Below the pieces are notes generated by a model, which was not told the origin of the DNA, ran no database searches, and saw only the letters and a program-made list of their open reading frames with translations. Source: Acidobacteriota bacterium (GTDB lineage Bacteria > Acidobacteriota > Vicinamibacteria > Vicinamibacterales > UBA8438). From it: a DNA stretch of 48,230 bases. Positions 1 to 48,230 of this stretch are shown here, piece after piece. Within the stretch, counting starts at the first letter, position 1. Each line of letters begins with the position of its first letter. The stretch covers positions 1 to 48,230 of the forward strand of contig JADFPE010000006.1 in NCBI GenBank assembly GCA_022562495.1. Reading direction: 5' to 3'. Both the position numbers and the translations under genes were made by a program.

Positions 1-138
1 TTCACCACCATCCGGACTTACCACGAATGTCGGGAAGCCTGATCCCTCTCTACACTCATGGTGTCCCAACCCGCCGACGAGGACTATGACGGTGGTCATC
101 AAGTTGGTTGATTGCCACGACTTTGCACCGACAAACTC

Positions 139-167
139 TTGACACCAGCATGCGTACCTCTGAGAAT
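139..167 (+). promoter_or_regulatory. Candidate sigma70-type promoter (TTGACA - 17 nt - GAGAAT)
   Basis: TTGACA at 139-144 and GAGAAT at 162-167, just upstream of the palindrome and the 185 start. Confidence 0.4.
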
Positions 168-177
168 GGATCAGGAA

Positions 178-193
178 TTTAGCCATGGCTAAA
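178..193. promoter_or_regulatory. Perfect 16-bp palindrome TTTAGCCATGGCTAAA spanning the start codon; candidate DtxR/MntR-type metalloregulator operator
   Basis: Sequence equals its own reverse complement; ATG at 185-187 lies inside; downstream N-terminus is TroA/ZnuA-like. Confidence 0.5.
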
Positions 194-1246
194 CTATCTC
201 GAATCAGAGCGGTGGCAACATTCATACTGGTTCTGTCTGCCGCAACACCCCAAATGGCCGCCGTTGCTTCCCCCAAGCCGATAGTCGTCTGCACCACCAC
301 CATGATCGCCGACCTCGCGCGGAATCTGGCCGCCGGGAGATTCGAGGTGAAGGGAATCATGCGTCCCGGCGAGGATCCCCACCTCTACGACCCCAAACCC
401 CTGGACGCCATCACGACCGATGACATCGAGGCGTTCCGGGATGCCCGCAAGGCCGCCGGTCGGTCAGCGGTCACCGTCAACCACGACCTCAAGCTGCTGA
501 GGAAGATGTTCAACTGGGGGATCCGCAAGGGCTACGTGGAACGAACACCGTTCAAGATCGGAACCGAGCCAGCGATCACGCTGGAGAAGGAAATCCCGAG
601 GTCCCGCAGATTCGAGACCGAAGAGGATGAGCAGCGACTGCTCAATGCCGCAAATCCTCAACTGCGGGCCGTGATCATCGCCATCTTGGACACTGCATGT
701 CGTCCGGGGGAGATCCTCTCTCTTCAGTGGAGGGACGTGAACCTGGGGCGTCGGGAACTGACGGTCCAAGCGGTGAAGTCCAAGACCCGAACCGCCCGAA
801 TGATCCCGATCTCCTCAAGGCTCGCGGCTGTGTTGGAGATGCGCCGACTGGATCCGGCGGGGAAACCGTTCCCGCCAGAGGCGTATCCGTTCGGCAACGC
901 GGTTGGGGAGCGGTCCACGTCTGTCCGCACAGCGTGGGAGAACGCCCGGGACGAGGCAGGGCTGCCTGGGTTTCAGCTTCGGGATCTTCGACACGAGGCT
1001 GGGTCACGGTTCGATGAGGCTGGGGTCTCCATAAACTATGTGAGCAAGCTGCTCGGGCACGCCGACCTCACGACGACCACCAGATATTTGAACATCAATC
1101 GCCGGGGGTTGCATCGGGCGATGCAGCAACTGGAAGACCACCGCACAGAAAATCTTGCACAAACCTTGCACACGCCGTCTGAGGACGCACAGGACGTTGT
1201 GCGCGAGCCAGAGCAGACTCCCGCCTCGAAGTCCAAGCCGGTCTAG
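185..1246 (+). CDS. Chimeric ORF: signal peptide and N-terminus of TroA/ZnuA-type metal-binding protein (about aa 1-72) fused to truncated tyrosine recombinase/integrase (about aa 73-353)
   Basis: N-term PIVVCTTTMIADLARNLAAGRFEVKGIMRPGEDPHLYDPKP is cluster-9 SBP-like; C-term DTACRPGEILSLQWRDV...LRDLRHEAGSRF...VSKLLGHADLTTTTRYL is the integrase catalytic domain. Confidence 0.8.
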   Translation: MAKLSRIRAVATFILVLSAATPQMAAVASPKPIVVCTTTMIADLARNLAAGRFEVKGIMRPGEDPHLYDPKPLDAITTDDIEAFRDARKAAGRSAVTVNHDLKLLRKMFNWGIRKGYVERTPFKIGTEPAITLEKEIPRSRRFETEEDEQRLLNAANPQLRAVIIAILDTACRPGEILSLQWRDVNLGRRELTVQAVKSKTRTARMIPISSRLAAVLEMRRLDPAGKPFPPEAYPFGNAVGERSTSVRTAWENARDEAGLPGFQLRDLRHEAGSRFDEAGVSINYVSKLLGHADLTTTTRYLNINRRGLHRAMQQLEDHRTENLAQTLHTPSEDAQDVVREPEQTPASKSKPV

Positions 1247-1256
1247 CAGTTAGAGT

Positions 1257-1344
1257 TGGTGCGGAAGGGGGGACTTGAACCCCCATGGGACTAGGTCCCA
1301 CAGGCTCCTGAGGCCTGCGCGTCTGCCAATTCCGCCACTTCCGC
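1257..1344 (-). tRNA. tRNA-Leu(CAG), CCA encoded
   Basis: Reverse complement GCGGAAGTGGCGGAATTGGCAGACGCG CAGGC-CTCAGGA-GCCTG ... GGGGGTTCAAGTCCCCC CTTCCGC ACCA; acceptor, anticodon and T stems pair; long class II variable arm. Confidence 0.95.
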
Positions 1345-1606
1345 AGTGAGGGCGGCCGTCTGGCCGGACGCCCAGTATAACCAAGACGGCCGCACCTGCG
1401 CCAGCGACCGCCCCGCTGATGCTCGGACGACAGCGGTGTGAGTCCTGTTCTACGTGAGCGCGCCTGGGGTGGGCGGCCAGACCGCCGGCGAGCGGTCGCG
1501 TATACTTGCTCGAGAGAGTTCATCAGCGGCCCTGACGGGCCTTGCTACGGGAAGTCGGCAAGGCAACCGGACGGGTTTCAATTCGCGGCACACCAAGGAG
1601 GCTGCT

Positions 1607-3349
1607 GTGAGTGTCCAGCGCGGTGTCAGGGTCATCATCTTCTTGCTGCTGCTGGCGGTCGTCGTGTCGATGACCGGGCTGGCCGCGATGTATTTCATGG
1701 TGTCTCGGGCGCCGTCGGTGGCATCCAACGCGGTGCTCATGCTGCGCGTGCCGGGGGGGTTGTCGGAACGGCAGGCGAACCCGCTTCTGACTGCGCTCGT
1801 CGGGGACGGGCCGACGGTGCAGTCGGTGGTCAACAGCCTGCGCAAGGCGACAGTGGACCCGCGCATCCGGGGGGTCATCCTGATGCCGTCGGGTCCGCAG
1901 CTGTTGTGGGGCAAGGCGCAAGAAATTCGCGACGCGGTGCTCGACTACAAGGCGTCGGGCAAGCCGATCGTGGCGTTCCTCGAGTATGGGGGAACCCAGG
2001 AGTACTACCTGGCGTCGGCGGCCGACAAGGTGTTTCTGACGCCTGTGAGCCCGCTGGATCTGGTCGGCGTCGCCAGCTATGAGATGTTCGTCCGCGGCGC
2101 GCTCGACAAGATCGGTGCCTACCCCGACATGCTGCACGCCGGCGACTTCAAGACGGCGTCCAACTTCTACACCGAGACGACGTTCACGCCCGAGCACCGC
2201 GAGATGGCCGAGTCGCTCAACCGCGACCTCTACGAGCAGATCATCGATGGCATCGCCGATGGTCGGGATCTGGGCAAGTCCGAGGTGCGGCGGTTGGTCG
2301 ACGAGGGGCCGTTTCTGCCGGCCGACGCGGTCGAGGCCGGTCTGGTCGACGGGCTCATCTATGCCGACGAGCTCAAGCGGCAGGACCCGTTCGACGAGGT
2401 CGACTGGCGCGAGATTGCCGATCGTGACTATCGGCAGATCAGCCTCGCGTCGGTGGGGTTGAACCAGGGGCGGCGTATCGCGCTGATCTACGCGGTCGGT
2501 ACGATCACCTCGGGCGGCGGCGGGGTCGATCTGCTGGGCGGGGAGGTGCTCGGGTCCGACACGCTGGTGCAGGCCATCCGCGCCGCGCGGACCGACGACT
2601 CGGTGCTCGCAATCGTGTTGCGAATCGATAGCCCGGGTGGATCGGCGGTCGCCTCCGACGTCATCTGGCGCGAGGTGATGCTGGCGAAGGCGGATAAGCC
2701 CGTTATCGCGTCGATGTCAGATCTGGCTGCGTCGGGGGGGTACTACATCGCCATGGCCGCTGACACGATCGTTGCGCAGCCGGCGACGCTGACCGGGTCG
2801 ATTGGTGTCGTGGCAGGCAAGATCACGACCGGCGGTACCTACGAGAAGGTCGGCATCACGATCGAGTCGGTCACCAGCGGCCGGTTCGCCGGGATGTACT
2901 CGCCGGTCACGCCGTTCTCCGACGACGAGCGGGCCAAGATGCAGGAGCACATCGACGCGATCTACGAGCAGTTCCTGACGAAGGCGGCCGCGGGGCGCGG
3001 TACCACTCGAGACGCCATCCACGCGGTGGCGCAGGGCCGGGTCTGGACCGGCCGTCAGGCGAAGGAGCGGGGGCTGGTCGACGAGCTGGGCGGGCTGGGA
3101 CGGGCGATTGCCCTGGCGAAGGAGCGGGTCGGCATCGATGCCGATGTCGAGGTGGAGCTGGTGATCTACCCGCGACCGAAGAGTCTGTTCGAGCTGTTGC
3201 GCGGAGGGTTCACCGTGGCGCAGGTAGCCGCCCAGCTGGGCTGGTTTCCGTTCCCGCCGGCTCGAGCGCTGGGCGTAGCAACGGCACCCCTCCGGCTGTT
3301 CCGCACCGGTGAGCCGCTGGCCCTGATGCCCGGCGTGTTCGTGCCGTAG
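1607..3349 (+). CDS. sppA: Signal peptide peptidase SppA, 67K type
   Basis: GTG start with AAGGAG upstream; S49 features (RIDSPGGSAVASDVIWREV, ASGGYYIAMAAD, LTGSIGVV). Confidence 0.9.
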   Translation: MSVQRGVRVIIFLLLLAVVVSMTGLAAMYFMVSRAPSVASNAVLMLRVPGGLSERQANPLLTALVGDGPTVQSVVNSLRKATVDPRIRGVILMPSGPQLLWGKAQEIRDAVLDYKASGKPIVAFLEYGGTQEYYLASAADKVFLTPVSPLDLVGVASYEMFVRGALDKIGAYPDMLHAGDFKTASNFYTETTFTPEHREMAESLNRDLYEQIIDGIADGRDLGKSEVRRLVDEGPFLPADAVEAGLVDGLIYADELKRQDPFDEVDWREIADRDYRQISLASVGLNQGRRIALIYAVGTITSGGGGVDLLGGEVLGSDTLVQAIRAARTDDSVLAIVLRIDSPGGSAVASDVIWREVMLAKADKPVIASMSDLAASGGYYIAMAADTIVAQPATLTGSIGVVAGKITTGGTYEKVGITIESVTSGRFAGMYSPVTPFSDDERAKMQEHIDAIYEQFLTKAAAGRGTTRDAIHAVAQGRVWTGRQAKERGLVDELGGLGRAIALAKERVGIDADVEVELVIYPRPKSLFELLRGGFTVAQVAAQLGWFPFPPARALGVATAPLRLFRTGEPLALMPGVFVP

Positions 3350-3362
3350 GGGGCCGCTCAAA

Positions 3363-3480
3363 GCAGTCAGCAGTTAGAAGAATACCGGAGGGCTTCGCCG
3401 CTGCTACCGCCTGGTACGGCCCGGGTGAGACTGACTAGAAGCCGGCGAAGCCATCCATTCCAGTGCTTCTGCCTTCTGGG
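3363..3480. repeat. Family A foldback element (A1) between convergent genes
   Basis: Left arm gcagtcagcagttagaag, core ggagggcttcgccg; right core gccggcgaagccatcc, arm cttctgccttctg. Confidence 0.6.
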
Positions 3481-3494
3481 GGGCCTCCCTAGAC

Positions 3495-5429
3495 CTAGAC
3501 CACCGCCTGCGCGAAGACGTCCAATTTGACGTCGATCAGGATTCGCGTCTTGGCGTTCTCCATGTAGGCGGCGTAGAACTGACTCTGCCGCTCGGCGATC
3601 ATGTCGCTACGCAGTGTCTCGCGCGTCGCCTGGAAGTCCGCGGCGGTCGCCTCCTGCCGTTCGTGAACGTGCAGGATGACGGCGCTGTTGCCGGTCAGCA
3701 CCGGGTCGCTGGTCTCGCCGACCGACAACGAGAAGGCCACAGCCTCGACCGCCGCGTTCAGACCGACGCCCGGCACCGCGCTGCCGCGTGCGAGGGCGTC
3801 GCTGGTGCTGACCTCCAGCTCCTCGGTTTCGGCCGCCTGGGTGAAATCCTCGGCTGTCTGCAAGAGGGTCGCGACCTCGGCGGCCCGCTCCTGCGCCGCC
3901 GCGAACGCCTTCTTGCGGATGACGTCGTCCCGCACGCGAGCCTCAACCTCTTCGAGTGGCGGCACAAACGGGGCCTGAATGCCGATGACGGTCACGAAGG
4001 CCGGACCGGTCAGGGTCTGGATCGGGCCCGCGACCTGGCCCTGCGGGAGTTGAAAGGCCACAGCGGTCACCTCCGACGAGAACCCGAGGCCGAGGATCGG
4101 CTCGCCGGGCGACACGAACCCGGTCTCCTGCGGTTCGAAGCCGCGTTGCCGCGCCGCGGCGTCCATGGCCGTTGGCGGCTCGGCGGCGGTCGTGATCTCG
4201 TCTGCCATCGCCTGGGCATACGCGCCGGCCCGCTCATCGGCGCTCTCCTGCTTCAGCAGCTCGACGATGCTCTCACGCACGTCGTCCAGCGGCTGCGACG
4301 TGCCGCCGGTCTTCTCGGTCGCCTTGATGATGTGCACCCCGAACATGCTCGACACCGGGTCGCTGATCTCGCCCTGGTCGAGGGCGTACGCGGCGCCCTC
4401 GAACTCCGGCACCATCTGGCCGGGGGAGATCGGGCCGAGATCGCCGCCGATCTCCTTTGTGCCTTCGTCCTCAGAGTATTGCCGCGCCAGCTCCGCGAAA
4501 TCGGCCCCGCCCCGCGCCTCGGCGACGATCGCCTCCGCCTGGGTCTGCACCTCCGCCGGATCCTTGCCCTCTGTGCGCAGCAGGATGTGGCTGGCGCGCA
4601 GCGTCACAGGCTCGGTGTAACGGTCGGTGTTGTAGTCGTAGTACGACTGGACCTCGGCGTCACTCGGGGTGAACGAGGCCTTCAGCGCCGCGACGTCGAT
4701 CAGCACGAAGCGCAGGCGGCGCTTCTCCGGCACCGTGTAGTCGGTGGCGTTCTGTTCGAATTGCGCCGCGACGTCCGCATCGGTGGCCTCGATGCCCTCG
4801 CGGAAGTCGTCGGCCCGGAACGAGATGGCGCTCAGACGGAGCTTCTCGCTGCGGCGGACGTGCTCTCGCCGCAGGTCCTCGTCGGTCACCGTGATCCAGT
4901 CGGTCACCGCGGCCTGCAGCCGTTCCAGCATCAGCGACCGGCGGATGTCCTCTTCGAATTGCGCCGGGGTCATCGGCGGCGACTGCGCCCGCAGCGTCTG
5001 GGCATAGGCCTGCTCGCCGACGAATTGGCCGTTTCGCTGGAACGCCGGGAACGAGACGATCCGGTCGCGCACCTCGGCATCGCTGACCGTCACCCCCAGC
5101 CGTTCGGCTTCCTGCAGCGCCGCGTGCTCGTCGATCATCTGCTGAAGAATCTGTCGGTCGAGCCCCATCGACCGCAGGATCTCGGCGGTGATCTCGCCGC
5201 CGGACTGGGCTTGGTAGCTCTGGAGCTGTCGCAGAAACACGGTGCGGAAATCACCGACCGTGATCTCCCGGTCACCGACCTGTGCCAGTACGTCGGTCAG
5301 TGCGCCCGTCACCTGTGGCGTTGGCCGGACGATCGCGGGCACATACAGGAAAGTGAAGGCCAAGATGACCAGCCCCAGGGTCCACTTCAGCCAGCCAATG
5401 TGCCGGCGCATGGAATCCAGCATCGTCAT
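3495..5429 (-). CDS. PpiD/SurA-type peptidyl-prolyl cis-trans isomerase (SurA_N + parvulin)
   Basis: N-terminal TM MLDSMRRHIGWLKWTLGLVILAFTFLYVP; parvulin motif RASHILLRTEGKDPAEV...FAELARQYSED..GGDLG. Confidence 0.88.
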   Translation of the reverse strand: MTMLDSMRRHIGWLKWTLGLVILAFTFLYVPAIVRPTPQVTGALTDVLAQVGDREITVGDFRTVFLRQLQSYQAQSGGEITAEILRSMGLDRQILQQMIDEHAALQEAERLGVTVSDAEVRDRIVSFPAFQRNGQFVGEQAYAQTLRAQSPPMTPAQFEEDIRRSLMLERLQAAVTDWITVTDEDLRREHVRRSEKLRLSAISFRADDFREGIEATDADVAAQFEQNATDYTVPEKRRLRFVLIDVAALKASFTPSDAEVQSYYDYNTDRYTEPVTLRASHILLRTEGKDPAEVQTQAEAIVAEARGGADFAELARQYSEDEGTKEIGGDLGPISPGQMVPEFEGAAYALDQGEISDPVSSMFGVHIIKATEKTGGTSQPLDDVRESIVELLKQESADERAGAYAQAMADEITTAAEPPTAMDAAARQRGFEPQETGFVSPGEPILGLGFSSEVTAVAFQLPQGQVAGPIQTLTGPAFVTVIGIQAPFVPPLEEVEARVRDDVIRKKAFAAAQERAAEVATLLQTAEDFTQAAETEELEVSTSDALARGSAVPGVGLNAAVEAVAFSLSVGETSDPVLTGNSAVILHVHERQEATAADFQATRETLRSDMIAERQSQFYAAYMENAKTRILIDVKLDVFAQAVV

Positions 5430-5818
5430 CGTGCGTGCAACTCCTTCTCGCAGCCGGTCCCGTGTCGGCGTCGCATACCGGGCTCCAGGTCTGATTTGCG
5501 CAGCCTGCCGAGGCGGCGTCACCCGGCCATGGCTCAATGCTCCATTCTATGCCACGGAATTCGCGGGCGGCAAGCCGCTGACCCGGAACACCCCGCGAGG
5601 AGGCGTCAGAGGTGGTGTGGGGCGGCGGATCGGGCTGAGAATGCATCAGATTGGTGCAGTTCCGCCCCGTCGAATATGGTATATTTGCAGAGGCTGCAGG
5701 ACTTAGGGGAATTGACAGAACGATACCGAGCGGCTCCGTTCGTAACCACGGTACAGCATCGGGGACCCGCTGAACGGAGCTGCGGTCGCTCCGCCCTACG
5801 CGACGAGTGAGAATTCCG

Positions 5819-5880
5819 GGCAGTATTCGACCGAGGAGCAATGCCGCGGAACGGGATGCGTCGGCGGCCGCATGCCACCG
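5819..5880. repeat. Family C dispersed repeat (C3)
   Basis: ggcagtattcgaccgaggagcaatgccgcggaacgggatgc resembles 28930-28975, 35884-35953, 39272-39325. Confidence 0.4.
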
Positions 5881-5904
5881 TGATGACGATCGGGGACAGG
5901 TAGT

Positions 5905-7335
5905 ATGCCGGTAGGCGGTCACCGCAATGCGGCACGACGACCCCGGACTCTGCCCCGGTCTGGTCTGACACTCACCGTCTTTCACCACCCGAGCTCCGAC
6001 GTTGAGGCACACGTGGCGCCGCTGCGTCGCCTCAAAGGCTACCGGCTGGTCTGTCGGGCGCAACAAGAAGCGGCGGCGGGCATCCGCGCGAGCCGGGTCG
6101 GTGCGGTGTTGTGGGAGCTGGCACCGGGGCGTCGGCCGAACTGGCGACGTTTGAAGTCGCTCGCGCAGGGCATGCCGATCGTGTCCTATTCGGCGGATCC
6201 CGCCGCCGTGGTGGCCACTCGGTCCCGTGAGATCGGGTTCGATACCCATCTGAGCGCTCCGCTGAATCCGGTGGAGATCGCGCACCAGATCGCGGTCGCT
6301 GCGCCCGCCGACCTCGCGACCCGTTGGCAGCGGTCGCGGGTCTCGCTCGCGCGCTATCTCAATCGGGTCGAACCGTTGATCGAGATGACCCGGCACGTCG
6401 GCGCGCCGCTCGAGCCGGGCTCGGTGGCCGAGGCGCTGGTCAGCCGGGCCGCCGCCTGGCTGCCGGCGCCGAGCTGGACGGTGGTGGGATTGGATTCGGT
6501 CGGGGCGGCGACGCTGCTCGCGAGCTGGCGGCTCCCGCTCGAACTGGAGAAGGCTGTCTGCTCCGTCGGCGGCCGCGTGCTGCGATCCGGGCTAGAGTAC
6601 GGTGCGCGCGACCTGCGTGACGATCTACCCGGGCGCGACGTGCCGGCGATTGCGATCATCGCGTTTCCGCTACGCTGTCGGGGGCGCAGCGTGGGCGCGG
6701 TCATTGGTGTCGATACATCCCCGTCCGCGAAGGTGCCGGCGGTTCCGGCGAGCGTCAGTGCGGCTATTCGGGTGCTGTTCGAACCGGCCGCGGTCGCGCT
6801 CGACAACGCCACGCGGATGCAGCGCGCCCAGTCGCTGACCGTCACCGACGATCTGACCCAGCTCTACAACTCGCGGTATCTGTCCGAGGTGCTCCGGCGG
6901 GAAGGCAAACGGGCCTTGCGCACGCACCAGCCACTGTCGCTGTTGTTCATCGACCTCGATGGGTTCAAGGGGATCAACGACACCCACGGGCATCTCTACG
7001 GCAGCCGGGCGCTCGTCGAGGCGGGCGCCGTCATCCGGGACTGTGCGCGGGAGACCGACGTGGTCGCCCGCTTCGGTGGCGACGAGTTCGTGATGGTGCT
7101 GCCCGACACCGCCAGCGATGGCGCGCTGGTCGTCGCGGATCGGGTGCGCGCGCATATCGCCGAACACGTGTTCCTCGAGGCCGAGGGATACAACTTCCGG
7201 TTGACCGGGTCGGCCGGCGTAGCGACGTTGCCGGATAACGTTCCGACCGTCGAGCGGTTGCTGCAGGCGGCCGACGACGCCATGTACTGGGTCAAGGCCC
7301 ACGGCAAGGATGGTATCCAGCTGGCGGGCTGCTAG
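5905..7335 (+). CDS. GGDEF-domain diguanylate cyclase with N-terminal receiver-like/GAF-like region
   Basis: DLTQLYNSRYL..FIDLDGFKGINDTHGH..RETDVVARFGGDEF; RxxD I-site located 5 residues before GGDEF. Confidence 0.9.
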   Translation: MPVGGHRNAARRPRTLPRSGLTLTVFHHPSSDVEAHVAPLRRLKGYRLVCRAQQEAAAGIRASRVGAVLWELAPGRRPNWRRLKSLAQGMPIVSYSADPAAVVATRSREIGFDTHLSAPLNPVEIAHQIAVAAPADLATRWQRSRVSLARYLNRVEPLIEMTRHVGAPLEPGSVAEALVSRAAAWLPAPSWTVVGLDSVGAATLLASWRLPLELEKAVCSVGGRVLRSGLEYGARDLRDDLPGRDVPAIAIIAFPLRCRGRSVGAVIGVDTSPSAKVPAVPASVSAAIRVLFEPAAVALDNATRMQRAQSLTVTDDLTQLYNSRYLSEVLRREGKRALRTHQPLSLLFIDLDGFKGINDTHGHLYGSRALVEAGAVIRDCARETDVVARFGGDEFVMVLPDTASDGALVVADRVRAHIAEHVFLEAEGYNFRLTGSAGVATLPDNVPTVERLLQAADDAMYWVKAHGKDGIQLAGC

Positions 7336-7364
7336 ACCACGAATTCCGAGGAGGACTATCTCCG

Positions 7365-8382
<1,018 letters not shown>

Positions 8383-8390
<8 letters not shown>

Positions 8391-9228
8391 TCTCCGTCGT
8401 CGCACCGGCGCGTTGCTGCTGGCCGTCGTGATCGGCCATGTGGTCGTCATCTCTGTCCAGGTCAACACCGCGTCCAGCGTGCGTGTGTTCGAAGCGGTGA
8501 CCTTCGGGCTGTTTTCCGAGGTCCAGCGAGGGGTTGCCCGGGTGGTCGGTGGCGCGACCGGGTTCTGGAACGGGTATGTGGGGCTGCGGTCTGTCCAGGC
8601 CGAGAACGACGTGCTCCGCGAGAGCGTCGCCACTCTGCGGTTCCGCTTACAGCAGGAACGTGCGGTGGCGCAGCGGGTGCGTGGTCTGGAAGCGTTGCTC
8701 GGACTCCGTCGCGACATCGGCTTCGCGACGGTGAGCGCGCGGGTGATTGCGGGCGACGCGACCCCCTATTTCCGCACAGTCACGATCGACCGGGGCACCG
8801 GCGACGGTGTCTACCGCGACTCGGCGGTGTTGTCGCCGGACGGCGTGGTGGGACGTGTGGTCAGCGACCCCGGTCCGCGGGCGGCCAAGGTGCAGCTACT
8901 GATCGACCGGAAAGCCGCCGCGGGGGCCCTCATCGAACGAACGCGCGCGGCCGGTGTCGTGGTGGGGGATGCCGGTCAGGGCGTGCTGCGGATGGAATAC
9001 GTGTCAAACCTCGAGGAGGTGCAGCTCGGGGACGTCGTTGTCACCTCCGGGATTGACGGCATCTACCCCAAGGGGTTCGTCATCGGCACGGTCGAGGTGG
9101 TGCGTCGTGGGCCTGGGCTCTACAGGACAATCTATGTACGCCCGCAAGTGGAGTTCAGTAACCTCGAGGACGTGCTGGTCATCGTTCGCGAGCCCGCGTC
9201 GTCGACGACGGCGGCGGGTGGTGAATGA
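8383..9228 (+). CDS. mreC: Rod shape-determining protein MreC
   Basis: MreC-like coiled coil and beta domain (VIAGDATPYFRTVTIDRGTGDGV); TTG start overlapping the mreB stop. Confidence 0.9.
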
Positions 9229-9746
9229 AGGCCGCCTGGGTGGGGCTGGGGCTTGGTCTGGCGCTGGCGCTGCAGACGACGCTGGCGTCGATGCTGGCCG
9301 GTGCCGGTGCGCCGGTGGACCTCGTGCTGGTGGTGGTCGTCGCGGTGGCGATTGCGGGTGGTCCGATTGCCGGGTTGTGGGCCGGCACCGTCGGTGGGTT
9401 GGTGCAGGACGCATTGTCGGGCGGGGTGATCGGTGTCGGGGGGCTCGCCAAGACGCTTGTGGGCTACGTCGTCGGGCAGTTCGGGTCCCGGTTCATGATC
9501 GCGCGGGCCTGGCAGCAGTTGCTGGTGTTCTTCTGTGGCTCGCTGGTGCACGCCGGCTGTTTCATCGGGGTCTACAGCCTGCTGTTCGACGAGGGGATGA
9601 TGACCTCCTACGGCGCCGTACTGACGCAGGCGACGGTCAACGCCGCGATCGGCGTGACGCTCGCGGCTGGGCTCCAGGCTGGACCGGGGGCGATCGAACG
9701 CCGGCGGCTGCGTCGGCGAAATCTGTCGCGTCGGTTCGGCGGTTAA
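9225..9746 (+). CDS. mreD: Rod shape-determining protein MreD
   Basis: Small polytopic membrane protein; ATGA overlap with mreC; synteny. Confidence 0.85.
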   Translation: MKAAWVGLGLGLALALQTTLASMLAGAGAPVDLVLVVVVAVAIAGGPIAGLWAGTVGGLVQDALSGGVIGVGGLAKTLVGYVVGQFGSRFMIARAWQQLLVFFCGSLVHAGCFIGVYSLLFDEGMMTSYGAVLTQATVNAAIGVTLAAGLQAGPGAIERRRLRRRNLSRRFGG

Positions 9747-9891
9747 TTCCCGGCGCTCAGCGTGTTGGCGCCGGGCATCTGTCGTCGCACGGGCCTTGAG
9801 CGATGCGTGGTGAGAGCCCTGCGTTGCACCGAGACTGGCGATGCGGGGTGAGGCGCGGGATGCATCGCTGCACGGTACGTGGGTCAGACGC

Positions 9892-11781
9892 ATGAGACGT
9901 GAGATCGAGACGAACGGAAGTGGTGGACGCGACAGCCTGGTGCTGCCGATGACGCTGCTGCGGTCTACGGTCGTGCTGGCGTTTGGCGGGCTCGTCGTCG
10001 GGTTCTGGCACCTCCAGATTGCTCAGCACGAGAAGTATCGCCAGCAGGCGGAGAACAACCACCAGCGGACCATCGCCTTGAGCGCGCCTCGCGGGGTGGT
10101 GGTCGACCGCGACGGCCGCCCGCTGGTCCGGAACCGCTACTCCCTGAATATCTCGCTCGTGCGCGAGCAGGTCGAGGACCTCGAGGCGTCGATCGGGCTG
10201 CTGGCGGAGGTGGCCGAGGTGCCCTCGTCCGCACTCTGGTCCGTGGTGGAGCGTCACCGACGGGACCCGGCCTATCGCCCGATTGTCTTGATCCGCGACG
10301 CTTCGCTCGGACAGGTAGCGGCGTTCGCGGCCCACAAGTTCGAGCTACCGGGGCTGTTCGTGCAACAGCTGCCGACGCGCTACTATCCGGCCGGCGAGGT
10401 CGCCGCGCACCTGTTCGGCTACGTGGGCGAGGTCAGCGACGCCCAGCTGGCGAGCGCCGAGTTCCAGGACGTGCGCAGCGGGTCCGTGGTCGGTCAGTCG
10501 GGAATCGAGCAGGCCTACAACCAGTATCTGATGGGACACGACGGTGCGCGGCGTGTCGTCGTCGACAGCATCGGCCGCGAGATCGACACCATCGGCGAGG
10601 TCGCGCCCAGCGAAGGCCGGCAGCTGCAGCTGACACTCGACTACGACCTACAGCAGGCGGCCGAGGACGCCTTCGCGGTGGCGGGATTCAACGGGGCGGC
10701 GGTGGTGCTCGACCCGCGGTCCGGCGAGATTCTGGCGCTCGTCAGTCTGCCCGCCTACGACCCGAACGCGTTCGCGCTGGGGATCGACCAGGACACCTGG
10801 AATACCCTCAACCAGGATACGCTGCGTCCGTTGACCAACCGGGCGCTGCAGGGGACCTATGCGCCTGGGTCGACCTTCAAGATCGTGATGGCGGTCGCCG
10901 CGCTCGAGGAAGGTATCGTCACGCCCGACTTCCGCGTGTCGTGCCGCGGTGGCGCCACCTTCTACGGACGGTTCTACGCGTGCCACACGACACACGGCAG
11001 CGTCGACATGCGGGAGGCGCTCGAACGGTCGTGCAACACCTACTTCTACACGCTCGGCGAGATGCTGGAGATCGACCAGATCCACAAGTGGGCGACGGCG
11101 TTGGGGCTGGGCGAGCTGAGCGGTCTCGACCTGCCCCACGAAGTGCAGGGCCTGATGCCGTCCACCGCGTGGAAGCGGGAGGCGCGCGGCGAGCCGTGGT
11201 ATCCGGGAGAAACGATCTCGGTGGCGATCGGACAGGGGGCCGTGTCGGTCACCCCGATCTCGATGGCGGTCATGATAGCCACGGTCGCCAACGGCGGGAC
11301 ACGGGTCACACCGCACCTGCTGAAAGCGGTCTACGACGGCACAGAGTGGATCCCGGTGCCGCGCCCGGTGCCGCAGTCGGAGGGGGCGCTCTCTCCGACC
11401 ACGCTGGGTGCAGTCACGGACGGCTTGTGGTATGTCGTCAACCGCGCCGGGACCGGCCGCCGGGGGCGCATCGAGGGGCGGGACGTAATCGGCAAGACCG
11501 GTACCGCGCAGGTCATCTCGTTGCAGGGCCGGATCGCGGCGGGCGACACCGACCGCGACCTGCGGGACCATGGCTGGTTCGTGTTCGCGGCGCCCGCCGG
11601 TGCGCCCGAGATCGCGGGCGTGGTGTTCGGCGAGCACGCCGAGCATGGCTATCTGGCCGCCCCGATCGCCAAGCACGTGATGGAAACCTATTTTGCGAAG
11701 CAGGAGGGGCGCCCGCGTCCCGTCTTGCCGTTGCCGGCCAGGCCCCAGGTGTTGCCGCCGGTCGTGGCCACGAACCCATGA
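9892..11781 (+). CDS. mrdA: Penicillin-binding protein 2
   Basis: RGVVVDRDGRPLVRNR; YAPGSTFKIVMA (SxxK); SCNTYFY; GKTGTAQV. Confidence 0.95.
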   Translation: MRREIETNGSGGRDSLVLPMTLLRSTVVLAFGGLVVGFWHLQIAQHEKYRQQAENNHQRTIALSAPRGVVVDRDGRPLVRNRYSLNISLVREQVEDLEASIGLLAEVAEVPSSALWSVVERHRRDPAYRPIVLIRDASLGQVAAFAAHKFELPGLFVQQLPTRYYPAGEVAAHLFGYVGEVSDAQLASAEFQDVRSGSVVGQSGIEQAYNQYLMGHDGARRVVVDSIGREIDTIGEVAPSEGRQLQLTLDYDLQQAAEDAFAVAGFNGAAVVLDPRSGEILALVSLPAYDPNAFALGIDQDTWNTLNQDTLRPLTNRALQGTYAPGSTFKIVMAVAALEEGIVTPDFRVSCRGGATFYGRFYACHTTHGSVDMREALERSCNTYFYTLGEMLEIDQIHKWATALGLGELSGLDLPHEVQGLMPSTAWKREARGEPWYPGETISVAIGQGAVSVTPISMAVMIATVANGGTRVTPHLLKAVYDGTEWIPVPRPVPQSEGALSPTTLGAVTDGLWYVVNRAGTGRRGRIEGRDVIGKTGTAQVISLQGRIAAGDTDRDLRDHGWFVFAAPAGAPEIAGVVFGEHAEHGYLAAPIAKHVMETYFAKQEGRPRPVLPLPARPQVLPPVVATNP

Positions 11782-11824
11782 ACGGCCAGCGAGGGTGTGC
11801 GGCGACCCGAGCGAACAGGGAGCG

Positions 11825-12925
11825 ATGCTAGAGCGGCGACTGTATCGGCACATCGACTGGCTGTTGGTGGGGGCGCTGATGTTGCTGTGCGCCATCGGCG
11901 TCACGATGATTTACAGCACCACCTACGACCCGATGGTAGACGTCGTCGGCCCGCAGGTGTCGACACAGCTCTGGGCCCTGGGCATCGGGCTCGTGGCGTT
12001 CATCATCATGCTGTCGGTCGACTACCGGTGGTTTTCCGACTCGTCGTTGGTGATCTTCGTCGGGTTCCTGGCGCTGCTGGGGTACACGCTGTTGTTCGGT
12101 GCGACGGTGGGCGGAGCGCGCCGGTGGATCGATCTGGGCGCGTTCAATCTCCAGCCATCGGAGTTTGCGCGCATCGTGGTGGCGCTGGGGCTGGCCACCC
12201 TGTTCTCCGACCGGCGCTGGGGGCCGCAGACCCCTGCCGGGTGGCTGATGGCGGCGCTCATTGTAGGGCTGCCGTGCCTGTTGATTGCCCAAGAACCGGA
12301 TCTCGGCACGGCTGTGACGCTGTTGCCGGTCTGCTTCGGGATCGTGGTGTTCGCCGGGTTGCGGCTGCGGTATGTCGCGGTGCTGGTGGCCCTGGCGATT
12401 CTGATTGCGCCGGTAGCGTGGACGTATGGGCTCGAGGACTACCAGCGCCAGCGAATCTCGAGCTTCCTCGACCCGGAGCAGGATGCGCGTGGAGCAGGCT
12501 ACCAGCAGCTCCAGGCGCGGATCACGGTCGGGTCCGGCGGGCCGATGGGGAAGGGGTTTCTGCAGGGGACCCAGAGCCAGTACAACTTCCTCCCGGTCGC
12601 GCACAACGACTTCATCTTCTCGGTGCTGGCTGAAGAGCAAGGGTTCCTGGGGGTGGTGGCCTCGCTGGGGTTGTATCTCTTCGTCATCATGCGGGGGCTC
12701 GACGCCGCCCGGCTGGCCAAGGATCGCCTCGGGACCTACCTGGTGGTTGGGATCATGTCCGGGTTCGCGTTCCAGGTGATCTACAACATCGCCATGTCGG
12801 CGGGGCTCGCGCCGGTCAAGGGACTCACGTTGCCGCTGATGAGCTCTGGCGGGTCGTCCGTCATCGCCACGTTGGCGGCGTTTGGACTCGTCCTCAACGT
12901 GAGGATGCGCAGGTTTACGAACTGA
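11825..12925 (+). CDS. rodA: Rod shape-determining protein RodA
   Basis: SEDS family: LGAFNLQPSEFARIVVALGLA, VAHNDFIFSVLAEEQGFLG, GLTLPLMSSGGSS. Confidence 0.95.
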   Translation: MLERRLYRHIDWLLVGALMLLCAIGVTMIYSTTYDPMVDVVGPQVSTQLWALGIGLVAFIIMLSVDYRWFSDSSLVIFVGFLALLGYTLLFGATVGGARRWIDLGAFNLQPSEFARIVVALGLATLFSDRRWGPQTPAGWLMAALIVGLPCLLIAQEPDLGTAVTLLPVCFGIVVFAGLRLRYVAVLVALAILIAPVAWTYGLEDYQRQRISSFLDPEQDARGAGYQQLQARITVGSGGPMGKGFLQGTQSQYNFLPVAHNDFIFSVLAEEQGFLGVVASLGLYLFVIMRGLDAARLAKDRLGTYLVVGIMSGFAFQVIYNIAMSAGLAPVKGLTLPLMSSGGSSVIATLAAFGLVLNVRMRRFTN

Positions 12926-13167
12926 AAGGCGATCAACGTCGTATCGCAATGGACTGTTGAGTTCACCACATGCCGTCGCGCGGCCCCGGAGAGCGGGCGC
13001 CAACCGGTCGGCACGGGAGCGGTCGAGACTATCGATGAGCACCCCTTGGGGCCATGTCGCTCTGTGGACGTGCGCGCATGCCGACGGCGTGCGGCGTGTC
13101 CGGATGCGGGCCGGTTCGCCGGGTGGGGTCGGGTCTCGGGCGCATCACCGCACCTGGAGCTGTATAG

Positions 13168-14748
13168 ATGAACAAGGAGATGATCATCTCCTCGAGCGGT
13201 CACGAGACGATGGCCGCAATCCTCGAGGACGACGAGGTCGTCGAGATCTCCGTCGAACGCGATAAGTCGCGCGGCGTCGTCGGCAACATCTACAAGGGGC
13301 GCGTGAAGAAGGTCCTGCCAGGCATGCAGTGCGCCTTCGTCGACCTCGGTCTCGAGCGCGACGGCTTCCTCTACGTGTCGGACGTCATCGACCCGGTGGA
13401 TGCGTTGGACGGCGTCGACACCACCGACACCGACGGCGATACCGACACCCAGGCCGCAGGGAACGGAGGGCAGGGGGGCGGCTCTGGGTCCGGCCGTGGC
13501 CGTGGCCGCGGCCGGGACCGTAACGGAGCCGAGCAGAAGATCGAGAAGCTCCTGACCGCTGGCCAGGAGGTCATCGTTCAGGTGGTCAAGGAGCCGCTGG
13601 GCACGAAGGGCGCCCGCATCACCTCCCACGTGACGATTCCGGGCCGCTTCCTCGTCTTTATGCCGACGGTGGACCACATCGGTGTCTCGCGCAAGATCGT
13701 GTCCCGCGAGCAACGGGTCCGACTGCGGCGGATCGTCCGCGAGTTCCATGCCGAGCACGGCATGTCGGGCGGCGTGATCATCCGCACGGCGGCCGCCGAC
13801 CGGCCGCAGGAAGATATCATCAGCGACCTCACCTACTTTCACGAGCTGTGGTCCGAGACTCAGCGGAAGGGGGAGACACTGCGGGCACCGGCGGTGATCC
13901 ACCGCGAGGAGAGCCTGGTCGCCAAGCTGCTCCGCGACCTGCTGACGGATGACTTCTCGGCGATCCGGATCGATGACCACGGCGAGTACAAGAAGGCGGT
14001 GAAGCTCGTCGAGCGGATCATGCCGGATCTGGTCTCCCGGGTGCAGCACTACGACAAGAGCTTTCCGATCTTCGAGGAATACGGCGTGCAGTCGGAGATC
14101 GACAAAGCGCTACGCAGCAAGGTCTGGCTGAAATCGGGGGGCTATCTCGTCATCAACCAGACCGAGGCGCTGGTGGCGATCGACGTCAACACCGGTCGCT
14201 ACGTGGGGAAGCGCACCGGGCGGCTCGAGGACACGATCGTCAAGACGAACCTCGAGGCGGCAAAGGAGATCGTGCGGCAGGTCCGGCTTCGAGACCTGGG
14301 TGGCATCATCGTGCTCGACTTCATCGACATGGAGGAGCGCAAGAATCGCCAGAAGGTGTATCAGATGTTTGAGCAGGAGATCCGACGGGATCGGTCGCCG
14401 TCGAAAGCGGTGCAGGTCACCGAGTTCGGGCTCATCATCACAACACGAAAGCGGGTCAAACAGAGTTTGGAGCGGCAGCTCACCCAGCCGTGCCCCTATT
14501 GCTCCGGCAGCGCCGTGGTGAAGTCGACCTCGACCATTTGCTTCGAGATCCTTGCCGAGCTGCGCAAGGTCAAAGGCGACCTCGACGGGCATCGTGTCCA
14601 GTTGCGTGTCAACCCGGACGTCGCCCTGGCCCTCAAGACCGAGGAGCGCGGGGTCCTAGAGGAGATCGAGCGGACGCTGAACAAGGAGATTACGCTGCGC
14701 CCGGATGCCCAGTTGCACCACGAGCAGTTCGACGTGATGGCGATGTGA
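13168..14748 (+). CDS. rng: Ribonuclease E/G
   Basis: GNIYKGRVKKVLPGMQCAFVDLGLERDGFLYVSDV; VAIDVNTGRYVGKR; PCPYCSGSAVVKS. Confidence 0.93.
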   Translation: MNKEMIISSSGHETMAAILEDDEVVEISVERDKSRGVVGNIYKGRVKKVLPGMQCAFVDLGLERDGFLYVSDVIDPVDALDGVDTTDTDGDTDTQAAGNGGQGGGSGSGRGRGRGRDRNGAEQKIEKLLTAGQEVIVQVVKEPLGTKGARITSHVTIPGRFLVFMPTVDHIGVSRKIVSREQRVRLRRIVREFHAEHGMSGGVIIRTAAADRPQEDIISDLTYFHELWSETQRKGETLRAPAVIHREESLVAKLLRDLLTDDFSAIRIDDHGEYKKAVKLVERIMPDLVSRVQHYDKSFPIFEEYGVQSEIDKALRSKVWLKSGGYLVINQTEALVAIDVNTGRYVGKRTGRLEDTIVKTNLEAAKEIVRQVRLRDLGGIIVLDFIDMEERKNRQKVYQMFEQEIRRDRSPSKAVQVTEFGLIITTRKRVKQSLERQLTQPCPYCSGSAVVKSTSTICFEILAELRKVKGDLDGHRVQLRVNPDVALALKTEERGVLEEIERTLNKEITLRPDAQLHHEQFDVMAM

Positions 14749-14765
14749 GGGAGCGTGCTCCTAGA

Positions 14766-14813
14766 ACTCAGGAGTCAGAAGAAGCTGGGGGGCTTCGCCG
14801 TCTTCCTTCTGTA
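14766..14813. repeat. Minimal Family A foldback (A2) downstream of rng
   Basis: actcaggagtcagaagaagctggggggcttcgccgtcttccttctgt. Confidence 0.5.
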
Positions 14814-14827
14814 GAAAGAGTTTGTGG

Positions 14828-14849
14828 GCGCGGGCCTTCAGGCCCGCGC
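14828..14849. terminator. Strong hairpin GCGCGGGCC-TTCA-GGCCCGCGC; terminator-like or REP-like, no T tract
   Basis: 9-bp perfect stem, 4-nt loop, downstream of rng. Confidence 0.5.
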
Positions 14850-14893
14850 AAGGGCCTGCGCCGAGAGCGTCCGAAGTCCGAAGAGCGGCCCCA

Positions 14894-14906
14894 CCCCCCC
14901 CCCCCC
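14894..14906. repeat. Poly-C homopolymer (13 C)
   Basis: Direct reading. Confidence 0.9.
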
Positions 14907-14939
14907 AATTTGTCAGCGGCCTGCCACTTCAGCAGCCCG

Positions 14940-15944
14940 CTACGGGTCGAGGGAGGCGGTGTAGGCGGCGATCGCGATCATGTCGTCGAGACTGAGCGTG
15001 GCCACGACATCCTTCATCAGATCGGCCCACAGCCCGTCCCGGACGCCGCTCTGCAGGTCGTAGAGCTGGCGAACCGTGTAGCTGGGTGAGCGCCCGGCCA
15101 GCGCTGGTACCGGACCCACCCCCGCGAGTCCCGAGCCGTGGCAGACCCCGCAGGCCACCGCGCCGGTCTCACCCTCGACGATCGCCTCGCCACGGGCGGT
15201 GCTGCCACGCGGCACATAGGCGACGAACCCCGATGCCGCATCACGCAGCTCCGTGCGCGCCAGGTCCTCGGGAAGCTCGATGATGCGCCGCCCGATCGGT
15301 TCGGTCTCGCCGCCCTCGACCGGCACCAGCATGCCCCGAGAGACAACGATTTCGGGTACGGTCTCGGTCTCGACGACCCGGATCCAGGGCGCCGTCGGTA
15401 TCGAGGCGAAGTACTCCGCCGCTACTCGGACCTCCTCGTCGGTCGCCGCCTGCGCCACCCGGATCATTGCTGCTGGTGGGCCCATGTCGGGCTCAGCGCT
15501 GCGCCGCGTGCCGTTCTTGAAATCGGCCATCTGCTGCACGATGTACGCGACCGAGAGGCCGACGACGCTCGAGTTCTCGGGGCGGCCGAACCCGTTCGGC
15601 AGGTGACAATATCCACATCCGAACAGGTCCGGTCTCCGGCCATGGGCCACCACCTCGGGCATCGGCGGGTGATCGTCCGGATGCCAGTCCGCTATGTTGA
15701 AGAGGTCGCGGAGCTCGGTCAGGGTGAACGCCCGGGCGCTGCCGGGTACCCGTTGGCGGGTGCCGTCATCCGGCGGCCGTGGTGTGCGCGTGCCCGGGGG
15801 ATTGACTGGATACGCCCACGGCGGTGGTGTGGCACCGGCCGCGAGGGGGGACGGGGTTTGTTCTGGCCCTGGCCTGGCCCCGACCGCCACAATCGCAGCG
15901 ACACAGGCCACAGCCAACGTCGAGACGCGGATGGTCTGCCTCAC
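14940..15944 (-). CDS. Secreted c-type cytochrome, two heme motifs
   Basis: CGYCH and CGVCH motifs; N-terminal signal-like segment. Confidence 0.85.
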   Translation of the reverse strand: MRQTIRVSTLAVACVAAIVAVGARPGPEQTPSPLAAGATPPPWAYPVNPPGTRTPRPPDDGTRQRVPGSARAFTLTELRDLFNIADWHPDDHPPMPEVVAHGRRPDLFGCGYCHLPNGFGRPENSSVVGLSVAYIVQQMADFKNGTRRSAEPDMGPPAAMIRVAQAATDEEVRVAAEYFASIPTAPWIRVVETETVPEIVVSRGMLVPVEGGETEPIGRRIIELPEDLARTELRDAASGFVAYVPRGSTARGEAIVEGETGAVACGVCHGSGLAGVGPVPALAGRSPSYTVRQLYDLQSGVRDGLWADLMKDVVATLSLDDMIAIAAYTASLDP

Positions 15945-15960
15945 GGCGGCGCGGAGCGCG

Positions 15961-16428
15961 TTATCCGACCACCAGGTGGATGAAGTAGTGGATGTTGTTC
16001 TGGTTCACCCACACACGGAGATACTCGTTGTCCTTGAGCATCTCGACACGCGCGGTGCCGTTTCCCGGAGGCGCGCTCTTGGCGATGCTGTCGATCTCGC
16101 TCTCGGGCACGATACTCACAACTTCGCGACCTTTGACCTCGTCGCCTTGCCGGAACTCTACCCAGCGCTCGAGCACCGCCAGTTGCCCCGGCGCGTCGGG
16201 CTTTGCCGAGTCCGCCGTGACGCGGAGGTCGTAGGTGCCAGACGCCAGGGCCTGGCCGTCTGCCATGACCCGCCGTGGCAGCTCCACCGACCCCAGACCG
16301 ACTTCTCCCGTCGGCACGTTGACGGTGCCGGGTGCGGTCTGTCCGGCGAACCCGACTGATGGGCTCGCGGCCGTCAGGCCGATCGCGGCGCACGCCACGA
16401 TCAATGCGACAACGTTCTGTCGGTTCAT
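15961..16428 (-). CDS. Hypothetical secreted protein
   Basis: Signal peptide MNRQNVVALIVACAAIGLTAASPSVGFAGQ; coding composition. Confidence 0.7.
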   Translation of the reverse strand: MNRQNVVALIVACAAIGLTAASPSVGFAGQTAPGTVNVPTGEVGLGSVELPRRVMADGQALASGTYDLRVTADSAKPDAPGQLAVLERWVEFRQGDEVKGREVVSIVPESEIDSIAKSAPPGNGTARVEMLKDNEYLRVWVNQNNIHYFIHLVVG

Positions 16429-16590
16429 GCTTCCTCCCGCATCGGGTGCTGCGAACTATGCCGGGAGCCGGTCGGACCCGTGCCGGAGCTCATGATACCA
16501 GAAGAGCGGTCACGGGCCGAGCGTGGCAGACCCGAGACGACACGATGGGTGCTCGCGCGTCGGTCATGCACTCGATGAGACGAAAACGAC

Positions 16591-16971
16591 TCAGGCTGGG
16601 GGTGCCCGTCGGGCGGACCGCGACGTCCAGCGCACCTGGGCAAAGTGGCGAATCGTGTGGCGCCCGACCACGATCCCTTCGTCCTGGAGCAGTTGCCGCT
16701 TCCGCAGCAGGTCGCTGTAGCCGCCCACCCGCCCACCGGCGGCAATGACCCGATGGCACGGTACGGTCGGGAACCGGCACGTGCGCATGATGGTGCCCAC
16801 CGCCCGCCAGGCGCGCGGGCGACCGGCCAGCGCGGCGATGTCGCCGTAGGTGGCCACGCGTCCGCTTGGGATCCGACGTACGACCGCCAGGACGCGCGCC
16901 TCGAACGTACCGCGTCTCGTGGCCGCGGGGTCCATCACGCGTGTCGAGACATCTTCCAAGGGGAACGACAT
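16591..16971 (-). CDS. MGMT-family methylated-DNA cysteine methyltransferase
   Basis: IPSGRVATYGDIAALAGRPRAWRAVGTIMR..VPCHRVIAAGG; catalytic Cys in PCHRV retained. Confidence 0.88.
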   Translation of the reverse strand: MSFPLEDVSTRVMDPAATRRGTFEARVLAVVRRIPSGRVATYGDIAALAGRPRAWRAVGTIMRTCRFPTVPCHRVIAAGGRVGGYSDLLRKRQLLQDEGIVVGRHTIRHFAQVRWTSRSARRAPPA

Positions 16972-17004
16972 GGCGTTGGCAGCGAGGGTTGTGTCGCCTC
17001 GCGA

Positions 17005-17508
17005 CTACTTCATCGGGGTGGTCTTCCACACCTCGTGGATGGCCCCGGCCTGGATGAGCTTGGTGGCGTAGACGATTTGACCGGTGTGGGCGGTGAAATG
17101 GAGCACCTGGTTCAGGATGAGCTCGGCGTAGGTCGCGGTGGTGCCGGTGCGGTCTGTCGTGTCACCCAGCCGGGCCGGGTCGAAGCCGGAGAGCACGCGG
17201 TCGGCCTCCGCCATGGCGGAGGCGAGGCGGGCTAGCAACTCGTCCTTCGCCACTGGTCCCTGTTCGGCGAACTCCGCGTCACGGTCACGCACGTAGCCGC
17301 TGCCGCCGACGCCGAGGCCGATGTAGAAGCGGGTCGAGCCGCACAAATGGAGCACCAGGTTGCCGATCGCGTTCGATTCCTCGTTGGCTCGCCACCAGAG
17401 CTGCCCGTCGTTCAGGGCCTCGAGACAGGTGCGCACCTGTCCCGCCTGGTGGACAATCAGCCGCGTGCGGGCGATATCGAGCAGCAGCGCGTTCCCGGTG
17501 TTGGTCAT
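17005..17508 (-). CDS. DinB-superfamily (DUF1572-like) protein
   Basis: LVLHLCGSTRFYIG...NQVLHFTAHTGQIVYATKLI. Confidence 0.8.
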   Translation of the reverse strand: MTNTGNALLLDIARTRLIVHQAGQVRTCLEALNDGQLWWRANEESNAIGNLVLHLCGSTRFYIGLGVGGSGYVRDRDAEFAEQGPVAKDELLARLASAMAEADRVLSGFDPARLGDTTDRTGTTATYAELILNQVLHFTAHTGQIVYATKLIQAGAIHEVWKTTPMK

Positions 17509-17574
17509 CGTCCGGTCCTTTCTCTCACGTCTCGGAATCCCGGTTCCAGGTGGTCTCGACGTTACGCTCCGAGA

Positions 17575-17729
17575 CTAGTCTCCTTGCACCACGTGTATCG
17601 TGACAATTGCGTCAAGTCGTGATCGTGTGCTTTTTGCTCTCACCACGACGGCCTCCGTGCACGGAGTCTCGCCCCCGCGTCGCGGGGCTGTGAGAAACGC
17701 TCGGCTCGCGAGGCGGCGCCTCGCGAGCC
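17575..17729. repeat. Family B three-hairpin composite (B1)
   Basis: IR1 tagtctccttgcac / gtgcacggagtctc; gcccccgcgtcgcggggctgtgagaaa; IR2 near-perfect palindrome ggctcgcgaggcg-g-cgcctcgcgagcc (17703-17729). Confidence 0.75.
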
Positions 17730-17767
17730 AGCCGCTGGCGCAGCCCGCATGCTTCTGCTGTCGCCTG

Positions 17768-19414
17768 TCACCTGACCCCTGCAGGGTCATAGGGTTGCTG
17801 CCGGAGCGCTTCGACGAGGACGCGCCCATCGGGGTGGGCCAGGGTCACGCCGGTCAAAAACGCGAGGGTCGGTGCAATGTCGGCCGGGGTCGCGTCCTGT
17901 AGATACTGCCCCGGTTGGATACCGGCGCCTAGGAAGATCAGCGGCACCCGCTGGTCGTACCCGTGCAGCGTGCCGTGCGTCGTGGCGTCGTTGCTCATGA
18001 TCCAGTAGGGCTTCGGGACGATGATCATGTCGCCGCTGCGGCCTGGGAAATGGCTCAGTCGAACAGCGCGAGCCACCGGGTCGTCCGCGATGTGCCGGTC
18101 GTCCAGCTGGTCACTGCGGAAGACTCGCCAGACCCCTGGCGACGCCAGGATGGTATCGGTGACCGCCCGCAGCGCGCGTGGGTTCACGAGGATCCGTTCG
18201 TAGACTCCCGGCGTGAAGTACAACTCGGTGTAGTGCACCCGAGCAATATAGACCGCCCGTCCGAGTACGTGGGAGAGGGCGTCGTCGACACGGCGGCCGA
18301 TGTCATCTGTTCGCACACGACCCGCGTTCAGGCCACTCGCCGCGGTGGCCTCCGGGATCGGGGAGACGCCGTGGTCAGCGGACAGCGCAACCACATAGCG
18401 GTCGGGACCCACCGCGCGGTCGAGCGTCTCGAGTAGCGACCCGATGGTCGCGTCGAGCCCTACGAGCAGATCCTGCACCTCGTGGCTCTGCGGTCCGAAT
18501 TTGTGGCCCGCCTTGTCGAGCGCGGAGAAGCCAATCGCCAGATAATCGGTGCCCGGACCCTGACCGAGTGCCAGCTCGTCAATCGCCGTTTCGGCCAGCC
18601 GGCCCAGGTAGGCATCTGACAGCGGGGTCCTCTGCCACCGGCGGAAGAACACCGGAGTCGGCCTGCCGTCGTCGCCGAGGTTGTGTGGGAACGCCGGAGA
18701 CCAGCCGTCGCCCGGCCGCTCGAACGGTACGTCATCCTCGAACAGATACTCGGCAACGGGTAGCGTGCGTGTCCAGGTGCGGTCCGCGTCCGCGATGACC
18801 GGGTTCGCGTCGATGAACGCCTGGACGAAGGGGACTGGTTGATCGGTGTAGGCGGTCGATGTGACCCAGGTCCCGCGGTCGTCGAACCAGAGCGCCACAT
18901 CGGCCGCCCGCCCGGCCAGCATCGTGGCCGACCGCGCCTTCAGCGACAGCGCCACTACTCGGTTCGGGCCCGGCAGCTGCGCGCGGATCTCGTCGGACAG
19001 CGTGGCCGCCGCGAGCTGTCCGGCGCTGGTTCCGCCGTCGAGGGGTCCACCATACGACACATGCGCGTGCTCGACGTCGTCGGTGCAGCGGACAAGCGCC
19101 GTCTGCTCCCGGTCCCACCAGCCGTTGAGGATCATCCCGTGCTGTGCGGGAAAGGTGCCGGTGGCGATGGTCGCGTGTCCGGCGCAGGTGACCGTGCCCA
19201 GGTAGGGATAGGCGGCTCGCCGGAACCAGGCACCCTCGGTCAGGAGCCGCTTCAAGCCGGCATTCCACTGGTGCTGGTACCGGTCGATGTAGTCCGACCG
19301 CATCTGGTCGATCACCAGCACCACGACGAGTCGGGGGGGCTGGGCCGACGCGTGGACAGGCGTGACCCCCATCCCGCCCATCAGGAGGCTGGCCGCCAGC
19401 CATCGTCTGTGCAT
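17768..19414 (-). CDS. Alkaline phosphatase superfamily protein (PafA/NPP-like), secreted
   Basis: VVVLVIDQMRSDYIDRY; TVTCAGHATIATGTFPAQHG; ALSADHGVSPIPE. Confidence 0.88.
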   Translation of the reverse strand: MHRRWLAASLLMGGMGVTPVHASAQPPRLVVVLVIDQMRSDYIDRYQHQWNAGLKRLLTEGAWFRRAAYPYLGTVTCAGHATIATGTFPAQHGMILNGWWDREQTALVRCTDDVEHAHVSYGGPLDGGTSAGQLAAATLSDEIRAQLPGPNRVVALSLKARSATMLAGRAADVALWFDDRGTWVTSTAYTDQPVPFVQAFIDANPVIADADRTWTRTLPVAEYLFEDDVPFERPGDGWSPAFPHNLGDDGRPTPVFFRRWQRTPLSDAYLGRLAETAIDELALGQGPGTDYLAIGFSALDKAGHKFGPQSHEVQDLLVGLDATIGSLLETLDRAVGPDRYVVALSADHGVSPIPEATAASGLNAGRVRTDDIGRRVDDALSHVLGRAVYIARVHYTELYFTPGVYERILVNPRALRAVTDTILASPGVWRVFRSDQLDDRHIADDPVARAVRLSHFPGRSGDMIIVPKPYWIMSNDATTHGTLHGYDQRVPLIFLGAGIQPGQYLQDATPADIAPTLAFLTGVTLAHPDGRVLVEALRQQPYDPAGVR

Positions 19415-19576
19415 GTCGCGTCTCTCGACCGGGGTGGAGGGTTGGGCGGGTCGACGGGTGGTTCGCCTCGCGCGGATATGTCACGAGACCCGTGATCCTC
19501 CGCCCTTCGACTCCGATCGTGGAATCGAGCCGTCGTTCAGGGCTCGCAGCGAAGTGCTACCTGTATCACGGTCACG

Positions 19577-20032
19577 CTACGGTCGGCGCACGATCGGGAG
19601 ATAGCATACCGCAGCGATCGCGACGTCGTATATCGCGCAGGCGGTGGCATACCAGTTGGGCAGCGCCTCAGCCGGCAGGACCCTGGCGCCGTGAAGCAGG
19701 TCGACGACCGCATGACCGGCGAACCCGATCGCCAGCAGCGTCAGGGCCCGCCTGGGGGACTGGCTGATCGCCACCGACGCCAGCACGAGGAAGCCGACCC
19801 CCAGGGCCACATCCAGCCCGCTGCCGGTCGTGGACTCGTGCGCCAGCGCGAACCCGATGTAGACACCGGCCGTGAGGACCAGCAACAACGCCGCGAATTG
19901 GGCAAGTCGCAGCTCGGCGATCAGACGTTGCGGGGAGGCCGGGTCTGCTGTCGTCGCGATCACCGACAGCCGGATCGTGGCGATCGCCAGCGCGATGGCG
20001 GCCACGAGAAACGCGCGTGCGGCGTCGGTCAT
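19577..20032 (-). CDS. Hypothetical membrane protein
   Basis: About four hydrophobic segments; consistent coding orientation. Confidence 0.65.
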   Translation of the reverse strand: MTDAARAFLVAAIALAIATIRLSVIATTADPASPQRLIAELRLAQFAALLLVLTAGVYIGFALAHESTTGSGLDVALGVGFLVLASVAISQSPRRALTLLAIGFAGHAVVDLLHGARVLPAEALPNWYATACAIYDVAIAAVCYLPIVRRP

Positions 20033-20047
20033 GGCGAAAGCCCTGTA

Positions 20048-20264
<217 letters not shown>

Positions 20265-20273
20265 GGGAGTGCG

Positions 20274-21638
20274 TCAGAGATACGCCAGGGGATCGATGTC
20301 GTAGTCCTCCGCGTCGAGCGGCTCGATGATGTGGATGTCGTCGTCGTCGCCGTCGGCCGTCTCCCAGAGGGGGCGGGTGGGTTGGGTCGGGATCGGATGC
20401 CCCTCAGCATCGCGGAGGACCTGCACCAGTGGCCGGTGTGGGTCCGGCGCGTGTACCTGGAGCACAATGGCGACTTCCTTGGTGCTCAGACGTACCACGG
20501 TGCCGGGCGGATAGATGCCGATGAGTTGCACGAACCGCCGGACGAGGTTCTGGTCGAACTGGCTGCCGTCGTTGCGCGTCATGACCGCGAGGATGCGGTC
20601 GGTCGGGAACGCTTTCTGATAGGCGCGTTGCGAACGCATCGCGTCGTAGACATCGGCGATGCTGGTCAGCATCGTGGCGAGGTTCAGCGAGGTCCGGGTG
20701 ACGTCCGGGTACCCGGTGCCGTCGATGCGGAGATGGTGCTCGAACGCCACCGACGGGGCCATGATCGGCATCTCCGGCGTCTGGCGCAGGATCTCCGCGC
20801 CGTCGACCACGTGTCGCTTCATGATGGTGAACTCGTCATCGGTGAGTCGGTCCGGCTTCTGGAGGATCTCGATAGGCGTGCGCACCTTGCCGATGTCGTG
20901 CATCAGCGCCGACAGCCCGAACTCGCGCAGCTGCGGGCCCTCGAGACCGAGCGCACGGGCCTGCGCCATCGTGAGGATCGACACGTTCACCATGTGCGTG
21001 AACGTGTAGTTGTCGTAGTTCTTCATCGCGGTCAGCGCGACCAGGGCCGTGCGGTTCTGCGCCGCCATCTCGGCCAGGCCTTCCACCGTCTTTCGCGCCA
21101 CAGCCAGCTCGGGCCGGCCGTCGACCCGGGCACTCTCGTAGATGTCCTCGGCCGAGCGCGCGGCGTCGTCGTACAGCCGCTTGATCGCGACGATATCCTG
21201 GGTAATGCCGGTCGCCTCCGTCTCGGCGGCGATCCGGCCGACGCTGATGTGCGGGAACGCCGGCAACGCGTCGGTGCCGGCGTCGCGATGTTGCGTCAGC
21301 GTGGCGACCGCCCCGATGAATTCGGTGAGCTCCTCGCGTGTGACCCCGCGGTCGATGCCGATCCGCTCGATTCCGGATGTCCTGAGACGACGCAGCAGCT
21401 CGGTGAGGTTCGCCGCCGCCCGGGGCAGCGGCGTGTCCGCCACGACGAGCTTGTCGCCGACCACGCCGAGCACGATCGACGGCCGTCCGTCGAGCAGGCG
21501 GGCGATCGTGTCGAGCAACTGGTCGATGTTCCGCTGCTGGATTGGGTGATCCGATGCGTACAGCTGGTTGCCCCGCAATGCCGTCGCGAAGCGGCGAGCC
21601 AGGTCCTCGTACAGGGCCAGCGCGTTCACGTCGCTCAT
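20274..21638 (-). CDS. HD-GYP domain protein with extra N-terminal domain
   Basis: SALMHDIGKVRTP..HHLRIDGTGYP; ATGA overlap with the upstream gene sets start at 21638. Confidence 0.88.
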   Translation of the reverse strand: MSDVNALALYEDLARRFATALRGNQLYASDHPIQQRNIDQLLDTIARLLDGRPSIVLGVVGDKLVVADTPLPRAAANLTELLRRLRTSGIERIGIDRGVTREELTEFIGAVATLTQHRDAGTDALPAFPHISVGRIAAETEATGITQDIVAIKRLYDDAARSAEDIYESARVDGRPELAVARKTVEGLAEMAAQNRTALVALTAMKNYDNYTFTHMVNVSILTMAQARALGLEGPQLREFGLSALMHDIGKVRTPIEILQKPDRLTDDEFTIMKRHVVDGAEILRQTPEMPIMAPSVAFEHHLRIDGTGYPDVTRTSLNLATMLTSIADVYDAMRSQRAYQKAFPTDRILAVMTRNDGSQFDQNLVRRFVQLIGIYPPGTVVRLSTKEVAIVLQVHAPDPHRPLVQVLRDAEGHPIPTQPTRPLWETADGDDDDIHIIEPLDAEDYDIDPLAYL

Positions 21639-23908
21639 GGTCGGCCCTCCATCTGTGCGACCTGGCCCCGCGCCGCGGCGCGCACGCCCCAGGCCCCCCG
21701 TGCCGCGGCGTCGCGCAGCACCTGCTGGGCGGCCGGCATCCTCGTGCGTCGGAGCGCCTGTGCCGCTGTCTGACGGAGCGCGCGGGTGCGGAACGGCGCC
21801 CACCACTCGCCCCGGTAGAGCGCGTCTCGGAGCGGGGCAACCGTGTCCTCCCCGCCCACGACCCCCAGGGTCTCGATCGCCGCGAGGGAGACGTCGCTTC
21901 GTGTTCGCAGGTCGAGATGGGTCAGCAGATAACGGCAGAGCGGGACCGCCTGCTCGTCACGTTGGGAGGTGAGCTGCAGGAGGAGCGCGGCGCGTTGACG
22001 GGACGAGCCCTTGGCGAGCACACTGGCGAGCACCTGATACGCCCGCGCATCGCCCACTCTGACCATCGCCCGCATCGCCTCGCGCTGCACGAGCGGCTCG
22101 GTATCGGTGAGCAGGTGTCGGAGCTCGTCAAGCCCCTCGTTCCCGCCAAACTCCCTGAGCAGGAACGCGGCCGTTTGCCGCACCTCCCAGTCGGGTGAGT
22201 TCAGGAGCTGACGGACTGCGTCCCGGCCCCGGGTGCCGAAGCCGACCAGGACGTCCCGCACGGTCCGTCGAACCTTGGCATCCCGCTCGCTGGCGAGCAC
22301 TTCGGCCAGCGTCATCACGATGCCGGGGCCCAGCGTATTGCACAGCTGTTTCACCTGCATCACCGTGGTCTCGTCGCCGGTGCGGAGCCGCGCCAGGGCA
22401 TGACGCATCACCGGCCCTGCGACCAACCGATCAACGGCCGCCATCGCGAAGCTGCCGATCGAGTCGGTGTCGACGGGCGCGTCGTCGTCGGGGCGCTCCC
22501 GGACGACGGTGTCGAGGAGCGTCAGGGCCCGCTCCAGGTCGCCAGACAGGGTCAGGTCCTCGATGTGACTGCAGGCCGTGTCGGCGATGTCGCGCCAACG
22601 AAAGGGGTCGTGTTCCAGTCCCAGGAGATCGAGCAGCAACTGGACGTCGAGCGACCGGAGCGCCGGGTCGTTGACCGTCGCCAGCCACGAAGCGATCCGA
22701 TCCTCCGGGTCGTCGCTGATGTCCTCGACCTCGGTGGCCTGTGCTCGCGCGAAGTTCAGTTCGTGGGCGTACTGCTCGTGGACAAACTGCTCGTCGCGAT
22801 ACGACGACAGCAACGTCTCGGCTCGTTTCCAGATGTCCGGGAAGGCGTCGGTCTGTCCGAATGGTGACTTGGCCAGCGTTTGTCCCACGAGGGACACCAT
22901 CTGACGCCGATCGTCGAGGTCGGGCACCAGGGCCTGGAACGCCTCGGCGAGCCGATGTGAGGCGCCGTGATCCGCGACGATCGACTCCGACACGAAGGTC
23001 ACCACGTCTTCTGATGCCATCCGCTCGACCACCGCCTGGACGGCGTCCCGTCCTCCGGCCATCGCCGCCGGGGTGCCGCGCCGGTGGAGCAGGTCGGCCA
23101 TCGTCTCGGCGGTCAGACCGGTCAGCATCCTGGCGAGGTTGGCCACCGCCTCGTCGCGCGGCGCGTTCTCGTCGTCAGCCAGCAGCTCGGTCGCGGAGCG
23201 CAGCAGGTGCAACAGGGTCTCTGCGTGGGCCCGCGCGTCGCCGCCGACACGCTCCGCCAACTCGGTGGCGAACAGCTCGAGCTTGGCTGGGTCGCGAATG
23301 ATCTCGGCGAGCGTCGAGCGTGCGGTCTGGTCCAGATCGTCCGTCTGCCCCGACAAGAGCATCTGGAAGATCTGATCGAGCGTGGCCGGGTCGCCCAGCC
23401 CTCGGTGCCGGAGCAGCCGCTCGTAGTCGACTTCGCGCAGCTCGATGCTGCGCCGCTGGTCCTCGTTCGTCAGCCCGCCCTTGTCGCTCCACAGGTGAGA
23501 GATTCCGCCCGCCTCGCGGATCTCCTCCGGGGGTCGTCTGAGGAGACCGAGCAGCGTCTGCCAGGTGGTCGCGTCACCGCCGTCGTGCAGGACAAGACCG
23601 CCGATGAGATGTTGGTGTAGGAGTCGGGCGAGCTCGGGCACCGCCTGGTCCGGCTGTGCCGGTGCCAGACTGTCGAGCAGCAACCCGTGCGGCAGCACCG
23701 TCACGCGAAAGGCGTCGGCCGAGGTCACCCGACCGGCGGTCTCGATGAGCCGGGCGACGGCGGTTTCGACGGCGGGATGCCCGGCGGGGTAGAGCGCTAC
23801 CGCTCGGGCGGCTGCGCTGCAACCGCGCGCGAAATCGGTCAGATGGGCCGCACGCTGCGGGTCGAGCGCCTCGGGGGCTGGCGCGTCAGTCATAGTGATC
23901 GCGGTCAC
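21635..23908 (-). CDS. HEAT-repeat protein with N-terminal domain resembling that of the adjacent HD-GYP protein
   Basis: C-terminal HEAT units (VRQLLNSPDWEVRQTAAFLLREFGG; LVQREAMRAMVRVGD). Confidence 0.8.
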   Translation of the reverse strand: MTAITMTDAPAPEALDPQRAAHLTDFARGCSAAARAVALYPAGHPAVETAVARLIETAGRVTSADAFRVTVLPHGLLLDSLAPAQPDQAVPELARLLHQHLIGGLVLHDGGDATTWQTLLGLLRRPPEEIREAGGISHLWSDKGGLTNEDQRRSIELREVDYERLLRHRGLGDPATLDQIFQMLLSGQTDDLDQTARSTLAEIIRDPAKLELFATELAERVGGDARAHAETLLHLLRSATELLADDENAPRDEAVANLARMLTGLTAETMADLLHRRGTPAAMAGGRDAVQAVVERMASEDVVTFVSESIVADHGASHRLAEAFQALVPDLDDRRQMVSLVGQTLAKSPFGQTDAFPDIWKRAETLLSSYRDEQFVHEQYAHELNFARAQATEVEDISDDPEDRIASWLATVNDPALRSLDVQLLLDLLGLEHDPFRWRDIADTACSHIEDLTLSGDLERALTLLDTVVRERPDDDAPVDTDSIGSFAMAAVDRLVAGPVMRHALARLRTGDETTVMQVKQLCNTLGPGIVMTLAEVLASERDAKVRRTVRDVLVGFGTRGRDAVRQLLNSPDWEVRQTAAFLLREFGGNEGLDELRHLLTDTEPLVQREAMRAMVRVGDARAYQVLASVLAKGSSRQRAALLLQLTSQRDEQAVPLCRYLLTHLDLRTRSDVSLAAIETLGVVGGEDTVAPLRDALYRGEWWAPFRTRALRQTAAQALRRTRMPAAQQVLRDAAARGAWGVRAAARGQVAQMEGRP

Positions 23909-23992
23909 ACCCTTCTATCATACCCGGCACTTCGGCATGTCACCGGGCGGACGGAGCCGAACGGGTGGCGTCGATGGGCGCCGATTCGACTT

Positions 23993-25375
23993 ATGATCAG
24001 CGGCACCGCCATGATCCTCCCCCCTCGTCCTGCTCCCGCCGGGCCACGCACGTCCGGTGATTGGCGTCCACGTCTCGGTCTGGCAATGTTGGCAGCCCTG
24101 CTCGGGGCCGGGGCGCTGTGGCTGCAGGACGTGGTCGACCCGCGTCTCCGGGCGGTTGCCGGAATTGTCGCGTTTCTCGCGGTGGCCGGCGCCTGCTCGG
24201 CGCAGCTCCGCGCCGTGAACCTCCGGCTGGTCCTGAGCGGTCTTCTGTTGCAGATAGGGCTCGCGGTGTTGATTCTGTGGGTGCAGATCGCTGGAGTGCG
24301 GCCGGGGTATGAGTTCTTCGGGGCGCTGGCGGCGGTCGCGACGCAGTTTCTGGAGTTCACCAGCGCTGGGTCGCAGTTCGTGTTCGGGGTGCTCGCCGAT
24401 CCCGAGCAGATGGCCGAGCTGTTTCCCGACGGTTTCGTGCTCGCCTTTGCCTCGCTGCCGATCCTCATCTTCATGTCAGCGGTGTTCATGGTGCTCTACC
24501 ACGTCGGGGTGCTGCAGGTGGTCGTGAAGCTGATGGCACGCGTGATGGCGCGGCTCATGGGGACGAGTGGCGCCGAGAGTCTGTCGGCCGCCGCGAACGT
24601 CTTTCTCGGCGTGACCGAGGCGCCGCTCATCATCCGGCCCTACATCGCCGGTATGACCCAGTCGGAGCTGCTGGCGCTCATGACTGGCGGTCTGGCCACG
24701 ATCGCCGGCACCGTCATGGCGATCTATATCAGTCTGGGGGCCGACCCTGTCGCGGCGCTGACCACCAGCGTGATGGCGGCGCCGTGCGGGTTGTATCTGT
24801 CGAAGATTCTGTTGCCCGAGACCGGCACGCCGGCGACTGTCGGTACCGTGCAGATGGACGTGGAGCGTGAGCACGTGAACGTGATCGACGCGTTGGCTGC
24901 GGGTGCTTCGGATGGCACCCGCCTGGCGATCAACGTGGCGGCCATGCTGATCGCGTTTCTCGCGTTCATCGCCATGTTCGACTACGGCCTCGGGCTCATC
25001 AACGCGAATCTCTCGCTGGCGGCGATCTTCGGGTGGCTTTTCGCGCCGGTGGCCGCGCTGCTGGGGGTGTCGTCGGCCGACCTGCCGGCGGTGGCCGATC
25101 TGCTCGGCACCAAGCTCGCCACCAACGAGTTCGTCGCCTACATCAAACTCAACGGCACGTATCTTGGGTCGATATCCGAGCACTCGAGGATGGTGGTCAC
25201 GTTCGCGCTCACCGGGTTTGCCAATTTTGGGTCGATCGGCATCTTGTTGGGCGGAATCGGCGGCATGGCCCCCTCGCGCCGCGCCGACCTGGCGCGGCTG
25301 GCGCCGGTGGCCCTGCTGGGAGGGTTTCTCGCGACCCTGATCAATGCCGCTATTGCGTCAGTGCTGCTCTACTAG
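23993..25375 (+). CDS. Concentrative nucleoside transporter, NupC/CNT family
   Basis: GSQFVFGVLADPE; VFLGVTEAPLIIRPYI; KLATNEFVAYIKL; ALTGFANFGSIGI. Confidence 0.92.
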   Translation: MISGTAMILPPRPAPAGPRTSGDWRPRLGLAMLAALLGAGALWLQDVVDPRLRAVAGIVAFLAVAGACSAQLRAVNLRLVLSGLLLQIGLAVLILWVQIAGVRPGYEFFGALAAVATQFLEFTSAGSQFVFGVLADPEQMAELFPDGFVLAFASLPILIFMSAVFMVLYHVGVLQVVVKLMARVMARLMGTSGAESLSAAANVFLGVTEAPLIIRPYIAGMTQSELLALMTGGLATIAGTVMAIYISLGADPVAALTTSVMAAPCGLYLSKILLPETGTPATVGTVQMDVEREHVNVIDALAAGASDGTRLAINVAAMLIAFLAFIAMFDYGLGLINANLSLAAIFGWLFAPVAALLGVSSADLPAVADLLGTKLATNEFVAYIKLNGTYLGSISEHSRMVVTFALTGFANFGSIGILLGGIGGMAPSRRADLARLAPVALLGGFLATLINAAIASVLLY

Positions 25376-25978
25376 CTGGCTGCTGAGCAACGGGAGCCTG
25401 CTCCTTGGCGTCGGGCTTCCGGGTGCGGACTTCAGGCGTCGGGACTGTGGGCGCTCGTGGGGTGGGGTCGCACGCCTTCACGTTCGGGCCACTCAGCGTC
25501 GTCAGGAGGCAGCACAGACTCGCCTTGTGTTGTCCACGAGCCTACCTGGAGAGCCCGATCGTGGGGCTAAGTGCAGAGCCCCGGACATGCCCTTTCGCCG
25601 TCGGCAGGATCTTGGGGCGAGTCTGAGTCACTATCGGGCGCGTAAGCCCCTATTAAGGAGGCGTTCAGGAGGTGAAGTGGGGTGGAAAGCACTGAATGAG
25701 CGCCCCACATTATGCGGAAGGATGCGTAATAAATAACAGGACTGCAAACGGCGCGTCAGGTGAATCATGGCACTTCAAGGGCGCATACCTCCCTGCACAC
25801 CGAACTCAGGCTGGTGCTGTGGGCTACACAAACGGCGACACAGTCGCGATAATTCCTGGGGCATGTCCGGGGCCGCTAAGGACCCTAGGAGCGCCTGAGG
25901 CCCATAGCCTGAAGCCGATGGGCGGTAGCCGATCGACTTTCGCTATCATGTGAACACTCGGTTGCCGGGAGGTTCCTT

Positions 25979-27142
25979 ATGTTGCCCACGATCGCTTGGG
26001 AGAACGGCGAGGTCGTCATGATCGACCAGCGAAAGCTGCCGTCCCGCGAGGTATATGTGCGGTGCCGCAGCGGGCGGGACGTGGCCAAGGCGATCCGGAC
26101 GATGGTCATCCGCGGCGCGCCGGCCATCGGTGTCGCGGCGGCGATGGGCGTGGCCCTCGAGCTGCGCCGCAGCACGACGACCGGCACGACGCAGCTGGCC
26201 ACCGAGTTCTATCGAACGTGTGACCTGCTGGCTGCGACGCGGCCGACCGCCGTCAACCTGTTCTGGGCGATCGAGCGGATGAAGCGGGTCTTCGCCGGGG
26301 CGATGCGCGCCGGTCAGTCGACCGCCGAGCTGCAGGCGACGATCGACGCCGAGGCAGCTCGCATCCACGATGAAGATGTCGCCAATTGCCGGGCACTGGG
26401 TCGTCATGGGGTCGAGATCATGCCGGACGAGGGGCGGGTGCTGACCCACTGCAACGCCGGCGCGCTGGCCACCGGGGGCTACGGGTCGGCGCTCGGGGTG
26501 GTTCGGGCGGCGGTGGAAGCGGGCAAGCGCGTGGCCGTCTACGCCGACGAGACCCGTCCGTTCTTGCAGGGCGCCAGGCTCACGGCGTGGGAGCTGGTCC
26601 GTGATGGCATCGACACGACCGTCATCACTGACGGCATGGTCGGTTCGCTGATGCGGTCCGGCCAGGTCGACGTCGTGGTGGTCGGTGCCGACCGGATCGC
26701 CGCCAACGGCGACGTCGCCAACAAGATCGGGACCTACACGGTCGCGGTCCTCGCCAGGGAGCACGACGTGCCGTTCTACGTGGCGGCGCCGGTGTCGACG
26801 ATCGATCTGTCCACACCGGACGGGTCGGGCATTCCGATCGAGGAGCGCGACCCGAGAGAGGTCACGCATCTGGGATCGCTCCAGCTCACACCCGAAGGGG
26901 CAAAAATCTGGAACCCGGCGTTCGATATCACCCCCGCGCGGTTTGTTGCCGGCATCATCACCGAGCACGGGATCTGTCGCTCGCCGTTCGCCGAAAGCCT
27001 GACGGCGGTGTGCGAGACTGAGGGCTCTGAGGAGACAGGAGGCAGACGTCATTCCGCCTCCGCCAAGGCGTCGGCGGACACGCCGAAGCTCGCCGTCCGT
27101 TCACACTCGGCGAGTGAAGGCGGGGAGGCAGGAGAGGCGTGA
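25979..27142 (+). CDS. mtnA: S-methyl-5-thioribose-1-phosphate isomerase with repeat-derived C-terminal tail
   Basis: TMVIRGAPAIGVAAAMG; THCNAGALATGGYGSALG; VVGADRIAANGDVANKIGTY; tail after ESLTAVCE is low-complexity repeat. Confidence 0.93.
   Translation: MLPTIAWENGEVVMIDQRKLPSREVYVRCRSGRDVAKAIRTMVIRGAPAIGVAAAMGVALELRRSTTTGTTQLATEFYRTCDLLAATRPTAVNLFWAIERMKRVFAGAMRAGQSTAELQATIDAEAARIHDEDVANCRALGRHGVEIMPDEGRVLTHCNAGALATGGYGSALGVVRAAVEAGKRVAVYADETRPFLQGARLTAWELVRDGIDTTVITDGMVGSLMRSGQVDVVVVGADRIAANGDVANKIGTYTVAVLAREHDVPFYVAAPVSTIDLSTPDGSGIPIEERDPREVTHLGSLQLTPEGAKIWNPAFDITPARFVAGIITEHGICRSPFAESLTAVCETEGSEETGGRRHSASAKASADTPKLAVRSHSASEGGEAGEA
27015..27141. repeat. Heptamer-flanked repeat inside the 3' end of mtnA
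   Basis: gaggagacaggaggcag ... ccgcctccgccaaggcgtcggcgg ... gaggcaggagag; translated SEETGGRRHSASAKASADTPKLAVRSHSASEGGEAGEA. Confidence 0.6.
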
Positions 27143-28239
27143 GTGAGACGACACTGCTTGGCATCGAGACCTCCTGCGACGAGACCGCGGCGGCGGTGGC
27201 AGTCGAGACCGCGGCGGGGCCGGCATCGTGGGAGATCCGTTCCAGCGTCATCGCCTCCCAGGTGGAGATCCATCGCGAATGGGGCGGTGTGGTGCCGGAG
27301 CTCGCCTCACGTCAGCACCTGCGCGACATCTGCGGGGTCGTCGAGCGGGCCCTGTGTGATGGCCGGGTTGGCTGGGCGCAGCTCGACGCGATCGCCGTTA
27401 CCCAGGGGCCGGGTCTGGTGGGATCGCTACTCGTAGGGGTCGCCTTCGCCAAGGCGCTGGCGGTCGCGCTCGACCGGCCCCTGGTGCCGGTGCACCATCT
27501 GGCCGGCCATATCGAGTCGCTGTTTCTCTGCCATCCCCATCTGCCGTTGCCGGCGGTAGTCCTGGTCGTGTCCGGCGGCCACACGAGCCTGTATCACCTG
27601 CCGCAGGCTGGAACGTATCGGTTGGTCGGGCGGACACGGGACGACGCCGCCGGCGAAGCGTTCGACAAGGTCGCCAAGCTGCTCGGTCTGACCTATCCCG
27701 GTGGACCGGTCATCGACCGGCTGGCGCGGCGTGGAGACGAGCACGCGATCCGGTTTCCGGTAGCCCGGATGACCCACGCGGACCGTGTCGAGGAGCCGGC
27801 CACCGTGGTGCCCCCCGGGTCTCCGAAGATCGGGGAGGGCCGCATGGACTTCAGCTTCAGCGGTCTGAAGACCGCGGTCGCGCGGTACGTACGGCGTCGG
27901 CAGGCCACCGGTCCCGGTGCATTGTCGGAGACCGAGCTGGCGGACATCTGTGCCAGCTTTCAGCGGGCCGTCGTGGACGCGCTGCTCGACCGCGCGTTCG
28001 AGGCGGCACGCCGGTTCGGCGCCTGCAGTCTGGGCATCGCGGGCGGCGTGTCGGCGAACAGCCGGCTGCGGGAGGTCGCCACCGCGCGCGGGGTCGAGCG
28101 CGGCCTGCCCGTCATGTTGCCGACACTCCACCTGTCGACCGACAACGCCGCGATGATCGCCGCCGCCGGTCTGCGTCGGTTGCGTGCCGGCATGACGGCG
28201 TCGCTGGACCTGAATGCCGACGCCGCGCTTACGCTGTGA
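27139..28239 (+). CDS. tsaD: tRNA N6-adenosine threonylcarbamoyltransferase TsaD
   Basis: GIETSCDETAAAV; ITQGPG-like VTQGPGLVGSLLVG; HHLAGHIES; GTG start overlapping mtnA. Confidence 0.96.
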   Translation: MSETTLLGIETSCDETAAAVAVETAAGPASWEIRSSVIASQVEIHREWGGVVPELASRQHLRDICGVVERALCDGRVGWAQLDAIAVTQGPGLVGSLLVGVAFAKALAVALDRPLVPVHHLAGHIESLFLCHPHLPLPAVVLVVSGGHTSLYHLPQAGTYRLVGRTRDDAAGEAFDKVAKLLGLTYPGGPVIDRLARRGDEHAIRFPVARMTHADRVEEPATVVPPGSPKIGEGRMDFSFSGLKTAVARYVRRRQATGPGALSETELADICASFQRAVVDALLDRAFEAARRFGACSLGIAGGVSANSRLREVATARGVERGLPVMLPTLHLSTDNAAMIAAAGLRRLRAGMTASLDLNADAALTL

Positions 28240-28242
28240 AGA

Positions 28243-28410
28243 GGAGACAGGAGACAGGAGGAAACCTGAGGGCTTCGCCAACATCTATCCGGTATCCGGT
28301 TCTGTCAGATTGCCCGGGCTCTACCGCGTGTGACCGGTGGACTCGATGATGGAGGTTCGGCGTTTCTAGATGACGGCGTCGCCCTCCGAATGCTGCTGCC
28401 TTCTGTCTCC
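28243..28410. repeat. Family A foldback element (A4)
   Basis: Left ggagacaggagacaggagg + gagggcttcgccaacatc; right ggcgtcgccctcc + ctgccttctgtctcc. Confidence 0.7.
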
Positions 28411-28426
28411 ACGGAGCCCACAGCGC

Positions 28427-28891
28427 ATGTCTACCCGGCAGTATCCCTCGCGTCCGTTCGTCGGGGTGGGCGGGATCGTGTTTATCGATGGGCGGGTCGT
28501 GCTGGTCAAGCGCCGGCACGAGCCGCTCGCGGGCCAGTGGAGCCTGCCTGGTGGTGCAATCGAGCTGGGCGAGACCTTGCACGAGGGGCTGCGACGCGAG
28601 CTACGCGAGGAGATCGGGATCGAGACGAGCGTCGGCCCGCTGGTCGAGTTGTTCGATCGCATCACTCATGACACAGAAGGCCGGGTGCGATACCACTACG
28701 TGCTCGCCGACTATCTCTGCCACCACCTGAGCGGCGAGCTACGACCCGGTTCCGATGCCGAAGCGGTGGCACTGGCCGACCCCGACGATCTGTCGTCGTA
28801 TGCGGTGACGGAGACGGCCACGGCGGTGATCAGGCGTGCCGTCGACCTCGCAGTCCAGGGTGAAAGTCCAGGGTCGCACCGAGACCGGTGA
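28427..28891 (+). CDS. Nudix hydrolase
   Basis: Nudix box GGAIELGETLHEGLRRELREEIGIE. Confidence 0.92.
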   Translation: MSTRQYPSRPFVGVGGIVFIDGRVVLVKRRHEPLAGQWSLPGGAIELGETLHEGLRRELREEIGIETSVGPLVELFDRITHDTEGRVRYHYVLADYLCHHLSGELRPGSDAEAVALADPDDLSSYAVTETATAVIRRAVDLAVQGESPGSHRDR

Positions 28892-28929
28892 GGTGCTCAT
28901 CTGGGAAGGCGCGACGAGGGCGAAGACCG

Positions 28930-29075
28930 GGAGTATTGAACCGAGGAGCACCGCCGCCAAGTGGGATGCAGCGCCCTTCGGCCCGTCGACATGGCTCAGG
29001 GTCGAGGGTGAGCGATGTCGAACCCTCGGCAGGCTCAGGGCGTCCCGTGTGCGTCGAGGGACGCCGGTCGAATGC
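28930..29075. repeat. Family C dispersed repeat (C1)
   Basis: cggcaggctcagggcgtcccgtgtgcgtcgagggacgccggtcgaa matches 39331-39376 with one difference over about 46 nt; internal stem GGCGTCCC/GGGACGCC. Confidence 0.7.
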
Positions 29076-29127
29076 GGGGGGATGTTCACCACGGGCCGCT
29101 AGCCCGCACGTCGCTGGCCTGTGAGAA

Positions 29128-29187
29128 CAGCACTTGGCGATGCTGTGCCGACGAACGTCCGGGCGGTGTGAGGTGCAGCGTCGCTAG
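29128..29187. repeat. Partial Family B unit (IR2 module)
   Basis: ggcgatgctgtgccgacgaacgtccgggcggtgtgaggtgcagcgtcgctag resembles IR2 of the downstream tandem. Confidence 0.55.
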
Positions 29188-29269
29188 AATTGACAGTCGC
29201 GAAAGCCGAGTACTATATCCGGTGGCCAGCACGGGCCGCGGACGGTGCTGATTCACCCGACGCCGGCTG

Positions 29270-29530
29270 CTCGACAGCTCCGATGCGCGCCAGCGTGTCC
29301 GTCGGAGGTGTCGAGCCCCCGCGTAGCGGGGCTGTAAGAAAAGCCCATGTAGCGATGCGGAGCCGACGGGCGTCCAAGCGGTGTGAGGCGGCGCGTCGCT
29401 CGACAGCTCCGATGCGCGCCAGCGTATCCGTCGGAGGTGTCGAGCCCCCGCGTAGCGGGGCTGTAAGAACAGCCCATGTAGCGATGCGGAGCCGACGGGC
29501 GTCCAAGCGGTGTGAGGCGGAGCGTCGCTA
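29270..29530. repeat. Tandem duplication of Family B composite (B4), period 129 bp, two copies
   Basis: ctcgacagctccgatgcgcgccagcg starts at 29270 and 29399; near-identical units. Confidence 0.92.
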
Positions 29531-29531
29531 G

Positions 29532-30869
29532 ATGCCCTGGTATCGACAACCCCACTGGCGCATCCTTCTTGCCCTGGCCCTCGGGTTGCTCTACGGTGTG
29601 GTCGCCGCCTATGCAGGGTGGGGAGCTTTCACGGCCGCCTGGATCGCGCCGTTTGGGACGATCTTCCTCAGGCTCCTGCTGTTGGTCGCGGTTCCGCTGG
29701 TGCTGGCGTCGCTGATCACCGGCATTGCTTCCCTGTCCGACCTTAACAAGCTGTCACGGATCGGCGGAAAGACAATCGCGATCTACCTCGGCACCACACT
29801 GGTCGCCCTGCTCATCGGGCTCGTGATCGTCAACCTGCTGAACCCGGGTGCCATGGTGCCCGACAATCTGCGGCAGGAGACTCTTCAGGGCGACGTCGCG
29901 GAACGGGAGGAGATGGCGGCGGAGGCCAGGGAGCGAGGGCCGCTGCAGCCGCTGGTCGACATGGTGCCGGACAACATCGTCGGCGCCGCGTCCGACAACC
30001 GGCGCATGCTGAACATCGTGTTCCTCGCGTTCCTGTTCGGCGTCGCGCTGATGCTGATCCCGAAGGAGCAGTCCGCGCCGATGCTGGGGCTGTTCGAGAG
30101 TCTGAACGCCGTCATCATCAAGATCGTCGAGCTCGTCCTCCTGTTTGCGCCGATCGGGGTGTTCGGGCTGATTGCCGACACGGTCACCGGGGTCGCCGGC
30201 GACAGCCCGGAGGACGTCCTCCAGTTGCTGGGGGCGCTCGGGTTCTACTGTCTGGTGGTCCTGATCGGGCTGGCGATACAGATGTTCGTCACCTACTCGC
30301 TGCTGCTGCGGCTCTTCACCCCGCTGGGGTTGCGGCAGTTCTTCCGGGGCATCGTGCAGGCCCAGCTCGTCGCGTTCTCGACCTCGTCGAGCGCCGCCAC
30401 GCTGCCGGTGACGATGAAGAGCGCGCAGAAGAACCTCGGTATCTCCGAAGAGGTGGCGTCGTTCGTGTTGCCGCTCGGCGCCACGATCAATATGGACGGT
30501 ACTGCGCTCTACCAGGCGGTGGCGGCGGTGTTCATCGCTCAGGCCCTCGGCATTCCACTCGACCTGACGGCGCAGCTGAGCATCGTGTTCTTGGCGTTGC
30601 TCGCCTCGATCGGGACCGCCGCCGTGCCGAGCGCCGGCCTCGTCATGTTGATCGTCATCCTCGAGTCGATCGGTGTGCCGGCCGCCGGCATCGCGCTGAT
30701 CCTGGGTGTGGACCGGCCGCTCGACATGGCGCGCACGGCGACCAACATCACGGGCGATGTCACGGTGGCCGCGATTGTCGCGGCCAGCGAGGGATCGCTC
30801 GCGTGCGTCGGAGCGGCGACCGACCGTGGCAGGGCCGCTGAGGCCCCATCGGTCACCCTGGACTCATGA
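29532..30869 (+). CDS. Dicarboxylate/amino acid:cation symporter (DAACS family)
   Basis: STSSSAATLPVTM; LPLGATINMDGTALYQ; GIALILGVDRPLDMART. Confidence 0.92.
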   Translation: MPWYRQPHWRILLALALGLLYGVVAAYAGWGAFTAAWIAPFGTIFLRLLLLVAVPLVLASLITGIASLSDLNKLSRIGGKTIAIYLGTTLVALLIGLVIVNLLNPGAMVPDNLRQETLQGDVAEREEMAAEARERGPLQPLVDMVPDNIVGAASDNRRMLNIVFLAFLFGVALMLIPKEQSAPMLGLFESLNAVIIKIVELVLLFAPIGVFGLIADTVTGVAGDSPEDVLQLLGALGFYCLVVLIGLAIQMFVTYSLLLRLFTPLGLRQFFRGIVQAQLVAFSTSSSAATLPVTMKSAQKNLGISEEVASFVLPLGATINMDGTALYQAVAAVFIAQALGIPLDLTAQLSIVFLALLASIGTAAVPSAGLVMLIVILESIGVPAAGIALILGVDRPLDMARTATNITGDVTVAAIVAASEGSLACVGAATDRGRAAEAPSVTLDS

Positions 30870-31435
30870 CCCCGACACGCGCCCAGGCCTGGAGCCTGCT
30901 CACCGAGTACACGCAGAACGACCGCTTGCTGAAGCATGGGCTGGGGGTCGAGGCAGCCGTGCGCGGGTACGCGCGCCTGTTCGGCGAGGATGAAGAGGCG
31001 TGGGGCGGCGTGGCGCTGCTACACGACTTCGACTACGAGCGCTGGCCGAGCGCCGAGGACCATCCCTATCGCGGGTGTGAGATCCTGCGGGCGCAGGGCT
31101 ATCCCGAGTATGTGATGCGCGCGATCCTTTCGCACGCCGACTACACCGGCGTGACGCGGGAGTCGACACTGGAGCACACCCTGTTCGCGTGTGACGAGAT
31201 GGTCGGGTTCGTGACCGCGGCAGCGCTCGTTCGTCCGTCGCGCAGCGTGCTCGATCTCGAGGCGACGTCGGTCAAGAAGCGGATGAAGGACAAGGCGTTC
31301 GCCCGTGCGGTGTCGCGCGACGACCTGCGCCAGGGCGCCGAGGAGCTGGGTGTGCCGCTCGACGAGCACATCACCAACGTCATCTCGTTCATGCGCGAGC
31401 GCGCCGAGGACCTCGGGCTCAAGGGGAGTCTGTAG
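30866..31435 (+). CDS. HD-domain hydrolase
   Basis: LLKHGLGVEAAVRGYARLFGED..WGGVALLHDFDYERWP; ATGA overlap. Confidence 0.85.
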   Translation: MTPTRAQAWSLLTEYTQNDRLLKHGLGVEAAVRGYARLFGEDEEAWGGVALLHDFDYERWPSAEDHPYRGCEILRAQGYPEYVMRAILSHADYTGVTRESTLEHTLFACDEMVGFVTAAALVRPSRSVLDLEATSVKKRMKDKAFARAVSRDDLRQGAEELGVPLDEHITNVISFMRERAEDLGLKGSL

Positions 31436-31449
31436 ATGAACGCTCTCGA

Positions 31450-31746
31450 GGAGGCAGGAGGCGGGTGGGAGACAGGAGAGGCTGGAGGGGCTTCGCCCTG
31501 TCAGGTCAATTGGGCCTGCCCTGCCGTGCTCGCGTGTGTGTCCAAGAACCTGCGACCGCCGGTCTTCGTATAACGCTTGTAGTTCACCGTCGGACGGCCG
31601 TGTGGCCCGTGATCCGCGAAGGCTGACGGCCTCGGATAGGAACCACGTCGCGACCCGATGGCCGGGTGTGGACACTGGTAGTTGATGCATCAGACGGCGC
31701 AGCCCTTCGTTTCCTCCGGTCTCCTGCCGGCCTCCTGTCTCCTGCG
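31450..31746. repeat. Family A foldback element (A5), longest
   Basis: Left gaggcaggaggcgggtgggagacaggagag + ggggcttcgccc; right cagcccttcg + cctccggtctcctgccggcctcctgtctcctgc. Confidence 0.65.
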
Positions 31747-31758
31747 GGGGGCGAGCGC

Positions 31759-32700
31759 ATGACGGCGCCCCTCGTCGTTGACCCCGAGCCCGTCGTGCAT
31801 CTCGAGCAGGTGACCGTGCGCTATGGCACGCAGGACGCGCTGCGTGATGTTTCCGTGGCGTTCCCGCCGGGGGCGGTCGGGTTGTTGGGGCCGAACGGTG
31901 CCGGCAAGAGCACCATGCTGAAGGCGTTGCTGGGTTTCGTGAAGCCGACCACCGGCCGGATGCACGTGCTCGGTCTCGACGTCGCGTCGAGCCCGTTGAC
32001 CATCCGTGCGCGTCTCGGTTACATGCCCGAATCTGACGGCCACATCCCGGACATGAACGCCGTGTCATTCGTGACCTACTGCGGGCAGCTTGCCGGTCTG
32101 CCCCGGAGCGACGCGATGCAACGCGCCCACGAGGTGCTCTACTACGTCGGGCTCGGCGAGGCGAGGTATCGAAAGATCGAAACCTACTCGACCGGGATGA
32201 AGCAGCGAATCAAGCTCGCCCAGGCGCTGGTGCACGATCCGGATCTGCTGTTTCTCGACGAGCCGACCAACGGCATGGACCCCAAGGGCCGCGCGGAGAT
32301 GCTGGACCTCGTGACCGACCTGGCGACGCGCAAGGGAGTGAATCTGATTGTGTCTTCGCACCTGCTGCCGGACGTCGAGGCCACCTGCGACCGCGTCGTC
32401 GTGATGCACCAGGGTGCCATCGCGACCCAGGGGTCGATCGCCGAGCTGAAGGAGCGGCGCCGACAGGTCTACGAGGTGCGGATCAAGGGTGACGTCGAGA
32501 CGTTCACCCAGGCGCTGGAGGCCGAGGGGATCGAGTGCCGCAGCACCGACGAGGACGTGATGCGCCTGTATCTCACCGCCGACCAGGGCCCGCGCGATCT
32601 GTTCGGTGTGGCCGCCCGGCATCAGATCCAGGTGCGGCATTTGCGGCCCAGCGTGCCGACGCTCGAGGACGTGTTCGCGGAGGCCATCGGAGAGGAGTGA
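31759..32700 (+). CDS. ABC transporter ATP-binding protein
   Basis: GPNGAGKST Walker A; STGMKQRIKLAQALVHDPDLLFLDEPTNGMDP. Confidence 0.93.
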   Translation: MTAPLVVDPEPVVHLEQVTVRYGTQDALRDVSVAFPPGAVGLLGPNGAGKSTMLKALLGFVKPTTGRMHVLGLDVASSPLTIRARLGYMPESDGHIPDMNAVSFVTYCGQLAGLPRSDAMQRAHEVLYYVGLGEARYRKIETYSTGMKQRIKLAQALVHDPDLLFLDEPTNGMDPKGRAEMLDLVTDLATRKGVNLIVSSHLLPDVEATCDRVVVMHQGAIATQGSIAELKERRRQVYEVRIKGDVETFTQALEAEGIECRSTDEDVMRLYLTADQGPRDLFGVAARHQIQVRHLRPSVPTLEDVFAEAIGEE

Positions 32701-32715
32701 CGTGACGGACACCGT

Positions 32716-32907
32716 AGAAGTCAGAAGGCAGAAGGCAGAAGGCAGCAGCCAGGTGGATGGCTTCGCCGGCTTCATGCAGGGTTCCCCTGTTTGCCTGCTT
32801 GGTACCGGGTCTGACCAGGGACACGACGATCGAGGACGAACAGTCCTGGATGTCGGCGTCAGCCCACCTGTTTTCTTCTGCTGCCTGCCTCCTGCCTTCT
32901 GACTGCT
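32716..32907. repeat. Family A foldback element (A6)
   Basis: Left gtcagaaggcagaaggcagaaggcag + ggatggcttcgccggc; right ggcgtcagcccacc + cttctgctgcctgcctcctgccttctgactgc. Confidence 0.7.
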
Positions 32908-32917
32908 ATCTTTCCTC

Positions 32918-33757
32918 ATGCCCATCCACGACCAGAGCTATCGCCGCTATACCGGGGTTCGGGAAGCGCCGGGGACCGCGTGGCTGGTGATCACCGTGAC
33001 CGGTATCCGGACGGCATTGAGCAAGAAGCTGTTTCTCGGGGTCATGCTGTTCGCGTGGGCACAATTCTTGGTGCGCGCGGTTATCTTCTATCTGTCCGCC
33101 AACTTTCCCAACCTGGACATCCTGGCGCCCTCGGTCGAGACGTTCCGGCAGTTCCTCGAGATGCAAGAGCTCTTCGTGCTGATCGTGACGGTCTATGTCG
33201 GGTCTGGGCTGATCGCCAACGACCGCCGGTCGAACGCGTTACAGATCTATCTGTCGAAGCCGCTCAGCCGCGCCGAGTATGTCGCCGGTAAGCTCGGCAT
33301 CCTGCTGTTCTTCCTGTTAATGGTGACGCTGCTGCCGGCGATGGCACTGCTGTTCGTACAGATGATGTTCTCGGGCAGTCTCACGTTCGTGCGCGAGAAC
33401 CTGTTCCTGATACCGGCCATCACGCTCTACGCGCTGGTGGAGGTGCTGCTGGCGTCGTTCACGATGCTGGCGTTGTCGTCGCTGTCGACCAGTGCGCGAT
33501 TTACCGCGATCCTGTATTTCGGTGCCATCGTGTTCACCGGGGCGCTGTTCACCATCCTGCGCGGGATCACCAGCAGCACGGCACTCGCGTGGCTCTCGTT
33601 CCGGGCGAATCTCGAGCAGATCGGCGATGTGATCTTCCGGCTCCAGCCCCGGTTCGACTCGTCGTGGTTGCTGTCGGTGCTCGTGGTCGCGGCGCTGATC
33701 GGACTGTCAATCGTCGTGCTGGAGCGGCGGGTGCGCGGGGTGGAGGTCGTGACGTGA
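32918..33757 (+). CDS. ABC-2 type transporter permease
   Basis: Multiple TM; GLIANDRRSNALQIYLSKPLSRAEYVAGKL. Confidence 0.88.
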   Translation: MPIHDQSYRRYTGVREAPGTAWLVITVTGIRTALSKKLFLGVMLFAWAQFLVRAVIFYLSANFPNLDILAPSVETFRQFLEMQELFVLIVTVYVGSGLIANDRRSNALQIYLSKPLSRAEYVAGKLGILLFFLLMVTLLPAMALLFVQMMFSGSLTFVRENLFLIPAITLYALVEVLLASFTMLALSSLSTSARFTAILYFGAIVFTGALFTILRGITSSTALAWLSFRANLEQIGDVIFRLQPRFDSSWLLSVLVVAALIGLSIVVLERRVRGVEVVT

Positions 33758-34677
33758 GCGTGCCGGTAGTGGCCACCGACCGGGTGTCGAAGTGGTATGG
33801 CCAGGTGATCGGGCTCAACGACGTATCGGTCGAGGTCGGGCCAGGGGTCACCGGGATGCTGGGGCCGAACGGCGCCGGCAAGTCGACCTTTCTGAAGCTG
33901 ATCACGGGTCAGCTGAAGCCGAGCAAGGGGACGGTGCGGGTGCTCGGCGAGCCGATCTGGGGCAACCCGGGTCTGTTCTTCAGGCTCGGGTTCTGTCCCG
34001 AACAGGACGCGTTCTACGAGCGGATGACCGGTCTGGAATGGGTGACGGCGTTGACCCGGCTGAACGGCCTGTCGGACACCGACGCCACCGCCGCGGCCCG
34101 GCGGGCGCTGGGTACGGTCGACCTGCTCGATGCGGCCGACAAGAAGATCGGCGCCTACAGCAAGGGGATGCGCCAGCGGGTGAAGCTCGCGCAGGCGGTG
34201 GTGCACGACCCGGAACTGCTGGTGCTCGATGAGCCGCTGGCCGGGATGGACCCGATCGCCCGGCGGAAGATGGTCAGGCTCATCAAGGACTGGGGGCGGG
34301 CCGGGAAGAGCGTGCTGGTATCGAGCCACATCCTGCACGAGATCGAGGCGATGACCTCGACCATCTTGCTGATCAACAACGGCCGGATCCTGGCCGAGGG
34401 GAATATCCACACCATTCGCGACCTGATCGACGAGCACCCCCACAAGGTGAAGATTCGGGCCAGCGACCCGCGCCGCATGGCGCGCGCGTTCCTGCGCCAC
34501 GACGACGTGCTCAGTCTGCAGTTCGAGGATGGGGCGGTCGTCGTGGAGACCGGGAAGCCGGACGCGTTCTATGGCCGGTTGACGGAGCTGGCCGCGACTG
34601 GCGCGTTGGGTGAGGTGTACGAGGTCAGTTCGCCGGACGACAACCTGCAGGCCGTGTTCGACTACCTCGTGAAGTAG
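33754..34677 (+). CDS. ABC transporter ATP-binding protein
   Basis: GPNGAGKSTFLKLITGQ; YSKGMRQRVKLAQAVVHDPELLVLDEPLAGMDP; GTG start overlaps permease stop. Confidence 0.93.
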   Translation: MSVPVVATDRVSKWYGQVIGLNDVSVEVGPGVTGMLGPNGAGKSTFLKLITGQLKPSKGTVRVLGEPIWGNPGLFFRLGFCPEQDAFYERMTGLEWVTALTRLNGLSDTDATAAARRALGTVDLLDAADKKIGAYSKGMRQRVKLAQAVVHDPELLVLDEPLAGMDPIARRKMVRLIKDWGRAGKSVLVSSHILHEIEAMTSTILLINNGRILAEGNIHTIRDLIDEHPHKVKIRASDPRRMARAFLRHDDVLSLQFEDGAVVVETGKPDAFYGRLTELAATGALGEVYEVSSPDDNLQAVFDYLVK

Positions 34678-34679
34678 TT

Positions 34680-35552
34680 ATGCCCACGCTACCCACCGGC
34701 TCCATCGCCGCCTCGCCGTCGTTCTTCCGCTCCGCGCTACGGATCTACGACCTGTCGCTGGGGCAGATGCTCTGGTCGCGTCGCACGGTGTTCATGGCGC
34801 TCATCGTCGGCGGGCCGGTGGCGGTAGCCGTGTTGCTCCGGGCGCTCGTGGCGATGGATCTCTTTATGGCGCAAGGGGTCATCAACGGCCGGCCGGTCAC
34901 GGTGGACGGTCCGGTCATCTTTGGCCTGATGATCTGGGGCTTTTATCTGCAGTTCTCCGTGCCGCTGCTCGGCATGTTCTACGGGACCGCGCTGATCGCC
35001 GACGAGGTCGAGGACAAGACGATCACCTATCTGTTTACTCGCCCGGTGTCGCGCGGCGCCGTGCTGGTTGGCAAGTACCTGGCCTATCTTGGGTGCACCG
35101 GGCTGGTGGTGCTGCCGTCGGTCATGCTGGTCTTCTTCCTCGTGGTGCCGCTGGAGGGTGGCAGCATCGGGACCAGTTTTCCGGACCTGGTGAAGGACCT
35201 GGCGCTGCTGGCCGTGGGGCTGGCGGTCTATGGTGCGCTGTTCGCCCTGGTCGGTGCCTGGTTCAAGCGACCGCTGCTGACCGGGTTGGTCTTCATCTTC
35301 CTGTGGGAGCCGATTATCGTGTTCGTGCCCGGCTACATGAAGCGGTTCACCGTGTCCTACTACATACAGGGGTTGGTGCCACACGCGATGCCGCAGGACG
35401 GGGTCGTCACCTCGATCCTCACCATCCTGCAGGCCAACGAGGTGGTGCCCTCGGCGGCCGCCAGTCTCATCGGGTTGGGCGTCATTCTGGCGGGCGGGTT
35501 GTCGCTGGCGATCTGGTTGGTCGAGCGCCGCGAGTACGTGCTGGAGCAATGA
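34680..35552 (+). CDS. ABC-2 type transporter permease
   Basis: TM segments; FYGTALIADEVEDKTITYLFTRPVSRGAVLVGKY. Confidence 0.88.
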   Translation: MPTLPTGSIAASPSFFRSALRIYDLSLGQMLWSRRTVFMALIVGGPVAVAVLLRALVAMDLFMAQGVINGRPVTVDGPVIFGLMIWGFYLQFSVPLLGMFYGTALIADEVEDKTITYLFTRPVSRGAVLVGKYLAYLGCTGLVVLPSVMLVFFLVVPLEGGSIGTSFPDLVKDLALLAVGLAVYGALFALVGAWFKRPLLTGLVFIFLWEPIIVFVPGYMKRFTVSYYIQGLVPHAMPQDGVVTSILTILQANEVVPSAAASLIGLGVILAGGLSLAIWLVERREYVLEQ

Positions 35553-35576
35553 TCCGCCGTCCAGCGTGAACCTCCG

Positions 35577-35706
35577 CGGGGCGAAGTGGGAGAGCGGGCC
35601 TGTCCGTCGTCGTCCCCGCCGACGGGATCGGAATCGGCGGGGCGAAGCGCAAGCGGGTCTGTCCGCCGTAGCCCCTGCCGGACGGCGTGACATCGGCGGG
35701 GCGAAG
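35577..35706. repeat. Family E short tandem-like repeat (about 60-bp unit, two units plus a third start)
   Basis: cggggcgaag at 35577, 35638, 35697; agcggg(c/t)ctgtccg(t/c)cgt in both units. Confidence 0.65.
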
Positions 35707-35883
35707 GCGGGAACTTTTCTCCCCTCTGACGGGTATAATCCAGCAGAGGTCAACTCCCCCACGGTGAGCGAGGCAGACGTGACGGCGGTCGGGCGTCGGC
35801 TTGGTGGTTCCGGCCACAAATACGGTCACGCAGCGAGGGCGTTGAGGCGCTCGCCCCGCACGGCGCGAGGAGGGAGCATACCG

Positions 35884-35953
35884 GCAGTATTCGACCCCGC
35901 TGAGCAGAGGCCGAGCGCCGCTCTGGGTGGGGTGCATCGGCGGCCGAATGCGA
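35884..35953. repeat. Family C-like repeat (C4)
   Basis: cagtattcgacc ... gcatcggcggccgaatgcgaccg resembles 5819-5880. Confidence 0.4.
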
Positions 35954-35991
35954 CCGTACTGCTGACCCGGGCCACGTAGGATGAGGGTGCC

Positions 35992-36966
35992 ATGACGCGC
36001 CAGACGCGTTACTTCGTGCTTGTCGCGAGCGGATTGCTCGTCGTCGGGCTCGTGACGGGCCTGTTCGCATATGTCAACCGCGGGGCGGCGCTCGCGGTCT
36101 CGGTCACCGGCCCGGTCGAGCTCGCCTATGTCCCGCCGAATGCCAGCATCGTGGCCTACGCCAATGTGCGGGAGGTGATGCTCTCGGACTTCCGGGAGCG
36201 GATCCGACAGATCGCGCCGGACGGCGTTGGGCAGGCCGAGCTCGAGCAGCAGCTCGGGCTGAACGTCGAGCGAGACATCGACCACGTGGTGGCGTTCCTG
36301 GCCCCGGGTCCGGACGAGGGCCAGCCGGCCGGGCTCGTGCTGTTTCGTGGGCGATTCGACACCACCCGGCTCGAGGCCGTGGCTCGCGGCAGTGGCGCGA
36401 CCGTCAGCGAGTATGCCGGTACCCGCGTCGTGAGCATCGACGTCGGCGACGTCGGGGCGCTCGCCATGGCGTTCATGGAGCCAGGTCTGGTCGCGGTCGG
36501 CAACCTGGGGATGGTCCATCAGGCGGTCGACCGTGGATCGGCCGGGGCCGACATCACGTCGAACGAGCAGATGATGAGGCTGCTCGAGCGGGTCGATGAC
36601 GGCAGCAACGTCTGGGCGGTGGGGCGGTTCGGTGACCTGAGCTCGCTCGGGTTCCTGCCGGACGAGGTGACGGCCCAGATGCCGGCCGTGACGGCGTTTG
36701 CGGTGAGTGGCCGCGTGAACGGTGGGCTCAGCGGGTCCTTTACAATCGAAGGGCGTGACGAGCAGGCCGGTCAGAATCTGCGAGACGTGTTCCGCGGGTT
36801 CCTGGCGCTGGCCACGATGCAGACAACGGGCCGACCCGAGCTGCAGGCGATGCTCGACTCGCTGCAGCTGAGCGGAACCGGTACGATAGCCACCCTGTCG
36901 TTCTGGCTCCCGTCCGAGGCGCTCGATTTCATCTTTGCCTTGGCGGCTCCCGACACCGCTTTCTGA
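35992..36966 (+). CDS. Hypothetical membrane-anchored protein
   Basis: N-terminal TM then soluble region; good coding composition. Confidence 0.72.
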   Translation: MTRQTRYFVLVASGLLVVGLVTGLFAYVNRGAALAVSVTGPVELAYVPPNASIVAYANVREVMLSDFRERIRQIAPDGVGQAELEQQLGLNVERDIDHVVAFLAPGPDEGQPAGLVLFRGRFDTTRLEAVARGSGATVSEYAGTRVVSIDVGDVGALAMAFMEPGLVAVGNLGMVHQAVDRGSAGADITSNEQMMRLLERVDDGSNVWAVGRFGDLSSLGFLPDEVTAQMPAVTAFAVSGRVNGGLSGSFTIEGRDEQAGQNLRDVFRGFLALATMQTTGRPELQAMLDSLQLSGTGTIATLSFWLPSEALDFIFALAAPDTAF

Positions 36967-37033
36967 TCCGCGTCCCTCAGCGGACCGCGGCGTCCGAGCC
37001 GACACACTCCTCCGACTCGTTCTTCACGACCGA

Positions 37034-37190
37034 CTGCTAGCGAAGCTGCGCCTCACACCGACCAGCGAAGACGGCGCAGCCTCGCTAGCAGACGCTTTTC
37101 TTACAGCCCCGCTACGCGGGGGCTAGACATCTCCGCGTGTCATGAAAACTTGCTTCACACGTGACGATGTCACCCTGAGGAGATGTCTAG
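37034..37190. repeat. Family B three-hairpin composite (B3), inverted orientation
   Basis: IR2 ctgctagcgaagctgcgcc/ggcgcagcctcgctagcag (18/19); ccccgctacgcgggg; IR1 ctagacatctcc/ggagatgtctag perfect 12 bp. Confidence 0.8.
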
Positions 37191-37531
37191 GTCTCCTGTC
37201 TCGGCCGTACCTCGGTGACGAAGGCGCTGATCGCGGCGGACACCCGCTCGGAGGGCTCCACGAACTCGATTCCGGACTCGTAGACGACCTGTTCCTGTTC
37301 CACGTCGGTGACCTGGGCGTGGGCGACACGCCCCTTGACGACGACCGAGGTGCCGCCCAGTTGCAGCCGGAGGTCGTGGAGCGAGCCGAGTTGCAGCGGA
37401 AACGAGGTCTCGATCAGGGCGCCACCGGGGGAGATCTCCGTGATGGTCATTGGCTGATACACCATCACCTCGCCGTGCAGGTCACCGAGAATCTTGACTC
37501 GCTCGTTGTCCAGACGGTTGGTCTGAGACAT
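37187..37531 (-). CDS. PilZ-domain protein
   Basis: VYQPMTITEISPGGALIETSFPLQLGSLHDLRLQL. Confidence 0.8.
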   Translation of the reverse strand: MSQTNRLDNERVKILGDLHGEVMVYQPMTITEISPGGALIETSFPLQLGSLHDLRLQLGGTSVVVKGRVAHAQVTDVEQEQVVYESGIEFVEPSERVSAAISAFVTEVRPRQET

Positions 37532-37680
37532 CGAACGTGACTATAGCATAGGGTTTGATGCCTTCCTGGCCATGGCCGAGACGACCGGTTTGCTATGATC
37601 ACGGGGTGTTGGGTCGACCTCGGCCGGGCTACCGAAGAGCTCGGTCGTGACGGCTCGCGCGCGGTGGCGAGAAAGGAACG

Positions 37681-38544
37681 ATGATGGCGGACGGCACACG
37701 GACGGAGGTGGTCGGGGTCCTCGGGTGTGGGCTTATGGGCTCTGGGATCGCGCAGGTGTGCGCCCAGGCTGGGTACCGGACCATCGTGCGAGAGGTGGAC
37801 CAGGCGGCAGTAGATACCGGCCTGGGCCGGATCGAGCGGTTTCTCGCCAACGGCGTGACACGGGGCAAGCTGACGACCGACGAGCGTGACGCCACGATGG
37901 GCCGTCTGAGCGGGACGACGAGCTTCGAGCCGTTCGCCGAGGCCGATCTCATCATCGAGGCGATTGTCGAGAACATCGACGCCAAGCGGGCGGTGTTCGC
38001 GGCGGTCGAGGAGGTGGTCGGCCCGGACACGGTGTTCTGCTCGAACACCTCCTCGGTCTGTATCACGGAGCTCGCCGCGGCGACCAGGCGGCCGGACAAA
38101 TTCATCGGGCTCCACTTCTTCAGCCCGGTGCCGATCATGTCGCTGGTCGAGGTGATTCGGGGTCTGGCGACCGTCGACGCCACGTATCAGCGGGTGTTTC
38201 AGTTCGCGCAGTCGCTCGGCAAGCAGCCGGTCACCGCCCCGGATCGGCCGGGCTTCATCGTCAATCGGTTGCTCATTCCGTATCTGCTCAGCGCGATTCG
38301 CGCCTATGAGGGCGGGTGCGGCACGCTCGAAGATATCGACACCGCGATGACGCTGGGATGCGGCCATCCCATGGGACCGTTCACGCTGCTCGACTTCGTT
38401 GGGCTCGACACGACCTACTACATCGCGAACATCATGTACGAAGAGTTCCGCGACGCGGCCTACGCGCCACCGCCCTCGCTCAAACGCATGGTGCTGGCCG
38501 GACGGTTGGGGCGGAAGAGCGGTCATGGCTTCTACGCGTATTGA
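37681..38544 (+). CDS. 3-hydroxybutyryl-CoA/3-hydroxyacyl-CoA dehydrogenase
   Basis: [65 protein letters not shown]. Confidence 0.93.
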
Positions 38545-39190
38545 GGGCCGGGTCACGACGGTCGGCGGGCAGGCGAGCGACGAACGCATCCAGGCGGCGG
38601 TGCGGGTGCTGGTGACGGAGCTTGGTGAGGACCCGTCGCGGGAGGGGCTCGTGAAGACTCCCGAACGTGTGGCCAAGGCGCTGCGGTTCTTCACCAGCGG
38701 GTACGAACAGGATATCGACGAGGTCATCAACGGCGCGCTCTTCACGGTCGACTACAACGAGATGGTCATCGTGAAGGACATCGATTTCTACAGTCTGTGC
38801 GAGCACCATCTCTTGCCGTTCTTTGGCCGCTGTCATGTCGCCTACATTCCGCGCCAGAAGATCATCGGGTTGAGCAAGGTGCCGCGTCTCGTCGAGGTGT
38901 TCAGCCGCCGGTTGCAGGTCCAGGAACGGTTGACGAGCCAGATCGCCGAGACGATCGCCGCCAAACTGAACCCGCTGGGGGTCGCCGTGGTGGTCGAGGC
39001 CACGCACCTCTGCATGCTGATGCGCGGCGTCGAGAAACAAAATTCGATGGCGGTCACGAGCGCGATGCGCGGTGTGTTCCGCACCGACGCGCGCACCCGT
39101 ACGGAGTTTCTCGACCTGTTGCGATTGAGCTGCGGTCCGGGAGTGTACCGGCAAGGATCGGGGAATCGGATCGATGCCGACCACGCATAG
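38525..39190 (+). CDS. folE: GTP cyclohydrolase I
   Basis: [39 protein letters not shown]; 20-nt overlap with upstream gene. Confidence 0.94.
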
Positions 39191-39271
39191 CGGTCCGTCG
39201 TGGCAGTCCAGCGTTGCACCCAGACCCGTCGCAGGCAACACGGCGCCCGGCCGGCGCAGGGCGGGACGCGG

Positions 39272-39376
39272 GAGCATACTGGCAATCTGCGACCGAGGAG
39301 CAACGCAGCAAGACGGGATGCCGCGCCCGTCGGCAGGCTCAGGGCGTCCCGAGTGCGTCGAGGGACGCCGGTCGAA
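39272..39376. repeat. Family C dispersed repeat (C2)
   Basis: gaccgaggagcaacgcagcaagacgggatgc; 46-nt near-identical block with 29027-29072. Confidence 0.7.
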
Positions 39377-39430
39377 GGCCACTGGACGTCCACCACGGGC
39401 TGCTCGACGATGCCCCTGGACGTCCAGTGG

Positions 39431-39590
39431 GCTCGCGACGCTGCGTCTCAAAGAAACTGAGCGCCGCGTCGCGAGCAGAAGCTGTTCGTACAGCCCCGCT
39501 ACGCGGGGACGAGCCATCTTCCCCAGGCGATCCAAGACTTGTCTCAGGCTGTACGATGTCGCTCTTCGACGATGTCTCGTGGCGATGGTG
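39431..39590. repeat. Family B composite (B5), inverted, degenerate IR1
   Basis: IR2 gctcgcgacgctgcg/cgccgcgtcgcgagc (14/15); ccccgctacgcgggg; imperfect cgagccatcttc/cgacgatgtctcg. Confidence 0.6.
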
Positions 39591-40160
39591 GCTGGACTCG
39601 CGCTCGCCGCCGACCCGATCGAGGCGCAGTCGCGACGGATTGAACCGGCCGAGGTGCGGTGCCAGTCTGTGCTCGGTGTCGGTGTGGACACGGACCGGAT
39701 CTATTGTGACGTGCTGGTCGGGAACGAGATCGCCGACGGCATCATCGTGGTGATTCCGTCGCATCGCGGCGCCGCGACCGTGACCTTCACGCTGCACGCC
39801 CGTCATACGTACTCCGAGGACGACGTGGCGCGGGGGCGCGGCTATATCGAGTATCTGGCCAGCATCGCGGTCGCGACGACCGAGACGGTGCTGGCGCGGC
39901 CGGTCGTGCTCGCCGAGTTCCGCACCGAGGCCGATCTTGTCGATCGCGTGAGCGGCGGGGCCGGACCGGGCGGCGTCAAGGCGGTGGCGCCCGTCGGGGG
40001 AGAGGGGATCCGCATCACGGTGCCCGAGGGGGTGACCGAGATCAGCATCGTCGGTCTCGAGCTGCAGGTCCAGCGGGTCGATGGGCGGGAATTGTTCTCG
40101 GCGCCGGGCCGGCCGATCGCCGTCATCAGCGACGTGCAGGTCGAGTATCGCGCGCGGTAA
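39579..40160 (+). CDS. Hypothetical secreted protein; start uncertain
   Basis: Signal-like VAMVAGLALAADPIEAQ; the part of the ORF upstream of 39579 is repeat-derived. Confidence 0.6.
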   Translation: MAMVAGLALAADPIEAQSRRIEPAEVRCQSVLGVGVDTDRIYCDVLVGNEIADGIIVVIPSHRGAATVTFTLHARHTYSEDDVARGRGYIEYLASIAVATTETVLARPVVLAEFRTEADLVDRVSGGAGPGGVKAVAPVGGEGIRITVPEGVTEISIVGLELQVQRVDGRELFSAPGRPIAVISDVQVEYRAR

Positions 40161-40186
40161 CGAAGCTCCGCCTCAACCCGACGAGG

Positions 40187-40220
40187 CGAAGTCAGGAGAC
40201 AGCCGGAGGGCGTCGCCGCA
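40187..40220. repeat. Family A half-arm (A7) adjoining Family B
   Basis: gaagtcaggagacagccggagggcgtcgccg. Confidence 0.45.
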
Positions 40221-40235
40221 TTCGTCAGCAACCTG

Positions 40236-40380
40236 CTAGACTCCTTGAACAACGTTGATCGTGACCATTGAGTCAGGGTGTTTCGTATTGTTTTCGCTCT
40301 CCCCACGATAGCCTCCGTTCAAGGAGTCTAGCCCCCGCGTCGCGGGGCTGTGAGAAATGCTCGGCTAACGAGGCGGAGCG
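40236..40380. repeat. Family B composite (B2)
   Basis: IR1 ctagactccttgaac / gttcaaggagtctag perfect 15 bp (40236-40250, 40317-40331); cccccgcgtcgcggggctgtgagaaatgctcggctaacgaggcggagcg; co-linear with B1. Confidence 0.82.
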
Positions 40381-40419
40381 TTCCGGGTCGGGACGGTCCG
40401 AGGGGGAGCCTCGCGAGAG

Positions 40420-41481
40420 ATGAACCAGCAAAGTTCCGACGCGGGCCGGGTCCAGGACGTCATCGTGGTCGGGGGAGGTCCCGCCGGGCTAGCCAGCGCG
40501 ATCGCAGCGCACAAGGCGGGGCTCGCGTGTGAAGTGATCGAGCGCGGGGCGCTGGTCAACTCGCTCCTGCGGTTCCCCACCAACATGGTGTTCCTCACCA
40601 CGCCCGAACGGCTCGAGATTGGCGGACTCCCGTTCGTGACCCCGTACGCGAAGCCGACGCGTGACGAGGCGCTCCGCTACTATCGGCGTGCCGCCGACAC
40701 CTACAATCTGAACTTACAATTCGGACTCGAGGTGCGGGCGATCCGGCGCGAGGCTGGACCCGACGGCGCTCCCCTGCTGGCCGTGGAGACCCGGCACGCG
40801 GATGATGGTCCGAGCCGTCGTCTGGCGCGTACGGTGGTGGTGGCGATCGGCGCCTACGAGCGTCCCAACATGCTCGGGGTCCCCGGCGAAGATCTGCCGC
40901 ACGTCGCGCACTACTACACCGAGGCGCACCCGTACTACCGCAAGCACGTGGTCATCGTCGGCGGGAAGAACTCCGCGGCTGAGACGGCGCTCGAGCTCTT
41001 CCGCGCAGGGGCTCATGTCACCCTGGTGCACCGGCGCGCCGAGCTGGGGAGCGGCATCAAGTACTGGGTCCGGCCCGACATCGAGAACCGCATCAAGGAA
41101 GGGTCGGTGATCGCCCACTTCGAGACTCGGGTCGTCGAGATCCGCCCCACCGAGGTGGTGGTCGAGCATGCAGGCGTCCAGCGCGTGCTGCCGGCCGACG
41201 CGGTCTTCCTGCTGACCGGCTACCATCCGGACACCGCGATGCTGGCGCGGTTCGGCATCGAGGTCGACGCGGAGACCATGGTGCCGGCACACGACCCGGA
41301 TACCTACGAGACCAACGTGCCCAATCTGTTCCTGGCGGGGCAGGTGATCTCCGGCATCCACAGCGGGCTCATCTTCATCGAGAATGGTCGGTTTCATGGT
41401 GAGATGGTGATCAAGGTGATTGCCCGTCGTCTCGCCGCGGGCCGCGACGCGGTGCCCACCACTGCGAACACGCTGGGGTAA
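40420..41481 (+). CDS. ypdA: YpdA-type putative bacillithiol disulfide reductase
   Basis: VIVVGGGPAGLASAIAAHKAGL; RFPTNMVFLTTPERLEIGGLPF; HVVIVGGKNSAAETALELFRAGAHVTLVHR; FLLTGYHPD. Confidence 0.82.
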   Translation: MNQQSSDAGRVQDVIVVGGGPAGLASAIAAHKAGLACEVIERGALVNSLLRFPTNMVFLTTPERLEIGGLPFVTPYAKPTRDEALRYYRRAADTYNLNLQFGLEVRAIRREAGPDGAPLLAVETRHADDGPSRRLARTVVVAIGAYERPNMLGVPGEDLPHVAHYYTEAHPYYRKHVVIVGGKNSAAETALELFRAGAHVTLVHRRAELGSGIKYWVRPDIENRIKEGSVIAHFETRVVEIRPTEVVVEHAGVQRVLPADAVFLLTGYHPDTAMLARFGIEVDAETMVPAHDPDTYETNVPNLFLAGQVISGIHSGLIFIENGRFHGEMVIKVIARRLAAGRDAVPTTANTLG

Positions 41482-41499
41482 GGGGTATTCCCAAGGAGC

Positions 41500-41678
41500 G
41501 AGAAGGCAGAAGTCAGAAGGAAACAGGTGGGCTGTGCCAACATTCCTCAGGATGCATCTGATTGTTCGTTCTGGACCGGATCAGACCTGGTGACGCGCTG
41601 ATCGAGAACGGGCGTTTCTGAACGCGGCGTCGCCCACCGTCTTTCTCCTGCCTTTTGACTTCTGCCATCTGACTTCTT
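41500..41678. repeat. Family A foldback element (A8)
   Basis: Left gagaaggcagaagtcagaagg + gtgggctgtgccaacatt; right ggcgtcgcccacc + ctcctgccttttgacttctgccatctgacttctt. Confidence 0.7.
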
Positions 41679-41690
41679 GAAGAAGCCCCC

Positions 41691-42317
41691 CTATTGCGGC
41701 CCAAGCCCGGCCAGCGGCTGGGTGGCGAGCGCCCGCAGTTCGATCAGTTCGATCAGCGCCCTGGACCGGCTGGCAGTGTCGTCGCGTTCGAGCAGTGCCT
41801 GCTTCTCCACCGGGTCGAAGTCGAGATACTGTGCCAAGGTGTTGACGAGATCCTCATCCGCCATGTCTCCCGGCAGCATCGCCGCGCCGCCGCCGGCCTC
41901 GAACCGACCGGCCAGGAGTGTTTCGAGCTGGGTGCGTGCCTGCCGGACCTCGACGCGGATGGCGTCGGACGCCGGTTCGGGTAACGGTTCGATCTGCGCC
42001 TGCCGATACGCGCGGTCGGCTTCCTCCCCGATCACGCGAAACCGCTGCATCCCGCGCAGGATGATGTTGGAACACCCGTCCTGCAGCGTCTCGGCGTGAC
42101 TGACCAGCCCTGCGCAGCCGATCGGATAGACCGGGGGTGGCTCTTCGATATCGTCACGTCTGCCCTTGAGCAGGACCATGCCGATGATCCGGTCTCCGCG
42201 CAGCGCATCGGACAGCATCTGCCGGTAGCGCGGCTCGAAGATGTGCAACGGCAAGAATACCGAGGGAAACAGGACCACGTTGGGCAGCGGGAAGAGCGGG
42301 ATGAGTGACGGGAGCAT
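41691..42317 (-). CDS. Lon N-terminal (substrate-binding) domain protein
   Basis: IPLFPLPNVVLFPSVFLPLHIFEPRYRQML. Confidence 0.88.
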   Translation of the reverse strand: MLPSLIPLFPLPNVVLFPSVFLPLHIFEPRYRQMLSDALRGDRIIGMVLLKGRRDDIEEPPPVYPIGCAGLVSHAETLQDGCSNIILRGMQRFRVIGEEADRAYRQAQIEPLPEPASDAIRVEVRQARTQLETLLAGRFEAGGGAAMLPGDMADEDLVNTLAQYLDFDPVEKQALLERDDTASRSRALIELIELRALATQPLAGLGPQ

Positions 42318-42323
42318 GAGAAA

Positions 42324-42412
42324 CGGCAGCAGTCAGCCGGAGGCTTTGCGGCCATTTTCTTGATGCTGCGCAGTAACCAGTTTCATTCTGACTTCTAAAT
42401 TCTGACTGCTCG
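42324..42412. repeat. Family A foldback element (A9), short
   Basis: Left ggcagcagtcagccggaggctttgcgg; right cattctgacttctaaattctgactgctc. Confidence 0.55.
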
Positions 42413-42424
42413 GAGACTCGAGAC

Positions 42425-43699
42425 TCAGTGTACCGTTTTCGTCTTCTTGTCCAGATAGTCCAGCAGGACGTACCGGCCAAGCGTGTGCGGAGTCGTGAAA
42501 TAGGCTTTGCCGTGGCAGATCGAGGCGACCCGTTTGACGAAGCTCACTAGCTCGTAGTCCCGGGCGAGCATGAACGTGTTGATCAGGATGCCGGCTTTGC
42601 GGCAGTTGGCGACTTCGGCGAACGTCTCGGCGATGACCCATGGGTCGAGGCCGAACGGGTTCCGGTAGATGCGCCCATCGGGACACGTCAGCGCCGATGG
42701 CTTCCCGTCGGTGATCATCACGATCTGCCGCATGTCGCACTGCTGTCGCTCGAGGATGCGGCGCGCCAACCGGAGCCCTTCGCGGGTGTTCGTGTAGTAC
42801 GGGCCCACGCGCACCCGCGCCAGCTGCCGCAGCGGGATCTCCTCGGCGGAGTCATGGAAGAGCACGACCCGTAACGTATCGCCGGGATACTGGTGTCGGA
42901 TCAGGTTTGCGAGCGCCAGCGCCACCGCTTTGGCCGGGGTGAACCGGTCCTCGCCATAGAGGATCATGCTGTGGCTGCAGTCGAGCATGAGGACGGTCGC
43001 GCAGGCGCTCTGGTATTCCCCTTGCGCCACCATGAGATCCGAATACTCGATGTTGATCCCCGGACCGGAGAGGGCCTCCGGTCCGATCCGTTTGACGGCG
43101 TTCAGGATCGTCGCGCTGGCGTCCAGGTTGAGGGTGTCACCGAAGTCATAGGTCTTGGGGGCGCCGCTGGCCTCGACGCCGGTGGCGAGATCACGGGTGT
43201 CGTGCCGGCCGACACTGCTGTGACCGACCGAACCTAGCAGGTCTCGAAGCGCCCGGTAACCCAGGAAATCGAGCCCCTTGTCGGTCATCTCGAACCGCAT
43301 TGGCGGCGCCGCGCCGTCACCTGTGCCCGGTCCCTCGCGCTGGTGCCGCTCGGCGTCCAGATCGGGATGACGCGTGATGTACCCCTGCTGAGCCATCTGC
43401 TCGATGAGACGTTGAATCAGCTGTTCGAGTCGGGGCTGCGGGTCGGGATCCGCCGGGTCGCCGAGCAGCCGCGACATCGCGTCGTCCGACAGCAGCCCGT
43501 CGTTGAGGAGCGTGTCGAGGATGGCGTCGTGGAGCGATTGCTCCGAGCGCTGGTCATCCTCGCCGGAGGAGTCGTCGACACCGCCCGCCGGGCTGCCGAA
43601 GCCGCTCGCGAGCAGCAGGTGGGACAGTTTCGAGACGAGCTCCGCCAGGTCGATCCCCTCGAGGTCGTCGCCGGTGTATCGCGTGTACCGGTATTTCAT
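42425..43699 (-). CDS. VWA-domain protein
   Basis: [42 protein letters not shown] (MIDAS-like). Confidence 0.85.
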
Positions 43700-43709
43700 C
43701 TGATACGAC

Positions 43710-43895
43710 GGAGACAGGAGACAGGAGGCAGGAGACAGGGGACAGGGCGAAGGGCGAGTATTGGCGCCGGCATCGGTTGAGCGCTCTCGAGCCTACGGGT
43801 CCGGCGCGGCCGCCGGGAGAACGTGGGACAGCTCTGGATGTTGGCGAAGCCCACCACATTCCTCCCGTCTCCTGTCTCCTGCCTCCTGCCTCCTG
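43710..43895. repeat. Family A foldback element (A10), opposite core orientation
   Basis: Left ggagacaggagacaggaggcaggagacagg; right gatgttggcgaagcccac + cccgtctcctgtctcctgcctcctgcctcctgg. Confidence 0.75.
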
Positions 43896-43909
43896 GGCGC
43901 ATCCGGACC

Positions 43910-45421
43910 TCAGTTGTAGTACTTCTTCTTGTCGCGTGGGATGGGGATGTCGGTGTCAAAGAACTGGTCCGCGGGGGGTGTCGCCCGTTGCGGATCCGCG
44001 GTGGCGCGATATTGCCACTCGTCGGTCCGGCTGATCACTTTTTGCGCGTAGAGCCCCTCGATGACGAATTCGATCGCCGACGCCACGAGTGGGGCGGGGT
44101 CGGTGCGCGTGATGCGCGCGTGCTCGGCCAGCTCCAGGAGCCCCTGGATCTGACCGGTCTGCTCGAGCAGCTCCGCGGCCGGCGTCGTGTCGCCAAGCTG
44201 GAGGGTGCCGCCGAGATCGAACCACTCGACCACGGAATGGGTGTCGACGCCGGTGAACCACCCGTCGAAGATCTGTCCGACGGCGTCGCGGATGATCTCG
44301 CGTGCGACCGTGTCGGCGCCCTGCAGCTCGCCTTCGTACTCGAGCTCGAACTTTCCCGTGATCGACGGGAGCGCCGCATAGACATCGGCGACTCGCGCGA
44401 CGGCGGTCGGCTCGTTGCTGGCCAGCGCTCGCCGCTCCGCGTTCGACACCACGTTCTCCAGACACGTCACCGGCAGGCGCTGGCTGACGCCCGAGCGTTT
44501 GTCGATCTTGGGGTTGGTGCGGGCTACGAAGGCGACCTCTTCGACGATCTCGCTGATGTAGGGCGGGACGACGGTTTCAATCATGCCGGCCCCGTCGCCG
44601 TTTCGTGTGACCCAGGCTTCCTGCGCCGTGATCGCCATCCCCGCCTGGCGGGTCCGCGGGTAGTGTGTGCGGATCTCCGACCCGATGCGGTCCTTGAGGG
44701 GCGTGATGATCTTGCCGCGCGCCGTGTAATCCTCCGGGTTCGCCGTGAAGGTCATGACGACGTCGAGCCGCAGTCGGATCGGGTAGCCCTTGATCTGCAC
44801 GTCACCCTCCTCGAGGATGTTGAACAGACCCACCTGGACCTTGCCGGCCAGGTCCGGCAGCTCGTTGATGGCGAAGATACAGCGGTTGGCCCGCGGCAGC
44901 AGCCCATAGTGCATCGTCAGCTCGTCCGACAGCTCGAGCCCGGCGCGTACCGCCTTGATCGGATCGATATCACCAATCATGTCGGCGATGGTCACGTCCG
45001 GCGTCGCCAGCTTCTCGACCAGCCGTCGCTCGCGGGACAGCCACGCAATCGGCATCGCCTCGCCTTCCTCCGCCACCCGCGTGCGACAGGCCCGACACAC
45101 CGGCGCGAGCGGGTCGTCGTTGATCTGACAGCCCGGGACGACCGGCAGCTCGTCGTCGAGCAACCCCGTCAGCCCACGCAGGATCCGGGTCTTGGCCTGT
45201 CCACGCAGACCAAGCAGCACGAAGTTGTGCCCCGACAGGATGGCGTTGCTGATCTGTGGGATGACCGTGTCCTCGTAGCCGACGATGCCGGGGAACAGCT
45301 GTTCGTTCTGCTGCAGACGACGTATCAGGTTCGCGCGCATCTCGAGCTTGATGCTGCGACGTGAAATCCGGCCGGTGTCGACCGCCTGACGAAGCTCTCC
45401 GAGTCGTTCCGGTAGTGACAT
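43910..45421 (-). CDS. MoxR/ChlI-like AAA ATPase
   Basis: FVLLGLRGQAKTRILRGL; ANRCIFAINELPDLAGKVQVGLFNILEEGDVQIKGYPIRLRLDVVMTFTANPEDYT. Confidence 0.9.
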   Translation of the reverse strand: MSLPERLGELRQAVDTGRISRRSIKLEMRANLIRRLQQNEQLFPGIVGYEDTVIPQISNAILSGHNFVLLGLRGQAKTRILRGLTGLLDDELPVVPGCQINDDPLAPVCRACRTRVAEEGEAMPIAWLSRERRLVEKLATPDVTIADMIGDIDPIKAVRAGLELSDELTMHYGLLPRANRCIFAINELPDLAGKVQVGLFNILEEGDVQIKGYPIRLRLDVVMTFTANPEDYTARGKIITPLKDRIGSEIRTHYPRTRQAGMAITAQEAWVTRNGDGAGMIETVVPPYISEIVEEVAFVARTNPKIDKRSGVSQRLPVTCLENVVSNAERRALASNEPTAVARVADVYAALPSITGKFELEYEGELQGADTVAREIIRDAVGQIFDGWFTGVDTHSVVEWFDLGGTLQLGDTTPAAELLEQTGQIQGLLELAEHARITRTDPAPLVASAIEFVIEGLYAQKVISRTDEWQYRATADPQRATPPADQFFDTDIPIPRDKKKYYN

Positions 45422-45440
45422 GGCGTGATCTTAGCAGGCC

Positions 45441-47132
45441 TCAGTGTATGGTCGTGGCTAGCGCGTCGACGGTGACATAGTGCGGTTGGATATCGATCGG
45501 GATACCGCTCAGCCGGTCCAGCACGCGCTGCACCTCCGGTCGCACGACGCCACGGGTGTCGAGCATCTGTTCGGCGGCATCCAAGTCGCCGGTGGCCTGT
45601 AGGGTCATCAGCTCGGTCGTCAGCGCCGTGACCGCGTCGCGGATCCGGCCGTGGTCGACCGCAAACCGGCCGCTGATGTCCACCGTGACGGCGCCGGCGT
45701 CGAGGAACGTGTTGAGCTGGATCGCGACCCCGCGGCCATGCGCCTCGTTGATGCCGAAGCGGATAGACCGGAACGTCGAGGCCAGAAACGTCGTGTACAT
45801 GCTGCGTTCCAGCGACCGGTCGATCACACCCTGGTCGATCAGCCGATGCAGCGCCCATAATCCGGAGATGTCCGCCTTGGCCTCCTCGATCGTGCTGTAG
45901 GTGTCCCGGAGCTCCTGACGAACGGTCGTCGAACGGCCGTCCACCGTGATGGTGCTGGGCCCGAGTCCGTGCATCAGCTCGTGCATCAGGATGTGAGTGA
46001 AGAACGCCTCGAAGGAGACATCGGCCCGTTCGGCGGCCGGGAGCGCCACCATCGAGATCGGGGTCAACACCTTCTCGAACTTGGCCTCTTGCACGTTCTT
46101 CAGCATCACGCGTTTGGCGCCCTTCTCGCGTACGACCCGTTCGTCGTTCGGCAGGTTGAATGCCGCGGTTTGCACGCCTCGGTTCGCGTCTCCGGCGGTG
46201 AACACGACGTTCACGACCCGGATCGGCGCCAGCGCCCCGAGCGCGGGGTTCCGGAACCGCGGGTCGATCGGCAGCGCGTCTTCCAGATCCTGCAGGCGGT
46301 CGCCGAACCGCGCCACGATGGCCGTTTCCGCATCGTTGCGTATCGTCACAAAGGCCTCGAAGGCGGCCTTGTAGTTGAACCACGCGTCTTCGTAGACCTC
46401 GTAGGGCCCGATCGTCAGTTCGATCGTCGAGTCGAGCTCCATCCACGCGACGTCGCTGTCGTAGTAGTCGTTGGACTCGAACGCGGCGGCGCGGGTCTCC
46501 AGGTAGCGCCGGAGGGTGGGCTGCGCGGTGACGCGGGCGGCCGCCCGCAGATGCGCGGCCGCAATCGACAGCGGCCCTTGATACTCCACGCTGTAGGGCA
46601 CGATGGCGAATCCGCCGTCGACGCCGCGCCGGATCGTGGTGAAGAACCCGGTCGCGTCGGCCCGCGCCGCGCCCTCGAGCTGGTCGAACCAGGCCGCGAC
46701 GTCTGCCTTGGTGGCGCCGGCCGGATAGAAGTTGGCGCCGTCAGGTTTCACGGGCGCGCCGGCTACGAAACGACGATTCTCGTCGATGCGTGACCACGGT
46801 CCTTTGTTGAGGAGAAAGAAGTCGAGCGTCGCCTGTCCGGCCGCGCTGTCGCTGTTCAGCAGCGACAGCAGCATCGACGGATTGCCGGCCCACACCTGTT
46901 CGAGAAAGATGCCGTCCATGACACGAGCGGCGTCGACGATGTGCGCCAGCGCCTGGCGTTCGGAGTTTGGCAGGGCGGACAGATCCGCTCCAATGTCCAC
47001 GGGCGCGAACAATGGCGTCATGGCGGTGTCCTGGCCGGTGGCGGTCGTCATGATCCCGGTCGTGGCGGCGATGCCCACGAGACCGGCTACGAGCAGGACG
47101 GTGCCGCCGCTGGATCGTTCGAGCCTGCTCAT
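45441..47132 (-). CDS. Secreted M49 (dipeptidyl-peptidase III)-like zinc peptidase
   Basis: HILMHELMHGLGPS; TIEEAKADISGLWALH; FRSIRFGINEAHGRG. Confidence 0.8.
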   Translation of the reverse strand: MSRLERSSGGTVLLVAGLVGIAATTGIMTTATGQDTAMTPLFAPVDIGADLSALPNSERQALAHIVDAARVMDGIFLEQVWAGNPSMLLSLLNSDSAAGQATLDFFLLNKGPWSRIDENRRFVAGAPVKPDGANFYPAGATKADVAAWFDQLEGAARADATGFFTTIRRGVDGGFAIVPYSVEYQGPLSIAAAHLRAAARVTAQPTLRRYLETRAAAFESNDYYDSDVAWMELDSTIELTIGPYEVYEDAWFNYKAAFEAFVTIRNDAETAIVARFGDRLQDLEDALPIDPRFRNPALGALAPIRVVNVVFTAGDANRGVQTAAFNLPNDERVVREKGAKRVMLKNVQEAKFEKVLTPISMVALPAAERADVSFEAFFTHILMHELMHGLGPSTITVDGRSTTVRQELRDTYSTIEEAKADISGLWALHRLIDQGVIDRSLERSMYTTFLASTFRSIRFGINEAHGRGVAIQLNTFLDAGAVTVDISGRFAVDHGRIRDAVTALTTELMTLQATGDLDAAEQMLDTRGVVRPEVQRVLDRLSGIPIDIQPHYVTVDALATTIH

Positions 47133-47368
47133 CCTGTGTGTCCTCGGTCAAAGGTCGGGCGCGCCGTGCTCTCCCATGGGGTGACGGTCGCGCTTGTCGT
47201 TCCCTATGATGAACGTCTGGACCGCTCGAAGGCAAGAAACAGTCTTGTACACTTTAGCAGGCTGCTGAACAACGTCGCAGCCTGGCCTCGAGAACACGCC
47301 GGACGGAACCGGGCGGCGGGCGTCTTTCGGCGCGCCGACGGCGTCGGCACACTCGCGACGGGAGCACG

Positions 47369-48230
47369 ATGACGCACTCGACACAGATCGCGGTCATCGG
47401 TGGTGGCCCCGGCGGCTACGCCGCAGCGTTTCTGGCAGCGGATCTGGGAATGCAGGTCACGTTGATCGACGAGGCAGCCGACCCGGGCGGTGTGTGTCTG
47501 TATCGCGGCTGTATGCCGTCGAAGGCGCTGCTGCACGTCGCGAAGGTGCTGCGCGAGGCGCGCGAGGCGCAGGCCTGGGGTGTCGATTTCGGTGAGCCGG
47601 CCATCGATATCGATCGACTCCGGGCCTGGAAGGACGGGGTCGTCGGCAGGTTGACCGGTGGGCTGGGGCAGTTGTCCACGCAGCGTGGGGTCACGTATCT
47701 GCGCGGCCGGGCCGCGCTCGTCGGACCGACCGCTGCCCGGGTCACCGCGCCGGAGGGCGACACGACAGATCTGCAGTTCGAGCACGCCATCCTGGCGACC
47801 GGCTCGCGGCCGGCGTCTCCGCCCGCGTTGTCGCTCGAGAGTGACCGGGTGTGGGACTCGACCCGTGCCCTCGAGGTGCCCGAGGTGCCGCGGTCGCTGC
47901 TCGTCATTGGTGGCGGCTATATCGGGCTCGAGCTCGGGTCGGTCTACGCGGCGCTGGGCTCGACGGTCACCGTGGTCGAGATGACGGCTGGGCTGTTGCC
48001 GGGCGCCGACCGCGACCTGACCGCTGTGGTGGCGCGCCGGCTCGAGGCGGTGTGCGAGGCCGTACTGCTCGAGACGACGGTACTGGGGTTGGCGGAAGAG
48101 GGCGACGGCGTCAGGGTGACGCTGGAGGGACCCGGGGTCGAGCAGCCGGATCAGGTATTCGATCGGGTGCTGGTGGCGGTGGGCCGGGTGCCCAACTCGG
48201 AGATTCCTGGGCTCGAGCGAACGGCCATCC
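47369..48230 (+). CDS. lpd: Dihydrolipoyl dehydrogenase-like flavoprotein, truncated by window end
   Basis: IAVIGGGPGGYAAAFLAADLGMQVTLID; GGVCLYRGCMPSKALL; LLVIGGGYIGLELGSVYAALGSTVTVVE. Confidence 0.88.
   Translation, partial: MTHSTQIAVIGGGPGGYAAAFLAADLGMQVTLIDEAADPGGVCLYRGCMPSKALLHVAKVLREAREAQAWGVDFGEPAIDIDRLRAWKDGVVGRLTGGLGQLSTQRGVTYLRGRAALVGPTAARVTAPEGDTTDLQFEHAILATGSRPASPPALSLESDRVWDSTRALEVPEVPRSLLVIGGGYIGLELGSVYAALGSTVTVVEMTAGLLPGADRDLTAVVARRLEAVCEAVLLETTVLGLAEEGDGVRVTLEGPGVEQPDQVFDRVLVAVGRVPNSEIPGLERTAI

Follow-up and report, generated by a model that had tools for sequence, protein, structure and literature searches.

Two families of proteins provide the terms of comparison for the locus described here. 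Cluster-9 substrate-binding proteins of the ZnuA/TroA type (PF01297) carry a GxDPHxY segment near the N-terminus, following the signal peptide, and fold into two lobes, both of which supply ligands to the bound metal. Tyrosine integrases of tRNA-targeting islands (PHROG 1) have the catalytic residues R, K, HxxR, H/W, and Y, complete N-terminal and core-binding domains, and genes lying next to tRNA genes. In the window, by which we mean the whole stretch of 48,230 nt that was analyzed, parts of both families occur in one frame: the ORF at 185-1246 of the plus strand starts with ATG, encodes 353 amino acids with no internal stop, and consists of the start of a ZnuA/TroA protein joined in frame to an N-terminally truncated tyrosine integrase. 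The features around it are the following.

139..167, plus strand: TTGACA-17-GAGAAT, a sigma-70-like promoter preceding the ZnuA start (10/12 matches, 1 found vs 0.2 expected; a consensus match only)
185..400, plus strand: 5' part of a gene for a cluster-9 metal-binding protein of ZnuA/TroA type, with signal peptide and the first ~44 profile positions (profile, PDB, family alignment)
392..412, plus strand: junction zone (PKPLDA-I), which fits either parent family, the exact joint not being resolvable (family alignments)
401..1246, plus strand: N-terminally truncated tyrosine integrase, with half of the core-binding domain and a complete catalytic domain (profiles, XerA 4a8e alignment)
1257..1344, minus strand: intact tRNA-Leu (CAG), presumed attachment gene of the island (tRNA detection, relatives)

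In the Pfam comparison, residues 34-77 match positions 1-44 of the 263 in the ZnuA profile PF01297 (E 2e-9, above cut-off) and residues 145-305 match Phage_integrase PF00589 (E 1e-21), while residues 70-116 match the SAM-like core-binding domain in its second half (profile positions 37-83 of 83). Each half scanned separately scores equally well, and both the ZnuA and the catalytic-domain matches pass curated cut-offs, so the similarity is not due to chance. NCBIfam, PHROGs, and PDB comparisons divide the ORF at about one place; the PDB matches of TroA/PsaA/MntC type fall within residues 11-82 and those of XerA/XerD/Int type run from about residue 63-76 on. The first-pass annotation, made from the sequence alone, had already read a ZnuA/TroA piece with signal peptide up to about nt 400, followed by the core-binding and catalytic parts of a tyrosine recombinase; Pfam, PDB, and alignment agree on the former, the SAM-like half-domain and PF00589 matches bear out the latter, and the halves examined apart, as had been advised there, each match their own family with scores unchanged.

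The N-terminal part resembles known ZnuA/TroA proteins in its signal peptide, read from the sequence, and in the block CTTTMIADLARN...GEDPHLYDPKP that follows it. It differs from them in ending after ~44 of 263 positions, without the rest of both lobes and most of the metal ligands, and it does not have the length needed to fold as a metal-binding protein. The ribosome site, promoter-like site, and signal peptide within the first 400 nt are as expected of a normal znuA start. An inverted repeat (ATCAA-GTTGG-TTGAT, window 98-112) also lies 5' of the ZnuA start and is possibly the operator of the original znuA promoter.

The integrase part (residues ~71-353) has its catalytic residues in place by alignment to XerA (4a8e): R173, a K within 198-205, R266-x-x-R269, H292, and Y301, the first His of the HxxR motif being replaced by Arg (R266) here as in the intact relative. 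The gene stops 10 nt from tRNA-Leu(CAG). Its nearest intact relative (genome G051, contig C1, L032:3633-4958, 441 aa) shows 61% identity over 261 residues, has a complete catalytic domain, and likewise ends a few nucleotides from the 3' end of a tRNA-Leu, in that case tRNA-Leu(GAG). The difference lies in the N-terminal ~150 further residues of that relative, in whose place our ORF has the ZnuA piece and a SAM-like domain that begins only at profile position 37 of 83. Complete integrase relatives are open frames of 442-530 aa with N-terminal parts of their own.

Alignment to both families places the junction at residues ~70-76 (nt ~392-412), which agrees with the position near nt 400 proposed earlier. 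The ORF tracks complete ZnuA-like proteins through GEDPHLYDPKP.DA and diverges from them thereafter, and it tracks complete integrases from KP..AITTDDIEAF on. Since both families read K-P-x-(D/A) at residues 71-75 (nt 395-409), around AAACCCCTGGAC, the junction is confined to about 20 nt. At this place the nearest ZnuA genes have the codons GTC CGC CCG CGC GAC GCC and the nearest intact integrase GAG AAG CCG GTT GCC GAC ATC; a joint formed where a few codons are microhomologous, made either in a cell or in a library, would fit these readings. No parent close enough to fix the joint at base level was found, the best ZnuA source being 68% identical over 41 aa, and the parents at hand are too distant to inform: nt 380-424 agree without a break over at most 12 nt with any of the foreign loci compared, which is for that reason uninformative. 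The junction 27-mer was absent from the viral contigs scanned.

Full-length homologs with the same architecture, which according to the first-pass annotation would show a known fusion, were looked for and none was reported. Both halves in one relative were not reported in some 800 genomes or in plasmid, phage, and viral collections, and we found no family of homologs having both parts in one frame. Genome searches made with one half at a time returned ordinary ZnuA or ordinary integrase frames, and two scans of viral contigs turned up neither a single frame matching both parts nor a confirmed integrase relative. When the whole chimera was compared by tblastn with plasmids and phages, the matches listed with at least 80% coverage were annotated integrases or unannotated, at 24-28% identity.

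Where, then, did the ZnuA piece, the doubtful side of the join, come from? The assembly contains no other ZnuA and no ZnuA C-terminus, a search for the family finding this fragment only, and the piece has no match in 27 other genomes of the same family; across 396 genomes from the host phylum it reaches 53% at best, over 45 residues. Phycisphaerae proteins are closer, with 59-68% identity over 41-47 residues (top match 68% over 41 aa), and nothing closer than 68% occurs in 397 Phycisphaerae genomes. The GTDB scan uses exact short peptides and favors matches of that kind, so that a Phycisphaerae origin is to be taken as a lead, not as proof. The ZnuA relatives are frames of about 280 residues or more, except for two short ones near a contig edge. 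GC content is 0.53 at 1-184, against 0.67 for the contig to the right of the tRNA.

The search for the lost half of the integrase gave a similar outcome, for the N-terminal part of the intact relative finds only this locus in the assembly, with no matching integrase N-terminus elsewhere. The second integrase of the genome (L033, G000 C83, 3323-4318, minus strand), which runs off its contig end near the equivalent residue, was considered as the missing part and rejected, because its identity is no higher than ~40-50% and it is part of a different element.

On the integrase side the sequence is clearly genuine host DNA. To its right lie tRNA-Leu(CAG) and then sppA, a tRNA-sppA pair that is kept in relatives, and a member of another genus in the same family (G010, contig C110, L031:6698-7072) has an integrase remnant at the same tRNA-Leu(CAG)-sppA place and in the same orientation. 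This remnant comprises the last 57 aa, with 79% identity to our integrase, and the bases from stop to tRNA are nearly identical between the two loci. It differs in being cut much nearer the C-terminus, in having no ZnuA piece, and in being joined in frame to unrelated DNA. Differences between the two sequences number 8, 7, and 21 by codon position (dN 0.15, dS 0.72); as they fall mostly at third positions, most of the divergence arose in working integrases. In another genome (G049) a less closely related integrase lies at tRNA-Leu(CAG), again adjoining sppA, and in a genome of the same genus (G001) transposase-like frames and others of mobile appearance occupy that side of this tRNA. In this family of bacteria the site is a tRNA island hotspot of the ordinary kind, and its integrases are decaying.

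How the two parts came together is a harder question, on which the first-pass annotation had left two answers, a recombination scar or an assembly misjoin, while holding a functional protein unlikely. Our results sustain that judgment: no homologous architecture is known from the searches, both halves are truncated members of ordinary families, and a contig edge lies 400 nt away. The open frame is an accidental join, for which a misjoin in the draft metagenomic assembly (339 contigs, 89.7% complete) is by a slight preference the likeliest cause, with roughly an even chance of being correct; the join, we infer, arose in the data and not in the chromosome. A chimeric read or a low-coverage extension of the contig end would have joined the first ~400 nt, in which an unrelated znuA-like gene begins with its promoter and ribosome site, at the short K-P-x-D/A patch to the genuine host DNA that runs rightwards from about nt 401, the end of a genomic island inserted where tRNA-Leu(CAG) has its 3' end, with the island integrase reading towards the tRNA. 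This preference rests on the contig edge, since base 1 of the window is the end of contig C329 and the junction lies ~400 nt from it, and on the foreign, orphan nature of the ZnuA piece. The absence of an integrase N-terminus from the assembly and the lower GC of 1-184 also speak for it. In metagenome assembly chimeric contigs are common at low coverage, and species of low coverage are known to be pulled into them (PMC7881036). Against a misjoin stands the patch common to both families, at most about 5-6 codons long. A de Bruijn assembler normally needs a k-mer of 21 nt or longer, and because the patch falls below this, a misjoin would require chimeric molecules or reads. The lack of a long shared repeat, together with the setting of a decaying island, favors instead a real deletion scar in the chromosome, a serious contender whose chances we put a little short of even, so that the two readings are close. 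Illegitimate recombination at short microhomology would then have removed the DNA from the znuA start in the island cargo to the middle of the integrase, leaving an in-frame, non-functional remnant and locking the island in place. The integrase does sit at a true island hotspot, where G010 has an independently truncated one and G001 its mobile-looking frames on the same side of the tRNA; the joint is compatible with few-codon microhomology, and the ZnuA start is preceded by an intact promoter and ribosome site. Yet the junction recurs in none of the relatives, nothing close to the ZnuA piece turned up in the genome, the family, or the sample of the phylum, and a contig ends beside the join. 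Because islands do carry foreign genes and decay by deletion at such places, the foreign character of that piece does not tell the two readings apart.

One in three accidental joins keeps the reading frame, and the two parents are open genes of an ordinary sort, which accounts for the open frame and deprives it of value as evidence of function. A functional protein is very unlikely. An exported, metal-sensing integrase directed to the envelope has in its favor the presence of open frame, promoter, ribosome site, signal peptide, and catalytic-domain residues, but we hold it to be extremely improbable, given a ZnuA part with 44 of 263 profile positions and without most of the metal-binding fold, an integrase from which the first ~150 residues are gone, and with them half of the core-binding domain, which clamps DNA, an export that would remove the product from DNA, and an architecture reported nowhere in our searches. 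Hardly to be credited either is a real, expressed fusion in which promoter and start of the metal-binding gene would drive a shortened integrase with a residual or regulatory role, for example binding to the att site without recombination. Somewhat less far-fetched, though still decidedly improbable, is that the integrase part is used alone from an internal start, the ZnuA start being incidental; start codons do occur inside the frame and nothing of the catalytic domain is missing, but any such product would still lack the N-terminal parts of its complete relatives.

Most simply, then, the fusion in ORF 185-1246 is an accidental join and not a new kind of protein. This calls for caution, as automatic annotation would label the ORF either integrase or zinc-binding protein, from which a false record of domain fusion could arise. 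What remains, the hotspot at tRNA-Leu(CAG), is ordinary biology. The mobile-looking frames of G001 (C77, L034, 3679-8000), named by reading translations, lie next to this tRNA-Leu and comprise an IS3-type transposase-like frame, a P-loop ATPase-like frame resembling a defence-island protein, and a second transposase-like frame. In the present genome, a 32-nt tRNA-Leu-like stretch (C65, L004, G000, about 1501-1532) was considered as the far attachment site of the island and rejected, because it resembles the 3' end of a nearby complete tRNA-Leu(TAG). This copy of a tRNA-Leu 3' end lies ~130 nt from the complete tRNA-Leu(TAG) and is possibly a remnant attachment site.
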